From Cephaloticoccus sp. (lineage in GTDB: Bacteria; Verrucomicrobiota; Verrucomicrobiia; Opitutales; Opitutaceae), in the NCBI GenBank assembly GCA_030833445.1, contig JAURHD010000001.1, forward strand, positions 124,001 to 188,000: a stretch of 64,000 nucleotides of DNA, written 5' to 3'. Under the pieces are notes generated by a model. The model was not told the DNA's origin, did not search any database, and saw only the letters and a list, made by a program, of their open reading frames with translations. Below are positions 1-64,000 of the stretch, one piece after another; position 1 is the first letter of the stretch, and every line of letters starts with the position of its first letter. Both the position numbers and the translations under genes were made by a program.

Positions 1-837
1 GTCGCGTTTCACTTCATAGGCTGAGGCGGAGATCTTTTTGTTGAGCGGCAGATCGGTCAACTTGCGCAGGCCGGCGGGTTCCAGCGACTTGATGGTCTTC
101 GGGCGCACCGGCTGGGCCAGTTTGCGCGATGCGGCCAGATGCACCTTGAACGCCGTGAGCAAGGTTTCCGTTACCGCGACATTGCGGCCACGTTCGTCCG
201 CAGCATCAATCACCGTCCAACGCGCCCCGGTGCGATTGGTGGCCTGCCGGAGCGTGCGACCCAACCGGTCGATCCGGTCGTAGGCCCGATGACTCTTCCA
301 ATCATCCGGCGAAACCCGCCAGGCCGTGCGCGGATTTCCCGACAGTTTCTTCAAGCGCGCCGCCTGATCCACTTTGGATAAATGCAACCAGCACTTCACC
401 ACCAACGCACCGTCGGCCACGAGCAAGCGTTCAAAATGTTTGATGCGGTGGAGGGCGTGCTGAAATTTTTCACTTTTGGCCTTGGGCACCGAGGCCTCGC
501 GCAATGCCTCGGTATACCAAGAGCCGGCATAAACCCCGAGTCGGCCGCGTGGCGGGAGGCAACGCCAGTAGCGCCACATGAATGGCCGCTCGCGTTCCTC
601 GTCGGTCGGCGGATGAAAAGCAAACACCTCGACCCCGCGCGGATCGAGCCAGCCATTCAGGGTGTTGATCACCTCGCCCTTGCCGGTGGCCTCGACCCCG
701 GCGATGACGAGGAGAACGGGAAACGGCGCCGCCTTGAGCTGCACTTGCAGGTTGATCAACTGCTCACGCAGCACCGGCACGAGTGACTCGTAATCTTTTT
801 TGGGAAGCTTGGTTCGTTTCGTGCCCGATTTCGCCAT
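1..837 (-). CDS. PPK2-family polyphosphate:AMP/ADP phosphotransferase (C-terminus truncated by window edge)
   Basis: Manual reverse translation gives MAKSGTKRTKLPKKDYESLVPVLREQLINLQ...LLVIAGVEATGKGEVINTLNGWLDPRGVEVFAFHPPTDEERERPFMWRYWR..., typical PPK2; absent from the ORF track because no stop lies inside the window. Confidence 0.85.
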   Translation of the reverse strand, partial: MAKSGTKRTKLPKKDYESLVPVLREQLINLQVQLKAAPFPVLLVIAGVEATGKGEVINTLNGWLDPRGVEVFAFHPPTDEERERPFMWRYWRCLPPRGRLGVYAGSWYTEALREASVPKAKSEKFQHALHRIKHFERLLVADGALVVKCWLHLSKVDQAARLKKLSGNPRTAWRVSPDDWKSHRAYDRIDRLGRTLRQATNRTGARWTVIDAADERGRNVAVTETLLTAFKVHLAASRKLAQPVRPKTIKSLEPAGLRKLTDLPLNKKISASAYEVKRD

Positions 838-967
838 GCGGCTGCAATCAGTGGGGCAGCCACCGGAGCTTGTCGAGGCAGGGATAAAATTATGCCAAGG
901 TAAGCCGATTTCACGGAGCCAATTCGCTTGCGGGGTCGGATGGTCGGTTCACGCTGCGCGGTTTGCC

Positions 968-1975
968 ATGACCACCCCGGTGAAGTCCCCCAAGTCGACC
1001 GCTCTGCTCATGCTGTTGCTGGCCAACTTACTTTGGGGTATGAGCTTTCCCTTGGTGAAAGGCCTGGCGCTATTGCATGCGATGCTCGTGCCGGCGGCGG
1101 GCACTTGGTTCTCCGCGTTTTACAGCATCGCCCCGCGCTTTCTGATCGCAACGGTCATCCTGTTGATCCTGCAGGCCCGCAGTTTTTGGAAAATCACCCG
1201 CGCGGAATGGCAGCAAGGCCTGATGATCGGCGCCTTCTTATCAATCGGAATGCTGCTGCAGAATGACGGGCTGCAATTTACCGATGCGTCGACCTCCGCC
1301 TTTCTGACCCAGCTGTATGCCATCCTGATTCCCGTCAGTCTGGCACTCTATTTCCGGCGCAATCCGGGAACCAGTGTGTGGTTGAGCTGCCTGCTGGTGC
1401 TCGCCGGAGTGGCCATCCTCGGGCGTTTCGACTGGCAGGATTTTTCCTTCGGGCGCGGGGAATCCGAAACGTTGTTGTCCTCGGTCTTTTTCATGGGGCA
1501 AATCCTCTGCCTCGGCTGGCCGCGCTTCGCGAATAACCGGGCGGAGAAAATCACCTTGGTGATGTTCGCGTCCCAAGCCGTGATCTTTGGCGCCCTGTCG
1601 CTATGGTCCGCCCCGGATCTCGCCACCCTCGTGCAACCCTGGACCTCCGCCCCATGGCTGGGCTTTACCTTTGGGCTCACCGTGTTTTGCACCATCGGAT
1701 CCTTTTCTCTCATGGTCGCCTGGCAACCCAAGATCACTACGACCGAGGCGGGTCTCATCTACTGCGTGGAACCGATCTTCGCCTCGTTGATGGCGCTGTT
1801 CCTGCCCTATTGGTTGTCGCGCTGGGCTGGTTTTGACTACGCCAACGAGACCGCGACCTGGACCCTGCTGATCGGCGGAGCGCTCATCACCTCGGCCAAT
1901 GTGCTCATCCAACTTCGCCCACCCAAGATCAGCTTGAAAGCCAACCTCTCAGAGCGGGGCAGGGCGGCGGATTGA
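968..1975 (+). CDS. DMT superfamily (EamA) transporter
   Basis: ORF 800..1975; likely ATG at 968 (MTTPVKSPKSTALLMLLLANLLWGMSFPLVKG), multiple TM segments. Confidence 0.8.
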   Translation: MTTPVKSPKSTALLMLLLANLLWGMSFPLVKGLALLHAMLVPAAGTWFSAFYSIAPRFLIATVILLILQARSFWKITRAEWQQGLMIGAFLSIGMLLQNDGLQFTDASTSAFLTQLYAILIPVSLALYFRRNPGTSVWLSCLLVLAGVAILGRFDWQDFSFGRGESETLLSSVFFMGQILCLGWPRFANNRAEKITLVMFASQAVIFGALSLWSAPDLATLVQPWTSAPWLGFTFGLTVFCTIGSFSLMVAWQPKITTTEAGLIYCVEPIFASLMALFLPYWLSRWAGFDYANETATWTLLIGGALITSANVLIQLRPPKISLKANLSERGRAAD

Positions 1976-2914
1976 GGCCACCGCCCGCCAAGTGACCGCG
2001 CCGAGCACGATCACCCCGCCAATGGCCGCCCACTTAGTCGGCAATTCATCCCGAGCCAGAAAAACCCACACGGGATTAAGGATGGGCTCACAAATAGGAA
2101 TAAGCACCGCGCCCAAGGCGGTCACGTGCCGGATGGCGCGCGCATAGAGCCAGTAGGAACAACCGAGCTGGATAAAACCGAGGGCGGCCAAGGCACCCAG
2201 TCCCACTGGCGAGGGCAACGGCACCCCGATCATAAATGGCAAGCCGATCACAAAGGCCAACAGGTTGCCCAGGATGATCGATTCCACCGGCGAACCAGCT
2301 TTTTGTTTACGCAGCGCAATCGTCATGGCGGCGAAACAAATTCCACTGAGGATGCCATAAATATTTCCGATGAAGCCGGTGAACTCGAAACCGTCGGCAA
2401 AGAACAAACCCATGCCGACAAAGACGATCGCGATGATGATCCAGTCGCGCCGCACCGTGCGTTCGCCGAGAAACCAAGCGGCCGCGATCGCGATCCAGAT
2501 TGGTGCGGTGTATTGCAGCACGATCGCGTTGGCGGCGGTCGTGAACTTGGTCGCCAAGACAAAGAAGACCGTGCACCCCGCATAGGCCGCGGCGGCGATC
2601 AACTGCACCGGCGACCAGGTGAACCGCAATCGGCCATTGGTCAGCATGAGAAAGATCGCAGCCAGGATGCCGCGACCACCCGCAACGGCGAGCGGAGGCC
2701 AGTCGATCGCCTTGATGAGCAGTCCTCCCAAACTCCAGCACAACGCGGCCAACAACAATTGGCCGACCGCGCGTGAGTGTTCCGCAGGTGTAGTCACAGC
2801 TAATCGCGGTAGCAGGTTTGCCGGACCTCGCGAGCGCGGAATTATAAATCGTCCGTAAGCCGTTGCCCGGGCAACAACGCATGGCGCGCACTCAGCCAAG
2901 TATGAGTTAGGCAT
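1949..2914 (-). CDS. DMT superfamily (EamA) transporter
   Basis: ORF; two EamA repeats (LLLAALCWSLGGLLIKAIDWPPLAVAGGRG...). Start uncertain; 3' end overlaps the convergent transporter by 27 bp. Confidence 0.8.
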   Translation of the reverse strand: MPNSYLAECAPCVVARATAYGRFIIPRSRGPANLLPRLAVTTPAEHSRAVGQLLLAALCWSLGGLLIKAIDWPPLAVAGGRGILAAIFLMLTNGRLRFTWSPVQLIAAAAYAGCTVFFVLATKFTTAANAIVLQYTAPIWIAIAAAWFLGERTVRRDWIIIAIVFVGMGLFFADGFEFTGFIGNIYGILSGICFAAMTIALRKQKAGSPVESIILGNLLAFVIGLPFMIGVPLPSPVGLGALAALGFIQLGCSYWLYARAIRHVTALGAVLIPICEPILNPVWVFLARDELPTKWAAIGGVIVLGAVTWRAVASIRRPAPL

Positions 2915-3016
2915 CGTCTTCCCGGCGGGGTGTTTTTATAATGAGCAAACTCCGCCGGAAACCCGCGAAAAAATCACCTCCGGTTGATTCGTGTCCGCTC
3001 CGAACGATCCACCTTT

Positions 3017-3241
3017 ATGCGCGACGAATATCTGCAGGCCGCCCGTTTGAAAATCGATGATGTCAACATCCTCGTCAATGTGGTGTCACGCCGCGTGAAG
3101 CAGTTGCGCCAAGGCCATCGGGCACTGGTCGTCTCGCTGGAAAAACTCTCCTTCGAGGATATCGCCCTGCGCGAAATCATCGAAGGCAAGATCAGCTACG
3201 AGATCCCGACCGACGCCGAGATGATCGCCCGGATGCGCTAA
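3017..3241 (+). CDS. rpoZ: DNA-directed RNA polymerase subunit omega
   Basis: MRDEYLQAARLKIDDVNILVNVVSRRVKQLRQGHRALV...ALREIIEGKI resembles RpoZ. Confidence 0.8.
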   Translation: MRDEYLQAARLKIDDVNILVNVVSRRVKQLRQGHRALVVSLEKLSFEDIALREIIEGKISYEIPTDAEMIARMR

Positions 3242-5298
3242 GGCGTATTCAAGGCGTCCAGCACCGAGCTGGCAGTCAGCAGTTCCGGCAGGATGACGGG
3301 GTCCGTTTTGCCCGGCAACCAGATCACGTTGAACGGCACGGCACTGCGCTGATACTTGGCCAGTTCGGCGGTGATCTGCGGATCCTGCATGGTCCAATCC
3401 GCCTTGAGTGTCGCGATGTTCTTTTCGCGAAATACCCGTTTCACCTCATCAGATCCGAACACGAGTTTCTTGTTGGTCTGGCAGGTGGCGCACCAGCGCG
3501 CCGTAAAGTCTACATAGATGATGCGGTTTTCCGTGCGGAATTCCGCCACCGCCTCCGGACTCCATTTTTCCCAAGTGATATCGGTCGCCGAAGGTGACTG
3601 CGGCCAGCCCGTGCAAATGCCCAGGCCCGCAACCACCAAACCAGCCAGAAGCCCGAAGCGCATGCGACCGGTTGAGGCCCCGGGGATCCGCCAACGGCCA
3701 TAAAACCAGACCCCCATGGCGACGAGCACCAAGCCCAGCAACACCATCAGCATGCTGCCTTCATTCACCTGTCCCGCCAGCACCCAGATCAGATAACCCA
3801 CCGTCGCGTAAAGCGGGAAGGCCATGAATTGTTTGAATGTTTCCATCCAAGCGCCGGGCCGGGGCAACACCTTGACCGCCGACGGAAAGATCGAGAGCAA
3901 CAAATAGGGCAGGGCCAGGCCCAGCGCGATTGCGGTGAACACGATGAAGGATTGGGCCACGGGCAGGGCGAGTGCGGCCCCGAGGGCTGGAGCCAAAAAC
4001 GGAGCGGAGCAGGGAGTGGCCACCACGGTGGCGAGAATCCCCGTGAAGAAAGAACCGGCGAATCCGGACTTCATTTGGAGGTTGGAGCCGACCCCCGTGG
4101 CCGAAAGTCCGAACTCGAACAAGCCACTCATATTGAGGGCGAAGACCAGCAACAGCACCGCAAGGGAAAATACAAAAGCCGGCGACTGGAGTTGAAAGCC
4201 CCAGCCGAGTTCCTGTCCACCCGCGCGCAACACGCCGAGCACACCGGCCAGGGCCCAGAAAGAGACGAGCACGCCCAAGGCAAAGACCAGTCCGTGCGCC
4301 ACCACCTTCCGGCGATCACTGCCGGCTTGATTGACGAAACCGAGGATTTTGATGCCCAGCACCGGGAAGACGCAGGGCATCAGGTTGAGAATCAGACCGC
4401 CGATGAAGGCGAGCAGGAGCGTGCCCGCCAGCGTGGTGGAATCGGGTGCCGCAGTGACTTCCGTTGCCGCGGTGAAGGGCACCTCGACGCGCAGCCCCCG
4501 CAGACTGCCGTCAGCCCGCCAACCGTTTTCGGAGGCCAATACACCGATCAACTGCGAGGTATCCTGCGGACCATCGGGTGAAATATCCAACGTGAGCACA
4601 AATCCGCCGGACCCGTCGGACTTGACGGTCTGTGGCAATTCGTAGGCCACCAAGTTATCATCCGCAAAAAAGTGCAGGGCAGTCGGAATATGCGCCGCAT
4701 CACTCGTCGGTTTGACGACAAGCGTGATGGTCTTCGCCGTGCGACTCGCCGTCACTTTCCAACTATCGAGGGCCACCGGCAATCCGGACACGACCTCATC
4801 GATGCGGTCGCCCAACTTGCCGTTGGCTGCCGGAATCTCGTTCGCTACCGGCAAGCTTAACTCCAAATTCGCGTCGCCCGGCATACAGACATCCTCACAC
4901 ATCAGCCAATCCACGTTGGCTTTCAGCACAACGGTGGTGCCCGGCGGTAATTCCGATGGGGGCGTAATCGTAACGGGGATCAACTGATCTCCTTCGTAGC
5001 CGTTGCCGATCACGTTCCCAACCCGGTCTTTTAAGATCACGGGGGCCGGCCACTGAATCGGACCAGCGGTAAACCCCGGCGGCAGTTGCCAGGTGATATT
5101 GGTCGCGAGTCCGGTGCCGGGATTGAGCCAGTAGGTGTGCCAGTGCGCATCATGCTGCAACCGCAACGCCACCGTAAACGGCTCACCGGGCATGATCGTT
5201 TTGTCCGCACCGACCAAAGAGGCCTCGACTTGCGCGGGTGCCAAGTGGGGCAACCACCCGGCAAGCGCCAGTAGGATCAAGAGGCGGGTAAACTTCAT
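3238..5298 (-). CDS. DsbD-like thiol:disulfide interchange protein (N-terminal DsbD-alpha-like, TM domain, C-terminal thioredoxin)
   Basis: LMPCVFPVLGIKILGF and VVATPCSAPFLAPALGAAL TM cysteine motifs, C-terminal TARWCATCQTNKK thioredoxin motif. Confidence 0.88.
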   Translation of the reverse strand: MKFTRLLILLALAGWLPHLAPAQVEASLVGADKTIMPGEPFTVALRLQHDAHWHTYWLNPGTGLATNITWQLPPGFTAGPIQWPAPVILKDRVGNVIGNGYEGDQLIPVTITPPSELPPGTTVVLKANVDWLMCEDVCMPGDANLELSLPVANEIPAANGKLGDRIDEVVSGLPVALDSWKVTASRTAKTITLVVKPTSDAAHIPTALHFFADDNLVAYELPQTVKSDGSGGFVLTLDISPDGPQDTSQLIGVLASENGWRADGSLRGLRVEVPFTAATEVTAAPDSTTLAGTLLLAFIGGLILNLMPCVFPVLGIKILGFVNQAGSDRRKVVAHGLVFALGVLVSFWALAGVLGVLRAGGQELGWGFQLQSPAFVFSLAVLLLVFALNMSGLFEFGLSATGVGSNLQMKSGFAGSFFTGILATVVATPCSAPFLAPALGAALALPVAQSFIVFTAIALGLALPYLLLSIFPSAVKVLPRPGAWMETFKQFMAFPLYATVGYLIWVLAGQVNEGSMLMVLLGLVLVAMGVWFYGRWRIPGASTGRMRFGLLAGLVVAGLGICTGWPQSPSATDITWEKWSPEAVAEFRTENRIIYVDFTARWCATCQTNKKLVFGSDEVKRVFREKNIATLKADWTMQDPQITAELAKYQRSAVPFNVIWLPGKTDPVILPELLTASSVLDALNTP

Positions 5299-5371
5299 GG
5301 ATTTATAGAAAGTGATAAGGGTGAGAGACGCAAATCGCAGGTATCTTCCCCGCCAAGGAGAAAAAGGGCGG

Positions 5372-6301
5372 TCAGGGGCAGAAGAGTTTGGTGGAGTAGT
5401 AACGCTCGGCGCGGTCGCACAACACCGTCACCACTTGTTCGGATGCAGGCAACTGCTCCGCCACCCGCAATGCCGCGGTGACATTCGCCCCACTCGAAGG
5501 CCCGACCAAAAATCCAAACTCCCGGTTTAGCCGGCGCGTCATGTCCATCGCATCACTGCTGCTGACCTTAATCGTCGCGTCGATGTGGGCGGTCCGCAGC
5601 AACGGCGGCACATATCCGCCGGCCACGCCTTCGATTAAATGGCAGCACGGCATTTCACCGGACAGCATCGCCGCTTCGGCCGGTTCCATCGCATATATCC
5701 GGGTCGCCGGATTGGCGGCGCGCAACGCCGATCCGCACCCCGTCAACGTGCCGCCGGTGCCATAGCCGGAGACAAAAGCCGCCACCGGACCCGTCACCTG
5801 TCGCAAAATTTCCTGGGCCGTGCATTCCTCGTGGTCGCGGGCGTTGAGCGGATTCTCGAATTGGCGGGGGAGAAAGTAACGGGGATCGTTTGCCGCCATT
5901 TCGAGCGAGAGCTTAATCCCGGTGGCGTAGCCTTCGACCGCCTTGAACAATTCCACTTTCGCGCCGAGTTGCTGCATCAGATAACGACGTTCCACGCTCG
6001 CGGTTTCACTCATCAAGATATGCACCCGGTAGCCCATGGCCGCACCCACCATCGCAAGGGAAATGCCAGTGTTGCCACTGGTGCATTCGAGAATGACGGA
6101 ATCCGGGCGCAGCAAACCGCGTTTTTCCGCATCTTCCAAAATGCACAAGGCCAACCGGTCCTTGATCGATCCGCTGGGATTGAGGAATTCCGCCTTGGCG
6201 AGCAGCGTGCGATTCAACTCGGGAAAATAGAGCGGCACCAAGGGGGTATTACCAATCAGTGACAAAACCGGTGACCGGCGCAGGGGTTTGGAAGTGACCA
6301 T
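5372..6301 (-). CDS. PLP-dependent cysteine synthase family protein
   Basis: SLIGNTPLVPL...AKAEFLNPSGSIKDRLAL...ECTSGNTGISLAMVGAAMGY; start at internal Met (6301). Confidence 0.85.
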   Translation of the reverse strand: MVTSKPLRRSPVLSLIGNTPLVPLYFPELNRTLLAKAEFLNPSGSIKDRLALCILEDAEKRGLLRPDSVILECTSGNTGISLAMVGAAMGYRVHILMSETASVERRYLMQQLGAKVELFKAVEGYATGIKLSLEMAANDPRYFLPRQFENPLNARDHEECTAQEILRQVTGPVAAFVSGYGTGGTLTGCGSALRAANPATRIYAMEPAEAAMLSGEMPCCHLIEGVAGGYVPPLLRTAHIDATIKVSSSDAMDMTRRLNREFGFLVGPSSGANVTAALRVAEQLPASEQVVTVLCDRAERYYSTKLFCP

Positions 6302-6481
6302 GGTGGAGCAGAACCGGAGTGTCATAAACCACCGTGCCCAAACCAAGGGTAAAGTCTTGCCCCAGCTCGCTAAGCGACAACCCGACTAGATCAAACCGGG
6401 ACCGCCACCTCTGGATACGAGCTATTAGGACAGGTTGAATCCCGGGCCGCCGGGCAATAAACCGCACGCCCTTCATTGACA

Positions 6482-6502
6482 TTGAAACTGAGTCTCATTC
6501 AA
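6482..6502. promoter_or_regulatory. candidate Fur-like operator upstream of feoA
   Basis: TTGAAACTGAGTCTCATTCAA: dyad TTGAA/TTCAA with imperfect interior, 16 bp before the feoA ATG. Confidence 0.3.
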
Positions 6503-6518
6503 CTGCCCCCATCTGCCC

Positions 6519-6779
6519 ATGTCCGCGTCTGTTGAAAATAACCCGCACCACTTGCCCCTTTGCCAGCTGCCCGCCGGCGGAATGGGTCGCGTGATGCAGC
6601 TTTCCGGTGACACGCAGTTCTGTCAGCGCGTTCGCGAAATGGGCTTCGGTGAGGCCGCCCTGATTACCAAGGTTTCCGGCACCCAGACAATTCTCTGTCA
6701 GGTCAACGGCACGCGCATCGCCCTAAGCCACGGCGCGGCCAGCAAAATCCACGTCGAGCCCATCTCCGGAGCACGGTAA
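6519..6779 (+). CDS. feoA: FeoA-type ferrous iron transport accessory protein
   Basis: Small SH3-like FeoA domain (GGMGRVMQLSGDTQFCQRVREMGFGEAALITKV) directly before a second FeoA and FeoB. Confidence 0.82.
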   Translation: MSASVENNPHHLPLCQLPAGGMGRVMQLSGDTQFCQRVREMGFGEAALITKVSGTQTILCQVNGTRIALSHGAASKIHVEPISGAR

Positions 6780-6788
6780 GGCAGGCGC

Positions 6789-7031
6789 ATGGCTGCGTTG
6801 ATCAGACTCTCCGAGCTTGGGGTCGGCACATCCGGCACCGTCCGCGAATTTCCCGCCGCCAGCACCGCGATGGTGCGGTTACGCGAAATGGGCCTGCTCG
6901 CCGGCACCACTGTCACCCATGTGCGCACCGCACCGCTCGGTGATCCGATAGAAATCAAAGTGCGCGGCTACCGGCTCACGTTGCGCAAAAGCGAAGCCGA
7001 GCAAATTCTGGTGGAGCCCACCGCGGGCTGA
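6789..7031 (+). CDS. feoA: second FeoA-type protein
   Basis: LSELGVGTSGTVREFPAASTAMVRLREMGLLAGTTVTHVRTAPLGDPIEIKVRGYRLTLRKSEAEQILVE, canonical FeoA. Confidence 0.88.
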   Translation: MAALIRLSELGVGTSGTVREFPAASTAMVRLREMGLLAGTTVTHVRTAPLGDPIEIKVRGYRLTLRKSEAEQILVEPTAG

Positions 7032-7037
7032 TGCGTC

Positions 7038-9167
7038 ATGGCGTTGCCTGAACATATTTCCCGGGCCAGCGGTGCTCCTGCGCCCTCGCGTCAGCCGATC
7101 TACGCCCTCGTGGGTAATCCCAATTGTGGCAAGAGCACGCTCTTCAATGCGCTCACCGGACTGAAACAGAAAATCGGCAATTACCCCGGCGTCACGGTCG
7201 AAAAGAAAATCGGCACGACCTATTCGCAGCACGGCCAGCCGATGACGATCATCGATCTGCCCGGTGCGTATTCGCTGGCGGCGCGTTCGCCCGACGAGGC
7301 GGTCACCCGCGATGTCTTGCTCGGCCGCCGGTCCGACACGCCGCAGCCCGACCGCATCCTCTGCATCGTCGACGCCAACAACCTCGAGCGAAATCTCTAT
7401 CTCGTTCACCAGATTCTCGACTTGGGCCGGCCCGTCATCCTCGTGCTGAACATGATGGATGTGGCGGCGCAATCCGGCCTGCGCATCCGCACCGCACGCC
7501 TCGAGCGCGAGCTGGGTATCCCGGTGATTCCCTGCGAAGCCGTCAACGGCAAGGGCCTCGTGCAACTGCGCATGGCGATGAGCCGGCCCGACCTGCCGCT
7601 GTCCCGTCACGCTTGGGATGTGCCGGCCGCCATCGCTCCCGCCGTTTCTGACCTGCAGGCCTCGTTAACCGAACACAGTGGCAAATCCCCTTTGATCGCC
7701 CGCGCCGAGGCGCTGCTGCTGCTGACCGATCAGAACACCGTGCGCGTGGCCGGATCGGCGCCGTTGCATACGCGCACGACCGATATTCTCGGGCACTGGC
7801 AAAAGAAATGGAGCAGCGAAGGCACCGATTGGGCGGCCTCGTTGGTGAGTTCACGCTACGATGCGATTGCAAAACTTTGCGCGGAAACCGTGGAACAGCG
7901 CACGTTGACCTCGGGCCCCAGCCAAAGCGATCGCATCGATGGCATCGTCACGCATCCCGTCTGGGGCTGGCTCGTGCTCGGTGGAGTGATGACCCTGCTG
8001 TTCCTGAGCATCTTCACCTTCGCGGAATATCCGATGAACTGGATCGACGATCACGTCGCCACGCTTTCGGAGTGGGTCAAATCCAGCATGCCCGCCGGAG
8101 ACCTGCGTGATTTGTTGACGGACGGCGCCGTGGCCGGGGTAGGGGGCGTCATTATTTTTCTGCCGCAGATCCTGATTTTGTTTTTCTTCATCGGCCTGCT
8201 TGAGAGCACCGGCTACATGGCGCGGGCTGCCTTCATCATGGACCGACTGATGAGTCGAGTAGGGTTGAACGGCAAATCGTTCATCCCGCTGCTCAGCTCC
8301 TATGCCTGCGCCATTCCGGGCATCATGGCCACCCGCACGATCGAGGATCACAAGGACCGGCTCGTTACGATTCTGGTGGCTCCGCTGATGAGTTGCTCCG
8401 CCCGGCTGCCCGTCTACCTGCTGATGATTGCCGCGCTGCTGCCCAGCGGCGAAGTGCCGGTGCTAACCAAAGTCGGCCTGATGCTGTTGATGTATTTTCT
8501 CGGGACGGCGGGCGCGTTTGGTTTCGCGTGGCTGTTCAAGCGCACGTTGCTGAAAGGCGAACCCCCACTAATGATCATGGAGCTGCCGCCTTACCGCATG
8601 CCGGCGATCAAGGACGTGGTCCTGCACATGCTCGAGCGCGCGTGGCTATTCCTGAAACGCGCCGGCACCATCATTCTCGGCATCTCCATCGTGCTATGGT
8701 TTTTGGCGTCGTATCCCAAGGTGCCGGAGGGCGTGCCGGCCAGTGAACAGCTCGCGCAGAGTTTTGCCGGCCAAGCCGGTCACTTATTGGAGCCGGCGAT
8801 CAAGCCGCTCGGCTTCGACTGGCAGATCGGCATCGGTCTGATCAGTTCCTTCGCCGCGCGCGAAGTCTTTGTTTCCACCATGGGCGTGGTTTTTAACGCG
8901 GAGGACACCGGCGATGATACGACGCCGTTGCGCCAAGCCCTGGCGACCGCCACTTGGCCGGACGGACGCAAGCTTTTCACGCCGTTGGTGTGTTTCACGT
9001 TAATGATCTTTTATGTGTTCGCGATGCAGTGCGTCGCGACCGTCGCGGTCGTGAGGCGCGAGACCAATTCCTGGCGCTGGCCGCTCTTCCAAATCGCCTA
9101 CATGACTGGCACTGCGTGGATTTTGTCGTTAATGGTATATCAAGTCGGGTGTCTGCTCGGCTTCTGA
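7038..9167 (+). CDS. feoB: Ferrous iron transporter B
   Basis: N-terminal G domain GNPNCGKSTLFNALTGLKQKIGNYPGVTVEKK, IDLPGAYSL, C-terminal multi-TM Nucleoside-recognition-like core (SYACAIPGIMATRTI). Confidence 0.95.
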   Translation: MALPEHISRASGAPAPSRQPIYALVGNPNCGKSTLFNALTGLKQKIGNYPGVTVEKKIGTTYSQHGQPMTIIDLPGAYSLAARSPDEAVTRDVLLGRRSDTPQPDRILCIVDANNLERNLYLVHQILDLGRPVILVLNMMDVAAQSGLRIRTARLERELGIPVIPCEAVNGKGLVQLRMAMSRPDLPLSRHAWDVPAAIAPAVSDLQASLTEHSGKSPLIARAEALLLLTDQNTVRVAGSAPLHTRTTDILGHWQKKWSSEGTDWAASLVSSRYDAIAKLCAETVEQRTLTSGPSQSDRIDGIVTHPVWGWLVLGGVMTLLFLSIFTFAEYPMNWIDDHVATLSEWVKSSMPAGDLRDLLTDGAVAGVGGVIIFLPQILILFFFIGLLESTGYMARAAFIMDRLMSRVGLNGKSFIPLLSSYACAIPGIMATRTIEDHKDRLVTILVAPLMSCSARLPVYLLMIAALLPSGEVPVLTKVGLMLLMYFLGTAGAFGFAWLFKRTLLKGEPPLMIMELPPYRMPAIKDVVLHMLERAWLFLKRAGTIILGISIVLWFLASYPKVPEGVPASEQLAQSFAGQAGHLLEPAIKPLGFDWQIGIGLISSFAAREVFVSTMGVVFNAEDTGDDTTPLRQALATATWPDGRKLFTPLVCFTLMIFYVFAMQCVATVAVVRRETNSWRWPLFQIAYMTGTAWILSLMVYQVGCLLGF

Positions 9168-9170
9168 ATC

Positions 9171-9335
9171 ATGAACGCTGAAATCCAGACCCTGCTTTCC
9201 CTTGCCGTCGTGGCCATCGCGTCGGTCTGGCTGGTGCGGCGCGCCTTTCGCAAAAAGTCCGGCGGCTGCGCGAGTAGTGAATGCGGGGCGATCAGCCCGG
9301 AAGTGAAAAAACTTCAGGCCAAACTGCGGCACTGA
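9171..9335 (+). CDS. small FeoB-associated Cys-containing membrane protein
   Basis: 54-aa ORF MNAEIQTLLSLAVVAIASVWLVRRAFRKKSGGCASSECGAISPEVKKLQAKLRH, 3 bp after feoB; absent from the ORF track (below length cut). Confidence 0.65.
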   Translation: MNAEIQTLLSLAVVAIASVWLVRRAFRKKSGGCASSECGAISPEVKKLQAKLRH

Positions 9336-9351
9336 ATCGCGCCCCGGTTGA

Positions 9352-10389
9352 TTAGCGCTTGAAGTGAACCGGTTGCTGCACGCGGGTGACGGTGGGTTGG
9401 CCCTGGACCGTCGGCCGGTTGAAACGCCACCGCACAATCGCCTGACAAGCGGCATAACCAAAGGACGGATCCGTCGCCGAGACAATCCGGGGCAACTGGG
9501 GGCGGCCGGTTTCATCCACGAAAAACTCGATCATCGCCTCGCCAGTTTCCACCGTCAGCGGCAAGCGCGTGGGAAATACCGGGGCCCTCCTTTCATAAGC
9601 CCGGAGAGCCCGGTCCAAATCCTTGCCCCCGGTGAAATGCGCCGCGTCGCCGCCGAATCGGAGGCGCTTCAGAATCGCGGCGCCTGAATCAGATATCCTG
9701 ACCTCGCCGTCGAGCGGATTGAAGACCCATTTGAGATCAAGCGTCTTGGCCACGGCTTTGCCGTCTTCCACCGCGGCGGGAAACCGGACCGAGTCCAGCA
9801 TCGCTTCAATCGCCAACTTGAAATCGGCGTCGGGCTCCCCTTGCCACGTCGTATCGACCACCATCCCCTCGACGCTGATCAATATCGTGGCTTCGAGCGT
9901 CCCTTGTTTATTTTCCATCAGATCCACAAAGGGATAGACCGCACCGGAATCCACGCTCGGCGGCTGCGGCGCAACTGACGATCCGGCAGTAATGCCCTGC
10001 AAGGGATGCGGGCTGGGTCGCGGACCCGCGGGTGATTCATCATTAAGGGTGAACTCCAACGGCGCCTGCAACCGGGTGTTCACCGCACGACCGTCTTTGA
10101 TCCCCGGCTTAAACTTCCACTTCGATACCGCTGCCAGCGCAGCTTCACCGAACTCATCGTGAGTGCAGCTTACCACCCGGGCGTTGCGCACATCTCCCTG
10201 GGTATCCACGATGAATTCGATTACCGCCCGACCCACGACGCCCGCCTTACGCAACTCGAAGGGATATTGTGGCTTAACCCTGAATTTGGGGGTCGATGGG
10301 GTGTCGACCATTCTGGCTTGCAGGCCGCTTAAAAGCAGACCGCACCCGAGAAACACGATTAACCATTGCCGGGCCTTGCCTAGGATCAT
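9352..10389 (-). CDS. protein with three TonB C-terminal-like modules (energy transducer TonB family)
   Basis: Repeated module [Y]P..L...G.A.IEF.VD..G.....RVV...D..FG.AA..A...W.F.P in the N- and C-terminal parts plus a degenerate middle copy; signal-like N-terminus. Confidence 0.75.
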   Translation of the reverse strand: MILGKARQWLIVFLGCGLLLSGLQARMVDTPSTPKFRVKPQYPFELRKAGVVGRAVIEFIVDTQGDVRNARVVSCTHDEFGEAALAAVSKWKFKPGIKDGRAVNTRLQAPLEFTLNDESPAGPRPSPHPLQGITAGSSVAPQPPSVDSGAVYPFVDLMENKQGTLEATILISVEGMVVDTTWQGEPDADFKLAIEAMLDSVRFPAAVEDGKAVAKTLDLKWVFNPLDGEVRISDSGAAILKRLRFGGDAAHFTGGKDLDRALRAYERRAPVFPTRLPLTVETGEAMIEFFVDETGRPQLPRIVSATDPSFGYAACQAIVRWRFNRPTVQGQPTVTRVQQPVHFKR

Positions 10390-10444
10390 GCCTGAAACTG
10401 CAACGGGGCTCCCGGGACACACAACGGGAATTTTTAATCCCACC

Positions 10445-11857
10445 TCAGCGTTTGAAAAATAGGGTTTGCTGCGCGCGCACAATCGTGGGTTTGCCATTCA
10501 ATAGTAGCGGTTCGTAACGCCACGAGGCTACGGCCTGACAGGCAGCGTATCCAAATGCCGGGTCCGTAGATGTAACCATACGAGGTAGTTGGACCCGACC
10601 GGTTTCATCCACAAAAAATTCCACTTCGGCTTGGCCTTGTATTATCTCCGACGGCAAACGGCTTGGAAAAACCGGGTCGATGCTTTTAACGACTTCCAGC
10701 TTCGTATCCAGCTCAGCCTCCCCGGGAAACACCGTGGCGTTGCCTTCGATTCGCAGACGTTTGAGAATGGCGGCAGCAGCATCAGTGATGCTAACATCTC
10801 CATCATACGGATTGAATTCCAATCGCAGTTTAAAGGGATGCAGTTTATCCGGATTGGAAGTTGATCGGGCAGTTTGCTGCACCATGTCGAGCATCGCTTC
10901 AATCGCTAGTTGAAATGCCGGTGGCGGATCGTTCTGCCATTGGACCATTATATGCCTCCCGGTAGGATCAGCGCTTAATTCGGCCGTAACAACTCCTTGT
11001 CTGTTTTCCAGTAGTTCCAAAAAAGGATATACCACGGCGGGGCGCTCGGGGCTTATCTTCTCCACCGACACCAGATGCCTTGGCTGCGGGACGGTGGGCG
11101 CATCCACCTCAGCTCGAAGCCGGGCTAGAAACTGGAGGTGCGATGGCTGATTGAAGACAAAGGGCAGCCTGAGGCGTGTTGCCTGGGTTTTACCTTCGAC
11201 GATCGCGGGGATAAACGCCCACTGAGCAATCGCATTGAGTGCCTCCTGGTTGAACACCTCGTGGGAGGTCTTGACGACCCGCGCATCCTGAACGGCCCCA
11301 GTTTCCGTAACGACGAACTCAACCATGACTTCCCCGGACAGAGCCACTAACTCGGTATCCTTAGGATACTTGGGGGCAACACGTAACACCGGCCGAGGTT
11401 GAGATTTTAACGGCAACCGAGCCAGAGCATCACGTTGTTCCTGTCGCGAGAGTGAAAACTTAACCTTGGTCTCAAGATGTAGGGTCATCGCCCGGGCAGA
11501 TACTCTACCGGGTCGGAACGTCCACTTGGCCACCGCATCCAACGCCGCCTGATTCAGCATGGGGCTATCGCTGCGGATCACGCGCAGATTCCGCGCATTG
11601 CCGTTGGCATTAACATCTAAACCCACCTCGACCACGCCCTTAATCCCCAAGGCTGCAGCCTCCGGTGGATATTCCGGCTTTACCCGCTTCTTAACTGATG
11701 GGCGCGTAATATTCGGGCCTAGATCGGGCAAAAGGTTCCGCCCCGGATCGGGCATGGGCGGTATCTGAAACATCGTGTTTTGCTGGGCCCATCCCGCCGC
11801 AATCACAGATACCGTCACGCACCCCAACCGGGCCCATCGTATCAAATACTTCAGCAT
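10445..11857 (-). CDS. protein with four TonB C-terminal-like modules, paralogue of the downstream gene
   Basis: Two N-terminal TonB_C modules (VKPEYPPEAAALGIKGVVEVGLDVNANGNARN...; VAPKYPKDTELVALSGEVMVEFVVTETGAVQDARVV...), a degenerate one and a C-terminal one near-colinear with 9352..10389. Confidence 0.75.
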   Translation of the reverse strand: MLKYLIRWARLGCVTVSVIAAGWAQQNTMFQIPPMPDPGRNLLPDLGPNITRPSVKKRVKPEYPPEAAALGIKGVVEVGLDVNANGNARNLRVIRSDSPMLNQAALDAVAKWTFRPGRVSARAMTLHLETKVKFSLSRQEQRDALARLPLKSQPRPVLRVAPKYPKDTELVALSGEVMVEFVVTETGAVQDARVVKTSHEVFNQEALNAIAQWAFIPAIVEGKTQATRLRLPFVFNQPSHLQFLARLRAEVDAPTVPQPRHLVSVEKISPERPAVVYPFLELLENRQGVVTAELSADPTGRHIMVQWQNDPPPAFQLAIEAMLDMVQQTARSTSNPDKLHPFKLRLEFNPYDGDVSITDAAAAILKRLRIEGNATVFPGEAELDTKLEVVKSIDPVFPSRLPSEIIQGQAEVEFFVDETGRVQLPRMVTSTDPAFGYAACQAVASWRYEPLLLNGKPTIVRAQQTLFFKR

Positions 11858-11975
11858 GTCAAAAGATGGCGCGGACAACTTCCGTTGCACAAACGATTTT
11901 TATCAAATTGGTCGATGACACAGCCGGCCTGATTTTGGGTTTCCCCTCGTGACGGCGCCTGCCTAGCGTGCCGTC

Positions 11976-12761
11976 ATGGAAGTCCTCATCCGTGAAAGCC
12001 CCGAGATCGGTTGTCTACTTGGTGCGAAAATAATCGCCCGGGTTGTTCGCGACAAACCGGACGCGGTGCTCGGGCTTGCCACCGGCCGCACGCCCTTGCG
12101 GCTCTATCAGGAATTGATCCGCATGCATAAAGAGGAGGGTCTCGATTTTTCCAAGGTCACCACCTTCAACCTCGACGAATACGTCGGGCTGCCTGCCACC
12201 CACGACCAGTCCTACCGCTATTTCATGCGGGAAAATCTTTTCCGCCACATCAACATCGACGAAAAGCGCACGCACGTGCCCGACGGCACGGCGCCTGACT
12301 TGCACGTTGAGTGCCGCGGTTACGAACAACGCATCCTCGATGCCGGCGGTATCGATATCCAGCTGCTTGGTCTCGGCCGCAACGGCCACATCGGATTTAA
12401 CGAACCCACCGGTTCCCTGCGTTCACGCACTTGGATCAAGATTCTATCCGAACAGACCCTGCAGGATAACAGCGATGTATTTGGTTCCTTGGAAGCCATG
12501 CCCAAGCACGCCCTCACGATGGGCATCGGCACCATTCTCGAAGCCCGCCGCTGTTTGCTCCTCGCCTTTGGTCCCGCCAAGGTGCGCGCGGTGGAGGAAA
12601 TGATCGAGGGCCCACTCGCCGCCATCTGCCCCGGCTCCGCCCTGCAACAACACCCGCGCGCCACCGTGATTCTCGACGAAAACTCCTCAGCCGGTCTGCG
12701 CTATGCGGATCACTACCGCTGGATCGACCAGAATAAATTCGACTGGCAGCGCCACAAATAA
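11976..12761 (+). CDS. nagB: glucosamine-6-phosphate deaminase
   Basis: GLATGRTPLRLYQELIRMHKEEGLDFSKVTTFNLDEYVGL...LGLGRNGHIGFNEPTGS. Confidence 0.93.
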   Translation: MEVLIRESPEIGCLLGAKIIARVVRDKPDAVLGLATGRTPLRLYQELIRMHKEEGLDFSKVTTFNLDEYVGLPATHDQSYRYFMRENLFRHINIDEKRTHVPDGTAPDLHVECRGYEQRILDAGGIDIQLLGLGRNGHIGFNEPTGSLRSRTWIKILSEQTLQDNSDVFGSLEAMPKHALTMGIGTILEARRCLLLAFGPAKVRAVEEMIEGPLAAICPGSALQQHPRATVILDENSSAGLRYADHYRWIDQNKFDWQRHK

Positions 12762-12777
12762 CCTCAGCCGATTACCC

Positions 12778-13818
12778 ATGACCCCACAACCCTTCGGCTT
12801 TCTTCCCACTGGCGAAGCCATTGAAAAATACACCCTGCGCAATGCCGGCGGGGCCAGCCTCGAGTTCATCACCTACGGCGGAATCGTCACTGCCCTGAAG
12901 GTGCCGGATCGGGACGGTCAATTGGCGGATGTCGTGCTCGGGTTCGACAACCTCAATGCCTACGTAAACGGCCACCCCTACTTCGGCGCGATCATCGGGC
13001 GCATCACTGGCCGCGTGTCAGGCGGCCAACTGAAGGTTGCGGACAAGCTCTATCAACTCGCCTGCAATCAGGCACCCAACCATCTCCATGGCGGCAAGGT
13101 TGGCTTCGATAAACGGGTCTGGGACGCGGAACCCGTCACGCGGCCGGATGGGGCGGATTCCGTGCGCCTCACTTATCATAGCCCTGATGGCGAAGAGGGT
13201 TATCCCGGCAATCTCGACATCGCGATCACCTATACGCTCACCGCCAAAAACGAGTTCATCATCGAATCAGATGCGACCAGCGACCAAGTAACGCCGCTCA
13301 GTTTGGCGAATCATTCGTATTTTAATCTGGCGGGTGAGGGCACCGGCAGCGTGGCGGAACACATCGTGCAGATCATGGCCGAGGAATTCGTCGGCATGGA
13401 CAACGACATGACCCTGTCCGACCGGCGCGACCCCGTTGCAGATACACCCAGTGATTTTCGCACCGCCCGCCGACTCGGTGACGCCTTGCCGCACATGCAC
13501 AAATCTCACGGGGAAAATTATCTCCTGCGCTCAAACGCCAGCGAAAAGCCCACCTTGATTGCGCGGGTGACCGAGCCCGATTCCGGCCGGGTGCTCGAGG
13601 TTCTGACCAACGACACCTGTCTGCAATTCTACAGCGGCGTTTCCCTCGACGGCACCCTCACGGGCAAATCCGGCCAACCTTATAATCAACACGGCGCCCT
13701 TTGCTTGGAATGCCAAGGCTATCCCAACGGATCGAGCCGGCCCGAATTGGGCGACATTTTGGTGCACCCCGGCACCCCGCAACGCCGCACCACGATCTAC
13801 GCTTTCTCGACCCAATAA
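12778..13818 (+). CDS. aldose 1-epimerase (galactose mutarotase family)
   Basis: LEFITYGGIVTALKVPDRDG...HPYFGAIIGRITGRVSGG...NHLHGGKVGFDKRVW...NHSYFNLAGEG. Confidence 0.9.
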   Translation: MTPQPFGFLPTGEAIEKYTLRNAGGASLEFITYGGIVTALKVPDRDGQLADVVLGFDNLNAYVNGHPYFGAIIGRITGRVSGGQLKVADKLYQLACNQAPNHLHGGKVGFDKRVWDAEPVTRPDGADSVRLTYHSPDGEEGYPGNLDIAITYTLTAKNEFIIESDATSDQVTPLSLANHSYFNLAGEGTGSVAEHIVQIMAEEFVGMDNDMTLSDRRDPVADTPSDFRTARRLGDALPHMHKSHGENYLLRSNASEKPTLIARVTEPDSGRVLEVLTNDTCLQFYSGVSLDGTLTGKSGQPYNQHGALCLECQGYPNGSSRPELGDILVHPGTPQRRTTIYAFSTQ

Positions 13819-13833
13819 CGAACCGAAGTAGCC

Positions 13834-16122
13834 ATGAGCGACGAACACCCCACCGCCGCCGTCCTGACGCGACCAGCCCAAACCCTCGACTACAGCCTGA
13901 CCGGTGAAAACGCCGCGGCCGCGGTGGAGAAGGGACTGGCCGAAGCCGATTGGTATCAATGCACGGTGCCCCGCGCGGAGATGCGCAAGCTGCTTGAGCG
14001 GCGTGATGGTCCCGCCATCCGCGACACGCTCCTCTGGTTCGCGCTGATCCTCGTCAGTGGATATGCCACCTATGCGCTGTGGGGTTCGTGGTGGGCGATC
14101 ATTCCCTACGCCATCTACGCCGCGCTGTATGGCTCCACTTCGGATTCCCGTTGGCACGAGTCCGAACACGGCACCGCGTTCAAGACCGATTGGATGAATC
14201 GCGCCCTGTATGAGATCGCCTCGTTCATGGTGATGCGCGAATCCACCCTCTGGCGCTGGAGCCATACCCGCCACCACAGCGACACGATCATCGTGGGCCG
14301 CGATCCCGAGATCGCCGTGCCGCGTCCGCCAAATCTCAAGCGCATGGCGCTCGGCATCTTCAACCTGCCGGTCTACCGCAATTACTTTGGCCAGATCCTC
14401 ACGCACGCCCGGGGGAAAATGCGTCCCGCGGAAAAAACCTACATCCCGGAAAGCGAGTTTCCCAAAATCTATTTCAAGGCGCGCATCTACGTGCTGATTT
14501 ACGCGACCTCGATCGGGCTCGCGATTTATACCCAGAGCTTTCTGCCGCTGATGTATGTCGGTCTCGCCAATATCTTTGGCACTTGGCTCATGCTGATCTA
14601 CGGTTACACCCAGCACGCCGGACTCGCGGAAAACGTGCTCGATCACCGGCTCAACTGCCGGACGGTATACATGAATCCGATCCACCGGTATCTCTACTGG
14701 AATATGAACTACCACCTGGAGCATCACATGTTTCCGTTGGTGCCGTATCACAATCTGCCACGCCTGCACGCCTTGGTGAAGTCCGACATGCCCGTGCCCT
14801 ACAACGGCATCATCGAGGCCTTTCGCGAAATCATCCCCACCGTTCTGCGGCAGGTGAAGGACCCTGCGTATCACGTGAAGCGCAAGCTGCCCCCACCACC
14901 CGCCAAATCGGCCGGTGCCGAGGCCTTTACCACCGACGTCCAGCCCGATGCCGATGGCTGGCTCGAGATCTGCGCCGCGGCCGACCTCGGCCCGGCGGAT
15001 GTGATCCGCTTCGACCATGGCCATAAGACCTACGCGCTTTATCGCGACGAGGCCGGCAAACTCTATGCCACTGATGGCGTTTGCACGCACGGCAACACCC
15101 ACCTCGCCGACGGCCTCGTGAAAGGGAAAATCATCGAGTGCCCCAAGCACAACGGTCGCTTCAATCTCGCGGATGGTTCCCCTGCACGCTCCCCGGTTTG
15201 CCGTGGTCTCGCGACTTATCCGCTGGAGGAACGCAGGGGCCGGTTGTGGCTGAATCTCACCCGGGTCGGCGGCGCCGGTGCGCGGGAACAAAAATCCTAC
15301 CGCTTCCGCGTCATCAGCAACCGCAGCGTCGCCACCTTCATCAAGGAAGTCGTGCTCGAGCCCCTTGATCAGACCGTTGCGTTCACGCCGGGCGATTATC
15401 TGCAGTTCGACATCCCGGCCTACGAAGAAATCAAGTTTTCCGATTTCGATATCCCGGAACCCTACGCCGCGGTTTGGCAAGCCCAGCACGTTTTCGATCT
15501 CGTCGCGACCAACCGTGGCAGCACCCGGCGCAACAACTATTCACTGGCCAGCAACGGTAACACGGAACGCAATCTGCGTTTCAACGTGCGCATCGCCACG
15601 CCGCCAGCGGGTCAGGACTGTCCGCCCGGCGTAGGCTCAGCCTACATGTTCAGCCTCAAAGCCGGTGACACCATCACGGCGATCGGACCCTTTGGCGATT
15701 TTCACCTGAAGCCCACCCAAAAGGAGGCCGTCTACATTGGAGGCGGCGCCGGCATGGCTCCACTTCGGGCGCATCTCTCGCACCTGTTCGAAACCGAGAA
15801 TTCCCATCGCAAGGTGAGCTATTGGTATGGGGCGCGTTCGAAGCAGGAAATTTTCTACGAAGACTATTTCGAAACCCTCGACGCAAATCACCCGAACTTC
15901 GATTTTCACGTCGCACTCTCTTCACCCCTGCCGGAAGACGCGTGGACCGGTCACACCGGATTCATTCACGAAGTCGTGCTGGATCACTATCTGCGCGATC
16001 ATCCCAATCCGAAGGCCGTGGAATATTATCTCTGCGGTCCGCCCATGATGATCAAGGCCTGCACCCAGATGCTCGCCAAACTCGGGGTCCCTGCCACCCA
16101 GATCGCCTTCGACGAGTTCTGA
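13834..16122 (+). CDS. trifunctional fusion: membrane fatty-acid-desaturase/hydroxylase-like di-iron domain + Rieske [2Fe-2S] domain + NqrF-like FAD/NAD(P)H reductase domain
   Basis: His boxes HESEHG, HTRHH, HLEHH; Rieske CTHGNTHL...CPKHNGRF; reductase NNYSLAS, GPFGDFHLK, YIGGGAGMAPLRAHL, YYLCGPPMMIKACTQML, C-terminal FDEF. Confidence 0.9.
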   Translation: MSDEHPTAAVLTRPAQTLDYSLTGENAAAAVEKGLAEADWYQCTVPRAEMRKLLERRDGPAIRDTLLWFALILVSGYATYALWGSWWAIIPYAIYAALYGSTSDSRWHESEHGTAFKTDWMNRALYEIASFMVMRESTLWRWSHTRHHSDTIIVGRDPEIAVPRPPNLKRMALGIFNLPVYRNYFGQILTHARGKMRPAEKTYIPESEFPKIYFKARIYVLIYATSIGLAIYTQSFLPLMYVGLANIFGTWLMLIYGYTQHAGLAENVLDHRLNCRTVYMNPIHRYLYWNMNYHLEHHMFPLVPYHNLPRLHALVKSDMPVPYNGIIEAFREIIPTVLRQVKDPAYHVKRKLPPPPAKSAGAEAFTTDVQPDADGWLEICAAADLGPADVIRFDHGHKTYALYRDEAGKLYATDGVCTHGNTHLADGLVKGKIIECPKHNGRFNLADGSPARSPVCRGLATYPLEERRGRLWLNLTRVGGAGAREQKSYRFRVISNRSVATFIKEVVLEPLDQTVAFTPGDYLQFDIPAYEEIKFSDFDIPEPYAAVWQAQHVFDLVATNRGSTRRNNYSLASNGNTERNLRFNVRIATPPAGQDCPPGVGSAYMFSLKAGDTITAIGPFGDFHLKPTQKEAVYIGGGAGMAPLRAHLSHLFETENSHRKVSYWYGARSKQEIFYEDYFETLDANHPNFDFHVALSSPLPEDAWTGHTGFIHEVVLDHYLRDHPNPKAVEYYLCGPPMMIKACTQMLAKLGVPATQIAFDEF

Positions 16123-16128
16123 TTTACG

Positions 16129-16506
16129 TCAGCGTTTCTCTTCCATCAATCCGAGCAGGCTCCCGTCGGGGTCACGGAAAAAAGTCATCCAAAGTTCGTG
16201 GTCGGGCATCTTCGCGATCAAATGCGGCTCGTCTTCAAACGTGATCCCGCGCGCCTGCATGGCGGTCCGCACCGCTTCGATATCGGTCACTTTGAAGTAT
16301 AGCGTGGAGTTGGCGCCGGCGTTGGAAAGGCCTTCCGGCTTGGTCACCATCAACCGCACCGAACCCATCATGAAAAAGGCGAGGTTGGGCGGGGCTTGAA
16401 AAAGGAGCGGCAGGCCTACCTCGTCGCGGAAAAACTTCACGGCCCGGTCGAGATCACTGACCGCGTGCGAGACCTGACCGAGGGGAAGGGCGGTGGCTTC
16501 GGACAT
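16129..16506 (-). CDS. VOC family (glyoxalase/bleomycin-resistance-like) protein
   Basis: LGQVSHAVSDLDRAVKFFRDEVGLPLLFQAPPNLAFFMMGSVRLMV...DPDGSLLGLMEE. Confidence 0.82.
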   Translation of the reverse strand: MSEATALPLGQVSHAVSDLDRAVKFFRDEVGLPLLFQAPPNLAFFMMGSVRLMVTKPEGLSNAGANSTLYFKVTDIEAVRTAMQARGITFEDEPHLIAKMPDHELWMTFFRDPDGSLLGLMEEKR

Positions 16507-16557
16507 AGCGTATGCCTATCAAACATACCGCGAGAGTCGAGCCCGCACCCAATATCT

Positions 16558-17211
16558 TCAGCCGCTGATCCAACGCGCAATCGCGTTGATCATGTGCTGG
16601 GTCGCTTCACCGAGCAGGATAAAATAGAACACCCCGAGCACGAAGACCAGGTAGCCGAGCAGGATAAACAAGCCGTCGCGTTCCAGCATCCCCGCACCGA
16701 GCAGCAGGATCGTCCACGCGGGAAACGAATTACTGAACGGAATCGGCAACGGCAGCAAAAGCACGAGCGCGGAAATCAGGATAAACAGCGCGTGCAGCTG
16801 GAGCATCGCTCCCGGCGCACTGATCAAGGCCAGCCGCGGTCGCAAAAAAGTTTCCAGCAACGCGATTACTTTGCCGGCAACGGCAAACACGCGGTCGAAG
16901 AACCCCGCGGGAAGTTGTTTGCGTTGCAGCTTCATCGGCAACCACGGTCGCTGGCCCAGGGCCAGCCGTAATGCAATGAAGGCTATCGCCAGACCAAATG
17001 GAGTCGAAAGACCGGGCAAGGGAATGGGCGTGATAAAGGGCAGGGCGAGCAGGATGACCAACAGCGTGTAGGCCCGACCGCGCAAACTGTGGATGACCTC
17101 GCGCAGGGTCATCGGCTTGGCCCCGAGGCGCGCACGCAGATCGGCCAATTCCTCCGAAAGCTTGCGCGGCGGCACCACCACAGGGACCAATCGGCGGCGC
17201 GGATTTTTCAT
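16558..17211 (-). CDS. ExoD-family membrane protein
   Basis: [57 protein letters not shown], typical ExoD. Confidence 0.8.
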
Positions 17212-17903
17212 GTGCCGCGGGTGTTGCCGAACAATTCAATGTGCAGCCGGTGCGCGTAACGATAGCCGCGCGTCTTGCACATGTCGGGCAGCCACATCGC
17301 CCGCTCACGCAGGGTCTCCATCGCAATACCCTCGGGCATGAGTAATATCTTATGCGCCGGAATCGGATCGGGCAGGGCGGCCAAGAAGGTCTCGATCTCC
17401 GCCACATCTTCCGGTCGGGCCACCACAAATTTAAACTGATAATCGTAGTTCTTGACCCACGCCGCCACCACGTCGGGCTGCCTGCGCAGGGCCTCGTGTT
17501 TTTTCCGCCACGTTTCGTCCAATCGCGCATCAGGCGCCGAGTTCGCCAGCTTCGGCGAAAGCGACGCCAGATCGCACGCGATGCCGTCCGGGGCAATCGT
17601 TGCCGCCGTCTCGATGGTGATGTGATAGCCGAGTTTCTTCAGCTCCGCCGCGAGTTCGCTGATTTCCTTGGCCACCATCGGCTCACCGCCCGTCAGCACC
17701 ACATGCCGGGCCGCGGCATGGGATCGCACCGCGGCCACGATTTCGGCCACGGCCATCGTCTTTCCCTGCGGATTCCATGAGGCGTAGGGGGTGTCGCACC
17801 AATTGCAGCGCAGGTTGCAGCCACTCGTGCGCACAAAGACCGACGGCACGCCGGTCAGTTCGCCTTCCCCCTGCAACGAGTAGAATATCTCCGAGATTAA
17901 CAC
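17208..17903 (-). CDS. queE: 7-carboxy-7-deazaguanine synthase (radical SAM)
   Basis: [39 protein letters not shown]; CxxxCxxC; adjacent to queC. Confidence 0.9.
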
Positions 17904-17910
17904 AGCTGGG

Positions 17911-17973
17911 TTTTAACACAGGGGACACAGAGCGCACGGAGTTTCTCCACGGGTTCAGTGTCTGCCGTCTTTA
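17911..17973. repeat. dispersed intergenic palindromic repeat, family 1 copy A
   Basis: TTTTAACACAGGGGACACAGAGCGCACGGAG...CAGTGTCTGCCGTCTTTAA; shares RGAGCGCACRGAG with copies B and C. Confidence 0.55.
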
Positions 17974-18654
17974 ATTCGGTTTGGGCGGCAGCGGCCCGGT
18001 CCACTCGTATATCGTCGGGTCGACCACGCCGGCCTCAATGAACGCCTCGCGGCGCTCCACGCAGGTGCCGCATTTGCCGCAATGGCGCTCGCCGCCTTTG
18101 TAGCAGGACCAGGTCCTTGCATAATCCACCCCGAGCCGCGTGCCCTTGCATGCGATGTCGGTCTTGGTCATGCTGGTGAAAGGCCGGATCAGGTGGACGC
18201 GGGCGTAGGTGCCCGCGCGCATCGCCTGATCCATCGCTTGCAAGAATTCCACGCGGCAATCGGGATAGATCGCGTGGTCCCCGCCGTGGGCGGCGATGAC
18301 AAGGCCTTCCGCGCCGATGCTTTCGGCAAACCCGCAGGCTATGCTCAACATGATCGCGTTGCGAAACGGCACCACGGTTTGCTTCATGTTGGCGGCTTCG
18401 TAATGCCCCTCGGGGATATCCCCGCCGCTCTTCAGCAGGTCGGAGGCAAACAGCCGGTTGACGAAATCCAGAGAGATCATCTCGTGCCGCACCCCCATCT
18501 GCGCCGCATGCTCCGCGGCAAAGGGGAGCTCGCGGTGGTTGTGTTTTGCGCCATAATCGAAGCTGAGCACGGCCACGACCTCGTGGCGTGTGGGCGCCCA
18601 ATGCAGCGCCGTCACGGAATCCATGCCCCCGGAGCAGAGAACAACAACTTTCAT
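17971..18654 (-). CDS. queC: 7-cyano-7-deazaguanine synthase
   Basis: MKVVVLCSGGMDSVTALHW, FDYGAKHNHREL, C-terminal Cys motif CGKCGTCVERREAF. Confidence 0.93.
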   Translation of the reverse strand: MKVVVLCSGGMDSVTALHWAPTRHEVVAVLSFDYGAKHNHRELPFAAEHAAQMGVRHEMISLDFVNRLFASDLLKSGGDIPEGHYEAANMKQTVVPFRNAIMLSIACGFAESIGAEGLVIAAHGGDHAIYPDCRVEFLQAMDQAMRAGTYARVHLIRPFTSMTKTDIACKGTRLGVDYARTWSCYKGGERHCGKCGTCVERREAFIEAGVVDPTIYEWTGPLPPKPN

Positions 18655-18762
18655 GGCGTGAATAGCCGCAAAAAGCCGCGCCCTGCGCAAGAGTCGAGCG
18701 ACGGCAGCACTCGATCCGTTTTAGATTTTGCGCTTTCCGCGCCTTTTTGCGGTTATCGGCTC

Positions 18763-19614
18763 ATGCTGATCTTCCACGATCCCCAGTGCGCCCACTACGG
18801 CTCCGCCATGCGGCCGGAGCAACCGGCCCGCACCGTGCGGACGGCCGCCTATCTGCAGAAGACGCACCCGGATTGGACCTGGCAGGTGCCGGCCGCGGCT
18901 GAACCCGCGGATTTGTTACTCGCTCACGAACCGCACCACCTAAAACGCCTGCAACACGGTCCTGATTTTGACGGCGACACGCCGTATTTTGACGGGATTT
19001 ATGATCACGCCCGCCGCGGCGTCGGCTCGGCGCTGGCCGCCATGAACGCCGCCCGCGAAGGACAAAAGGCCTTCAGCCTGATGCGCCCGCCCGGGCACCA
19101 CGCCACCAGCGGACAGGCCATGGGCTTTTGTTATCTCAACCAAATCGCGATCGCGACCTTGGCCGCACAGCAACAAGGCGCTAAACGGGTGGCCGTCTGG
19201 GACTTCGATGCCCACCATGGCAACGGCACCGAGGCCATATTGCGCGGCCGCGACGGCATCCTTTTCTCCTCGGTGCACCAATACCCCGGCTACCCCGGAA
19301 CCGGGACGCAGAGTTTCGATAATTGCCGCAACTGGCCCGTCGCACCCCATTCGACGCGGACCACCCATATGGCCGCCCTCGCGGAATCATGGGAAGCCGT
19401 GCTCGCCTTCGAGCCCGAACTCGTGCTCGTATCGGCCGGGTTCGATGCCTATGTGCACGACCCGATTACCGAAATGACCTTGGAAAAAGACGACTTTGCC
19501 ACCCTCGGCACCTGGCTGAAATCCGCCGGACGACCCACCGCGGCCATTTTGGAAGGCGGCTACAGCTCGGACCTGCCCCAATTGACCGATGCATTCCTGA
19601 GCGCTTGGGCCTGA
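18763..19614 (+). CDS. histone deacetylase family (acetoin utilisation/polyamine deacetylase-like) protein
   Basis: RPPGHHATSGQAMGFCYLNQIAIA, VWDFDAHHGNGTEAIL, SAGFDAYVHDP; ATG at 18763 inside longer ORF. Confidence 0.9.
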   Translation: MLIFHDPQCAHYGSAMRPEQPARTVRTAAYLQKTHPDWTWQVPAAAEPADLLLAHEPHHLKRLQHGPDFDGDTPYFDGIYDHARRGVGSALAAMNAAREGQKAFSLMRPPGHHATSGQAMGFCYLNQIAIATLAAQQQGAKRVAVWDFDAHHGNGTEAILRGRDGILFSSVHQYPGYPGTGTQSFDNCRNWPVAPHSTRTTHMAALAESWEAVLAFEPELVLVSAGFDAYVHDPITEMTLEKDDFATLGTWLKSAGRPTAAILEGGYSSDLPQLTDAFLSAWA

Positions 19615-19615
19615 T

Positions 19616-20794
19616 ATGATCTCCCGTTTTATTCCGGTGCCGTTGCGCCGCCTGCTAAAAATCAAAGTGACCACCCGCCCGCCCGCCTACCTGCTGATCG
19701 ATCAGCAATCCCAACTCGAACCCCTGCTCAAGGCGCTCGATAAGGTCGACGAGGTCGCCCTCGATACCGAGGCGGACAACATGTTTCACTACAAGACCCG
19801 CGTCTGCCTGCTGCAGTTTCTCGTCGGCAAGGACGTCTTCATGGTCGACGTGTTGGCGCCGCTCAAACTCGACGGTCTTTGGTCGCGGCTGGCCAAAAAG
19901 GACCTGCTGATGCACGGCAGCGACTTCGACATCCGCCTGCTGCACGATTTCTGTGAATTCCGGCCCAAAAGCATCTTCGATACGATGCTCGCCGCCCAGC
20001 TGCTCAACCGACCCCGGGTGGGCCTCGCGTCTTTGCTGGAAGACCACTTTGGGGTAAAGCTGTCCAAGGAATCACAGAAGGCCAACTGGTCGAAACGGCC
20101 GCTCACGCAGAAGATGCTGGACTATGCCGCCCTCGACGTCTGGCACCTGCCCGCCCTGCGCGACATTCTCACCAAGGAGCTCAAGCGGCTCAACCGCCTG
20201 GGTTGGCTGGAACAACAGTGCGAAGCTCAGATCGAGTCGGGCCTGACCGGTTTCGCCCCTCGTGATGAAAATGCTTGGCGCATCGGTCACAGCGAGCGCC
20301 TGCGCGGTGCGGGTCTCAGTGTCCTGCACGCCGTCTGGCATTGGCGCGAACAAACCGCCGAACGCATCGACGTGCCGCCCTTCAAAGTCTGTAACAACGA
20401 CCGATTGCTCCGGCTGGCCAATGCCGCCGAAGCAGGAGAATCGCGCGAAACCATTTTGGCCAGCATCCACCTCGGCCGTCGGCATGACCGCCTGCTGCCC
20501 TCGTTGAGTGCTGCGGTGGAGGCAGGTCTCAAGCGTGATCCATCGACCCTGCCACGCCGCAGTCGCAAGCGCGATCCCAACACCGCCCCGCTGACCCAAC
20601 GCGAAGTCGAATTGCAGGATCGCATCAAGGGCGACCGCGACCGGGTCGCGCAGAAGCTTTCCCTTGAGGCCACGCTCATCGCCAATCGCACCCAATTGGC
20701 CCGCATTGCCCGGCAACCCGGTCAACTCGATGAAATCCTGCTGCCCTGGCAGGCGGATTTGTTGCGGTACGAACCCTCGCTCAAGCGGGCCTGA
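19616..20794 (+). CDS. rnd: ribonuclease D
   Basis: DEVALDTEADNMFHYKTRVCLLQF, LMHGSDFDIRLLH, DYAALDVWHLPALRDIL; HRDC-like C-terminus. Confidence 0.88.
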   Translation: MISRFIPVPLRRLLKIKVTTRPPAYLLIDQQSQLEPLLKALDKVDEVALDTEADNMFHYKTRVCLLQFLVGKDVFMVDVLAPLKLDGLWSRLAKKDLLMHGSDFDIRLLHDFCEFRPKSIFDTMLAAQLLNRPRVGLASLLEDHFGVKLSKESQKANWSKRPLTQKMLDYAALDVWHLPALRDILTKELKRLNRLGWLEQQCEAQIESGLTGFAPRDENAWRIGHSERLRGAGLSVLHAVWHWREQTAERIDVPPFKVCNNDRLLRLANAAEAGESRETILASIHLGRRHDRLLPSLSAAVEAGLKRDPSTLPRRSRKRDPNTAPLTQREVELQDRIKGDRDRVAQKLSLEATLIANRTQLARIARQPGQLDEILLPWQADLLRYEPSLKRA

Positions 20795-20809
20795 TCCGAG
20801 AGCCCGCCC

Positions 20810-22444
20810 ATGCCGGACTCCGCCAACATCGCGCGCCACCTGCCGCTCATGGCGGCCCGCCAACCGGACCAGCCGGCCCTGAAAATTCCGCGCGGTCGCA
20901 CCGCCGATGGTCGCATCGATTATCTGGCGCTTACGTTTGCCGAACTCGATGCCGAGGTGGACGCGTGGTGTGCGCGGCTGACCGCCAATGGACTGCGCCG
21001 CGGCGACCGCACTTTGGTCATGGTCAAGCAGGGGCTGCCCTTGATCGCGAGTGTCTTCGCATTGTTCAAGCTCGGCGCCGTGCCCGTCGTGATCGATCCG
21101 GGCATGGGTCTGAAGAATTTCCTCCGTTGCGTGGTCCGCTCGCGACCCCGAGCGATTGTCGGCATACCACTCGCGCAGGTGATCAGCCGGCTTTTCTTCC
21201 GCACCTTTGCCACCCTGCACGTGCGCATAGTCGCCCAAGGGTCCCTGACGGCGCGCTTAACCAAGCCGGAATTCTCCGTATCCAAAACCACCATTGTGCA
21301 CAGCGAGGCCACCGAACTCGCGGCGATTCTGTTTACCTCGGGTTCCACCGGAGCCCCAAAAGGAGTATGTTACGAACACGGGATGTTCGAAGCGCAGGTG
21401 CGCCTGATCCGTGAGCACTATGCCATCCAACCCGGTGAAGTGGACCTGCCGATGTTGCCGATTTTCGCCCTGTTCAATCCGGCCCTCGGCATGACGACGG
21501 TCGTGCCGGAAATCGATCCGCGCCGGCCCGCGGCAGTAGACCCCGCCAAAATCGTGCAGGCCATTCAGCAGGAAGGCGTCACCAACTCGTTCGGGTCACC
21601 CACGCTGTGGCGGAAGATCCAGGCGCATTGCCTGCAAAATAATATCAGCCTGCCGAGCATGAAGCGCGTGCTCTGCGCTGGGGCCCCGGTCCCGGCCGCC
21701 CTGTGGTCGGAGCCCCAACGCTGGTTGACCCATGGCGAATTGCACAGTCCCTATGGCGCCACCGAATCGCTGCCGGTGAGTTCGGTTTCCGCACCTGAAA
21801 TTGACCCCACTGCGGTGCGCGGCGCCTGTGTCGGCCAACCATTACCCGGCATCGATGTGAAAATCATCGCGATCAACGATGGCCCGATCGCCACCCTGGC
21901 CGACGCAACCGAAGTTCCCGTGGGCGCGACGGGAGAAATCATCGTGCGCGGCCCGGTCGTCACGAAAAACTACGATGCGCTGTCCGAGGCCACCGCAGCC
22001 GCAAAAATTCAGGATGGCGAGACGCTTTGGCATCGCATGGGTGATTGCGGGTATCTCGATGCGGCAGGACGGTTGTGGTTCTGTGGCCGCAAGGTCGAGC
22101 GGGTGGAAACCACGGCCGGAACGCTCTTCACCGAACCCGTTGAACAAGTCTTTCGCTCCTATCCATTGGTTACCCGGTGCGCCTTGATCGGGCTCGGCAT
22201 TCCGGGTCAACAAATCCCCGCGCTCGTGGTGCAGCCCGTCGCAAGCAAGGATCTTGATCGGGCCGCCTTGGCCCACGAGCTCCGCCGACTCGCGCTGGCC
22301 CATCCGCATACTAAAGGGATCGAACAGATATTTTTTCATCCGGACTTTCCCGTCGATGTGCGGCACAACGCCAAGATCCACCGATTGAAACTCACGCGAT
22401 GGGCCGCCACGGCTCGCTCGCTCAAGCCCAAGGTTTATACATGA
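20810..22444 (+). CDS. AMP-dependent synthetase, OleC-like (olefin beta-lactone synthetase family)
   Basis: ILFTSGSTGAPKGVCYEHGMFEAQVRLI; VVIDPGMGLKNFLRCV motif typical of OleC-type fatty acid CoA ligase-like proteins; ATGA overlap with an OleD-like gene. Confidence 0.8.
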   Translation: MPDSANIARHLPLMAARQPDQPALKIPRGRTADGRIDYLALTFAELDAEVDAWCARLTANGLRRGDRTLVMVKQGLPLIASVFALFKLGAVPVVIDPGMGLKNFLRCVVRSRPRAIVGIPLAQVISRLFFRTFATLHVRIVAQGSLTARLTKPEFSVSKTTIVHSEATELAAILFTSGSTGAPKGVCYEHGMFEAQVRLIREHYAIQPGEVDLPMLPIFALFNPALGMTTVVPEIDPRRPAAVDPAKIVQAIQQEGVTNSFGSPTLWRKIQAHCLQNNISLPSMKRVLCAGAPVPAALWSEPQRWLTHGELHSPYGATESLPVSSVSAPEIDPTAVRGACVGQPLPGIDVKIIAINDGPIATLADATEVPVGATGEIIVRGPVVTKNYDALSEATAAAKIQDGETLWHRMGDCGYLDAAGRLWFCGRKVERVETTAGTLFTEPVEQVFRSYPLVTRCALIGLGIPGQQIPALVVQPVASKDLDRAALAHELRRLALAHPHTKGIEQIFFHPDFPVDVRHNAKIHRLKLTRWAATARSLKPKVYT

Positions 22445-23448
22445 GCACGCTTGTGACCGGCGGCACGGGTTTTCTGGGCCGAAAACTTGTGGAACGTCTC
22501 CTCGCCGAAGGCCGGAGCGTAACCGTGTTGGGCCGCACCCCGGCGCCCGATCTTGAACGGCGAGGCGTTCGCTTCATTCGCACTTCCCTGGATGATGCCA
22601 CCGCCGTGACCGCCACCTGCACCGGGATGGAAACGGTTTTTCATGTCGCCGCCCGCGTCGGCGTCTGGGGCCTTTATGATGACTTTTATCGCACCAATGT
22701 GCTGGGCACGCGGGCTATTCTCGAAGGCTGCCGGCAACACGGTGTGAAGTATCTCGTCCACACCAGCACGCCGAGTGTCGTCTACAACGGCCACGATCAT
22801 GCCGGCAGCGACGAATCCCTGCCGCTCACCACCGATTGTCCCAGCCCTTACCCGTTGACCAAGGCCATCGCCGAGCGCGAGGTGCTGGCCGCCAACGGCG
22901 AATCGCTGCGCACCGTGGCTCTGCGGCCTCACTTGATCTGGGGAGTGGGGGATCCGCATCTCGTGCCGCGGGTGCTGGCCCGAGCCAAGGCCGGCCGATT
23001 GCGGATTGTCGGTAACGGGAAAAATCGCGTCGACATGGTGCACGTGGCCAACGCGGTCGATGCGCACCTGCTGGCCGAACTGGCCCTGAAACGCCGCACG
23101 GCAGCAGCAGCCGGTCACGCCTACTTCATCACGAATGACGAGCCGGTCGTCTTGTGGAATTGGATCAATGGTTTGCTGACGGCCCTCGGCGAACCCCCGG
23201 TCACAAAAAGTATTTCACTCGGCGCCGCCACCGCCCTCGGCGCCGGTTGCGAAGGCCTTTGGAAAACCCTGCGGCTAAACGGCGAGCCGCCGATGACCCG
23301 CTTCATCGCCAAGGAACTCGCCACGGACCACTGGTTTAATCTCGCCGCGGCCAAGCGCGATCTCGGCTACACCCCGCGTATCAGCATGGCCCAAGGCACC
23401 GCCGAACTCGTGACTTCTTACCAATCATCATCCCGGACCAATACGTGA
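22441..23448 (+). CDS. NAD-dependent epimerase/3-beta-HSD family, OleD-like (2-alkyl-3-oxoalkanoate reductase)
   Basis: TGGTGFLGRKLVERLL, VFHVAARVGVWGLYDDFYRTNVLGTRA, TSTPSVVYNGHDHAGSDESLP, ALRPHLIWGVGDPHLVPR. Confidence 0.8.
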   Translation: MSTLVTGGTGFLGRKLVERLLAEGRSVTVLGRTPAPDLERRGVRFIRTSLDDATAVTATCTGMETVFHVAARVGVWGLYDDFYRTNVLGTRAILEGCRQHGVKYLVHTSTPSVVYNGHDHAGSDESLPLTTDCPSPYPLTKAIAEREVLAANGESLRTVALRPHLIWGVGDPHLVPRVLARAKAGRLRIVGNGKNRVDMVHVANAVDAHLLAELALKRRTAAAAGHAYFITNDEPVVLWNWINGLLTALGEPPVTKSISLGAATALGAGCEGLWKTLRLNGEPPMTRFIAKELATDHWFNLAAAKRDLGYTPRISMAQGTAELVTSYQSSSRTNT

Positions 23449-23987
23449 ACCCACGCCTCTACATTTCTCCCGCGCTTGCGATGGCGGGTATCGTGCTCCT
23501 CTCCAACGTGCTGGTGCAATATCCGCTGAACGCTTGGCTGACATGGGGTGCCTTTTCCTACCCCGTCGCGTATTTCATCACCGATGTGTGCAACCGCTTG
23601 TTTGGCGCGTCCCTCGCCCGGCGTATTGCGCTCATTGGATTCGCGATCGGACTGGCGAGTTCACTGATGATGGCACCCGTGCGTATTGCGCTGGCTTCCG
23701 GCACGGCCTTTCTCGTTTCACAGCTGCTCGATGTGTCCGTCTTCAATAAACTGCGGCAGGCCAGTTGGTGGAAAGCGCCTTTCCTCGGATCCTGCGTCGC
23801 CTCGGTCGTGGACACGGCCATCTTCTTCGGCCTGGCCTTTGCCGGCACTGAACTCAGCTGGCTGCACCTCGCGACCGGCGATCTCGGCGTCAAACTATTG
23901 ATGGCACTCGCGCTGCTGCCCGCCTACCGGATCTTGATCACCCAGTTGCTCACTCCGACCGCTGGCGCACCGCCTCGAAGAGGGTGA
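23445..23987 (+). CDS. VUT-family (YhhQ-like) transporter, putative queuosine precursor transporter
   Basis: LNAWLTWGAFSYPVAYFITDVCNRLFGASLARR is VUT-like; GTG start overlaps the OleD-like stop. Confidence 0.65.
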   Translation: MNPRLYISPALAMAGIVLLSNVLVQYPLNAWLTWGAFSYPVAYFITDVCNRLFGASLARRIALIGFAIGLASSLMMAPVRIALASGTAFLVSQLLDVSVFNKLRQASWWKAPFLGSCVASVVDTAIFFGLAFAGTELSWLHLATGDLGVKLLMALALLPAYRILITQLLTPTAGAPPRRG

Positions 23988-24753
23988 TAATCGTCGCCAT
24001 GGCGACATTGAGTGAATCGGCCTGACCGGCCATCGGGATGCGCACCAGCACATCGCTGTGCTTCATCCAGAATTCGCTCAGGCCATATTGTTCGCTGCCC
24101 ATGATTACCGCGAGCGGGCCGCACAGATCGGTCTGGGTGTAGATATTATCCGTGTGGGGCGTGGTCGCGGCGGTGCGAATGCCTTTCGCCTTGAGCCATG
24201 CGTGCACCTGCTGGCTTTCTGACACCACGAGCGGCACGGAAAATAACACGCCGGTCGAGGCGCGCACCACATTGGGATTAAAGATGTCGGTGACCGGGTC
24301 ACACACGATCACGCCGTCACAACCCGCGGCATCGGCACTGCGCAATATCGTGCCGAGGTTGCCCGGTTTCTCGATCGCCTCCACTACCAGCAAAAAGGGA
24401 GATGCGCCCAAACTCAGGTCATCCAAAGAACGCTGCCATTGCGGAGCCACCGCCAACAGGCCATCCGGGCGCTCGCGGTAGGCGACCTTGGCAAAGGCCT
24501 CCTTGGACAACTCGATCAGCAAGGCCCCGGCCGCTTCCGCTTCGGCGATCAACGCCGGCTCGTTTTCGCCCAAATACCAGTCGGGGCAGAAATAGAGCTC
24601 CTGCAAAGCCACCTTTTTCTCGAGGGCGCGGCAGATCTGCCGGTAACCTTCAACCATGAACACCCCGGCTTCGTCGCGCGGTCGACGGTCGCGCAGCTTC
24701 ACGAGCTGTTTCACGCGGGGATTCTGCAAACTGGTGATCTTTTCAACGGCCAT
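23950..24753 (-). CDS. TrmH/SpoU-family RNA 2'-O-methyltransferase
   Basis: ITSLQNPRVKQLVKLRDRRPRDEAGVFMVEGYRQI; EAIEKPGNLGTILRSADAAG; GSEQYGLSEFW; SLNVAMAT. Confidence 0.9.
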   Translation of the reverse strand: MAVEKITSLQNPRVKQLVKLRDRRPRDEAGVFMVEGYRQICRALEKKVALQELYFCPDWYLGENEPALIAEAEAAGALLIELSKEAFAKVAYRERPDGLLAVAPQWQRSLDDLSLGASPFLLVVEAIEKPGNLGTILRSADAAGCDGVIVCDPVTDIFNPNVVRASTGVLFSVPLVVSESQQVHAWLKAKGIRTAATTPHTDNIYTQTDLCGPLAVIMGSEQYGLSEFWMKHSDVLVRIPMAGQADSLNVAMATIITLFEAVRQRSE

Positions 24754-24765
24754 CCGCGCTATTTC

Positions 24766-24862
24766 TAGCCACGGAGGCACGGAGCGCACGGAGAATCTGC
24801 ACCGACTTTCAGCTTTCGCTTGGTGGCGTTTCCCTGTGTTCTCCATGCTTTCGTGGCTAAAA
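24766..24862. repeat. dispersed intergenic palindromic repeat, family 1 copy B
   Basis: TAGCCACGGAGGCACGGAGCGCACGGAG ... CTGTGTTCTCCATGCTTTCGTGGCTAAA; perfect terminal inverted repeat TAGCCACG/CGTGGCTA. Confidence 0.75.
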
Positions 24863-26154
24863 AGAAACCCAACGACCATCCGTTTCCTTATCATCACGAG
24901 TTGGAACTCGTGATCTCGACCCTGACCAACCGCGGGGTGGGGCTGGGACGGGTCATGTTGCCGACAAGCGAAGTCTCTCCATTAAAGACAGAGCCCGGCC
25001 AGGATGGGCCTGCCCTCCGTAGCTCCGCCGAGCGGAGCGAAGGATGGGTGGTGATGGTCCCGTTCACCCTGCCGGGAGAACGCGTGCGGGCCCGGGTGTT
25101 TCGGAATCACAAAAATTACTCTGAAGCGGATCCGGTGGAAATCCTGGAGCCTTCACCGCACCGCGTCGGACCGCGCTGTCCGTTGTTTGGCAACTGCGGT
25201 GGCTGCCAATATCAGCATCTCGCCTATGCCGAACAACTGGTCTGGAAGCGGCAGCAGGTGGAAGAACTTTTATTGCACATGGCGGGGGTGGCCTTTCCGG
25301 TCGCGCCGGTCATCGGCTCACCCGAGGAATTCGGTTACCGCTCGAAGATCACGCCGCACTTCAATCCGCCCCGGGCCGATGGTTCGATGCCGATTGGTTT
25401 TCTACGACAGGGCACGCGCTTCGATATCATCGATGTGCCGCATTGCGATATCGCCACCGGCGCGATCAACGAGCGCCTGACCGCCGCGCGCGCCGAGGTG
25501 CTGGGTCAACGCAACACCTACAAACGCGGCTCAACCATTCTGCTGCGTGATGCCAATGGCGTGGTCGCCACCGAATTCGACGCCGTCATCACTGAGACGG
25601 TCGGTGATCTGAAACTGCGTTTTCTCGCCCGCGATTTTTTCCAGAACAACCCGTTTATTCTGCCCGCCTTCACCACGTATGTGCGCGAACAGGCCGCGGG
25701 CAGCGGAGCCCGGTTTCTGGTCGACGCGTATTGCGGCAGTGGACTGTTCGCCCTCAGTGCGGCCCCGGCCTTCGAACGTGTGGCCGGCGTGGAAATCAGC
25801 GAGTCCTCCATCGTATTCGCCAAGCAAAACGCCACGGCCAACGGCATCACCAACGCCACCTTCATGGCGAGTGACGCGGCCCAGATTTTCGCCGGACTCG
25901 ATTTTCCCGCCGCCGATACCGCCGTGATCATCGATCCCCCGCGGAAGGGCTGCGACGAGGCCTTCATCCAGCAACTCGTCCATTATGGTCCTCGCACGGT
26001 GGTCTATGTTTCCTGCGATCCCGCCACCCAGATGCGAGACCTCCAGGGATTCTTTGCCGCGGGTTATAGTCTGAGCGCGGTGCAGCCCTTTGATCTCTTT
26101 CCGCAAACCCGCCACCTCGAGTGTGTCTGCACGCTCGTAAAATCATCAAGCTGA
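24853..26154 (+). CDS. 23S rRNA (uracil-5-)-methyltransferase family (RumA/RlmCD-like, TRAM domain)
   Basis: TRAM domain TLPGERVRARVFRNHKNYSEADPVEILEPSPHRVGPRCPLFGNCGGCQYQHL; DAYCGSGLFAL; IDPPRKGCDEAFI; YVSCDPATQMRDL. Likely GTG start at 24853 (MAKKKPNDHPF). Confidence 0.88.
   Translation: MAKKKPNDHPFPYHHELELVISTLTNRGVGLGRVMLPTSEVSPLKTEPGQDGPALRSSAERSEGWVVMVPFTLPGERVRARVFRNHKNYSEADPVEILEPSPHRVGPRCPLFGNCGGCQYQHLAYAEQLVWKRQQVEELLLHMAGVAFPVAPVIGSPEEFGYRSKITPHFNPPRADGSMPIGFLRQGTRFDIIDVPHCDIATGAINERLTAARAEVLGQRNTYKRGSTILLRDANGVVATEFDAVITETVGDLKLRFLARDFFQNNPFILPAFTTYVREQAAGSGARFLVDAYCGSGLFALSAAPAFERVAGVEISESSIVFAKQNATANGITNATFMASDAAQIFAGLDFPAADTAVIIDPPRKGCDEAFIQQLVHYGPRTVVYVSCDPATQMRDLQGFFAAGYSLSAVQPFDLFPQTRHLECVCTLVKSSS
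25013..25048. repeat. REP-like palindrome inserted in frame in an RNA methyltransferase gene
   Basis: CCCTCCGTA-GCTCCGC-CGA-GCGGAGC-GAAGGATGGG: perfect 7-bp stem, 3-nt loop, imperfect outer stem; AGGATGGG also at 25001-25008. Confidence 0.6.
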
Positions 26155-26229
26155 ACCGCGCCGGCCCCCTGTCGCGCAGGATTGCCAGTCCCCTGAAATT
26201 CGGCACGGTTTCGAGTTAACATTCCCCAC

Positions 26230-28443
26230 ATGGCCTCCACCTCCACTTCCCACACCTGGACGTTTTTTCGCACCGGCGGTATCGACCAAGTCGCCCTCAA
26301 TCGTGGCGCAGATCTGCTCCACCTCGACCAACTGGATCAAAAGCTTTGGGTGGCCCTGAGCTGTCCGGTCAAGGGGCTCAACCTCGACGAAAAAACCCTC
26401 GCGCTCATTGATGCCGATGGCGACGGCCGCATCCGGGTGCCTGAGTTACTGGCGGCGGTGAAGTGGGCTGCCGCGCGGGTGAACAACCCGGGCGACCTGC
26501 TACTGGGCAAGGACAGCCTGGCGCTCGATGCCATCAATACCTGCACCCCGGAAGGAGCCATCCTCCAAGCTTCCGCCCGCCAGATTCTTCGTAGTTTGAA
26601 CAAGGAAGCCGACGGCGCGCTCACCACCGCCGACGCCGCCAACACCGCGGCCATTTTTTCTGCCAGCGTGCTCAACGGTTCGGGGATCATCACCCCGGAA
26701 GCCACCGAGGCGCCCGAGCTGCAAACCCTGATCAAGGATATCATCACCTGCAGTGGCGGCGCGGAGGCTCGTTCGGGAGCCATCGGAGTGACGGAAGGGC
26801 AAATCCACACCTTCTTCGCCGACCTCGGCGCTTACACCACGTGGGTGGAACAAAGCGGCACCAAGGACATTGCCGTGCTCGGCGATGCTACCGCGGCCGC
26901 CTGCAGTGCGATCAAGGCCGTGCGCGCCAAGGTAGAAGACTATTTCGCCCGCTGCCGCATGGCCGCGTTTGATCAACGCGCCATTGCCGCGCTCAACCGC
27001 AGTGAATCCGAATACCTCGCGATCGCGGCCAAGGATCTGAAGCTTTCGGCCGAGGAAGTTGCGGAGTTTCCGCTGGCCCGCATCGAATCCAGCCAACTGT
27101 TGCCGCTGCTCGAAGGCGTCAATCCTGCTTGGACCAAGGCGCTTGAGACGTTGCACAAGACGGCCGTCACGCCGATCCTCGGGGCGGAAAAAACTTCCAT
27201 CAGCGCGGCCGAGTGGACCACGCTCAACGCCAAGTTTGCCGCCTACGAAACTTGGTTGGGCGGCAAGGCGGGTTCCGCGGTGGAGACCCTCGGACTGCCC
27301 CGCGCCAAGGAAATCCTCAACGGCAAAGGCCGGGAAGCGCTGGATGCGCTCGTCGCCAAGGACAAGTCGCTCGAGCCGGAATTCAAGGCCATCAGTGATG
27401 TGGAACGACTGGCGCGCTATCACCGCGATCTGCGCGACCTGCTGCACAACTTCGTCAACTTCGCCGATTTCTATTCCCGCGACCGCCACGCCGTGTTCCA
27501 AGCCGGCACGCTGTTTCTGGACAGCCGTTCCTGTGATCTCTGTGTGCAGGTGGATAGTCCCGCAGCCCACGCGACTCTCGCGGCGATGAGCAAAGCCTAC
27601 ATCGCGTATGTCGAATGCGCCCGGCAGGGCAGCCCGAAGATCAATATCGCCGCGTGCTTCACCCAAGGTGACAGCGATTACTTGTTCGTTGGCCGGCACG
27701 GCGTGTTCTATGACCGCAAGGGTCGCGATTGGGATGCCACCATTACCAAGCTGATCGACAGTCCGATCAGTGTGCGGCAGGCCTTCTTTTCCCCTTATAA
27801 AAAGGTCATCCGCTTCATCGAGGAGCAGGTGGCTAAGCGCGCCGCCGCCGCGGATAGCGACGCTACCAAGGCGCTCGAAGGCGCCGCGCTGAAAACCGCG
27901 GATACCGCCACAGCGGGCAAGCCGGTCGCTGCGGTCGGCAAACCCAATTTTGAAGTCGGCACCGTCGCCGCCCTCGGCGTAGGTATCGGTGCCATCGGCA
28001 CATTACTCGGTGGATTTGTCGCCGGGTTCCTCGGCCTCGGTTTCTTCATGCCGCTCGGCATCATCGGCATCGTCTTGTTGATCTCCGGCCCTTCGATGTT
28101 GATCGCTTGGCTGAAACTTCGGCAGCGCAACCTCGGCCCGATTCTCGATGCCAATGGCTGGGCCATTAATGGTCGCGTAAAAATTTCCGTGCCCTTCGGC
28201 ACTGCGCTGACCGACCAAGCGGAGTTGCCGAAAAATTCCACCCGTATTCTCGGCGATCCGTATGCCCCGAAGAAACACCCGGTGCGCACGTGGTCACTGG
28301 TAATTGTTGCGCTGGCCTTGGGTGCCTTGGCCATCCGGCTAGATCACCATCGGCGCGGACATTATTTCTGGCAGCCCACCCCGCCACCGCCCGTCGTGGT
28401 GCCGGTGGAAGTGCCGGCCAATGCCGCCGAACCGGCCAAATAA
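26230..28443 (+). CDS. uncharacterised large protein with N-terminal EF-hand-like motif and C-terminal TM segments
   Basis: 737-aa ORF; DADGDGRIRVPELLAAVKW; C-terminal hydrophobic stretches (ALGVGIGAIGTLLGGFVAGFLGLGFFMPLGIIGIVLLISG; WSLVIVALALGALAIRL). Confidence 0.75.
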   Translation: MASTSTSHTWTFFRTGGIDQVALNRGADLLHLDQLDQKLWVALSCPVKGLNLDEKTLALIDADGDGRIRVPELLAAVKWAAARVNNPGDLLLGKDSLALDAINTCTPEGAILQASARQILRSLNKEADGALTTADAANTAAIFSASVLNGSGIITPEATEAPELQTLIKDIITCSGGAEARSGAIGVTEGQIHTFFADLGAYTTWVEQSGTKDIAVLGDATAAACSAIKAVRAKVEDYFARCRMAAFDQRAIAALNRSESEYLAIAAKDLKLSAEEVAEFPLARIESSQLLPLLEGVNPAWTKALETLHKTAVTPILGAEKTSISAAEWTTLNAKFAAYETWLGGKAGSAVETLGLPRAKEILNGKGREALDALVAKDKSLEPEFKAISDVERLARYHRDLRDLLHNFVNFADFYSRDRHAVFQAGTLFLDSRSCDLCVQVDSPAAHATLAAMSKAYIAYVECARQGSPKINIAACFTQGDSDYLFVGRHGVFYDRKGRDWDATITKLIDSPISVRQAFFSPYKKVIRFIEEQVAKRAAAADSDATKALEGAALKTADTATAGKPVAAVGKPNFEVGTVAALGVGIGAIGTLLGGFVAGFLGLGFFMPLGIIGIVLLISGPSMLIAWLKLRQRNLGPILDANGWAINGRVKISVPFGTALTDQAELPKNSTRILGDPYAPKKHPVRTWSLVIVALALGALAIRLDHHRRGHYFWQPTPPPPVVVPVEVPANAAEPAK

Positions 28444-28446
28444 TCC

Positions 28447-29166
28447 TCAGCGATACTCAATCCACTCAGTGGATGCGTATTGCTCGGTCAGGCCGTAGAG
28501 TTCGTCCTCGGCAAACTCCGGCCACGGCGTGGGCGCGGCTTCACATTGCAACGTCCGACCCAAGGTCGCAACGAAGGCCTCCTCAAACAGATCCCAGTCG
28601 AGTTGTCGGCCCAGTGCCGGACGCCAGATGGAACCCTGAAAAAGCAGACCCTGCTTGTTTCGTTTTTGGGCGGCGCCCGCAATCTTGGCCTCGGTGTCGG
28701 GGTGAACCACATCGTAGAGTTCGGCCCGCTGAAAACAGATGCCGCTGGGGCCGCAACCTTTGCCATCCTCGGGCGGCTCACAGGCTTCCTTGACCACCGC
28801 TGATACTCCATGCTCCCGCAGGGTCGCCGCCAATGCCTCATGGATCGTCCGGTAGCTTTGGGTCGCGGGTAACTCTTCCAACGCATGGCCACGCGGAATC
28901 ACGAGGGCGAAGGTCCAGTCCTCGCGATGATCGACCACCCCGCCACCGGTCGGCCGGCGGCAGAGGTCAAACGGTTCGTCATTAGGCGGCAGTTGTCCGC
29001 GCACAAACTCAATCTTCTGACTGTAGCCAAAGGTGAAGGCGGGACGGTGCCAGTCGTAGTGCCGAAAGCGCACGGCCACTTCGGGGTAGCGGCGCAACAG
29101 CAGAAAATCCGTCGCCATATTTTCCGCCGCGCCAGCCGCACGATTCGGGAGCCAGTGCAGCTTCAC
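28447..29166 (-). CDS. biotin/lipoate protein ligase-like (LplA/LipB family) protein
   Basis: AENMATDFLLL...RHYDWHRPAFTFGYSQK...CRRPTGGGVVDHREDWTFALVIP. Confidence 0.8.
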   Translation of the reverse strand: MKLHWLPNRAAGAAENMATDFLLLRRYPEVAVRFRHYDWHRPAFTFGYSQKIEFVRGQLPPNDEPFDLCRRPTGGGVVDHREDWTFALVIPRGHALEELPATQSYRTIHEALAATLREHGVSAVVKEACEPPEDGKGCGPSGICFQRAELYDVVHPDTEAKIAGAAQKRNKQGLLFQGSIWRPALGRQLDWDLFEEAFVATLGRTLQCEAAPTPWPEFAEDELYGLTEQYASTEWIEYR

Positions 29167-29196
29167 GGGCGACTTCCTTTTAATACCGACATGGGT

Positions 29197-30798
29197 TCAA
29201 GCATCCAGCAATCGGCGCACCGCCCGGAGCAGTTCACTCAGGGCAAATGGTTTGGGCAACGACATCTGGTGTTCGACCGGCAACCAGCGGAGGGTGCGTT
29301 GGGCATTGTGATTGCAGGCATTGAGCACGCGCAGGTCGGGTTCCGCCTTGTGCAAGGTCCGGGCCAGTTTTTCGCCTTCCGGAGTCAGATTGACCACGAG
29401 GATTCGCACCGGCTTCGGTGAGGTCGCCGCGCGGGACTTGCCCTCGGTTGAATTGGCTGCGTCCAGCGCCCGGTAACCGTCCGCCGTCAGCATGCCGGCG
29501 ACCATCTTGCGCAACACCTCATCCTCCTCGACGATCAGGACGACTTCATGACCCCTGGTCTCAGGCAGGGCTGGAATCGCCGGGGTGGGAGCATTCACCG
29601 GATATTCGGCCGGCTCGTTCACTTCAGGCAGGAGGATTTCAAACGTGGAGCCCACCAGCAGTTCACTGCGCGCGCTGATAAAACCGCCGCTCTGTTGCAC
29701 CACCCCGTAGACTGTGGCCAGACCCAGACCCGAGCCCTTGCCCGAAGGCTTGGTGGTGAAGAATGGTTCGAATAAACGCCCAAGGGTGTCGCGATCCATG
29801 CCGGTGCCATTGTCGGTGACCGTGAGCATTACATAACGACCGGGCGCGGCATCAGTCGCCCGCCGGTTTTGTCCCGCCTTTATCTCGCGGGTCGTCGTGC
29901 TGATGGTCACGCGGCCACGATCATGCAAGGCATCCCGGGCATTGAGCGTGAGATTAAGCAGCACTTGTTGAAACTGCACCGGATCGGTCCGCACGTGGGG
30001 CAGGCCTGATTCGAGTTCGAGTTCCAGTTTCCCCTTGTCGCCCAGCAAGCGGGTCAGGCCCTCGGCGTTTTCCTCGATGAATCGATTAATATCGATCACC
30101 CGGGGGACCATCGGCTGACGGCGGCCAAACGCGAGCAGCTGACGGGTCAGGTTGGAGGCCTTGCGCCCCGCATTATGAATTTCGGTGACGCTGTGCAGCG
30201 CGTCCGGATGCCCGACCAATTCCGGGGCGAGCATTTCGCAGTAGCCGTTGATAACCGAAAGCAGGTTGTTGAAATCGTGCGCGACCCCGCCGGACAGCCG
30301 GCCGACTGCCTCCATGCGCTGGTTGTGTCCCTCAATTTCCATCTGACCACGGCGCTCCGTGGTGTCACGGTAGGATGCGACCAACTGCTGCACCTCGCCG
30401 CGCGCATTCTTGATCGGACTGAAAAGCCAGGCCCCACTGAAGGTGGAACCGTCCTTGCGTCGGAGCGTGCTTTCGCCCGCCAAGGGTTGCTGCAGCTGCC
30501 TCGCCCGCAGCCATTGGGCGAGCCGAACTCGATCCCCCCGGTCCACATGGAGCAGCCCATGCGCCTGACCGGTCAGCTCATCCGCCGTGTAGCCGGACAT
30601 CCGGCAAAAGTTTTCATTGGCATACTCGATAATGAGGCCGTCCTTCAGCAACTTGCGACCAACGACAATGACTCCTTCGCCCAGCGAGTTCAGCGCCGCC
30701 GCCAGCTGGGCGGAGGAGGGCGGACGAGCCGCGCGCGGCTTTCGAGCACCACGGGTCTTGGGGGATTTTTTCAAGGTGATAGCCGCTCTACGGTCCAA
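29197..30798 (-). CDS. PAS-domain hybrid histidine kinase with degenerate C-terminal receiver
   Basis: PAS ([20 protein letters not shown]); H-box [20 protein letters not shown]; HATPase ([33 protein letters not shown]); C-terminal receiver-like region lacking the usual Asp. Confidence 0.88.
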
Positions 30799-31409
30799 CT
30801 GCCATCCGACTCGCGACGATAGCGCAGCCGGTCATGCAATCGACTGCGCCGACCCTGCCAAAATTCGACCGTCTCCGGCGCCATGCGATACCCACCCCAG
30901 AAGGGGGGCAACGGCACCACCTGGCCGGCGTATTTTTTCTCCACCGCCTTCATGTTCTCCTCGAGGCCGCTGCGGCCGGATATGATCGAACTTTGTTGTG
31001 AAGCCCAAGCCCCGAACTGGCTGGCCAGGGGTCGGCTGTGAAAATACGCCGCGGCCTCTTCCCGCGAGACCTTCGTGATGGTGCCATGCACGAGCACCTG
31101 CCGCTCCAGTGCCACCCAGGGAAACACCAAAGCGGCCTGCGGATTGCCGTCGAGTTCACGGCCCTTGCGGCTCTCCATGTTGGTATAAAATACAAAACCC
31201 CGGCCATCCACGCCTTTAAGCAGCACCGTGCGGGCGGAAGGCCGGCCATCGCGGGTCGACGTGGCCAGCGTCATCGCATTGGGCTCAACCAGTTTGGCCG
31301 CCTCGGCCTCCTGAAACCATTTGTCGAACTGACGGAACGGATCCTTCGCTAGGTCCGCTTCCTTCAGCCCGGCAAGGCTGTATTCTTTTCTAAGATCGGC
31401 CAGGGTCAT
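30771..31409 (-). CDS. pdxH: pyridoxamine 5'-phosphate oxidase
   Basis: [41 protein letters not shown]...[23 protein letters not shown]. Confidence 0.93.
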
Positions 31410-31452
31410 GATTTGCCTGCAACGTGAGCCTACCGGTCACGCCTGTCAAAAA

Positions 31453-31932
31453 TCATCTGGTTAATCGGGTGATCCACTCGGCCGCCGCAGGAAAGTCGGC
31501 CAGCAGCGAGGCGCGTTCACCCAAAGTGAAATCCCGGTCGTCCCACCCCGGCGTCATCGTGCATCCCAGCAACGACCAACCCCGTGGACTCGCCTCCACC
31601 AACTGCGCTCCCTGCCAGGTTCCTCCAGGCACGACCTGTTGCGGAATTTGTCCCGCCCCCAAGTCGGACCCAAGGGTCACCAGCTTCGGGGGGCCTCCCG
31701 CAGGAATTAACTGCACCAGCCGCACTGGATCCCCCAAGTAAAAATGCCAGATCTCGTCGGACGCCAACCGGTGCAGGGCGGAAAAAGAATCCCGCGTGAT
31801 CAGGAAATAAATCGCCGTCCCAGTCGTGCGACCAGCCACCATGGGACCCGTCCACGTGCGCCGATAAAATCCACCTTCATGGGGCAGGGGCTGCAGACCG
31901 AATTGCGCGATGATATTTTCCGCCTCGTGCAT
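31453..31932 (-). CDS. Cupin_5 (DUF985)-like cupin protein
   Basis: LPHEGGFYRRTW...TAIYFLITRDSFSALHRLASDEIWHFYLGDPVRLVQL...GCTMTPGWDDRDFTLGERASLLADFP. Confidence 0.85.
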   Translation of the reverse strand: MHEAENIIAQFGLQPLPHEGGFYRRTWTGPMVAGRTTGTAIYFLITRDSFSALHRLASDEIWHFYLGDPVRLVQLIPAGGPPKLVTLGSDLGAGQIPQQVVPGGTWQGAQLVEASPRGWSLLGCTMTPGWDDRDFTLGERASLLADFPAAAEWITRLTR

Positions 31933-31962
31933 CGCCGCCTAGGTCAACAGGCTTCGCGCTGC

Positions 31963-32721
31963 ATGTCACTCTGGCATTATCCCGTGCTGTTTCTTACCGG
32001 CATTATCGCCGGGCTAGTCGATTCCACGGCGGGTGGGGGCGGCATCATCACCGTGCCGGTGCTGCTCAATTTCGGGCTGCCGGTGCCACTCGCCCTTGGC
32101 ACTAATAAACTGCAATCCTCCTTCGGTAGCGTTTCGGCCGCTTGGCATTATTCCCGGGCCGGGGTGGTGAAGTTTCGCGACTGCCGGCTCGGCATTGTCA
32201 TGACCCTGATTGGCGCGGCGCTCGGTGCTCTCACGGTGGAGCTGATCGATTCACAATTACTCGGACAGCTCATTCCCTGGCTGCTCGGCGGCATATTGCT
32301 TTACACCCTAATTCGCCCCCGGGTGGGTGAGCAGGATCATCCGCCGCGGTTGCCTTGGGCGTGGTTTTATACCGCTTTTGGCCTGGGGATTGGTTTTTAC
32401 GACGGATTCTTCGGGCCCGGCACCGGCGCCTTCTGGGCCATGGCCTTTGTCATCGTGCAGGGCCAGAACTTCGTGAAGGCCACCGGTCATACCAAGGTCA
32501 TGAATGCGACCAGCAATCTCGCCTCGCTGGCGGTGTTTCTCTGGCACGGCAGTGTGTTGTTCAGCGCGGGGATCGCCATGGGGGTGGGTCAGATGATCGG
32601 CGCCAAGATTGGCAGCGGATTGGTCGTGAAGGGCGGGGTGCGCTTTGTGCGACCATTGTTTCTGGTAGTGGTCACCGTTACCCTCGGCCGGTTGATCTAT
32701 CTGGCCGTCACCGCACCCTGA
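31963..32721 (+). CDS. TSUP/TauE-SafE family permease
   Basis: IIAGLVDSTAGGGGIITVPVLLNFGLPVPLALGTNKLQSSFGSVSAAWHYSRAG; GFYDGFFGPGTGAFW. Confidence 0.88.
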   Translation: MSLWHYPVLFLTGIIAGLVDSTAGGGGIITVPVLLNFGLPVPLALGTNKLQSSFGSVSAAWHYSRAGVVKFRDCRLGIVMTLIGAALGALTVELIDSQLLGQLIPWLLGGILLYTLIRPRVGEQDHPPRLPWAWFYTAFGLGIGFYDGFFGPGTGAFWAMAFVIVQGQNFVKATGHTKVMNATSNLASLAVFLWHGSVLFSAGIAMGVGQMIGAKIGSGLVVKGGVRFVRPLFLVVVTVTLGRLIYLAVTAP

Positions 32722-32750
32722 GTCATACTTAAGCCAAAACCATTTTACCC

Positions 32751-33998
32751 ATGCCGATTACACCCGCCGCCTACATCGATACCCATTCCGCCGATTTGAT
32801 TCGCCGTCTGCAAAAACTCGTCGGCACCTCCACCGTCAATCCGCCCGGGGAAAACTACGCCCCGATCACCGCCTACCTCGTCAATGAAATGAATGCCATC
32901 GGCCTGAAGACCAAACGACTGACGGTGCCGATGGCCGAAGTGAAGAAAGTGCTCCCGGCCGACCAGCATGCTTTTCCCCGTTACAACGTGCTCGGCAAAC
33001 TCGCCGCCAAGGGCGCGAAGAAAACCATCCACTTCAACGCCCACTACGATGTCGTGCCGGTCTCGGGCCAATGGAAACACGGCAGCCCCTTCAGCGGCAA
33101 AGTCGAGGGTGATTGGATCTATGGCCGCGGCACGGCCGACATGAAGGGCTCCATTGCCAGTCTCCTGCTCGCCATCCAGTCCCTGACGGCGACCCAAACC
33201 ATCCCAAAGATGAACATCGAGGTGTCGTTCACCGCGGATGAAGAAACCGACTCTCTCCTCGGGGCCGGTTGGTTGGTGGAAAACGCCCCCATCAAACCCG
33301 ACTACGCCATCGTTATGGAGGGCGGGGAGCTCAACCAAGTCTGCTGCGGCCACAACGGCGTGGTCTGGCTCGAAGTGACGGTGCATGGTCAGGCCGCCCA
33401 TGGTTCGACCCCTGAAGCCGGGATCAACGCCCTCGAAAAAATGTCCGCCCTCGTGCTGGCTCTGGACGCCTACAAACAAAAACTGGCGAAGCGCGTGTTC
33501 AAAACGCCCGACGGCAAGACGATGCGCCCCACCATCAATCTTGGCGGTGTCTTCTCCGCGGGTGAAGGCGGCAAGATCAACACCGTGCCAGCCCTCGCCA
33601 AATTTTCGATCGATCGCCGCGTCCTCGCCGTCGAAACCGTCGAGAGTGCCGAACGTGAACTGCGCCAAGTCCTCACCGTCGCGGCGAAGAAAATCCCGCA
33701 GTGCAAAATCACCATCGACAAGGTTTCCGATAATCACCCGTGCTACAACAAGCCCACGCATCCCTTCTTCGCCGCGATGGCGACGACGGTCACCCAGGTG
33801 CGCAAACAGCAGTCGGTCTTTCACGTCTCCGCCGGGTTCAACGACATGCACTTCTTTTCGCACCACCTGAAGATTCCGACCCTCGGCTATGGTCCCGGCG
33901 GCGAGGACATCCACGCGATCGACGAACGAGCCCGGATCAAAGAGCTCATCCGCTCCGCTAAAATCTACGCCGAATTGTTAACGACTTTTGCAGGGTGA
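32751..33998 (+). CDS. M20 family metallopeptidase (ArgE/DapE/acylase-like)
   Basis: FNAHYDVVPVSGQWKHGSPFSGKVEGDWIYGRGTADMKGSIAS; TADEETDSLLGAGWL; HGSTPEAGINAL. Confidence 0.9.
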   Translation: MPITPAAYIDTHSADLIRRLQKLVGTSTVNPPGENYAPITAYLVNEMNAIGLKTKRLTVPMAEVKKVLPADQHAFPRYNVLGKLAAKGAKKTIHFNAHYDVVPVSGQWKHGSPFSGKVEGDWIYGRGTADMKGSIASLLLAIQSLTATQTIPKMNIEVSFTADEETDSLLGAGWLVENAPIKPDYAIVMEGGELNQVCCGHNGVVWLEVTVHGQAAHGSTPEAGINALEKMSALVLALDAYKQKLAKRVFKTPDGKTMRPTINLGGVFSAGEGGKINTVPALAKFSIDRRVLAVETVESAERELRQVLTVAAKKIPQCKITIDKVSDNHPCYNKPTHPFFAAMATTVTQVRKQQSVFHVSAGFNDMHFFSHHLKIPTLGYGPGGEDIHAIDERARIKELIRSAKIYAELLTTFAG

Positions 33999-34010
33999 GT
34001 TCAGGATATC

Positions 34011-34170
34011 CCGCGGATGGCGCGGATTAACACGGATAAAAACTGCGTTAATATAAACCGCTAATTAGCGCTGATTCTCACTAATAGACCCCCCACGGAC
34101 AGGGATCTCACCCGCCCTCTTCAATTTGAGCATATAGTAGTCCATCCGTAATTATCCGCGTGATCCGCGG
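34011..34170. repeat. dispersed palindromic intergenic element, family 2
   Basis: Terminal arms CCGCGGATGGCGCGGATTAACACGGAT and ATCCGTAATTATCCGCGTGATCCGCGG are near-perfect inverted repeats. Confidence 0.7.
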
Positions 34171-34187
34171 AATAATTTCCGGGGCTT

Positions 34188-34760
34188 TCACGCCGCCAAG
34201 CCACGGCGGATCATGTTGATCGCGATGGCGGCGAGCAGCATGGAGATGATCTTCGAGATCGCCCGCAAACCGGTCGGGCCGATCTTGCGCCCCAGCCAGT
34301 CGCTGTAGCCAAAGGCCAGTGCGACCATGGCGAGATTGGCTACAAGTGCGGCCAACGTCGGCCAGACGCCCACCGTGTTGGTCAATAAGAGCAGCGTGGC
34401 AATCGTCGCCGGCCCGGCAATCAGCGGCATGCCGAGCGGCACGACCCCGAATCCCTCCACCAACGGTGCCGGTTCTTCGGCCGCCGAGTGAATCAAGTCG
34501 CGCGCCGCCAGGATAAACAGGATCAGTCCGCCCGCGATTTGGAAGTCACTCACCGTAATGCCCAAGGCGGCAAAAATGCTTTGCCCGAGGAACAGAAACA
34601 ACAGCGCCACCCCACCGCCGGTCAGGGTTGCCTGCCGGGCAATCTTGCGCCGGGCCACCAAGGCGGTGCCGCGACTGAGCGCGAGAAAGATTGCCGCCAA
34701 GCCAATGGGATCCACCGCCACGAAAAGTGGTATGAAGGCCTGGATGAAACGGTCGAGCAT
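34188..34760 (-). CDS. MarC family integral membrane protein
   Basis: FIPLFVAVDPIGLAAIFLALS...LIHSAAEEPAPLVEGFGVVPLGMPLIAGPATIATLLLL...ISKIISMLLAAIAINMIRRGL. Confidence 0.88.
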   Translation of the reverse strand: MLDRFIQAFIPLFVAVDPIGLAAIFLALSRGTALVARRKIARQATLTGGGVALLFLFLGQSIFAALGITVSDFQIAGGLILFILAARDLIHSAAEEPAPLVEGFGVVPLGMPLIAGPATIATLLLLTNTVGVWPTLAALVANLAMVALAFGYSDWLGRKIGPTGLRAISKIISMLLAAIAINMIRRGLAA

Positions 34761-34822
34761 GCCGCAGTATCATCACGGCGCCCCGCCTGCTGCAAGCCCA
34801 GCCCCCGGTGGCACCGGGACGC

Positions 34823-34850
34823 AAAAAAGGCCGGGGATTCTCCCGGCCTC
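34823..34850 (-). terminator. Rho-independent terminator downstream of PEP-CTERM gene
   Basis: On minus strand AGGCCGGGAGAATCCCCGGCCTTTTTT: GC stem plus T tract. Confidence 0.75.
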
Positions 34851-34873
34851 GGGGAACCTTTGAGAATTGCAGC

Positions 34874-35791
34874 TCAGGCCTTGCGACGACGACGCCAAAC
34901 GGCAAAGCCGAGGGCACCCAACCCAGCCAAGGCCGCATAAGTCGAAGGCTCCGGCACGGCCGAGACGCTTAGGTTATCGAAAGACATCTGCCCGGAGGTC
35001 ACGGCACTGCCGATGTTGTTCACCGAAGCCAGTAGCTCCAATGCGAAACCACCGTTGAGCGGCGGCTCATATCCCGCCTCGGCCCCATCGAGATCGTAGG
35101 TCGCACCCGTCAGAAAGGTCGATCCGCCGTCATTGCTGTAACTGGCCACCAGCACCTTGGTGTCAGCGTTAAAACTCATCTGCAGCAGCACATTGGTGCT
35201 GTCATTGGTGGCGATGTAATTGATGTGTGTGGTAAAGTCGTCGGTTCCGACATTATAGACGCCCCATTCCGGCACGATCCATATGGCTGCCGGAGCCGTG
35301 TTGACGGAAATGGTGTAGTAAGCGTTGAAGCCATTGGAACCGGAGGAAAACAGTTGCAACCCGGTGTTAGACCAACCGGTGGACAGGGACGTCAGATTGT
35401 TGGTAACCTCCACCTGGGCGACCCAGCTGGAGGTGTAAGGATTTCCCGTGGGCAAGCCTGTGCCACCAATACCGAGATTATTGCCGGAAGCCGGGCGGTT
35501 GTAACTAGTGGCTCCGGAAACCCAGTAGAGGAAGCTACGGTCAAAGCCCGACGTTACCGGGGTGGTGTATTCCATCCCTTGGTTGGTTTCAGTCCAAGTG
35601 CCGCTGCTCTCGGAATCATCCACGATACGCCATTGGCCCACCGCTTGGGGAATCGTTACACCCCCTGAAGTCATCAAGGTCAGGGTGTTGTCGTTAAAGT
35701 TGTCAGAGCCAAGGAAAGTCTGGGCAGAAGACGAGAGCACGCTGAACCCCAGCGCGGTGACACCGATAGCGGTGCGGATAATAACGTTCAT
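34874..35791 (-). CDS. PEP-CTERM sorting domain-containing extracellular protein
   Basis: Signal peptide MNVIIRTAIGVTALGFSVLSSSAQ; C-terminus VPEPSTYAALAGLGALGFAVWRRRRKA. Confidence 0.88.
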   Translation of the reverse strand: MNVIIRTAIGVTALGFSVLSSSAQTFLGSDNFNDNTLTLMTSGGVTIPQAVGQWRIVDDSESSGTWTETNQGMEYTTPVTSGFDRSFLYWVSGATSYNRPASGNNLGIGGTGLPTGNPYTSSWVAQVEVTNNLTSLSTGWSNTGLQLFSSGSNGFNAYYTISVNTAPAAIWIVPEWGVYNVGTDDFTTHINYIATNDSTNVLLQMSFNADTKVLVASYSNDGGSTFLTGATYDLDGAEAGYEPPLNGGFALELLASVNNIGSAVTSGQMSFDNLSVSAVPEPSTYAALAGLGALGFAVWRRRRKA

Positions 35792-35874
35792 AGTTTGTGT
35801 TGGGCGCCGGCCGGCATGGAGCGCGCGGCGGGCCAAGGACACAAACGGGGCCCTGCCCCAGCCACGATGCGCCG

Positions 35875-35911
35875 GTGACAAGCCGTCCGGTAAATGTGAC
35901 GAACCGTCCGG
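35875..35911 (-). promoter_or_regulatory. tandem direct repeats, candidate LytTR binding sites
   Basis: Minus strand CCGGACGGTTCGTCAC-ATTTA-CCGGACGGCTTGTCAC; 14/16 identity, 21-bp period, between the LytTR gene and the PEP-CTERM start. Confidence 0.55.
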
Positions 35912-35921
35912 ACGACGAGGT

Positions 35922-36656
35922 TCAGCCGGGTTGGGCGATCGCCGGCGGAAGTCGGAGCAACACCTCATCCCATCGCTCCCGGCTGACGGGCACAGCGGTC
36001 GCCATGCCTTTCATGCGCAACACGTATGCCTTGGGTCCCGCGTTTTGCCACGCCACGACCAACGGCAGATGCACCAAGGTCTGGCGGTGCACTTGCATGA
36101 AGCTTTGCGCCGGCAGTCGCTGCACCCAATCCTTCAGGCTGCGCCGGACCAATTCGCGGCTGCCATCCGCCAACCGGACGATCGAGTAGTTTTCCTGGGC
36201 TTCGATCACGAGAATATCGTGGATCGCCACCATGCGTTGGTGTTTTCCGGTGCGCAGCAGCACGAGATCCGCTTCCCGCAAGGGCGGGGAGGGCGGGGTC
36301 TGATCGGCCGGACGAGGCACCCGACGCAGCGATTCCGCCAGCCGTGACGCACTCACCGGCTTGATCAGGTAATCCAGCGCGTTGACCGCAAAAGCCCGCA
36401 CCGCGTGTTGATTGTGCCCCGTCAGAAAAATCACGCGCGCCTCCCGGCGCACATGGGGAATCAAGTCAAACCCATTGCCGCCCACCAGTTGGATATCCAG
36501 AAACACTAGGTCGTAGTTACCGCGCGCCAACAGCGTGCGGGCTCCCCGGACCGTGCCGGCCTCGCCCACAATTTGGACCATCGGGTGGGCGACCAGCATC
36601 CGGTGCTGAATCTTGCGGGCAGCCAAGTCATCTTCAATCAGGAGGGTGCGAATCAC
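35922..36656 (-). CDS. LytTR-family response regulator
   Basis: Receiver (LLIEDD, LVFLDIQLVGGNGFDLI, FLTGH, DYLIKP) plus LytTR DNA-binding domain (DILVIEAQENYSIVRLADG...FMQVHRQTLVHLPLV). Confidence 0.92.
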   Translation of the reverse strand: MIRTLLIEDDLAARKIQHRMLVAHPMVQIVGEAGTVRGARTLLARGNYDLVFLDIQLVGGNGFDLIPHVRREARVIFLTGHNQHAVRAFAVNALDYLIKPVSASRLAESLRRVPRPADQTPPSPPLREADLVLLRTGKHQRMVAIHDILVIEAQENYSIVRLADGSRELVRRSLKDWVQRLPAQSFMQVHRQTLVHLPLVVAWQNAGPKAYVLRMKGMATAVPVSRERWDEVLLRLPPAIAQPG

Positions 36657-36851
36657 CAGAGACTAGACAGCCGCGTGAGGAAGCGGAGCCAGTCCTATTC
36701 GGATGAGTTGGGCAAGTGACTCATGCGCGAACGGTTCTGTCAGAAGTGTATCGACCGTAAGGATATTAACAGCCCTGCCGACCCGGTATATGAGCCTGCT
36801 TTTCACCCTTGTTTCGCCGCAATGAAACCCGCTACGTTGACGGTTCGCTTT

Positions 36852-38264
36852 ATGAAAATCGACGCCAAGCTCACGCCACAGAAACTCCAAAAGAAGGTCG
36901 ACCGGGTTTTCGAACTCTCCGGCCAGAAGATCCACCTGATCAATAAATCGTGGGACTCCGCCAAGGGCACGCCCGTCTTCACCGAGAAGGGCAAATACAC
37001 CTCGCGCGGCTGGACCGAGTGGACGCAGGGCTTTCAGTTTGGCATGTCGTTCCTGCAATACGACGCCACCGGCGAAGAGGAGTTTCTGGCCCTCGGCCGC
37101 GAAAAGACCCTTAAATACATGGCGTCGCACGTGTCGCACATCGGCGTGCATGACCACGGCTTCAACAATGTCTCCACCTACGGCAACCTGCGCCGGCTGA
37201 TGCTCGAGGGCGCCGTGCCCTACAACCAGCACGAGATCGATTACACCGAGATGGCGCTGAAGGTTTCCGGTGCCGTGCAGGCCGCGCGTTATGCGCCGAC
37301 CAACCAAAAGGACCCGTGGTCGCCGGTCAAAGGATCCCCCGGCGTGGTGCCCGGCGGCTACATCTACTCCTTCAATGGCCCGCAATCGCTCTTTTCCGAC
37401 ACCATCCGCTCCATGCGCGCGCTCGTCGTGGCCCACCAACTCGGCCATGTGCTGATGGGCGAGGGCGACAAGCCGATCAATCTGCTCCACCGCGCGATCG
37501 AGCACGCCGCGACCACTTCGCGCTACAACGTGTTCTTCGGCCAGGGTCGTGACATCTACGACATCCGCGGCCGGGTCGCGCACGAGTCCATCTTTAACCG
37601 CAACGACGGCCAATTCCGCTGCTCGAGCACCCAGCAGGGCTACTCCGCCTTCACGACCTGGACCCGCGGCGCCGCGTGGATCATCTGCGGTTATCCCGAG
37701 CAGCTCGAGTTCCTCGACACCCTCAGCGATGCCGAACTCAAGGCGGTTGGCGGTCGCAAGGCCGTGACCAACCTCTTCCTCGAAACCGCCAAGGCGGCGA
37801 GTGACTTCTACATCGACGGCTACTCCGCCAAGGACGGCGTGCCGTATTGGGACAGCTGTGCGCTCAACACGCACAAGCTTGGCGACTTCACCAAGAAGAA
37901 CGCTGATCCCTACAACGATCATGAGCCGGTCGACAGTTCTGCCGCCGCGATTGCGGCGCAGGGCTTCCTGCGTCTCGGGAAATACCTCGCCGAGAAGGGC
38001 CAAAATGCCGCCGGCAAGAAATACACCCAGGCCGGTCTCACCATCGCCAACACGATCTTCGACGATCCGTATCTCTCCACCGATCCGAAGCACCAAGGAT
38101 TGCTCCTGCATAGCGTCTACCACCGTCCGAACGGCTGGGATCACATCCCGAAGGGCCGCAAGGTGCCCTGCGGCGAGTCCTCCATGTGGGGCGACTACCA
38201 CACCATGGAACTCGCCCTCCTCATCCAACGGATGGGCGGCGGCGAATACCACACGTTCTTCTGA
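36852..38264 (+). CDS. glycoside hydrolase family 88-like (unsaturated uronyl hydrolase-like) protein
   Basis: HDHGFNNVSTYGNL, GVPYWDS, VDSSAAAIAAQGFLRLGKYL, GLLLHSVYHRPNGWDHIPKGRKVPCGESSMWGDYHTMELAL. Alternative ATG at 36822. Confidence 0.78.
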   Translation: MKIDAKLTPQKLQKKVDRVFELSGQKIHLINKSWDSAKGTPVFTEKGKYTSRGWTEWTQGFQFGMSFLQYDATGEEEFLALGREKTLKYMASHVSHIGVHDHGFNNVSTYGNLRRLMLEGAVPYNQHEIDYTEMALKVSGAVQAARYAPTNQKDPWSPVKGSPGVVPGGYIYSFNGPQSLFSDTIRSMRALVVAHQLGHVLMGEGDKPINLLHRAIEHAATTSRYNVFFGQGRDIYDIRGRVAHESIFNRNDGQFRCSSTQQGYSAFTTWTRGAAWIICGYPEQLEFLDTLSDAELKAVGGRKAVTNLFLETAKAASDFYIDGYSAKDGVPYWDSCALNTHKLGDFTKKNADPYNDHEPVDSSAAAIAAQGFLRLGKYLAEKGQNAAGKKYTQAGLTIANTIFDDPYLSTDPKHQGLLLHSVYHRPNGWDHIPKGRKVPCGESSMWGDYHTMELALLIQRMGGGEYHTFF

Positions 38265-38320
38265 GAAAATCCTTCTCTTACTCCCTTAACCAAGGCGAAA
38301 GACTGGGATACAAATTGTAG

Positions 38321-38348
38321 GGCGGGATCGCTGATCCCGCCTTTTTTT
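38321..38348 (+). terminator. Rho-independent terminator
   Basis: GGCGGGATC-GCT-GATCCCGCC-TTTTTTT. Confidence 0.85.
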
Positions 38349-38424
38349 GCACGGATGAAAAAGTCTGCCGGATTGTTACATCCCCGGGTTGCACCGTTGG
38401 AGCGTCCTCTGCTAAGATCGAAGA

Positions 38425-39270
38425 ATGTCCGTTCCGTTGCTCTACGAGTCCCACTCTCACACGCCTTTGTGCAAACATGCCTACGGAGAACCGTCCGAAT
38501 ACGCCGCCCAAGCGGAGGCGCGCGGCCTGCGCGGGATCATCTTCACCTGCCATTGCCCGCTGCCCGACGGATTTTCCGCCAATGTGCGGATGACTCCGGA
38601 GCAATTTCAGGAATACGTGGACATGGTGGCCGCCGCCCGCGAGGAATTCGCCGGCCGCGTCGATGTGCGGCTCGGTTTGGAAAGCGACTATTATCCCGGC
38701 GTCGAGCCCTGGCTGGAAAAACTGCATGCCCGTGAGCCGCTGCACCATGTGCTGGGCTCGGTGCATCCGCAGGTGCCCGATTACCGCGTCCAGTATTTCA
38801 AGGGTGACTGGTTTGCCTATCAGCAGGTCTATTTCGATCATCTGGCCAATGCAGCCGAGACCGGCCTCTACGACACCCTCGCTCATCCCGACCTGATCAA
38901 GAACGAGGCGCCGCACGAGTGGAACATTGCGCGCATCCAGCCCTTCATCGAGCGCGCCCTCGACCGTATCGCGGCCACCGGCGTCGCGATGGAGCTCAAC
39001 ACCAGCGGCCGCCAGAAAACCATTCCCGAGTTCAATCCCAACCCGTCGATCCTCCGTCTGATGCGGGAGCGCAACATCCCGGTCGTGCTCGGCGCCGATG
39101 CGCACGTGCCCCGCCGCGTTTCCGAGGGTTACGAAGACGCCATGCAGGCGTTGCAGGCCGCCGGCTACACCGAGATCAATTTCTTTCTCGATCGGAAACG
39201 GCAGACCGTCGCGATCACCGACGCCCTCGCGAGTCTGAATCCGGTGACAGCGCATGGCATCCGGCATTAA
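38425..39270 (+). CDS. PHP-domain histidinol-phosphatase (HisJ/HisK-like)
   Basis: ESHSHTPLCKHAYGEPSEYAAQAEARGLRGIIFTCHCPLP; GLESDYYPG; AHPDLIK; GADAHVPRRV. Confidence 0.87.
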   Translation: MSVPLLYESHSHTPLCKHAYGEPSEYAAQAEARGLRGIIFTCHCPLPDGFSANVRMTPEQFQEYVDMVAAAREEFAGRVDVRLGLESDYYPGVEPWLEKLHAREPLHHVLGSVHPQVPDYRVQYFKGDWFAYQQVYFDHLANAAETGLYDTLAHPDLIKNEAPHEWNIARIQPFIERALDRIAATGVAMELNTSGRQKTIPEFNPNPSILRLMRERNIPVVLGADAHVPRRVSEGYEDAMQALQAAGYTEINFFLDRKRQTVAITDALASLNPVTAHGIRH

Positions 39271-39321
39271 GCCGATACGATTAACCTGTTCTCCGGAATT
39301 CTGCGATCTATACCCGGCAGT

Positions 39322-40374
39322 GTGACCGCCAAAGTCCCGCTCAACCTTTACGACCTAACCCGCCTGGAGCTCACCGAGCTCATAACCGGCTGGGATTTCA
39401 GCCCGGTGCATGCCGCGCGGTTGTGGCGCTACCTGTATTGGGAATGCGTCGGATCTCTGGCTGACATGACGGAATTGCCCGCCAAGGTGCGCACCCGGCT
39501 CCAAGCCGAAACCTCCGTTGGCGTGCTGCCGATCGCGTTGGAGACGGATTCGAGTGACGGATTCACGCGCAAATATCTGCTCTCGCTCGACGACGCCGAA
39601 CGCATCGAAACCGTTTTGATGCGCTTCACCGGGCGCGTGACGGCGTGTATCAGTTCTCAGGTCGGTTGTGCGATGGGCTGCGTGTTTTGCGCCACCGGGC
39701 AGATGGGTTACACGCGCCATCTCACCACCGGCGAGATTGTCGCCCAGGCCGTCCACGTGCAACGCGTGCTCCGCAGTCAGGATGGCACCCGCCTGCGCAA
39801 CATCGTGCTGATGGGCATGGGCGAGCCGCTCCACAATTACGACGCGGTTTTGAAGGCCGTCGACATCCTGACCGATGGCAACGGGCTTTCGCTCGGCGCG
39901 GATCACATCACGCTCAGCACCGTCGGGGTGGTGCCGGGGATTTTACGTCTGGCCACAGAAAAGAAGGCGATCCGCCTGGCGGTTTCTCTGCACGCAGCCA
40001 CCCAAGCCGGCCGCGCTGCCCTCGTGCCCGCCGCCCGCAAATGGCAGCTCGACGAACTGATGGCCGCCTGCCGCACCTACAGCGAGACCACCGGCCGCCG
40101 CATCTTCTACGAATGGACGCTGATCGAAGGGGAAAATGATTCCGAACAGCACGCGCGCGACGTAGGCAACTTATTGCGCGGACTGCCGGCCCAAGTGAAT
40201 TTGATCCCGCTCAATCCAACCACCGGCTATGACGGCGCGCCAACCCGCAGTGAGGCAGCCAAGCGGTTTCAAAAAATTCTCGCGGATGAATTTGGCATGC
40301 CGAGCACGGTGCGCCAACGCCGCGGTATCGACATCGCCGCCGGGTGCGGCCAACTGGCGATCGCGACGCAATGA
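39322..40374 (+). CDS. rlmN: 23S rRNA (adenine(2503)-C(2))-methyltransferase / tRNA m2A37 methyltransferase
   Basis: SSQVGCAMGCVFCATGQMGYTRHLTTGEIVAQ; VLMGMGEPLHNYDAVLKAVDIL; VSLHAATQAGRAALVPAARKW; TVRQRRGIDIAAGCGQLA. Confidence 0.95.
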   Translation: MTAKVPLNLYDLTRLELTELITGWDFSPVHAARLWRYLYWECVGSLADMTELPAKVRTRLQAETSVGVLPIALETDSSDGFTRKYLLSLDDAERIETVLMRFTGRVTACISSQVGCAMGCVFCATGQMGYTRHLTTGEIVAQAVHVQRVLRSQDGTRLRNIVLMGMGEPLHNYDAVLKAVDILTDGNGLSLGADHITLSTVGVVPGILRLATEKKAIRLAVSLHAATQAGRAALVPAARKWQLDELMAACRTYSETTGRRIFYEWTLIEGENDSEQHARDVGNLLRGLPAQVNLIPLNPTTGYDGAPTRSEAAKRFQKILADEFGMPSTVRQRRGIDIAAGCGQLAIATQ

Positions 40375-40385
40375 GGGTATGTTTA

Positions 40386-40460
40386 TAACTCAGAGGCCGC
40401 AGAGCGCACAGAGGTGAGAAACAAACGCATTCTCCGTGGTCTCTGTGTCCTCCGTGTTAA
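40386..40460. repeat. dispersed intergenic palindromic repeat, family 1 copy C
   Basis: AACTCAGAGGCCGCAGAGCGCACAGAGG...CTCCGTGGTCTCTGTGTCCTCCGTGTTAA. Confidence 0.7.
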
Positions 40461-41521
40461 TTACTGATTTTACCACGGCGTTTTTGCACAGCTGAGGCGA
40501 GTTGTGTGAAAAGCGGCAGCGTCTTTTCCCACGACAAACACCCGTCCGTAATGCTGCGGCCGTAGACCAACGGCTTGGCTTGGTAATCCTGCGCACCACC
40601 GAGCAGATTGCTCTCGAGCATCACGGCAGCGAGCGCGCGTTCCCCGGCGGCAATCTGCGCGGCGAGTTCGGCCACCACCATCGGCTGACGCTCCGGGTCC
40701 TTGCCGCTGTTGGCGTGGCTGCAATCCACCATGAGTCCGGTTGGCAGCTCATATTGCTTCAGCAACGCCACCGCCTCGGCGACATCGGCCGCGGCGTAGT
40801 TGGGTCCCGCCGTGCCGCCGCGGAGCACGAGATGCCCGTGCGGATTTCCCGCCGTGCCCATGACCGCAGGCGCTCCTTTGCGAGTCAGCGAGGGAAACCA
40901 GTGCGGATGACTCGCCGAACGAATCGCGTCCACCGCGACCTGTAGGTTGCCGTCCGTGCGGTTCTTGAACCCCACCGGCATGGAGAGACCCGAGGCCAGT
41001 TCGCGGTGCACCTGGCTTTCGACCGTGCGCGCGCCGATCGCACCCCAGGAAACGAGATCGGCGTAATACTGGCCGAGCGTCGTGTCCAAAAACTCCGTCG
41101 CCACCGGCAGACCAAGCCCGGTGATGTCGATCATGAGCTTTCGCGCGATCTGCAACCCGCGGTTAATTTCATAGCTGCCGTCGAGACCAGGATCGTTGAT
41201 GAGGCCCTTCCAGCCGACAACGGTCCGCGGCTTTTCAAAATACACGCGCATCACGATCAGCAGGTCCTTGCCGTAAAGCGGAACGATTTCCTTCAGCTGT
41301 TGCGCATAATCCAGCGCCGCCGCCGGATCATGAATCGAACAGGGACCGACCACGACCAGCAGCCGGTCGTCGCTGCCGGTGATGATCGCCTCCACTTCGC
41401 GGCGTGAGCGCGCCACCAATTCCGCCCGAGCATCATCAAGCGGCAGCTCCTTTTCCAAGGCGGCCGGTGCCACCAACGGCTTGGTGGCGACAATGCGCAG
41501 ATCGGCGGTCGAGGGATGCAT
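40457..41521 (-). CDS. aroG: 3-deoxy-7-phosphoheptulonate synthase (class I DAHP synthase)
   Basis: VVGPCSIHDPAAALDYAQQLKE; MRVYFEKPRTVVGWKGLINDPGLDGS; GARTVESQVHRELASGLSMPVGFKNRTDG. Confidence 0.94.
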   Translation of the reverse strand: MHPSTADLRIVATKPLVAPAALEKELPLDDARAELVARSRREVEAIITGSDDRLLVVVGPCSIHDPAAALDYAQQLKEIVPLYGKDLLIVMRVYFEKPRTVVGWKGLINDPGLDGSYEINRGLQIARKLMIDITGLGLPVATEFLDTTLGQYYADLVSWGAIGARTVESQVHRELASGLSMPVGFKNRTDGNLQVAVDAIRSASHPHWFPSLTRKGAPAVMGTAGNPHGHLVLRGGTAGPNYAAADVAEAVALLKQYELPTGLMVDCSHANSGKDPERQPMVVAELAAQIAAGERALAAVMLESNLLGGAQDYQAKPLVYGRSITDGCLSWEKTLPLFTQLASAVQKRRGKISN

Positions 41522-41532
41522 GCGCAGATTGA

Positions 41533-42924
41533 TTAACCGGCCAGACTAGTCCGGGCCGCGGTCACGCGGGCCGTTTCAACCAAGGTCATGACCGGTGGCA
41601 GTGAAGGTAATTCCAGTTGGGTCGCCCGGGAAGTGAGGGTGAGATAGGCCAGCGCCGCGGCTTCATTGGCCGCCGCTTGTTCACCCGTCAACGCATGGGC
41701 CGCCGTGAGATCCGGCATCTGTTCCTTGGTGAGCAGGGTCTTGTCGGCGAGGAAGAGCGTGACCGAAGCGCCCAAGGTTTCGAGCCAGGCCCGCGGGGAG
41801 GCCGGCGGCGCATAGGCCAGGGCGGACGAATCGGCTGACCACTCCATGAACAGGCGGATCTGTTCATGTAACTTGGCCAACTCTTCATCGGCGGTGGCGG
41901 GGGTCCAACGGGCCGTGAATTGCTTGCGCTCGCGGAATTTGCGCACTTCCCAAACCCGCAGCACCAACTCGTAGTCCCCGGCCTGTTGCCGAAGCGCGCC
42001 GGTGAAAATATAATCAAGCCCATCGCCCGCCGTATCCACCAGCTGACGCAGGTTGTCCGTCGACCATTCCGAGCCAAACAAGGCATAGTGGCCGGGCGCG
42101 CCGGGCTGGCCATGCACGCCGACCGCGGCGATCGGCGCATAGTGCGGGGAAAAGTAAAACGTCTCGGCAAACCAGAGCGGGATCGCGCGGCTGAGCCGGC
42201 CCATCTCTTCCTCGGGTTGCTTGGCCAGCTCCTCGATTTTTTCGATGCCGGGCAGGGCCAGTTGTGCAAAGGCCACGCGGCGCAATTTACCATCCTTGGC
42301 CGGTAAAATTCCGTCGACGTTTTCCAGTCCGTAAAACCAGATCGGTTTGCTGATGCTGACGAGTTTGACGTCGACCTTGTCGGTGGCCTCAGGATCCGTG
42401 GACCCATCGGTGGGGGCATTACCCTCCACTTGCAGACCGCTGGCCAAGATGTCCGCGATGGCATTGGAAAATCCATACAACCGGTCCTCCAGATCAGGCC
42501 GCTTGAGCGCGAAGAGAATATCGAGCACGTGCTGGGCGGCATCGGCATTGCGCAAGGCGAGATAAGCCTGCAGCAGGTTGAGCCCGGTCGCGGGACCATG
42601 TTTCTCCGCATCGTAGCGCGGGCCCACGAGCTCGGTGATTTCACGCATGTAACCGCAGACGCCAAGGTCACCGGAAATGGTCACCAGCACATCCGCCCGT
42701 TCTCCGGCACCCGCCAGCACTTCCTCATAAATGGCCATGGCACCGGGCAGATCCTTCGCTTCAAGCTTATCGCGCGCCTCGACCAACCGCGGCATCACAT
42801 TACCCGCAGAGACCGCCGGGCTGTCCGGCGTGTCCACGGTTTCGGCCGGCGCTGTATGCGGTGTGGCTGATGGATTACTGGCAGAGGTGGATGATTTACC
42901 GAGCAATCGGTCGAAAAGTCCCAT
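41533..42924 (-). CDS. hypothetical protein (463 aa)
   Basis: Long ORF with consistent coding character; no recognised family. Confidence 0.7.
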   Translation of the reverse strand: MGLFDRLLGKSSTSASNPSATPHTAPAETVDTPDSPAVSAGNVMPRLVEARDKLEAKDLPGAMAIYEEVLAGAGERADVLVTISGDLGVCGYMREITELVGPRYDAEKHGPATGLNLLQAYLALRNADAAQHVLDILFALKRPDLEDRLYGFSNAIADILASGLQVEGNAPTDGSTDPEATDKVDVKLVSISKPIWFYGLENVDGILPAKDGKLRRVAFAQLALPGIEKIEELAKQPEEEMGRLSRAIPLWFAETFYFSPHYAPIAAVGVHGQPGAPGHYALFGSEWSTDNLRQLVDTAGDGLDYIFTGALRQQAGDYELVLRVWEVRKFRERKQFTARWTPATADEELAKLHEQIRLFMEWSADSSALAYAPPASPRAWLETLGASVTLFLADKTLLTKEQMPDLTAAHALTGEQAAANEAAALAYLTLTSRATQLELPSLPPVMTLVETARVTAARTSLAG

Positions 42925-42990
42925 AACCTCACGAAAAACAACCCTTCACCCGCTGGCGAATCGAAATAAACAAACGCTTGAGGTGAGGAC

Positions 42991-43926
42991 TTAGCTCTTT
43001 GGTGGAGCCAGGTCTGCCAGTGCCACCCCACTGCGCACCTCCATCGTCGCCAGCACTTTCGGCACATACATCTTGGTCTCAGAGGGCAATAACCCGGCAA
43101 TTTCCGCAAAGGTGGTTGCATTGTTCTTCGCCAACGTGCGGCTCACGCGCCCGCCGCCGGCATTGTAGGCGGCGATGGCCAGCGGCCAGTCGTTGAAGCG
43201 GGCATGAAGTTGCTTAAGAAACTGCGCCGCGGCCCGGGCAGATTTTTCTGGGTCAGCCCGTTCGTCAGGAAAAAATGTGCTCAGACCAAACTCCTTGGCC
43301 GTGGCCGGCATAAATTGAAACAACCCACGCGCCCCCACCGGACTGCGCGCCCCGGGATTGAAGGTCGATTCGACCTCCGCCATCCAGACCAAGGACTCCG
43401 GGATGCCGGCGGCGACAAATTCGCGGCGCAGCACCGGCAGGTATTTGGCCGCATTCGCCGGCACAGGACGTTGGCTCATGCGTTCCCGCCATAGATCCAA
43501 ATATGGAATCGCCACCGGGGCGTCGGTAACGACAGGGGGTGGGGCGGCAACGGCCTCTTTAGCCGCCAGAATGTAATCCAGCCGCTCTTCCAACCAATCA
43601 GCATACTCCTCTCCACCGGAAAACGCCCGCAGGGCCACCGCCGCCGTCCGCGCTTCGGGTTCGTATATGGCGAGATCTTCGAGTCGATCATTGGCCAAGG
43701 CGTCCTGCAATTTGACGGCAAAGGTGTCCCACTGCTGACGATCCGGAAACTCATATTCTGCCTTCACATCCTCCGGGGCAAACACGTCAAACAGCGCCTT
43801 GCCCGTATCGTAGAGATCATCGATCGAAGGCTGCTCGGCGGCAGTCTCCGAAGGTTGCGGCTCCGCCAACCCGACCATGGGCAACAGGGGGAGTAACAGC
43901 AGGATATAACGGGGGCCGGGGCGCAT
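42991..43926 (-). CDS. lytic transglycosylase (SLT domain, MltD-like)
   Basis: GIPESLVWMAEVESTFNPGARSPVGARGLFQFMPATAKEFGL; LAIAAYNAGGGRVSRTL. Confidence 0.9.
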   Translation of the reverse strand: MRPGPRYILLLLPLLPMVGLAEPQPSETAAEQPSIDDLYDTGKALFDVFAPEDVKAEYEFPDRQQWDTFAVKLQDALANDRLEDLAIYEPEARTAAVALRAFSGGEEYADWLEERLDYILAAKEAVAAPPPVVTDAPVAIPYLDLWRERMSQRPVPANAAKYLPVLRREFVAAGIPESLVWMAEVESTFNPGARSPVGARGLFQFMPATAKEFGLSTFFPDERADPEKSARAAAQFLKQLHARFNDWPLAIAAYNAGGGRVSRTLAKNNATTFAEIAGLLPSETKMYVPKVLATMEVRSGVALADLAPPKS

Positions 43927-43999
43927 GATACAAAGACCCCTTCAGTATGAAAAGGTTACCGCAGAGGGCGAGTCTGGAGGTCAATCCGCGATATACTCA

Positions 44000-44644
44000 T
44001 CAACCCGAGGTGTGATCCGCATTCGATTTCTCATCGGACGAGGCTTCAACTTTTCCGCGCTTCGTCCAATTTTCCCCCATCCAAAATAACAGGGCTGAGA
44101 GCACCCCGGCCAGATGAGCGATGAACACTACCCCGATGGCATGATCCGTAAATCGCGCGAATAACGGACCGCCTTTTACGCCCTCCGCCGCGAGCTTGAT
44201 CAACACCAGTAACAATAACGCATTGGCCCACCACCGGTCTTGGGGCGAATGTCTGCGCAACTGCAGACCTAGTAAAGTGACCAGCCCGATCACGACCCCG
44301 GACAAGCCCGCGTAAGTTTCCAACCGCGGTTCAAACCCCAGCAAAGCCAGGCCAACGACCCAAGGCGACAGCGCCAAAAAGCTGCGGGCCAAACGGGGCC
44401 AAAGAGATTCCAACCAGAGGCCCGTCGGGATCAACACCACCAGATTCCAGCCCAGATGGGAGCCGCTGAAATGAGCGAAATTTCCGGTGCCGATGCGCCA
44501 CCATTCGCCGTTGAGGATGGCGCTACGTTCGTAGAGGGCCAGTTGATGGAACGCTGGCCAAATCTGCATGAGACCGGCCAAGGCTGCGCATCCCGCGGTG
44601 ATCCAAGGCCACGCCGAAACCGGCAACCGTGGCGTCAGACGCAT
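44000..44644 (-). CDS. rhombosortase (rhomboid-like intramembrane protease)
   Basis: EWWRIGTGNFAHFSGSHLGWNLVVL; catalytic GLSG (YAGLSGVVIGL) and AHLAG His region; directly follows a rhombotarget-like lipoprotein gene. Confidence 0.8.
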   Translation of the reverse strand: MRLTPRLPVSAWPWITAGCAALAGLMQIWPAFHQLALYERSAILNGEWWRIGTGNFAHFSGSHLGWNLVVLIPTGLWLESLWPRLARSFLALSPWVVGLALLGFEPRLETYAGLSGVVIGLVTLLGLQLRRHSPQDRWWANALLLLVLIKLAAEGVKGGPLFARFTDHAIGVVFIAHLAGVLSALLFWMGENWTKRGKVEASSDEKSNADHTSG

Positions 44645-45507
44645 GGTTTCGCTTCGAACCACCGGGCTCGGGCCCAACGGCCCATGGCCAACAAGGCGAT
44701 GACCCATGCAAACCAACCCTCGATTGAACCACCGCCGGTGTAACCGGGCTTGTGCTCAATTTTGACGGTCTCTGGAGATTTTCTGATGCGGTCACGGAAA
44801 TCTTCCAACTGCAGCTTCAGGTTTATGATCAATGCATCCGTTGCCCGGTCAAAGCCCTCGCTACTCTCCGCCCGCATATCCGTGTGCAACAGATCCAATA
44901 CCGTGGACTTGCCCTCGACCTGACTCGCGCCTGGAGCGCGAAACAGCAGGTGCTGGCTGCGAATGTCGTAAACGGCCGCCTCCATCAAGGTATGCGTATC
45001 GTTCTTTTTTCCCTGAAACAGGTAGCGGCCTTCCAGCGTCCAATAAACTAGCGAGAGCATGTTGATATTGGTGAACTGCACTTGGTCGTAGGCCAGCAAC
45101 GCAATGACATCCACATTCAACAGACTGCTCACCTGATCCAGATTGGTGAAACCGCCGTTCGGTCGCAGGTAAGTGGCCGGGATAATTTCTATAGTCTGAA
45201 TGTATTCCTTGCTGCGAAACTCCCGGGCCACGCGCTCCATCAACACCGCCTTTTGCTGCTCCGAGAATCCGCCGGATCCAGTCTGGTAGGACGGCACAAA
45301 GGCAATCCCCACCCGCAAGGGCAGGCGCAGAACCGGGATATCCCTGGGGGGCAGTGGGTTGACCTGTCCGGGGTAAAGGAAGTTCACCACACTGCTGGAG
45401 CGGTCGGCTTTCTCGGGGCTGTCAAAAAGCATGGCGCAACCCGAAACCAGAAATGACCCACCGATCGCCAAGGCCAGACCGAGCACAACCCTTTTGGATG
45501 GTTTCAT
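44635..45507 (-). CDS. rhombotarget-type lipoprotein
   Basis: Lipobox (FLVSGC); C-terminus TGGGSIEGWFAWVIALLAMGRWARARW resembling GlyGly-CTERM; overlaps the rhombosortase start. Confidence 0.78.
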   Translation of the reverse strand: MKPSKRVVLGLALAIGGSFLVSGCAMLFDSPEKADRSSSVVNFLYPGQVNPLPPRDIPVLRLPLRVGIAFVPSYQTGSGGFSEQQKAVLMERVAREFRSKEYIQTIEIIPATYLRPNGGFTNLDQVSSLLNVDVIALLAYDQVQFTNINMLSLVYWTLEGRYLFQGKKNDTHTLMEAAVYDIRSQHLLFRAPGASQVEGKSTVLDLLHTDMRAESSEGFDRATDALIINLKLQLEDFRDRIRKSPETVKIEHKPGYTGGGSIEGWFAWVIALLAMGRWARARWFEAKPCV

Positions 45508-45552
45508 CCCGGGAGCAGACCGATTGCCCGGTTGGGTTTCAAATATATTTGC

Positions 45553-46986
45553 ATGGACCATCCAGTGGACAATCCCTCGTTGACCCACGGGGCGAGCGCC
45601 TTACTTAAGACCCTTCTCCAAGTGAACCGGGTCTATATCAAAACCTACGGGTGTCAGATGAACGAGCGCGACAGCGAGGCCGTCGCGGCGATGCTGCGTG
45701 CCCGGGGCTATCGGATCGTGAGCAATGAAGCCGACTGCGACATCATGTTGCTCAACACGTGCAGTGTGCGCGACGCCGCCGAACAAAAGGCGATCGGCAA
45801 GGCCGGCAACGTGGCCGCCCGTAAAAAGAAACAGCCCGACTTCGTGCTCGGGATTCTCGGCTGCATGGCGCAGAACCGTGGTGCGGCGCTCCTCGATGCC
45901 CTGCCCGATCTCGACCTCATCGTCGGCACCCAAAAGTTTCACCAAGTCCCCGACTACCTCGACAACCTGCGCGCCGCCCGCGAGGCCGGGGTGCCGATCG
46001 GTTCTTCCATCGTCGATATCGGTGAAGAGGCCGGGTCGCAAAACACCATCCGGGATCACCTCGAGGTGGATACCCGCCAGGTCAGCGCCTTTGTCTCGAT
46101 CCAGCAGGGCTGCAACATGGACTGCCATTTCTGTATCGTCCCGAAAACCCGGGGCGACGAACGTTCGCGGCCGATGGAGGACATTGTGCGGGAGTGTGAG
46201 CAGCTTGCCGCCAAGGGTGTGCGCGAAATCACTTTGCTCGGCCAGATCGTCACCAGCTACGGCCGCCGTGACTACGTGCACACCGATGGAGTTTCTCCCT
46301 TCGTGCAATTGATCGAAAAGGTTCACGCCATTGATGGCATTGAGCGGATCCGATTCACCTCCCCGCATCCGCGCGGGTTCAAGCAGGACCTAGTCGAGGC
46401 CTATGGTCGCCTGCCCAAGCTCTGTGAATATGTGCACCTGCCGATGCAGAGCGGCAGTAATCGCATTCTCAAGGCGATGAACCGGCCCTATTCGCGCGAG
46501 CGCTACAAAGAGATCGTCGAGGCCCTGCGCGCGGTGCGACCTGACATGTATTTTTCAACGGATATCATTGTCGGCTTTCCGGGCGAAACCGAGGCGGACT
46601 TTGAAGAGACGCGCGAACTGTTTGAGGCCTGCAACTACGACATGGCCTACATTTTCAAATACTCCATCCGCACCGGCACGGTCGCCGCCGAGCTGGCCGA
46701 CCAAGTGCCCGAGGAGGAAAAGGAACGTCGCAACCAAGTCCTGCTCGACATCCTGCGTCGCAATTCGGAACGCCGCAACGCCACCTTGCTCGATACCGTC
46801 GAAGAGGTGCTGGTCGAGGGACCGGACAAGACGGGCGAGCGCTTCACCGGCCGCACCCGGGGCAACCGCGTGACCATTTTTGACGCCGATCCCCGCCTCG
46901 TTGGCGAATTGGTTTCCCTCAAGGTCCAACGGGCGTCAGTCAGCACACTTTATGGCTCGCTCGTGCTGAGCGGTGTGGAAAACTGA
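45553..46986 (+). CDS. miaB: tRNA-2-methylthio-N6-dimethylallyladenosine synthase
   Basis: VYIKTYGCQMNERDSEAVAAML; LNTCSVRDAAEQKA; VSIQQGCNMDCHFCIVPKTRGDERSRP; LPMQSGSNRILKAMNRPYSRERYKEIV. Confidence 0.96.
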   Translation: MDHPVDNPSLTHGASALLKTLLQVNRVYIKTYGCQMNERDSEAVAAMLRARGYRIVSNEADCDIMLLNTCSVRDAAEQKAIGKAGNVAARKKKQPDFVLGILGCMAQNRGAALLDALPDLDLIVGTQKFHQVPDYLDNLRAAREAGVPIGSSIVDIGEEAGSQNTIRDHLEVDTRQVSAFVSIQQGCNMDCHFCIVPKTRGDERSRPMEDIVRECEQLAAKGVREITLLGQIVTSYGRRDYVHTDGVSPFVQLIEKVHAIDGIERIRFTSPHPRGFKQDLVEAYGRLPKLCEYVHLPMQSGSNRILKAMNRPYSRERYKEIVEALRAVRPDMYFSTDIIVGFPGETEADFEETRELFEACNYDMAYIFKYSIRTGTVAAELADQVPEEEKERRNQVLLDILRRNSERRNATLLDTVEEVLVEGPDKTGERFTGRTRGNRVTIFDADPRLVGELVSLKVQRASVSTLYGSLVLSGVEN

Positions 46987-46993
46987 AACCAAC

Positions 46994-47533
46994 ATGTCAC
47001 TTACCGTCGCCACCTTGATTCCCGGATTGTTGCTGCTTGTGCTGGGTGCGGGCTTGGTCAGCGGTCGCAAGACGGTCGCGGCATCACTCAAGGCGTTTCC
47101 CCGCTCCAGCACCGCGGCGATGGTCTTCTTCGGCGCGGGTGCGATTTGGTTCCTCTATCGCGTGTGGCATTTGTCTGCCGCGGACTTTGGTGATTATCGC
47201 GCCATCCTGTGCATCGCCTTTGGGGCGATCGCATTGCTTTCCTTCAAATACGTGCCGGATTTTCTGGCGGTGCGCGGCGTCGCCGTCCTGGTGCTGTTGG
47301 GCGCTGGCCCATTGCTCGATGCAGCCTTCATGCACTACGACCAACCGCAACGTCTCCTCATGGTTTCGGTCGTCTATCTGCTAATTGCTTTGGCCATCTA
47401 CTTGGGTGCCGTGCCCTACCGCCTGCGTGATTTCTTTGAATGGCTGTTCCGCGCCCCGGGCCGATCGCGGGTGCTCGGTGCCTGCCTCGCCGGCTACGGT
47501 CTGCTCCTGACCATCACCGCCTTTACCTACTGA
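46994..47533 (+). CDS. hypothetical integral membrane protein
   Basis: Multiple hydrophobic segments; sits tightly between miaB and gmk. Confidence 0.65.
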   Translation: MSLTVATLIPGLLLLVLGAGLVSGRKTVAASLKAFPRSSTAAMVFFGAGAIWFLYRVWHLSAADFGDYRAILCIAFGAIALLSFKYVPDFLAVRGVAVLVLLGAGPLLDAAFMHYDQPQRLLMVSVVYLLIALAIYLGAVPYRLRDFFEWLFRAPGRSRVLGACLAGYGLLLTITAFTY

Positions 47534-47537
47534 CCAC

Positions 47538-48146
47538 GTGGCCGATCAAGCGACCCCCATTCTCTTGGTTCTCGCCGGTCCGGCCGGTTCCGGCAAAAGC
47601 ACCCTCTGTGAACGCCTGGTCGAATCCGGCTCAGGGTTTTCCCGGGTCATTACCACGACCACGCGCAATCCGCGCCCCGGTGAAACCAACGGGGTGGATT
47701 ATCATTTCTTCACGCCGACAGAATTTGATGCCCGGATCGCCGCGGGCGAGTTTCTCGAATGGGCTTGGGTGCATGGCGAACGTCGCTACGGCACCCTGGC
47801 CTCATCCGTGCTCGATCCGTTGAGCCAAGGGAAGAGCTTGGTGGTAAACCTCGATGTGCAGGGCGTCGCCAGTTTGCGCGCGGCCACGGATCGCTATCCG
47901 CTGCTGGCCCGCAGTCTGGCCACGGTGTTTATCCTGGTCAGTCACGACCAGCTGCAACAGCGCATCCGTGAGCGCGGCACCGATGATGAAGCCGAGATCG
48001 CGCGTCGCATGTCCACCGCGAAGGCCGAATTGTTGGAGGCACCGAAATTTGAATATCAAATCCAGAGCGCTTCCAAGGAAGAGGATTATGCCGCGTTGTT
48101 GGATATCATTGTCCAGGCCCGGGCCAAGTTGGCCGACGGCGTATAA
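47538..48146 (+). CDS. gmk: guanylate kinase
   Basis: LAGPAGSGKSTLCERLVESG; TTTTRNPRPGETNGVDYHF; GEFLEWAWVHGERRYGT; LDVQGVASLR. GTG start. Confidence 0.93.
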   Translation: MADQATPILLVLAGPAGSGKSTLCERLVESGSGFSRVITTTTRNPRPGETNGVDYHFFTPTEFDARIAAGEFLEWAWVHGERRYGTLASSVLDPLSQGKSLVVNLDVQGVASLRAATDRYPLLARSLATVFILVSHDQLQQRIRERGTDDEAEIARRMSTAKAELLEAPKFEYQIQSASKEEDYAALLDIIVQARAKLADGV

Positions 48147-48158
48147 CGCCGTCCGCGC

Positions 48159-48775
48159 TTACTCTTTCTCCACGACGTAGTGGCAGCCCTTGCTCACCGG
48201 ATTGAGTGACGCCGCGTGCACGACAAGGAGGGCGGTCTGCACGGCATTGCGCAGCTCGATCAATTCCTGGGTCACTTGATAGTCGCGGTAGAAGCTCTGA
48301 ATCTCTTCACGCAATTCCAACAGGATCCGACGAGCGCGGGTCAGCCGTTTCGGTGAACGCACAATTCCGGCATAATTCCACATCGTGCTGCGGAGCAGCT
48401 GCAAATCCTGACGGATGAGCGTGGGATCGACTTCGTTGGCCGCCGAGCGCCAAGCCTGCGGTTGCGGCAAGCGAAACGTTTCTCCGGCAATATCCTTCAC
48501 GTCCGCCTGCGCCGTGAACTTCGCACTCGTGAGGCACTCCAACAGGGAGGTGCTCGCCAGCCGGTTGGCACCATGAAGACCGGTGCAGGCAGTTTCACCA
48601 ATGGCGTTGAGATGCCGCACATTCGTGCGCCCATGCAAATCCGCATGCACGCCGCCACAGGAGAAATGCGCTGCCGGCACCACCGGCAACAATTCCTTGG
48701 TGATGTCGACGCCATGGGCCGCACAACGGGCGGCCACACTCGGGAAACGGTCGCGGATAAAATCCGGTTGGAGTG
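48159..48775 (-). pseudogene. nadB: L-aspartate oxidase C-terminal remnant (lacks FAD-binding N-terminal part)
   Basis: LQPDFIRDRFPSVAARCAAHGVDITKELLPVVPAAHFSCGGVHADLHGRTNVRHLNAIGETACTGLHGANRLASTSLLECLTSAKF is the C-terminal third of NadB; no upstream NadB sequence present. Confidence 0.8.
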
Positions 48776-49056
48776 GAAACATCGATGGTCCCGTCGGCCA
48801 CCCCATCGATCAGCGTCACGGGTTCACCCATTTCGCGCAGTTCGTAGGCCATGCCCAAATCCTGTGCCACGTCCTCCCATAATTCGATGCTCAGGCCCGT
48901 CCATACTCCGGCGTCATCCTTCATGGCAAACGGCGGCGCTTCGCGCGTGCCAACAATCAGTTTTTGCCGGTTCGCTTCACCGTCGGCAGCCTGCACAATT
49001 GCCAGACCGGTCGTGAAAGTCAGCAGCACGATGCTTAAAAACTTCAACGTGGGCAC
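48595..49056 (-). pseudogene. truncated extracellular solute-binding protein (family 3-like), out-of-frame after about 90 aa
   Basis: Signal peptide + LIVGTREAPPFAMKDDAGVWTGLSIELWEDVAQDLGMAYELREMGEPVTLIDGVADGTIDVS, after which reading continues antiframe to nadB. Confidence 0.75.
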
Positions 49057-49172
49057 AGCTTACCAAGGGCTGCGCCGTTGCACAACCCCGGGAATCCTCG
49101 CTTTTTTTTGCAATCTCCCCAGACCAAACCAAACATCCCGCGAACTGCCACTGGCATTTAATTCATTCATTC

Positions 49173-50795
49173 ATGCAAGCATTCCCCATTACCTTCCTGA
49201 GATCTCTGGCGACCCTGGTCGCGCTCATTCTAATCAGCGGCTGCGGCAACCGCGAAACCCAGGTCGAGATCGCCACCAAGAACGGCATCATGCTCGTGGG
49301 CAACGGGGCCGAGCCCTCGGACCTCGATCCACAGACGATTACGGGAATTCCCGAGCGCAATATTACCGCCGCCATGTTTGAGGGCCTGACGCGCAACGAC
49401 CCAAAAACGCTGGAGGCCATTCCCGGTCAGGCCAAAAGCTGGGATGTTTCGGCGGATGGCCTGGTCTACACTTTTCACCTCCGCGAAGGCCTGACTTGGT
49501 CCGACGGGGCGCCGCTGACCGCCACGGATTTTTACGCCTCTTTTCGACGCATCCTCACGGGTTCACTGGCTTCGGATAATTCCGACCAGCTCTACGACGT
49601 CGTGAATGCGGAAGAATACCACAAGGGGAAGCTGCAGGATTTTTCGCAGGTTGGCTTCCGCGTCATTGATGACCTCACCCTAGAGGTGCGGTTGAAGCAT
49701 CCCGCGTCATTCCTACTGAAGACCATGGGCTCGCGCACGTGGGTGCCGGTGCCGCTGCACGTGCTGGAAAAGTTCGGCGACCCCTACATGCAGGGCAGCC
49801 CGTGGACCCGGCCCGGCAACATCGTGGTCAATGGTCCGTTCAAGCTGAAGGAGTGGAAGCCAAACAGCTACGTCGAGGTCGAGCGCAACCCGCGCTACTG
49901 GAATGCCGACACCGTCAAACTCAACGGCATCCGTTTCTTCCCGATCGACAACCAGCCGGCCGAGGAGGCCGCCTTCCGCTCCGGGCAATTGCACAAGACC
50001 GAGCGTGTGCCGCTGACCAAGATCGCCGTCTACCGCAAGGAAGCGCCCGAAAAACTGCACATCCACCCGTATTCGGGCGTTTACTACTACAACTTCAACG
50101 TGAACAAGCCCCCGTTCACCGATGTGCGCGTGCGCCGCGCCTTGGCGATGGCCGTCAATCGCGAGAGCCTGGTGAAGAACGTCACGCTCGCCGGCGAAAT
50201 CCCCGCCTATCATTTCACGCCCGAAGGGATCAGCGGCTATGTAAGCCAAGCCCGCACCAAGCTCGACTTTGACGAGGCGCGCCGCCTGCTGGCCGAGGCC
50301 GGTTATCCCGGCGGCAAGGGGATGCCGCCGATCACGCTGCTCTACAACACCGCGGAAAACCACCGTGTGATAGCCGAGGCGATTCAGCAAACCTGGAAGC
50401 ATGAGCTCGGCATCGACATCCAATTGGAGAATCAGGAATGGAAGGTCTACCTGGACAACATGCAGCACGAGTTCTACCAGATCTGTCGCGCCGGTTTGAT
50501 CATGGATCCCTATGACCCGTCGCAGTTCCTACGGGTGTTTACATCGGACAACGGCTTCAACCGCACCGGTTGGAAGAACGACGAATACGATCGGCTATAC
50601 AAAGAGGTGATGGACACGGCAGATGACGCCAAGCGCATGGAGCTGATGCAGCAGATGGAAAAAATCCTCACCGATGCCATGCCGATCCTGCCGATCTATT
50701 ACTACACCAACCAATATCTAATGGACCCCTCGGTGAAGGGCTGGGAGGACAACCTGCTTTCGCAAGCACCCTTCGAGCAGGTCTGGCTGGAGTAA
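49173..50795 (+). CDS. oligopeptide ABC transporter substrate-binding lipoprotein (OppA-like)
   Basis: Lipobox LISGC; AEPSDLDPQTITGIPERNITAAMFEGL; VYTFHLREGLTWSDGAPLTATDF; DVRVRRALAMAVNRESLV. Confidence 0.92.
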   Translation: MQAFPITFLRSLATLVALILISGCGNRETQVEIATKNGIMLVGNGAEPSDLDPQTITGIPERNITAAMFEGLTRNDPKTLEAIPGQAKSWDVSADGLVYTFHLREGLTWSDGAPLTATDFYASFRRILTGSLASDNSDQLYDVVNAEEYHKGKLQDFSQVGFRVIDDLTLEVRLKHPASFLLKTMGSRTWVPVPLHVLEKFGDPYMQGSPWTRPGNIVVNGPFKLKEWKPNSYVEVERNPRYWNADTVKLNGIRFFPIDNQPAEEAAFRSGQLHKTERVPLTKIAVYRKEAPEKLHIHPYSGVYYYNFNVNKPPFTDVRVRRALAMAVNRESLVKNVTLAGEIPAYHFTPEGISGYVSQARTKLDFDEARRLLAEAGYPGGKGMPPITLLYNTAENHRVIAEAIQQTWKHELGIDIQLENQEWKVYLDNMQHEFYQICRAGLIMDPYDPSQFLRVFTSDNGFNRTGWKNDEYDRLYKEVMDTADDAKRMELMQQMEKILTDAMPILPIYYYTNQYLMDPSVKGWEDNLLSQAPFEQVWLE

Positions 50796-50815
50796 ATGTC
50801 TGCCCATCGCCCAAC

Positions 50816-50848
50816 AAAAAGCCCGGTCGTAATTGACCGGGCTTTTTT
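50816..50848. terminator. bidirectional Rho-independent terminator
   Basis: AAAAA-GCCCGGTC-GTAATT-GACCGGGC-TTTTTT between convergent oppA-like and gnd. Confidence 0.92.
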
Positions 50849-50867
50849 GGGATCTGTTGACCGAGGC

Positions 50868-52370
50868 TCAGGCCTCCAGCTGCGGGCGGGTCTTCTCCGG
50901 CCAGTCGATGTGGTAGCATTTGCCGCGCTTCTGATCGACGCGCTCGTAGGTGTGCGCCCCGAAGTAGTCGCGCTGGGCCTGCAGCAGATTCGCGGGTAAC
51001 CGGGCCGAGCGGTAACTGTCGTAGTAGGCGAGCGACGAACTGAAGGTCGGGGCAGGGACGCCGCATTCGGCCGCGAGCGCCACCACCTTGCGCCAGTTGG
51101 CCTGAGCCTTCTGCACCATCTTGTTGAAATAGGGATCGAGCAGGAGATTCGCGAGCTTGGGATCACGAGCGTAGGCCTCGGTGATCTTCTGCAGGAAGGC
51201 GGCGCGGATGATGCAGCCCCCGCGCCAGATCTGGGCGATCTGGCCGAAGTTGAGTTTCCAGTTATATTCCTTCTGTGCTTCACGCATCAGCTGGAAGCCC
51301 TGCGCATAGGAACAGATTTTCGAACAATAGAGCGCGTCGTGGATCGCCTTCACCAACGCTTTTTTTGAACCCTTGTATTTGGCCTTGGGTCCTTTGAGAA
51401 TTTTCGAGGCGGCCACGCGCTCTTCCTTGATGGCGGAAATGCAGCGGGCAAACACAGCCTCAGCGATGGTCGGGGCAGGCACACCCATATCGAGCGCGTT
51501 GGTCGAGGTCCACTTGCCGGTGCCTTTCTGACCGGCGGTGTCGAGCACGACGTCGACAAAGGGTTTCTTCGTGACCGGGTCCTTCTGCTTGAGGATGTCC
51601 GCGGTGATTTCGATCAGGAAACTGTCGAGTGCACCTTTGTTCCACTTGGTGAAAATATCACCCATCTCGGCGGGCTTGAGCCCGAGGATGCCTTGCATGA
51701 GCGCATAGGCCTCACAGATCATCTGCATGTCACCATACTCGATGCCGTTGTGGACCATCTTCACATAATGACCGGCGCCATTTTCGCCGATATAGGTCGT
51801 GCAGGAAACGCCACCCTTGACCGGCTTGCCGGGGGCCGCACCCTCGAGAGGCTTGCCTGTCTTGCGGTCCACCTTGGCCGCCACGGCCTTCCAAATGGGT
51901 TCGAGCTCCTTGAAGGCAGCCTTGTCGCCGCCCGGCATGAGGGATGGACCAAACCGCGCCCCTTCTTCGCCACCGGACACACCGGAACCGATGAAGCGCA
52001 GGCCTTTTTCCTTGAGGGCTTTTTCGCGGCGGATCGTGTCAGTCCAAAGCGCGTTGCCGCCGTCGATGATGATGTCACCCGCTTCGAAAAGCGCGGCCAA
52101 CCCGTCGATCACGGCATCGGTGGCGCGGCCGGCCTGCACGAGAATGATCGCCTTGCGCGGCTTGGCGAGGGACGCGACGAATGCCTCCAGGGTCTTGGCG
52201 GCGACGAGTCCGCCGGGCGTGGACGGGTTTTCGGCGACAAACTTGTCGGTCTTTTCCGTCGTGCGATTGTAGACTGAAATTTGAAAGCCGTGATCGGCGA
52301 TATTCAGCGCAAGGTTTTGACCCATCACGGCAAGCCCGATGAGTCCGATGTCGGAGAGTTCTTTGGCCAT
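50868..52370 (-). CDS. gnd: 6-phosphogluconate dehydrogenase (decarboxylating)
   Basis: [64 protein letters not shown]. Confidence 0.95.
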
Positions 52371-52444
52371 AGGCAAAGCAAGTGCTAGCGGATACCTAGC
52401 CAAAAACCACCTGTTTTTTCAGGCGGCGTCATAAAGCCGGCCAA

Positions 52445-52726
52445 CTACCAGCGGCTCGTCGTGTTCTTGCTCGGAAAAAACGGAGCTATCTTGTTGACGA
52501 AGGGGGTAAACATCTTGGGTTCGTTGCGCTCATAAACCCAGCTGAAGCCAAACACCGTGATCACGACAAATATCGTCATGGTCAGCAGGACCTTGTTCAT
52601 CTGCGAGATACTGCGTATCAGCACGATACTCAGGGCAAACACCGAGATAATCATCACGATGCGCAGCCAGAGTTCTACGGGAACCCGCTGCAATTTCTCC
52701 ATAGTGGTAAGTGCGAGAAATAGCAT
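52445..52726 (-). CDS. small hypothetical membrane protein
   Basis: 93 aa (or from Met at 52702) with two hydrophobic stretches. Confidence 0.5.
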   Translation of the reverse strand: MLFLALTTMEKLQRVPVELWLRIVMIISVFALSIVLIRSISQMNKVLLTMTIFVVITVFGFSWVYERNEPKMFTPFVNKIAPFFPSKNTTSRW

Positions 52727-52805
52727 GGCGACAGATTAGTTGGCTTTATTTACAATACGAGATGAATCCCGGTCCACTGGATTTTGACGAATTTTTTGTG
52801 ACCAA

Positions 52806-53231
52806 TTATGAAGACCGCTGCGTTGCACAATTGATCCATTCACTGGCGCCGTCGGCGTAGTGTTCTTTTTTCCAAATCGGCACGCGGGCCTTTACCTCTT
52901 CGATAATGTAGCGGCAGGCCTCGAAAGCCTCGCCCCGGTGGGCCGATCCGACGCCCACCCAAACGGCCAGGTCGCCGATCTGCAATGCTCCCACCCGGTG
53001 AACCGCGGACACCGTTTGCACCGCAAATTTTTCCCTCGCCTCAATCAGGATGCGGTTGCCCTCGGCCTCGGCGAGTTCGGCATAGGCCTCGTAGTCGAGT
53101 GCCTGCACGGGCTTGCCCTCGTTGTGGTTGCGCACCCAACCCTCGAAGGTCACGCAGGCCCCCGCGCGGGGATCGAGCAGGTCCGTCTTAAGCGCGATCA
53201 GGTCGAGGGGTTCGGCGGAAATGCGAAACAT
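52806..53231 (-). CDS. moaE: molybdopterin synthase catalytic subunit
   Basis: GACVTFEGWVRNHNEGKPVQALDYEAY; HRVGALQIGDLAVWVGVGSAHRGEAFEACRYIIEEVKARVPIWKKE. Confidence 0.92.
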   Translation of the reverse strand: MFRISAEPLDLIALKTDLLDPRAGACVTFEGWVRNHNEGKPVQALDYEAYAELAEAEGNRILIEAREKFAVQTVSAVHRVGALQIGDLAVWVGVGSAHRGEAFEACRYIIEEVKARVPIWKKEHYADGASEWINCATQRSS

Positions 53232-53233
53232 GA

Positions 53234-53473
53234 TCAACCTCCGGCCACCGGCGGGATAAAAACCACGGTGTCACCGGTCTTCAGTTTGGCGTCGGCCGAC
53301 ACGAACTCGCCATTAATCGCCGCGCGCACGCGGTCGCCCGGCAGAGAAAACGCGTGGCGGGATTTCAATTCGTCGTAAAGTTGACCTGGAGTCTCCGCCG
53401 CAGTCTCCACGGTTTCGGTGCGCAGGCCGCGCTGTTCGCGCAACAGGGCGAAATACTGGAGGTGCAGCTGCAT
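53234..53473 (-). CDS. moaD: molybdopterin synthase sulfur carrier subunit
   Basis: 79 aa ubiquitin-like, C-terminal VVFIPPVAGG. Confidence 0.9.
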   Translation of the reverse strand: MQLHLQYFALLREQRGLRTETVETAAETPGQLYDELKSRHAFSLPGDRVRAAINGEFVSADAKLKTGDTVVFIPPVAGG

Positions 53474-53946
53474 TACTTAGCGGTGTAGTGGCTCTTGCCC
53501 CCGGTCTTTTCCAGCAGGCGGATTTCCTTGATGACGATGCCGTGTGATATGGCTTTGCCCATGTCGTAGAGGGTCAACGCGGCGACACTGGCACCGGTCA
53601 ACGCCTCCATCTCGACGCCGGTTTTGGCGTGGGTCTGCGCCCGGCAATGAATCGTGACCTCCCGGCCGTCGGCCGAGGGCTCGATCTCGATCTGGCAATC
53701 ATCGAGTGGCAGCGGATGGCAAAGCGGGATCAGGCTGCTGGTCTGCTTGGCACCCATCACGCCGGCGAGGATGGCCGTTTGAAACACGGGCCCCTTCTTC
53801 GTCGCGATGTCACCTTCGTGCAATAGCGCCGCCAGTTCGGCCGGCAATGTCACCACGGCCACGGCATGCGCCGTGCGCTTGGTCACCGGCTTGTCGCCGA
53901 CATTAACCATTGCCGGCTGCCCTTGGGCATTTACGTGAGAAAGCAT
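53473..53946 (-). CDS. moaC: cyclic pyranopterin monophosphate synthase
   Basis: KKGPVFQTAILAGVMGAKQTSSLIPLCHPLPLDD; TGVEMEALTGASVAALTLYDMGKA. Confidence 0.94.
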   Translation of the reverse strand: MLSHVNAQGQPAMVNVGDKPVTKRTAHAVAVVTLPAELAALLHEGDIATKKGPVFQTAILAGVMGAKQTSSLIPLCHPLPLDDCQIEIEPSADGREVTIHCRAQTHAKTGVEMEALTGASVAALTLYDMGKAISHGIVIKEIRLLEKTGGKSHYTAK

Positions 53947-54009
53947 GGGAGAAAGAGCTTCATACGATGGCGCGGGGAGGCAAAGCAGATTGTGCGTTTC
54001 AATGGGAAC

Positions 54010-54585
54010 TCAGATTTCCCAAGTCGAAGTATAGGTGCGGTTGCTCAGACCTTGGGTGAGTTCGATGGCCACCTTCATGGTTTTTTCCAGGCGCTCCTGC
54101 TTCTTGGTCATCATTACCGGATCGTCCCAGTGCCGGTTGTGCACGTAAAGTTGGTAGGGATTGATGACGCATTTGAAGTCCAACATCATCGACATGGCGA
54201 CGCTCCCGTAGGCCATGTAACTCCCGGACCCGCCGGCGGCGCAGACAAAGGTCAGCACCTTGTCGTAAAAAGCCCCGTGCAAGGATCCATCCCCGGGGGT
54301 CGAGCCCACGGCCTCGATGTATTTCTTCAACTCGGCGCAGCAGCTCCAATTATAAATCGGCGTCGCAAAGATCAGGCTGTCCGCCGCCCGGGTTTCGCGA
54401 TGCAGAAACTGGTATGCCTTGCTCTGGAACACCGTGTCGTTGTCGAACGGCGGGAGCGCGTGTTCCTTCAGGCTGATAACCTTCGCTTCATGGCCTTGGT
54501 CCGCCAAATAAGTCCGGCATTCCTCGGCCAGTTTCACGCTGCGACTGTTGGCGTCGAGACTGCTGGAAATGATGACAAAACGCAT
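54010..54585 (-). CDS. NADPH-dependent FMN reductase / flavodoxin-like fold protein
   Basis: MRFVIISSSLDANSRSVKLAEEC; DSLIFATPIYNWSCCAELKKYIEAVG. Confidence 0.8.
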   Translation of the reverse strand: MRFVIISSSLDANSRSVKLAEECRTYLADQGHEAKVISLKEHALPPFDNDTVFQSKAYQFLHRETRAADSLIFATPIYNWSCCAELKKYIEAVGSTPGDGSLHGAFYDKVLTFVCAAGGSGSYMAYGSVAMSMMLDFKCVINPYQLYVHNRHWDDPVMMTKKQERLEKTMKVAIELTQGLSNRTYTSTWEI

Positions 54586-54596
54586 GACGCAATCAC

Positions 54597-55802
54597 TCAA
54601 ACCCAACGGTAAAAGTTCGCAACCGTCCCGGCAGGAAACTCGGCCCGATCAGCAGGAAGCTCCACAAAGCCGTCGGTGTCCAGTAGTCCGGCAAAATCGC
54701 CGGAGGTATTGGTCGGACGGGGGCGGGCCGTTTGACCACCGCATCCATCATCGGCAAGTTTCACCGGCAGCAGGCAGGCGAGTGGCGGTTTGAACGTCAC
54801 CGCCGCCGCCAAACAAACCGTGCGCGGAGTCTGGCGTGGCAAGCCCGTGGCTTGGGCCAAGGCTGGCAACACGTAACGATGCAGGCAGGTATAGGCGGAG
54901 ACCGGGTTGCCCGGCAGCGCAAAGACCGCAACCTGCCGTTGACCCATCCCAAACCAAAACGGTTTGCCGGGGCGCTGCGCCACCCCGTGGAAAATCTTGT
55001 CCACGCCAAGCTCCGCAAGCACCGCGGGCATATAATCAAATTTACCTTTTGAAACTCCGCCGGTTAGCAGCACGACATCAAACTCCGCGAGGATATGCCA
55101 CAACTCGTGCTCCAGTTCGTGGCGCATGTCATGCAGATGAAAGCGTTCGATCTGCGGATACCCGGCTGCGATCAACGCCGCTCGCAACGCGTAGTCATTG
55201 CTGCGTCGAATTTGGTGCGGGGCTACGAGGCCATCGACTTCGACCAATTCGTCACCCGTGCTCACCACCGCGATCTTCGGCCGCTGACTCACGACGAGCG
55301 TGGCACACCCGCAGCTCGCCGCCACCGCGATTTCGCGCCCGGTCAGCCGCGTGCCGGCGGGCACGATCAATTCACCGGCCCGATAATCCGAACCGCGCGC
55401 ATGCACCGATTGGCCTGCCCTGATGGCTGCGGTTGGATTGAGGGTCATCTGGCCGTTCTCATGTGTGGTTTCCTCGTAGGGCACCACGCAATCGGCATCC
55501 GCCGGCAGCATCGCGCCGGTCATGATTTCGACGCAATTCCCCGGAGCCGACCCCAAGGTATGGGCACTCATCCCGGCCGCTTGCACGCCCTCGATGTGAA
55601 ATTCACGGATACCTGCGGCTACGTCAGCCGAGCGCAGCGCAAAACCATCCATGGTCACGCGATCAAACGGTGGCAGATCCCGATCGGCGCAAATCGCCTC
55701 CCGTAAGATGCACCCCTGCGCATTGACCAGCGGACAATCCTCGATCGGAAAGGGCGCGATGTTTTTGAGGATAAGCGCTTCGGCGGCTGTGGGGGTCAAC
55801 AT
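54597..55802 (-). CDS. moeA: molybdopterin molybdotransferase
   Basis: DLPPFDRVTMDGFALRSADV; TGAMLPADADCVVPYEE; VVSTGDELVEVDG; LPGNPVSAYTCLHRYVLPAL. Confidence 0.93.
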   Translation of the reverse strand: MLTPTAAEALILKNIAPFPIEDCPLVNAQGCILREAICADRDLPPFDRVTMDGFALRSADVAAGIREFHIEGVQAAGMSAHTLGSAPGNCVEIMTGAMLPADADCVVPYEETTHENGQMTLNPTAAIRAGQSVHARGSDYRAGELIVPAGTRLTGREIAVAASCGCATLVVSQRPKIAVVSTGDELVEVDGLVAPHQIRRSNDYALRAALIAAGYPQIERFHLHDMRHELEHELWHILAEFDVVLLTGGVSKGKFDYMPAVLAELGVDKIFHGVAQRPGKPFWFGMGQRQVAVFALPGNPVSAYTCLHRYVLPALAQATGLPRQTPRTVCLAAAVTFKPPLACLLPVKLADDGCGGQTARPRPTNTSGDFAGLLDTDGFVELPADRAEFPAGTVANFYRWV

Positions 55803-55900
55803 GTCGGAAAATCGACGGTAGCGATTGGCGGGCCGGGGTCAGTGCGAAAATTGCACGCGGGCTTTGCCTCCCGGCCTGCAGTGTGTCTCAGTGGCGGACC

Positions 55901-56920
55901 ATGTCTGCCGATCTACGTGACCAATTCAGCCGCCCGCTGCGCGATTTGCGCATCTCGGTCACCGATCGCTGCAATTTTCGCTGCCCCTATTGCATGCCCA
56001 AGGAGGTTTTCGGCGCGGACCATTCCTTTCTGAAACAGAACCAGTTGGTAAGCCTGCCGGAGTTGGCGCGGATCGTGAGCGCCTTTCGCCAGTTGGGGGT
56101 CGAGAAAGTGCGTTTGACCGGCGGCGAACCGTTGTTGCGGGCGGATCTGCCGGATTTCGTTCGCGTCTTGAAACAAGATCTGGGCATGCCGGAAGTCGCG
56201 CTGACCACCAATGGCTGGTTGCTGGAAAAGCAAGCGACCGCGCTCAAGGCCGCTGGTTTGGATCGCCTCAATGTCTCGGTGGATTCGCTCGACGAAACCA
56301 AGGCCGGCCTGATGAACGGACTTGGTTTCAGCGTGAGTCGGGTGCTACGCGGCATCGATGCGGCTGCGGCGCTGGGGCTGCCAGTAAAGATCAATTGCGT
56401 GGTGCAGCACGGGGTCAACGACGACGAACTGCTCACGCTCTGCGACTATTTCCGCGAACGCGGACACGCCCTCCGTTTCATCGAATTCATGGATGTCGGC
56501 AATACGAACCACTGGACGTCCGACCAGGTCGTGCCGGCCTTGGCGATTATCGCGCAGATTCACCAACGCTGGCCGATCGAAGCGATCAGTCCGGCCTACC
56601 GTGGCGAAGTCGCGGCGCGGTATCGCTATCGGGACGGCAAAGGCGAAATCGGTATCATCAGCTCGGTGACCGAGCCCTTCTGCAAGGACTGCCACCGCGC
56701 GCGGTTGTCCGCCGACGGCCAACTCTACACCTGTCTCTTCGCGGCGAAGGGCCACGACATTTTGGCCCGGCTGCGCACCGGGATCAGTGACCCGGAACTC
56801 TCTGACTATATCGCCGGTATCTGGCGCGGGCGGCACGATCGCTACTCGGATGAACGCGCGGAACTCATCGCGAAGAAAGAACCTCGCACCAAGGTCGAGA
56901 TGAGCTACATCGGCGGTTGA
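55901..56920 (+). CDS. moaA: GTP 3',8-cyclase
   Basis: LRISVTDRCNFRCPYCMPKEVFG; VRLTGGEPLLRADLPDFV; FCKDCHRARLSADGQLYTCLF; C-terminal GG. Confidence 0.95.
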   Translation: MSADLRDQFSRPLRDLRISVTDRCNFRCPYCMPKEVFGADHSFLKQNQLVSLPELARIVSAFRQLGVEKVRLTGGEPLLRADLPDFVRVLKQDLGMPEVALTTNGWLLEKQATALKAAGLDRLNVSVDSLDETKAGLMNGLGFSVSRVLRGIDAAAALGLPVKINCVVQHGVNDDELLTLCDYFRERGHALRFIEFMDVGNTNHWTSDQVVPALAIIAQIHQRWPIEAISPAYRGEVAARYRYRDGKGEIGIISSVTEPFCKDCHRARLSADGQLYTCLFAAKGHDILARLRTGISDPELSDYIAGIWRGRHDRYSDERAELIAKKEPRTKVEMSYIGG

Positions 56921-56921
56921 G

Positions 56922-57452
56922 TTAGTCCTCTTTCTTCGCCCGGTTTTTTTCGAGGGCGGCTCGGAGTTGATCCATTGAATAGCGATTCGCTACAGCAAAT
57001 AATGAACGCATTTTCTGCGATTGTTCAGTGTCGTTGTAGCCCATGCCGACAACCGTGATCTGGGTCTTCGTTTCGGAAACAGGTGTAAAATAGAAAACTG
57101 ACCATGTTTCTTGTGCTGCTTCTTTGAATGGAAACCCTTCTGGAAACCCGGTCGCTTTCAGCGAAAGCATGCGCTTGGGATCGTAAGAAAGAATCGTGTT
57201 CACAATTGTTGAAGCATCACCCAGAGCGCCATCCGGATTGTAATTTGCCCTCCATTCTCCACCCACCTTCAAGTCGATATCAGCCAACGGCGTGACCCAA
57301 GATTGCAGCCCCTTAGTGGTCGTAAACGCCTCCCAAATTTCATCCACGCCCGCATCGATTTCCACCTCAAACACCTCGCGAGGCTCTTCCGCCATCGCCC
57401 GGGTAGAAAACATCCCAATCACCACCAGCACAAATATCACTCGAGTTGTCAT
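56922..57452 (-). CDS. SRPBCC (AHSA1-like) domain protein with signal peptide
   Basis: FEVEIDAGVDEIWEAFTTTKGLQSWVTPLADIDLKVGGEWRANYNPDG. Confidence 0.8.
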   Translation of the reverse strand: MTTRVIFVLVVIGMFSTRAMAEEPREVFEVEIDAGVDEIWEAFTTTKGLQSWVTPLADIDLKVGGEWRANYNPDGALGDASTIVNTILSYDPKRMLSLKATGFPEGFPFKEAAQETWSVFYFTPVSETKTQITVVGMGYNDTEQSQKMRSLFAVANRYSMDQLRAALEKNRAKKED

Positions 57453-57613
57453 AGAAAGGCTTTCGTTTGAAAATAGAACGCTCCCCGAGAAACAAGGATA
57501 CCCATATATTATGATCATAAAACCCGATGTAGTGCGAGATTCTAAAGGGCCGTCTCAGCACCTCGTCACAGTCAAACTTCCAACTGGCTCTGCTGCCGTC
57601 GAATGCCGGACTT

Positions 57614-58486
57614 TTACTGATACCGCACGCTGCGGCCGAGGTAGTTGAGCATCCAGATTTCCTTCCAGACACGATAGCGACCGGCCTGGGTGATCTTGCC
57701 GAATTCCTCGCGCTCGGCATGCGGATTCAAAAATCCCAACTGGGTGTTCAATTGATCAAGCTCATGCTGTTGGGTATTGAGGTCGGTCAATGGATCAGAA
57801 TCAAAGGCCACCAAGGTTTCGCTGGCGATGCGTTTGCGATGCCGGTTGAGCAGCCGGGGCAGGGCGCGCCGCCAAGGGAGCCGCTCCACATACCAGTTCT
57901 CCGGATAGAAACCGGCGAAGGGGATGTAGAAATTATCAGTCACATAACGGCTGCCGTCTGCGGTGAGGGAAACCAGTGAATAACAAACGGAAACCATACC
58001 TGCGGCTTGGGGCAGAAAGGTTACTTGCACGCGCACGCGGGCCTCGGCGTCCTGGTAAACGGAGCCGCGCAGATAGATGCCGCCGCCGATCTCGGCCTTG
58101 ATGGCCTGCACTTGTTTGAAGCCTTGGGCGCGCAACCATTCGCGCACCTTGAGCAGGCGCGGGTGGGTGGGCCATTCCTCACCGCTTTGGTTCACTGCGT
58201 AGCGTGGAAACAGGGGCAGCGGACTGACACTGAGCGCCTGAATGCCCAGCCAGTTGTAGAGCGTTTCACCGAGAAACCACACCAGCATGAACACGAGCAC
58301 CAAGGCCCAGAATGGACGGTTGATAAGGTTGAAATCCACGCACATGTGGGCGACGCCAAACCCAAAGATGATCCAGCGCATCCAACGCACAAAGATCGCA
58401 ATCACCGGTGAACCCGCCCGCAAATTTACCTGCACCAGCACGATGGTGATAAAAATGGCAGCGAGGATGAAATAAGAGGGTTCCAT
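57614..58486 (-). CDS. hypothetical membrane protein
   Basis: Three N-terminal hydrophobic segments, soluble C-terminal half; no family recognised. Confidence 0.68.
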   Translation of the reverse strand: MEPSYFILAAIFITIVLVQVNLRAGSPVIAIFVRWMRWIIFGFGVAHMCVDFNLINRPFWALVLVFMLVWFLGETLYNWLGIQALSVSPLPLFPRYAVNQSGEEWPTHPRLLKVREWLRAQGFKQVQAIKAEIGGGIYLRGSVYQDAEARVRVQVTFLPQAAGMVSVCYSLVSLTADGSRYVTDNFYIPFAGFYPENWYVERLPWRRALPRLLNRHRKRIASETLVAFDSDPLTDLNTQQHELDQLNTQLGFLNPHAEREEFGKITQAGRYRVWKEIWMLNYLGRSVRYQ

Positions 58487-58578
58487 GTGCGAGCGGGGCT
58501 AGAAAACCTAACTGCCCGGTTGAATCCGTCCACTCTTATGGACGAAAACCCGGACAGTTCAGGCGGGATAAAGGGATC

Positions 58579-59703
58579 TCAGCTCAGGCGAACCGGCATG
58601 ATCACGCAGATGAAGCTTTCCAGGGTCTTGAAGACACCGGGGCTTACCTCGTCCTTCACTTCGAAGAAGACCTCGTCCTTGGTCAGGGCGCGGAGCGGAT
58701 CCATGACAAACTGGGGATTGAACGCGACCTGCAGCTCGGGGCCGCTGTAACCAATGGCCATCGATTCGTGGGCTTCGCCGAAATCAGGGCTCTGGGCCGT
58801 GATCTCGAGCAGGTTGCTCGTGAGTTTGATCTTAACCGAATTGGCCTTCTCGCTGCAGACGAGGGCGGCGCGGTGCACGCACTGGAGAAACAGCTCGCGC
58901 TCCAACTTGATGCGCTGGTGGGTCTCTTTGGGAATAACCTGTTGGTAATTCGGATAATTTCCCTCCACTACCTTCGAATAGAGGTAGATACTGTCGATCA
59001 GGCCGCTGCCATCCTTGTCGGTGCCGATCTGGAACGCGGCGCGGCGGTCGTTGAAGTTGATTTTGAGCTTTTCGCCCTTGTCGAGGAGGCGCAGCAGCTC
59101 GCCAACCGTCTTGGCCGGGAGGATAATCGCCCCTGCCGTATCCGCCGGCACGTCCATTTCCTTCGAAATATGGGCGAGGCGGCGGCCATCGGTGGCAACG
59201 AGAGTCAACTTGCCGTCCTTAAAGTTAAAATACACGCCGTTGAGGATGTAGCGCGTCTCGTCGCTGGACTGGGCGTAGGCGACGCTCTTGAGCATCGACG
59301 TGAGCTCGCCCTGTTCGAGGGTGAAGGACTTTTCGTCACCGAACTCTGGCAGCGGAGGAAACTCATCCTTGCCAATGCCCATGATCCGGAAGTTGGAACC
59401 GCCCGAGGTCAATTTGACCTGATGATTGGGCGATGCGTCGACAGAGACGTCCACATTGGGCAATTCGCGCACAATCCCGGCCAAACGTTTGACCGGCAGG
59501 GTCACGGACCCGGTTTCCTTCACTTCGGCCTTAATCTTGCAGCGAATGCCGAGATCGAGGTTGGTGGTGGTCAGGGAAATTTGATCCTTCTCCGCTTCGA
59601 TCAGCACATTGCTCAGGATCGGCATGGTGGCTTTGGAGCCGACCACGTTGAGCACTTGGGCAAGGCCATTGGCGAAATGATCGCGATTGATTTTAAATTT
59701 CAT
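58579..59703 (-). CDS. dnaN: DNA polymerase III subunit beta (sliding clamp)
   Basis: [53 protein letters not shown]...C-terminal VIMPVRLS. Confidence 0.95.
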
Positions 59704-59930
59704 GGATGCGCGGGGCGGGTGGAAACGTGGAAACTAACAAAGTATAAAAGAATAGCTCTTCAATAGATAATTCTATCCGTATTCATATGAGCGGGGAAAA
59801 AGACCAGTAACAAGGTTCTTCCGCTCTCAAAAGCACCTAAAATGGAGGGGTGAGGAACTCCGAATAAGCGACCAATAACCTCCGGGTTATTCACCGGCCG
59901 GAAGTTGTTGGAGAATTGCTCGGGGCTTGT

Positions 59931-60818
59931 TCACACGCTTTTCGACTCCGCGTTCCGGGCCTGGCGATCGCGGTGCAACTGGCGAAAAATACCAAAGAAA
60001 ATGTAGCCGAGCATCAGGATGAGAATGGCGATCTCCTTGAACACCACCACCACCCCGGCAACGACCAAAAAGAGGATGAAGCTGTTCATGGGCGCGGTCG
60101 TTTGCAGATCCACCTTCTTGCCGCTGGGGTAGCGGACCGTGCTCACCATCAAAAAGGCGATCAGCAGCATCAGGAAGGGCAGGGCGAGCGCCCAACGGTT
60201 GAGCCCCTTGTCGGCCTCGGCCAGGTGAATCAGGAAAAGCACCAAGGCGGCGACCGTCCCGGCGGCGGCGGGCACGGGCAGGCCCATGAAGTCCTTGCTG
60301 TCGTATTCGCTGCTGCGGTGCAGGAGCGGATTGGTGATCACGTTGAACCGGGCCAGCCGGATGGCCGCACAAAGCAGGTAGACGAAACCGACGAACCAAC
60401 CGACGTTGCGGAACCACATGATGCCCTGGGTAGGCGAAATGATGAAGAAGAACATCAGCAGCGCCGGCGCGATGCCGAAGGATATGATATCCGCGAGCGA
60501 ATCGAATTCCGCGCCGAACAGGGATTCGCGTCCTCCCATCCGGGCCAGCCGCCCGTCCAGCATGTCAAAAGCCGCCGCGCCCAAAATAAACCAGACCGCC
60601 ACGCGGTAATGGTCAGTCGGGATGCCGCCAAGGTATTCGCCATCGATCGCAGTTTCCGCCAAGCGTGCCTGGATACAGTTGATCACGGCCATGAAACCAC
60701 AAAAGAGATTTCCCGCCGTCATCAGGTTGGGCAGGAAATAAATCCGGCTGGCCTGCGTGACGTTGTAGGGGTTTTGCGGATCGTCCGGATCACCCGGAGT
60801 TTTGGAAGAGTCGGGCAT
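59931..60818 (-). CDS. pssA: CDP-diacylglycerol--serine O-phosphatidyltransferase
   Basis: LPNLMTAGNLFCGFMAVI; DMLDGRLARMGGRESLFGAEFDSLADIISFGIAPA. Confidence 0.92.
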   Translation of the reverse strand: MPDSSKTPGDPDDPQNPYNVTQASRIYFLPNLMTAGNLFCGFMAVINCIQARLAETAIDGEYLGGIPTDHYRVAVWFILGAAAFDMLDGRLARMGGRESLFGAEFDSLADIISFGIAPALLMFFFIISPTQGIMWFRNVGWFVGFVYLLCAAIRLARFNVITNPLLHRSSEYDSKDFMGLPVPAAAGTVAALVLFLIHLAEADKGLNRWALALPFLMLLIAFLMVSTVRYPSGKKVDLQTTAPMNSFILFLVVAGVVVVFKEIAILILMLGYIFFGIFRQLHRDRQARNAESKSV

Positions 60819-60822
60819 GGGC

Positions 60823-61176
60823 TTATTTTTTGGTCAGGCTCTCAAGGTATTTCCAAAACTTGGAATGCTGCTCGACCAATTGCTGTTCCGAGACCGGCAG
60901 TTTGTTGCGCAGCAGGAAATCCTCCAGCGAATTGCGGTGCAGAATGTAGTGCGTGTGCAGCGTATCATCGACTTGCACGAAATAGAAACGGTAGTCCCCC
61001 GCCCGCAACCGGTAGAAGACCTGCCCGCCGCGGTTGAACCGGCCGAGCGGTTCCCGCGGATGCTCGAGGTCACTTTGCTTCAAGTTGCTGATCGGCTCGA
61101 TGAGCTCCAACTGCAGCAGCTTATCGAGTTGGTTTAACTCGCGCAGGCTTTGCTCGGAAAAAGTGACTTGATACAT
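60823..61176 (-). CDS. RelE/ParE-fold protein (orphan, no antitoxin seen)
   Basis: MYQVTFSEQSLRELNQLDKLLQLELIEPISNL...REPLGRFNRGGQVFYRLRAGDYRFYFVQVDDTLHTHYILHRNSLEDFLL. Confidence 0.7.
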   Translation of the reverse strand: MYQVTFSEQSLRELNQLDKLLQLELIEPISNLKQSDLEHPREPLGRFNRGGQVFYRLRAGDYRFYFVQVDDTLHTHYILHRNSLEDFLLRNKLPVSEQQLVEQHSKFWKYLESLTKK

Positions 61177-61263
61177 GATGCGGTGATGCGGATCGCAGAT
61201 GAAGGTGTAACCAACGGGCGGACCCGGCGTCTTGTGCGTTAACAACCCTCAACCATTAAACCC

Positions 61264-61926
61264 ATGAAAAAGTCTGATTTAACCCCACTCCTAGCGGTCG
61301 CAACGCTATTCCTCGCCACCTCGGCCTTCGCCCAACCCGCCGACCGGCCGGATGAGGCTGGACCCCGCGGTCCCCACCTCAAGAAACTCGACCTCAATCA
61401 CGACGGCAAGATCGATGAAACCGAACGCGCCGCCGCCGAGCAGCAGATGCGGGCCAAGCTCGCTGAAAATCCGCGCATGCTGGCCCGGATCGATACCGAC
61501 CAGGATGGCAAGGTCAGTGACGCCGAATGGACCGCCGCCAAGGAGCACTTCAAGAAAATGCACCGGATGCGTCCGCCGGGTGAAGAAGGTCGCGAAGGTC
61601 GGCAGGCACAAAGGGGCGAATCGCGCGATCCGGAATTCCGCCGCGGCTACCTGCTCGGCAAGTATGATACCAATGGCGATCACAAATTGGATGAGACGGA
61701 ACGCGCCGCCCTCCGCAGTGCCATGGAAGCCAAGAAGCGCGCCGGCATGGAAAAACAACTCGCCCGTCTGAAAGCCGTTGATGCCGACAATGACGGCAAG
61801 ATCAGCGACGCCGAATGGGCGGTGGCCAAGGAAAAATTCAAAGGCGAGCACCCGATGATGGGGGAACACGGGCCCAAGGGTCCGCGTGGACCCGGTATGA
61901 TGCCACCCCCGCCGCCGGAAGAATAA
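61264..61926 (+). CDS. secreted EF-hand protein
   Basis: Signal peptide; four EF-hand loops LNHDGKIDETE, DTDQDGKVSDAE, DTNGDHKLDETE, DADNDGKISDAE. Confidence 0.9.
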   Translation: MKKSDLTPLLAVATLFLATSAFAQPADRPDEAGPRGPHLKKLDLNHDGKIDETERAAAEQQMRAKLAENPRMLARIDTDQDGKVSDAEWTAAKEHFKKMHRMRPPGEEGREGRQAQRGESRDPEFRRGYLLGKYDTNGDHKLDETERAALRSAMEAKKRAGMEKQLARLKAVDADNDGKISDAEWAVAKEKFKGEHPMMGEHGPKGPRGPGMMPPPPPEE

Positions 61927-61955
61927 GAGGCTTCAAAATCCCTGCAGTGGTATTG

Positions 61956-61987
61956 AAGACGGCGGTGCTTTCGGGCCCGCCGTCTTT
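61956..61987 (+). terminator. probable Rho-independent terminator
   Basis: AAGACGGCGG ... CCGCCGTCTTT hairpin after the EF-hand gene. Confidence 0.6.
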
Positions 61988-62025
61988 CGTGTTCCCTTCC
62001 GACGTGTTCCGGGCACACTGACCAC

Positions 62026-63240
62026 ATGCCAGTTACGCTTAAGGATATTCGCGCTGCCCGCCGCCGCATCGCCAACGGGATCATCAAATCGCCCTGTCCT
62101 GAATCCATCCCGCTCTCCGAGATCACCGGCGCCCGCATTTTCTGCAAACTCGATAATTTTCAACGCACCGGTTCATTCAAGGAACGAGGCGCATGCAACG
62201 CGCTGCTCCGGTTGACTCCCGCGCAACGCAAGACCGGCGTCGTCGCGGCGAGTGCCGGCAATCATGCGCTGGGACTCGCTTACCACGGCAAACTACTCGG
62301 CATTCCGGTCACCGTGGTCATGCCGGATTACGCGCCGCTCATCAAGATCACCACCTGTCAGCGGCTCGGCGCCAACGTCATGGTGAAGGGTCGCGACTTT
62401 GTCGAAGCGCGGGCCCTCGCGGATGCCTTGTCGGCGGAGCACGGCTACAAATATATCCACGGCTTTGATCATCCCGACATCATCGCCGGGCAAGGCACCA
62501 TGGGGCTCGAGATCCTGGAGCAGGTGCTGGATGCCGATGCCATTATTTGCCCGATCGGCGGCGGCGGATTGATTGCTGGTTTGTCTCTCGCGGTGAAATC
62601 CTTGCGGAGCAAAGTGCGCGTGATTGGCGTCGAAAGCACCGCGACCGGCAACTACTCCGCGGCCTTGAAGGCCGGCAAACCCGTGCTGCAACCGCGCCGG
62701 CCGACCTTGGCTGACGGTCTCGCCACGTTGACGGTGGGAACCAATGCGTTTGCGATAGCGCGCCAACATGTCGACGAAGTGGTCAAGGTGGATGAGGACG
62801 CGATTGCGTTGGCGATTCTCCGCATGGTTGAGCTCGAGAAAACGGTGGTCGAAGGCGCGGCGGCTACGCCGCTCGCCGCCATGATGTCGGGCAAGCTACC
62901 TCATCTCGCCGGCAAGAAAGTTGTGCTCGCGATCTGTGGCGGCAACATCGACCCGGCGGTGCTCAGTCGCATCATCGAATGTGGTCTCGTTACCGATGGT
63001 CGGCTCACCCGCTTTACCGCGCGAATCAGCGATCGGCCGGGTGGTCTTGCCCGCCTGACGCGCGTGATTGCCGAAAGCGGTGCGAGCGTGAAGGACATCG
63101 CACACGACCGTGCATTCAGTGGTTCCGACGTTTCGGCCGTGCACGTGGTCTGCACCGTCGAAACCCGTGACCGTTCCCATATCCTCGCCCTGCACCGCGC
63201 CCTCAAAAAAAATGGCTTCCCCCTGGTCGTCGCGAAGTGA
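62026..63240 (+). CDS. ilvA: threonine ammonia-lyase with C-terminal ACT domain
   Basis: KLDNFQRTGSFKERGACNALLRL; ASAGNHALGLAYHGK; CPIGGGGLIAGLSLA; ACT-like ARISDRPGGLARLTRVIAESGASV. Confidence 0.92.
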   Translation: MPVTLKDIRAARRRIANGIIKSPCPESIPLSEITGARIFCKLDNFQRTGSFKERGACNALLRLTPAQRKTGVVAASAGNHALGLAYHGKLLGIPVTVVMPDYAPLIKITTCQRLGANVMVKGRDFVEARALADALSAEHGYKYIHGFDHPDIIAGQGTMGLEILEQVLDADAIICPIGGGGLIAGLSLAVKSLRSKVRVIGVESTATGNYSAALKAGKPVLQPRRPTLADGLATLTVGTNAFAIARQHVDEVVKVDEDAIALAILRMVELEKTVVEGAAATPLAAMMSGKLPHLAGKKVVLAICGGNIDPAVLSRIIECGLVTDGRLTRFTARISDRPGGLARLTRVIAESGASVKDIAHDRAFSGSDVSAVHVVCTVETRDRSHILALHRALKKNGFPLVVAK

Positions 63241-64000
63241 ATTTGTCCGGAGGTGGTTGAGCCCGACCTTGATGGTGCTGGGCACGCTGTTCCTCGCGGG
63301 CTGCCAAACCAAACCAACCCCGCCACCGGTTGTGTCGGTCCCGGCTCCCGTGGTCGTGGAACGCACCGAAGATCTCATCATCGTCGCCGGCCAACCGTTT
63401 CACACCGGCACCCGGGTGGTCACTTGGCGCGATCCGGATGGGTTCAACGCCTATGACTTTGTGCCCACCCCGCAGGCCGGAAAAGAAAACCATGGTGAAC
63501 GCCGGTTATCGACCGACGAATCCGTTCCGTCTCCCCAGCTCTGGGATCTCGCCGCCTTGCAGGGGTTCGTTGATCAGTTTGTGCTGCACTACGACAGCGA
63601 GGCTTTCAGTTACCGCACATTTCCCATTCTCCAAAAACGCGGCTTGAGCGCTCACTTCCTGCTCGATGTGGATGGCACGCTATACCAGACCCTCGACCTG
63701 CGCGAGCGCGCCTATCACGCCACGGTAGCCAACAGCCGAGCCATTGGGATCGAGATCGCGAATCCCGGTGCTTATCCTCTGGCTAAGGCCAAGGTCTTGG
63801 CGGCGCGGTATGAAACCGGCGCAACCGGAGAAATCCAGCAGCGCTTTGCAGAAAATGACCGGGTTTTGACCGAGGGGTTTGTCGCGCGCCCGGATCGGGC
63901 CGGGGTGGTGGTGGGCAACATCAACGGATCCGTGGTGCGCCAATACGATTTTACGCCGGAGCAATACGCGGCGCTCATCAAACTCACCGCCGCGCTTCAC
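63212..64000 (+). CDS. N-acetylmuramoyl-L-alanine amidase-like lipoprotein (Amidase_2), truncated by window edge
   Basis: Manual translation: MASPWSSRSEFVRRWLSPTLMVLGTLFLAGCQTK...FVLHYDSEAFSYRTFPILQKRGLSAHFLLDVDGTLYQTLDLRERAYHATVANSRAIGIEIANPG; ATG overlaps the ilvA 3' end. Confidence 0.8.
   Translation, partial: MASPWSSRSEFVRRWLSPTLMVLGTLFLAGCQTKPTPPPVVSVPAPVVVERTEDLIIVAGQPFHTGTRVVTWRDPDGFNAYDFVPTPQAGKENHGERRLSTDESVPSPQLWDLAALQGFVDQFVLHYDSEAFSYRTFPILQKRGLSAHFLLDVDGTLYQTLDLRERAYHATVANSRAIGIEIANPGAYPLAKAKVLAARYETGATGEIQQRFAENDRVLTEGFVARPDRAGVVVGNINGSVVRQYDFTPEQYAALIKLTAALH

Follow-up and report, generated by a model that had tools for sequence, protein, structure and literature searches.

Between a gene for a LytTR response regulator and a gene for a PEP-CTERM exported protein in Cephaloticoccus sp. 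lies a pair of short direct repeats, and the question that this locus raises is whether the pair is an operator through which the regulator controls its neighbor. We analyzed the surrounding stretch of 64,000 nucleotides (the window, in which all coordinates are given) together with related genomes, and the reading that we regard as probable from these comparisons is that the pair serves the PEP-CTERM gene as its own local operator, through which the adjacent LytTR regulator switches that gene on. The features concerned are the following.

35922..36656, minus strand: gene for the LytTR response regulator (244 aa, GTG start), with Response_reg and LytTR domains; an orphan and the presumed operator binder.
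35896..35911, minus strand: distal half of the putative operator, CCGGACGGTTCGTCAC, with the 9-mer ACGGTTCGT at 35899-35907 and the conserved octamer TTCGTCAC at 35896-35903.
35875..35890, minus strand: proximal half of the putative operator, CCGGACGGCTTGTCAC, 21 bp from the distal half, with the 9-mer ACGGCTTGT at 35878-35886 and the conserved octamer CTTGTCAC at 35875-35882.
35862..35867, minus strand: TCGTGG, a candidate -35 element (T-[CG]-G), its spacing conserved in relatives and its sequence far from TTGACA.
34874..35791, minus strand: gene for the PEP-CTERM exported protein (305 aa; PF07589), the presumed operator target.
34886..34960, minus strand: C-terminal PEP-CTERM sorting signal of that protein (residues 278-302; PF07589).

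The receiver and LytTR DNA-binding domains of the regulator both score above the curated cut-offs (PF00072, 8e-17, 61.8 bits against a cut-off of 30.2; PF04397, 7.6e-15, 55.4 bits against 22.6), and the phospho-acceptor machinery (acidic pair, Asp, Thr, and Lys, in EDD, VFLD, FLTGH, and LIKP) is intact when the translation is read by eye. The best NCBIfam match is BtsR, far under its cut-off (95 versus 246 bits). The 305-aa protein matches PF07589 (1.6e-7, 31.5 bits; cut-off 20.7), and the exosortase family PF09721 is found above its cut-off at three loci of the genome, so this protein has both the C-terminal signal and the exosortase in the same genome that mark a PEP-CTERM/exosortase substrate; the genome has 10 PEP-CTERM genes. 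The regulator gene's other neighbor runs divergently, and its 513-aa product has no match in Pfam.

On the minus strand, positions 35911-35875 read CCGGACGGTTCGTCAC-ATTTA-CCGGACGGCTTGTCAC, the two copies being 14/16 identical and having a 21-bp period. The repeat is 10 bp from the stop codon of the LytTR regulator on one side and 83 bp from the ATG of the PEP-CTERM gene (35791) on the other. An earlier note on this DNA had described two 16-bp direct repeats with a 21-bp period between the two genes, each containing a 9-mer and the 9-mers lying 12 bp apart; the repeats are there, and the gap between ACGGTTCGT and ACGGCTTGT, on the same strand, is indeed 12 bp. By eye, these 9-mers agree with the consensus [TA][AC][CA]GTTN[AG][TG] at 8/9 and 7/9 positions, which is weak by chance standards. 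In order-2 Markov versions of the window, about 0.5 pairs of 16-mers that are at least 14/16 identical at a spacing of at most 32 are expected per 64 kb (0.025 at spacing 21), and because comparable pairs are expected this often, the repeat alone is only suggestive; it is taken to be a real element because it is conserved at orthologous loci.

Orthologues were collected from 252 Opitutaceae genomes, 43 of which had a match at E<=1e-40, and 80 non-redundant LytTR genes were analyzed. The closest LytTR relative (64% identity; L035, the same as L114) is in a Lacunisphaera MAG that is taken to belong to the Opitutaceae. Its gene has TTCGTCAC-N13-TTGGTCAC after it, ahead of a homologous PEP-CTERM gene whose product is 64% identical to that of the window. 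Relatives with about 48-51% identity have the same arrangement with varying letters; half-sites are CTCGCCAC/CTGGCCAC in L005, TTCGCCAC/CTCGCCAC in L006, TTCGCCAC twice in L008, and CTCGTCAC twice, at 20 bp, in L033. A direct repeat with a period of 20-21 bp lies past the regulator stop codon in about 35 of the 80 family LytTR genes. The earlier note had staked its reading on repeats at orthologous loci, and they are present in the Lacunisphaera MAG and at more than 30 further LytTR genes of the family.

This pattern was also seen in a motif-free test, in which 9-mer pairs at least 8/9 identical were counted in the 200-bp regions downstream of the regulator genes: pairs at lag 21 occur in 27 of 79 regions, compared with a mean of 3.5 and a maximum of 7 at other lags, lag 20 (9 regions) being set aside (P ~2e-17, with loci treated as independent). 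Upstream regions of the same genes have no lag-21 peak (9/76; other lags up to 11). A profile scan gave same-strand downstream sites at 31 loci for lag 21 and at 0-1 for any other lag, strand, or side; its profile had been refined on these very loci at lags 20 and 21, which makes the scan partly circular and leaves the motif-free test as the independent one. Included in the 31 are L152 and L182, whose sites lie at least 200 bp downstream and are treated as probably spurious. In four further sites, the period is 20 bp and the repeat starts right after the regulator stop codon. The clade comprising L124, L131, L142, and L160 has a period of 20 bp, with the first half-site directly after the stop codon. 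A profile whose training set left out both the window and its nearest relative gave the window site, with 8.55, the highest score of any pair in the 64 kb at lags from 15 to 30; the runner-up scored 6.16, and the best other pair at lag 21 scored 3.08.

A downstream site is missing from about half of the 80 relatives, among them every member of two clades, and an opposing long open frame is often found there. Among 22 more distant regulators (the L010-L032 set), downstream pairs at lag 21 occur in 2, with no excess over other lags; these pairs resemble the operator or a variant of it (TTCGTCAC-N13-TTGGTCAC in L011 and CTCGCCCC twice in L026), and the motif is therefore not strictly limited to the closest orthologues. 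It was not found in 20 further LytTR loci, nearly all of which belong to other families of the class. Four of these extra-family loci (L232, L238, L224, and L239) have unrelated pairs with a 21-bp period after the regulator gene, possibly lineage-specific operators or chance occurrences and too few to interpret. Raw counts from a simple consensus scan of 95 relatives were rejected as uninformative because many matches look like in-frame coding sequence (of the Leu-Ala-Thr type, by eye) and G058 is full of GTCAC repeats.

The half-sites are of two types, A (GCCAC) and B (GTCAC), and on the regulator tree the type changes 3 times, compared with a mean of 11.5 and a minimum of 7 when the labels were shuffled 2000 times. 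Because spacers and flanks are poorly conserved, we read this co-variation as selection on the fit between regulator and site; shared ancestry of the DNA could contribute partly. The next gene after the operator usually encodes a protein predicted to be exported: at 27 site loci, it is a PEP-CTERM gene in 11 (one of which, L182, has a doubtful site), a gene with autotransporter-associated repeats (PATR) in 6, and one with a TPS secretion domain in 2, the rest including 2 FecR, 2 DUF642, and 2 iron-sulfur assembly proteins 400-500 bp off. In the clade of L154, L159, L165, and L139, an IscA/ErpA-like gene, in place of a surface-protein gene, lies several hundred bases past the operator. Target type varies among PEP-CTERM, TPS, and FecR inside one regulator clade, which suggests swapping of target genes. 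What the computation itself shows is the element, the conservation of its place, orientation, and spacing, the way it co-varies with regulator type, and what kind of genes follow it.

Across these loci, the half-site consensus is S-R-Y-T-S-G-Y-C-A-C, with YTSGYCAC as the most conserved stretch; in the profile, each of the positions for the second T, G, C, A, and C has 1.3-2.0 bits of information, and those nearer the 5' end have 0.3-0.8. The 9-mer proposed earlier was in the right LytTR register but stopped short of the CAC at the 3' end, and ACGG is its less conserved part. Judged from the sites compared here, the 3' CAC extension is the mark of the Opitutaceae half-site group. A conserved T-[CG]-G stands 7 bases past the proximal octamer and begins 10 nt 3' of the proximal 9-mer; it is found at these 10 nt in types A and B alike and reads TGGAC in most type A sites. 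A sigma-70 consensus promoter scan at the window operator gave no match, and neither the scan nor the comparison of relatives turned up a convincing -10 element at the operator. A LytTR site is generally made up of 9-11-nt repeats that lie 11-13 nt apart, and there is no common consensus (PMC4847170); in operons of the LytTR Regulatory System (LRS), the gap between repeats is mostly 12 bp, with a strong bias to a position 10 bp upstream of the -35 element (PMC6193735); the geometry of the window operator matches this closely. A GC hairpin followed by TTTGTG lies between the operator and the start codon at 35846-35860, and an imperfect 21-nt inverted repeat spans the leader (35793-35846); by eye, neither is obvious in L114.

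We infer binding, activation rather than repression, and the source of phosphorylation as follows. Two LytTR DNA-binding domains would sit on the two half-sites, which the 21-bp period, equal to two helical turns, would place on the same face of the DNA; the bound regulator would recruit RNA polymerase to a weak promoter with the -35-like T-[CG]-G element, and the PEP-CTERM surface-protein gene would be switched on. Family-wide, the module would run from LytS kinase to LytTR regulator, operator, and exported-protein gene, and in the window and its closest relative, the regulator would be driven by another phosphodonor.

The same regulator could instead bind the operator and repress the PEP-CTERM gene or limit read-through from its own gene. 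LytTR proteins can repress, as AgrA does at bsaA (PMC4227749), the position of the operator speaks only indirectly for activation, and there is no recognizable -10 element; however, the conserved -35-like element comes after both half-sites, at the distance of 10 nt that is typical where LytTR proteins activate, and repressor sites more often overlap the promoter, so we consider repression unlikely.

In the kinase that would go with the regulator, the window departs from its family. In most site-bearing relatives, a LytS-type kinase is encoded upstream of the regulator (that of L033 has 1046 aa, with a long N-terminal part that looks propeller-like, a reading from sequence only). No such kinase lies beside the regulator in the window or in L114, in agreement with the earlier note, which had found no kinase gene adjoining it; another phosphodonor must therefore drive the regulator in these two. 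The genome has only two PF06580 kinases, each beside another LytTR gene. A possible phosphodonor is the hybrid PAS-HisKA-HATPase-receiver kinase encoded at 29197-30798, which shares the strand of the orphan regulator and is some 5 kb away from it. The assembly, at 97.75% completeness, spans 2.9 Mb over 72 contigs, and with this many contigs, a kinase or second operator could sit in missing sequence. In the FxRxHRxxxxN stretch, the window regulator has Q188 and H196, and nearly all relatives have R and N; its DNA-binding domain has diverged by these two replacements, and with Q188 in the FxRxHR motif, its affinity for DNA could differ from that of its relatives.

A regulator that is substituted at a conserved position and has no kinase might be a mere bystander, the repeats being bound by some other protein such as one of the two other LytTR regulators of the genome, each of which has its own LytS kinase. 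Yet the site tracks the clade of the neighboring regulator and its sequence type changes along with it, and the two paralogues are distant (~35% and ~30% identity) with no such site beside either, which makes this reading very improbable. That the repeat is a chance pair, of which ~0.5 would be expected per window, or a relic of a terminator or stem-loop without regulatory role, as the terminator-like hairpin just downstream (35846-35860) and the ability of part of the repeat to pair in RNA might suggest, is hardly credible given that period, strand, and position are conserved at orthologous loci and that the RNA folds no better than shuffled versions (z -0.66).

Activation from the window site would be a strictly local affair. 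The operator was sought genome-wide by pattern searches, and strict and relaxed double patterns alike return the window site and no second operator in this genome, relaxed matches being no more numerous than those of reversed-pattern controls; a genome-wide regulon was accordingly rejected. Enrichment of the repeat pattern before PEP-CTERM genes, which the earlier note had thought to look for across the genome, was not borne out, the site being unique among 10 such genes. Because it is unique despite these 10 genes and three exosortase loci, we take it to be a private operator for one surface-protein gene, and judging from sequence, it is best described as a dedicated local operator and not as part of a regulon. 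Of the "local or autoregulated" control proposed earlier, the local operator for the PEP-CTERM gene is supported, but autoregulation is unsupported in the window, since the operator follows the regulator gene and has no second genomic copy. Other loci are laid out differently: in L142 and L160, an additional operator lies between the genes for kinase and regulator; L011 has two operators, which precede a PEP-CTERM gene and a second gene with an apparent signal peptide, respectively; and in L143, a long open frame has the operator at its start, and the 4.3 kb covered there include no LytTR gene.

The operators of AgrA, HdrR/BrsR, BtsR/YehT, and YpdB share with that of the window two repeats with a period of ~21 bp upstream of the target promoter; the Opitutaceae half-site differs from them in its conserved 3' CAC, in following the regulator's own stop codon directly, and in having exported and surface proteins as targets. 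BtsS/BtsR and YpdA/YpdB have the same receiver-plus-LytTR regulator, which the window's relatives likewise pair with a LytS-type kinase, but in the window, the kinase is absent and the target is the adjacent surface-protein gene, not a pyruvate transporter. The LRS, in which a LytTR protein is paired with a membrane inhibitor, has repeat spacing and distance to the -35 element in common with the window operator; the window regulator differs in having a receiver domain, in that no gene for a membrane inhibitor was seen next to it, and in that no site precedes its own gene. Proteobacterial PEP-CTERM genes are under two-component control by PrsK/PrsR through a conserved upstream site (PMC1569441); PrsR is an NtrC-like sigma-54 activator, and its predicted site precedes most of these genes (PMC1569441), whereas the window has a LytTR regulator paired with a single adjacent gene. 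No paper in the open-access literature searched, which is not all literature, names LytTR and PEP-CTERM together.

The locus provides a concrete operator sequence for this regulator family in a poorly studied phylum and suggests that exosortase (PEP-CTERM) and type V surface proteins may be controlled by a route unlike the proteobacterial, sigma-54-dependent PrsK/PrsR. Because half-site type and regulator clade co-vary across dozens of natural pairs, the set should be useful for studying how LytTR domains choose their DNA. A broader reading, for which we see about even chances, is that the Opitutaceae have an expandable set of self-contained sensory cassettes, each with a LytS kinase, a LytTR regulator, a private operator of 21-bp period, and one surface-protein gene; the surface protein (PEP-CTERM, autotransporter-type, or TPS adhesin-like) would be swapped while regulator and operator co-diverge, which would keep the cassettes insulated, and the window copy would be a cassette that has lost its kinase. 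At L007 and L175 (G029:C13 and G103:C93), LytTR genes stand in tandem with the operator variant TTCGCCCC-N13-TTCGCCCC before the second, an arrangement that would fit a regulator cascade.
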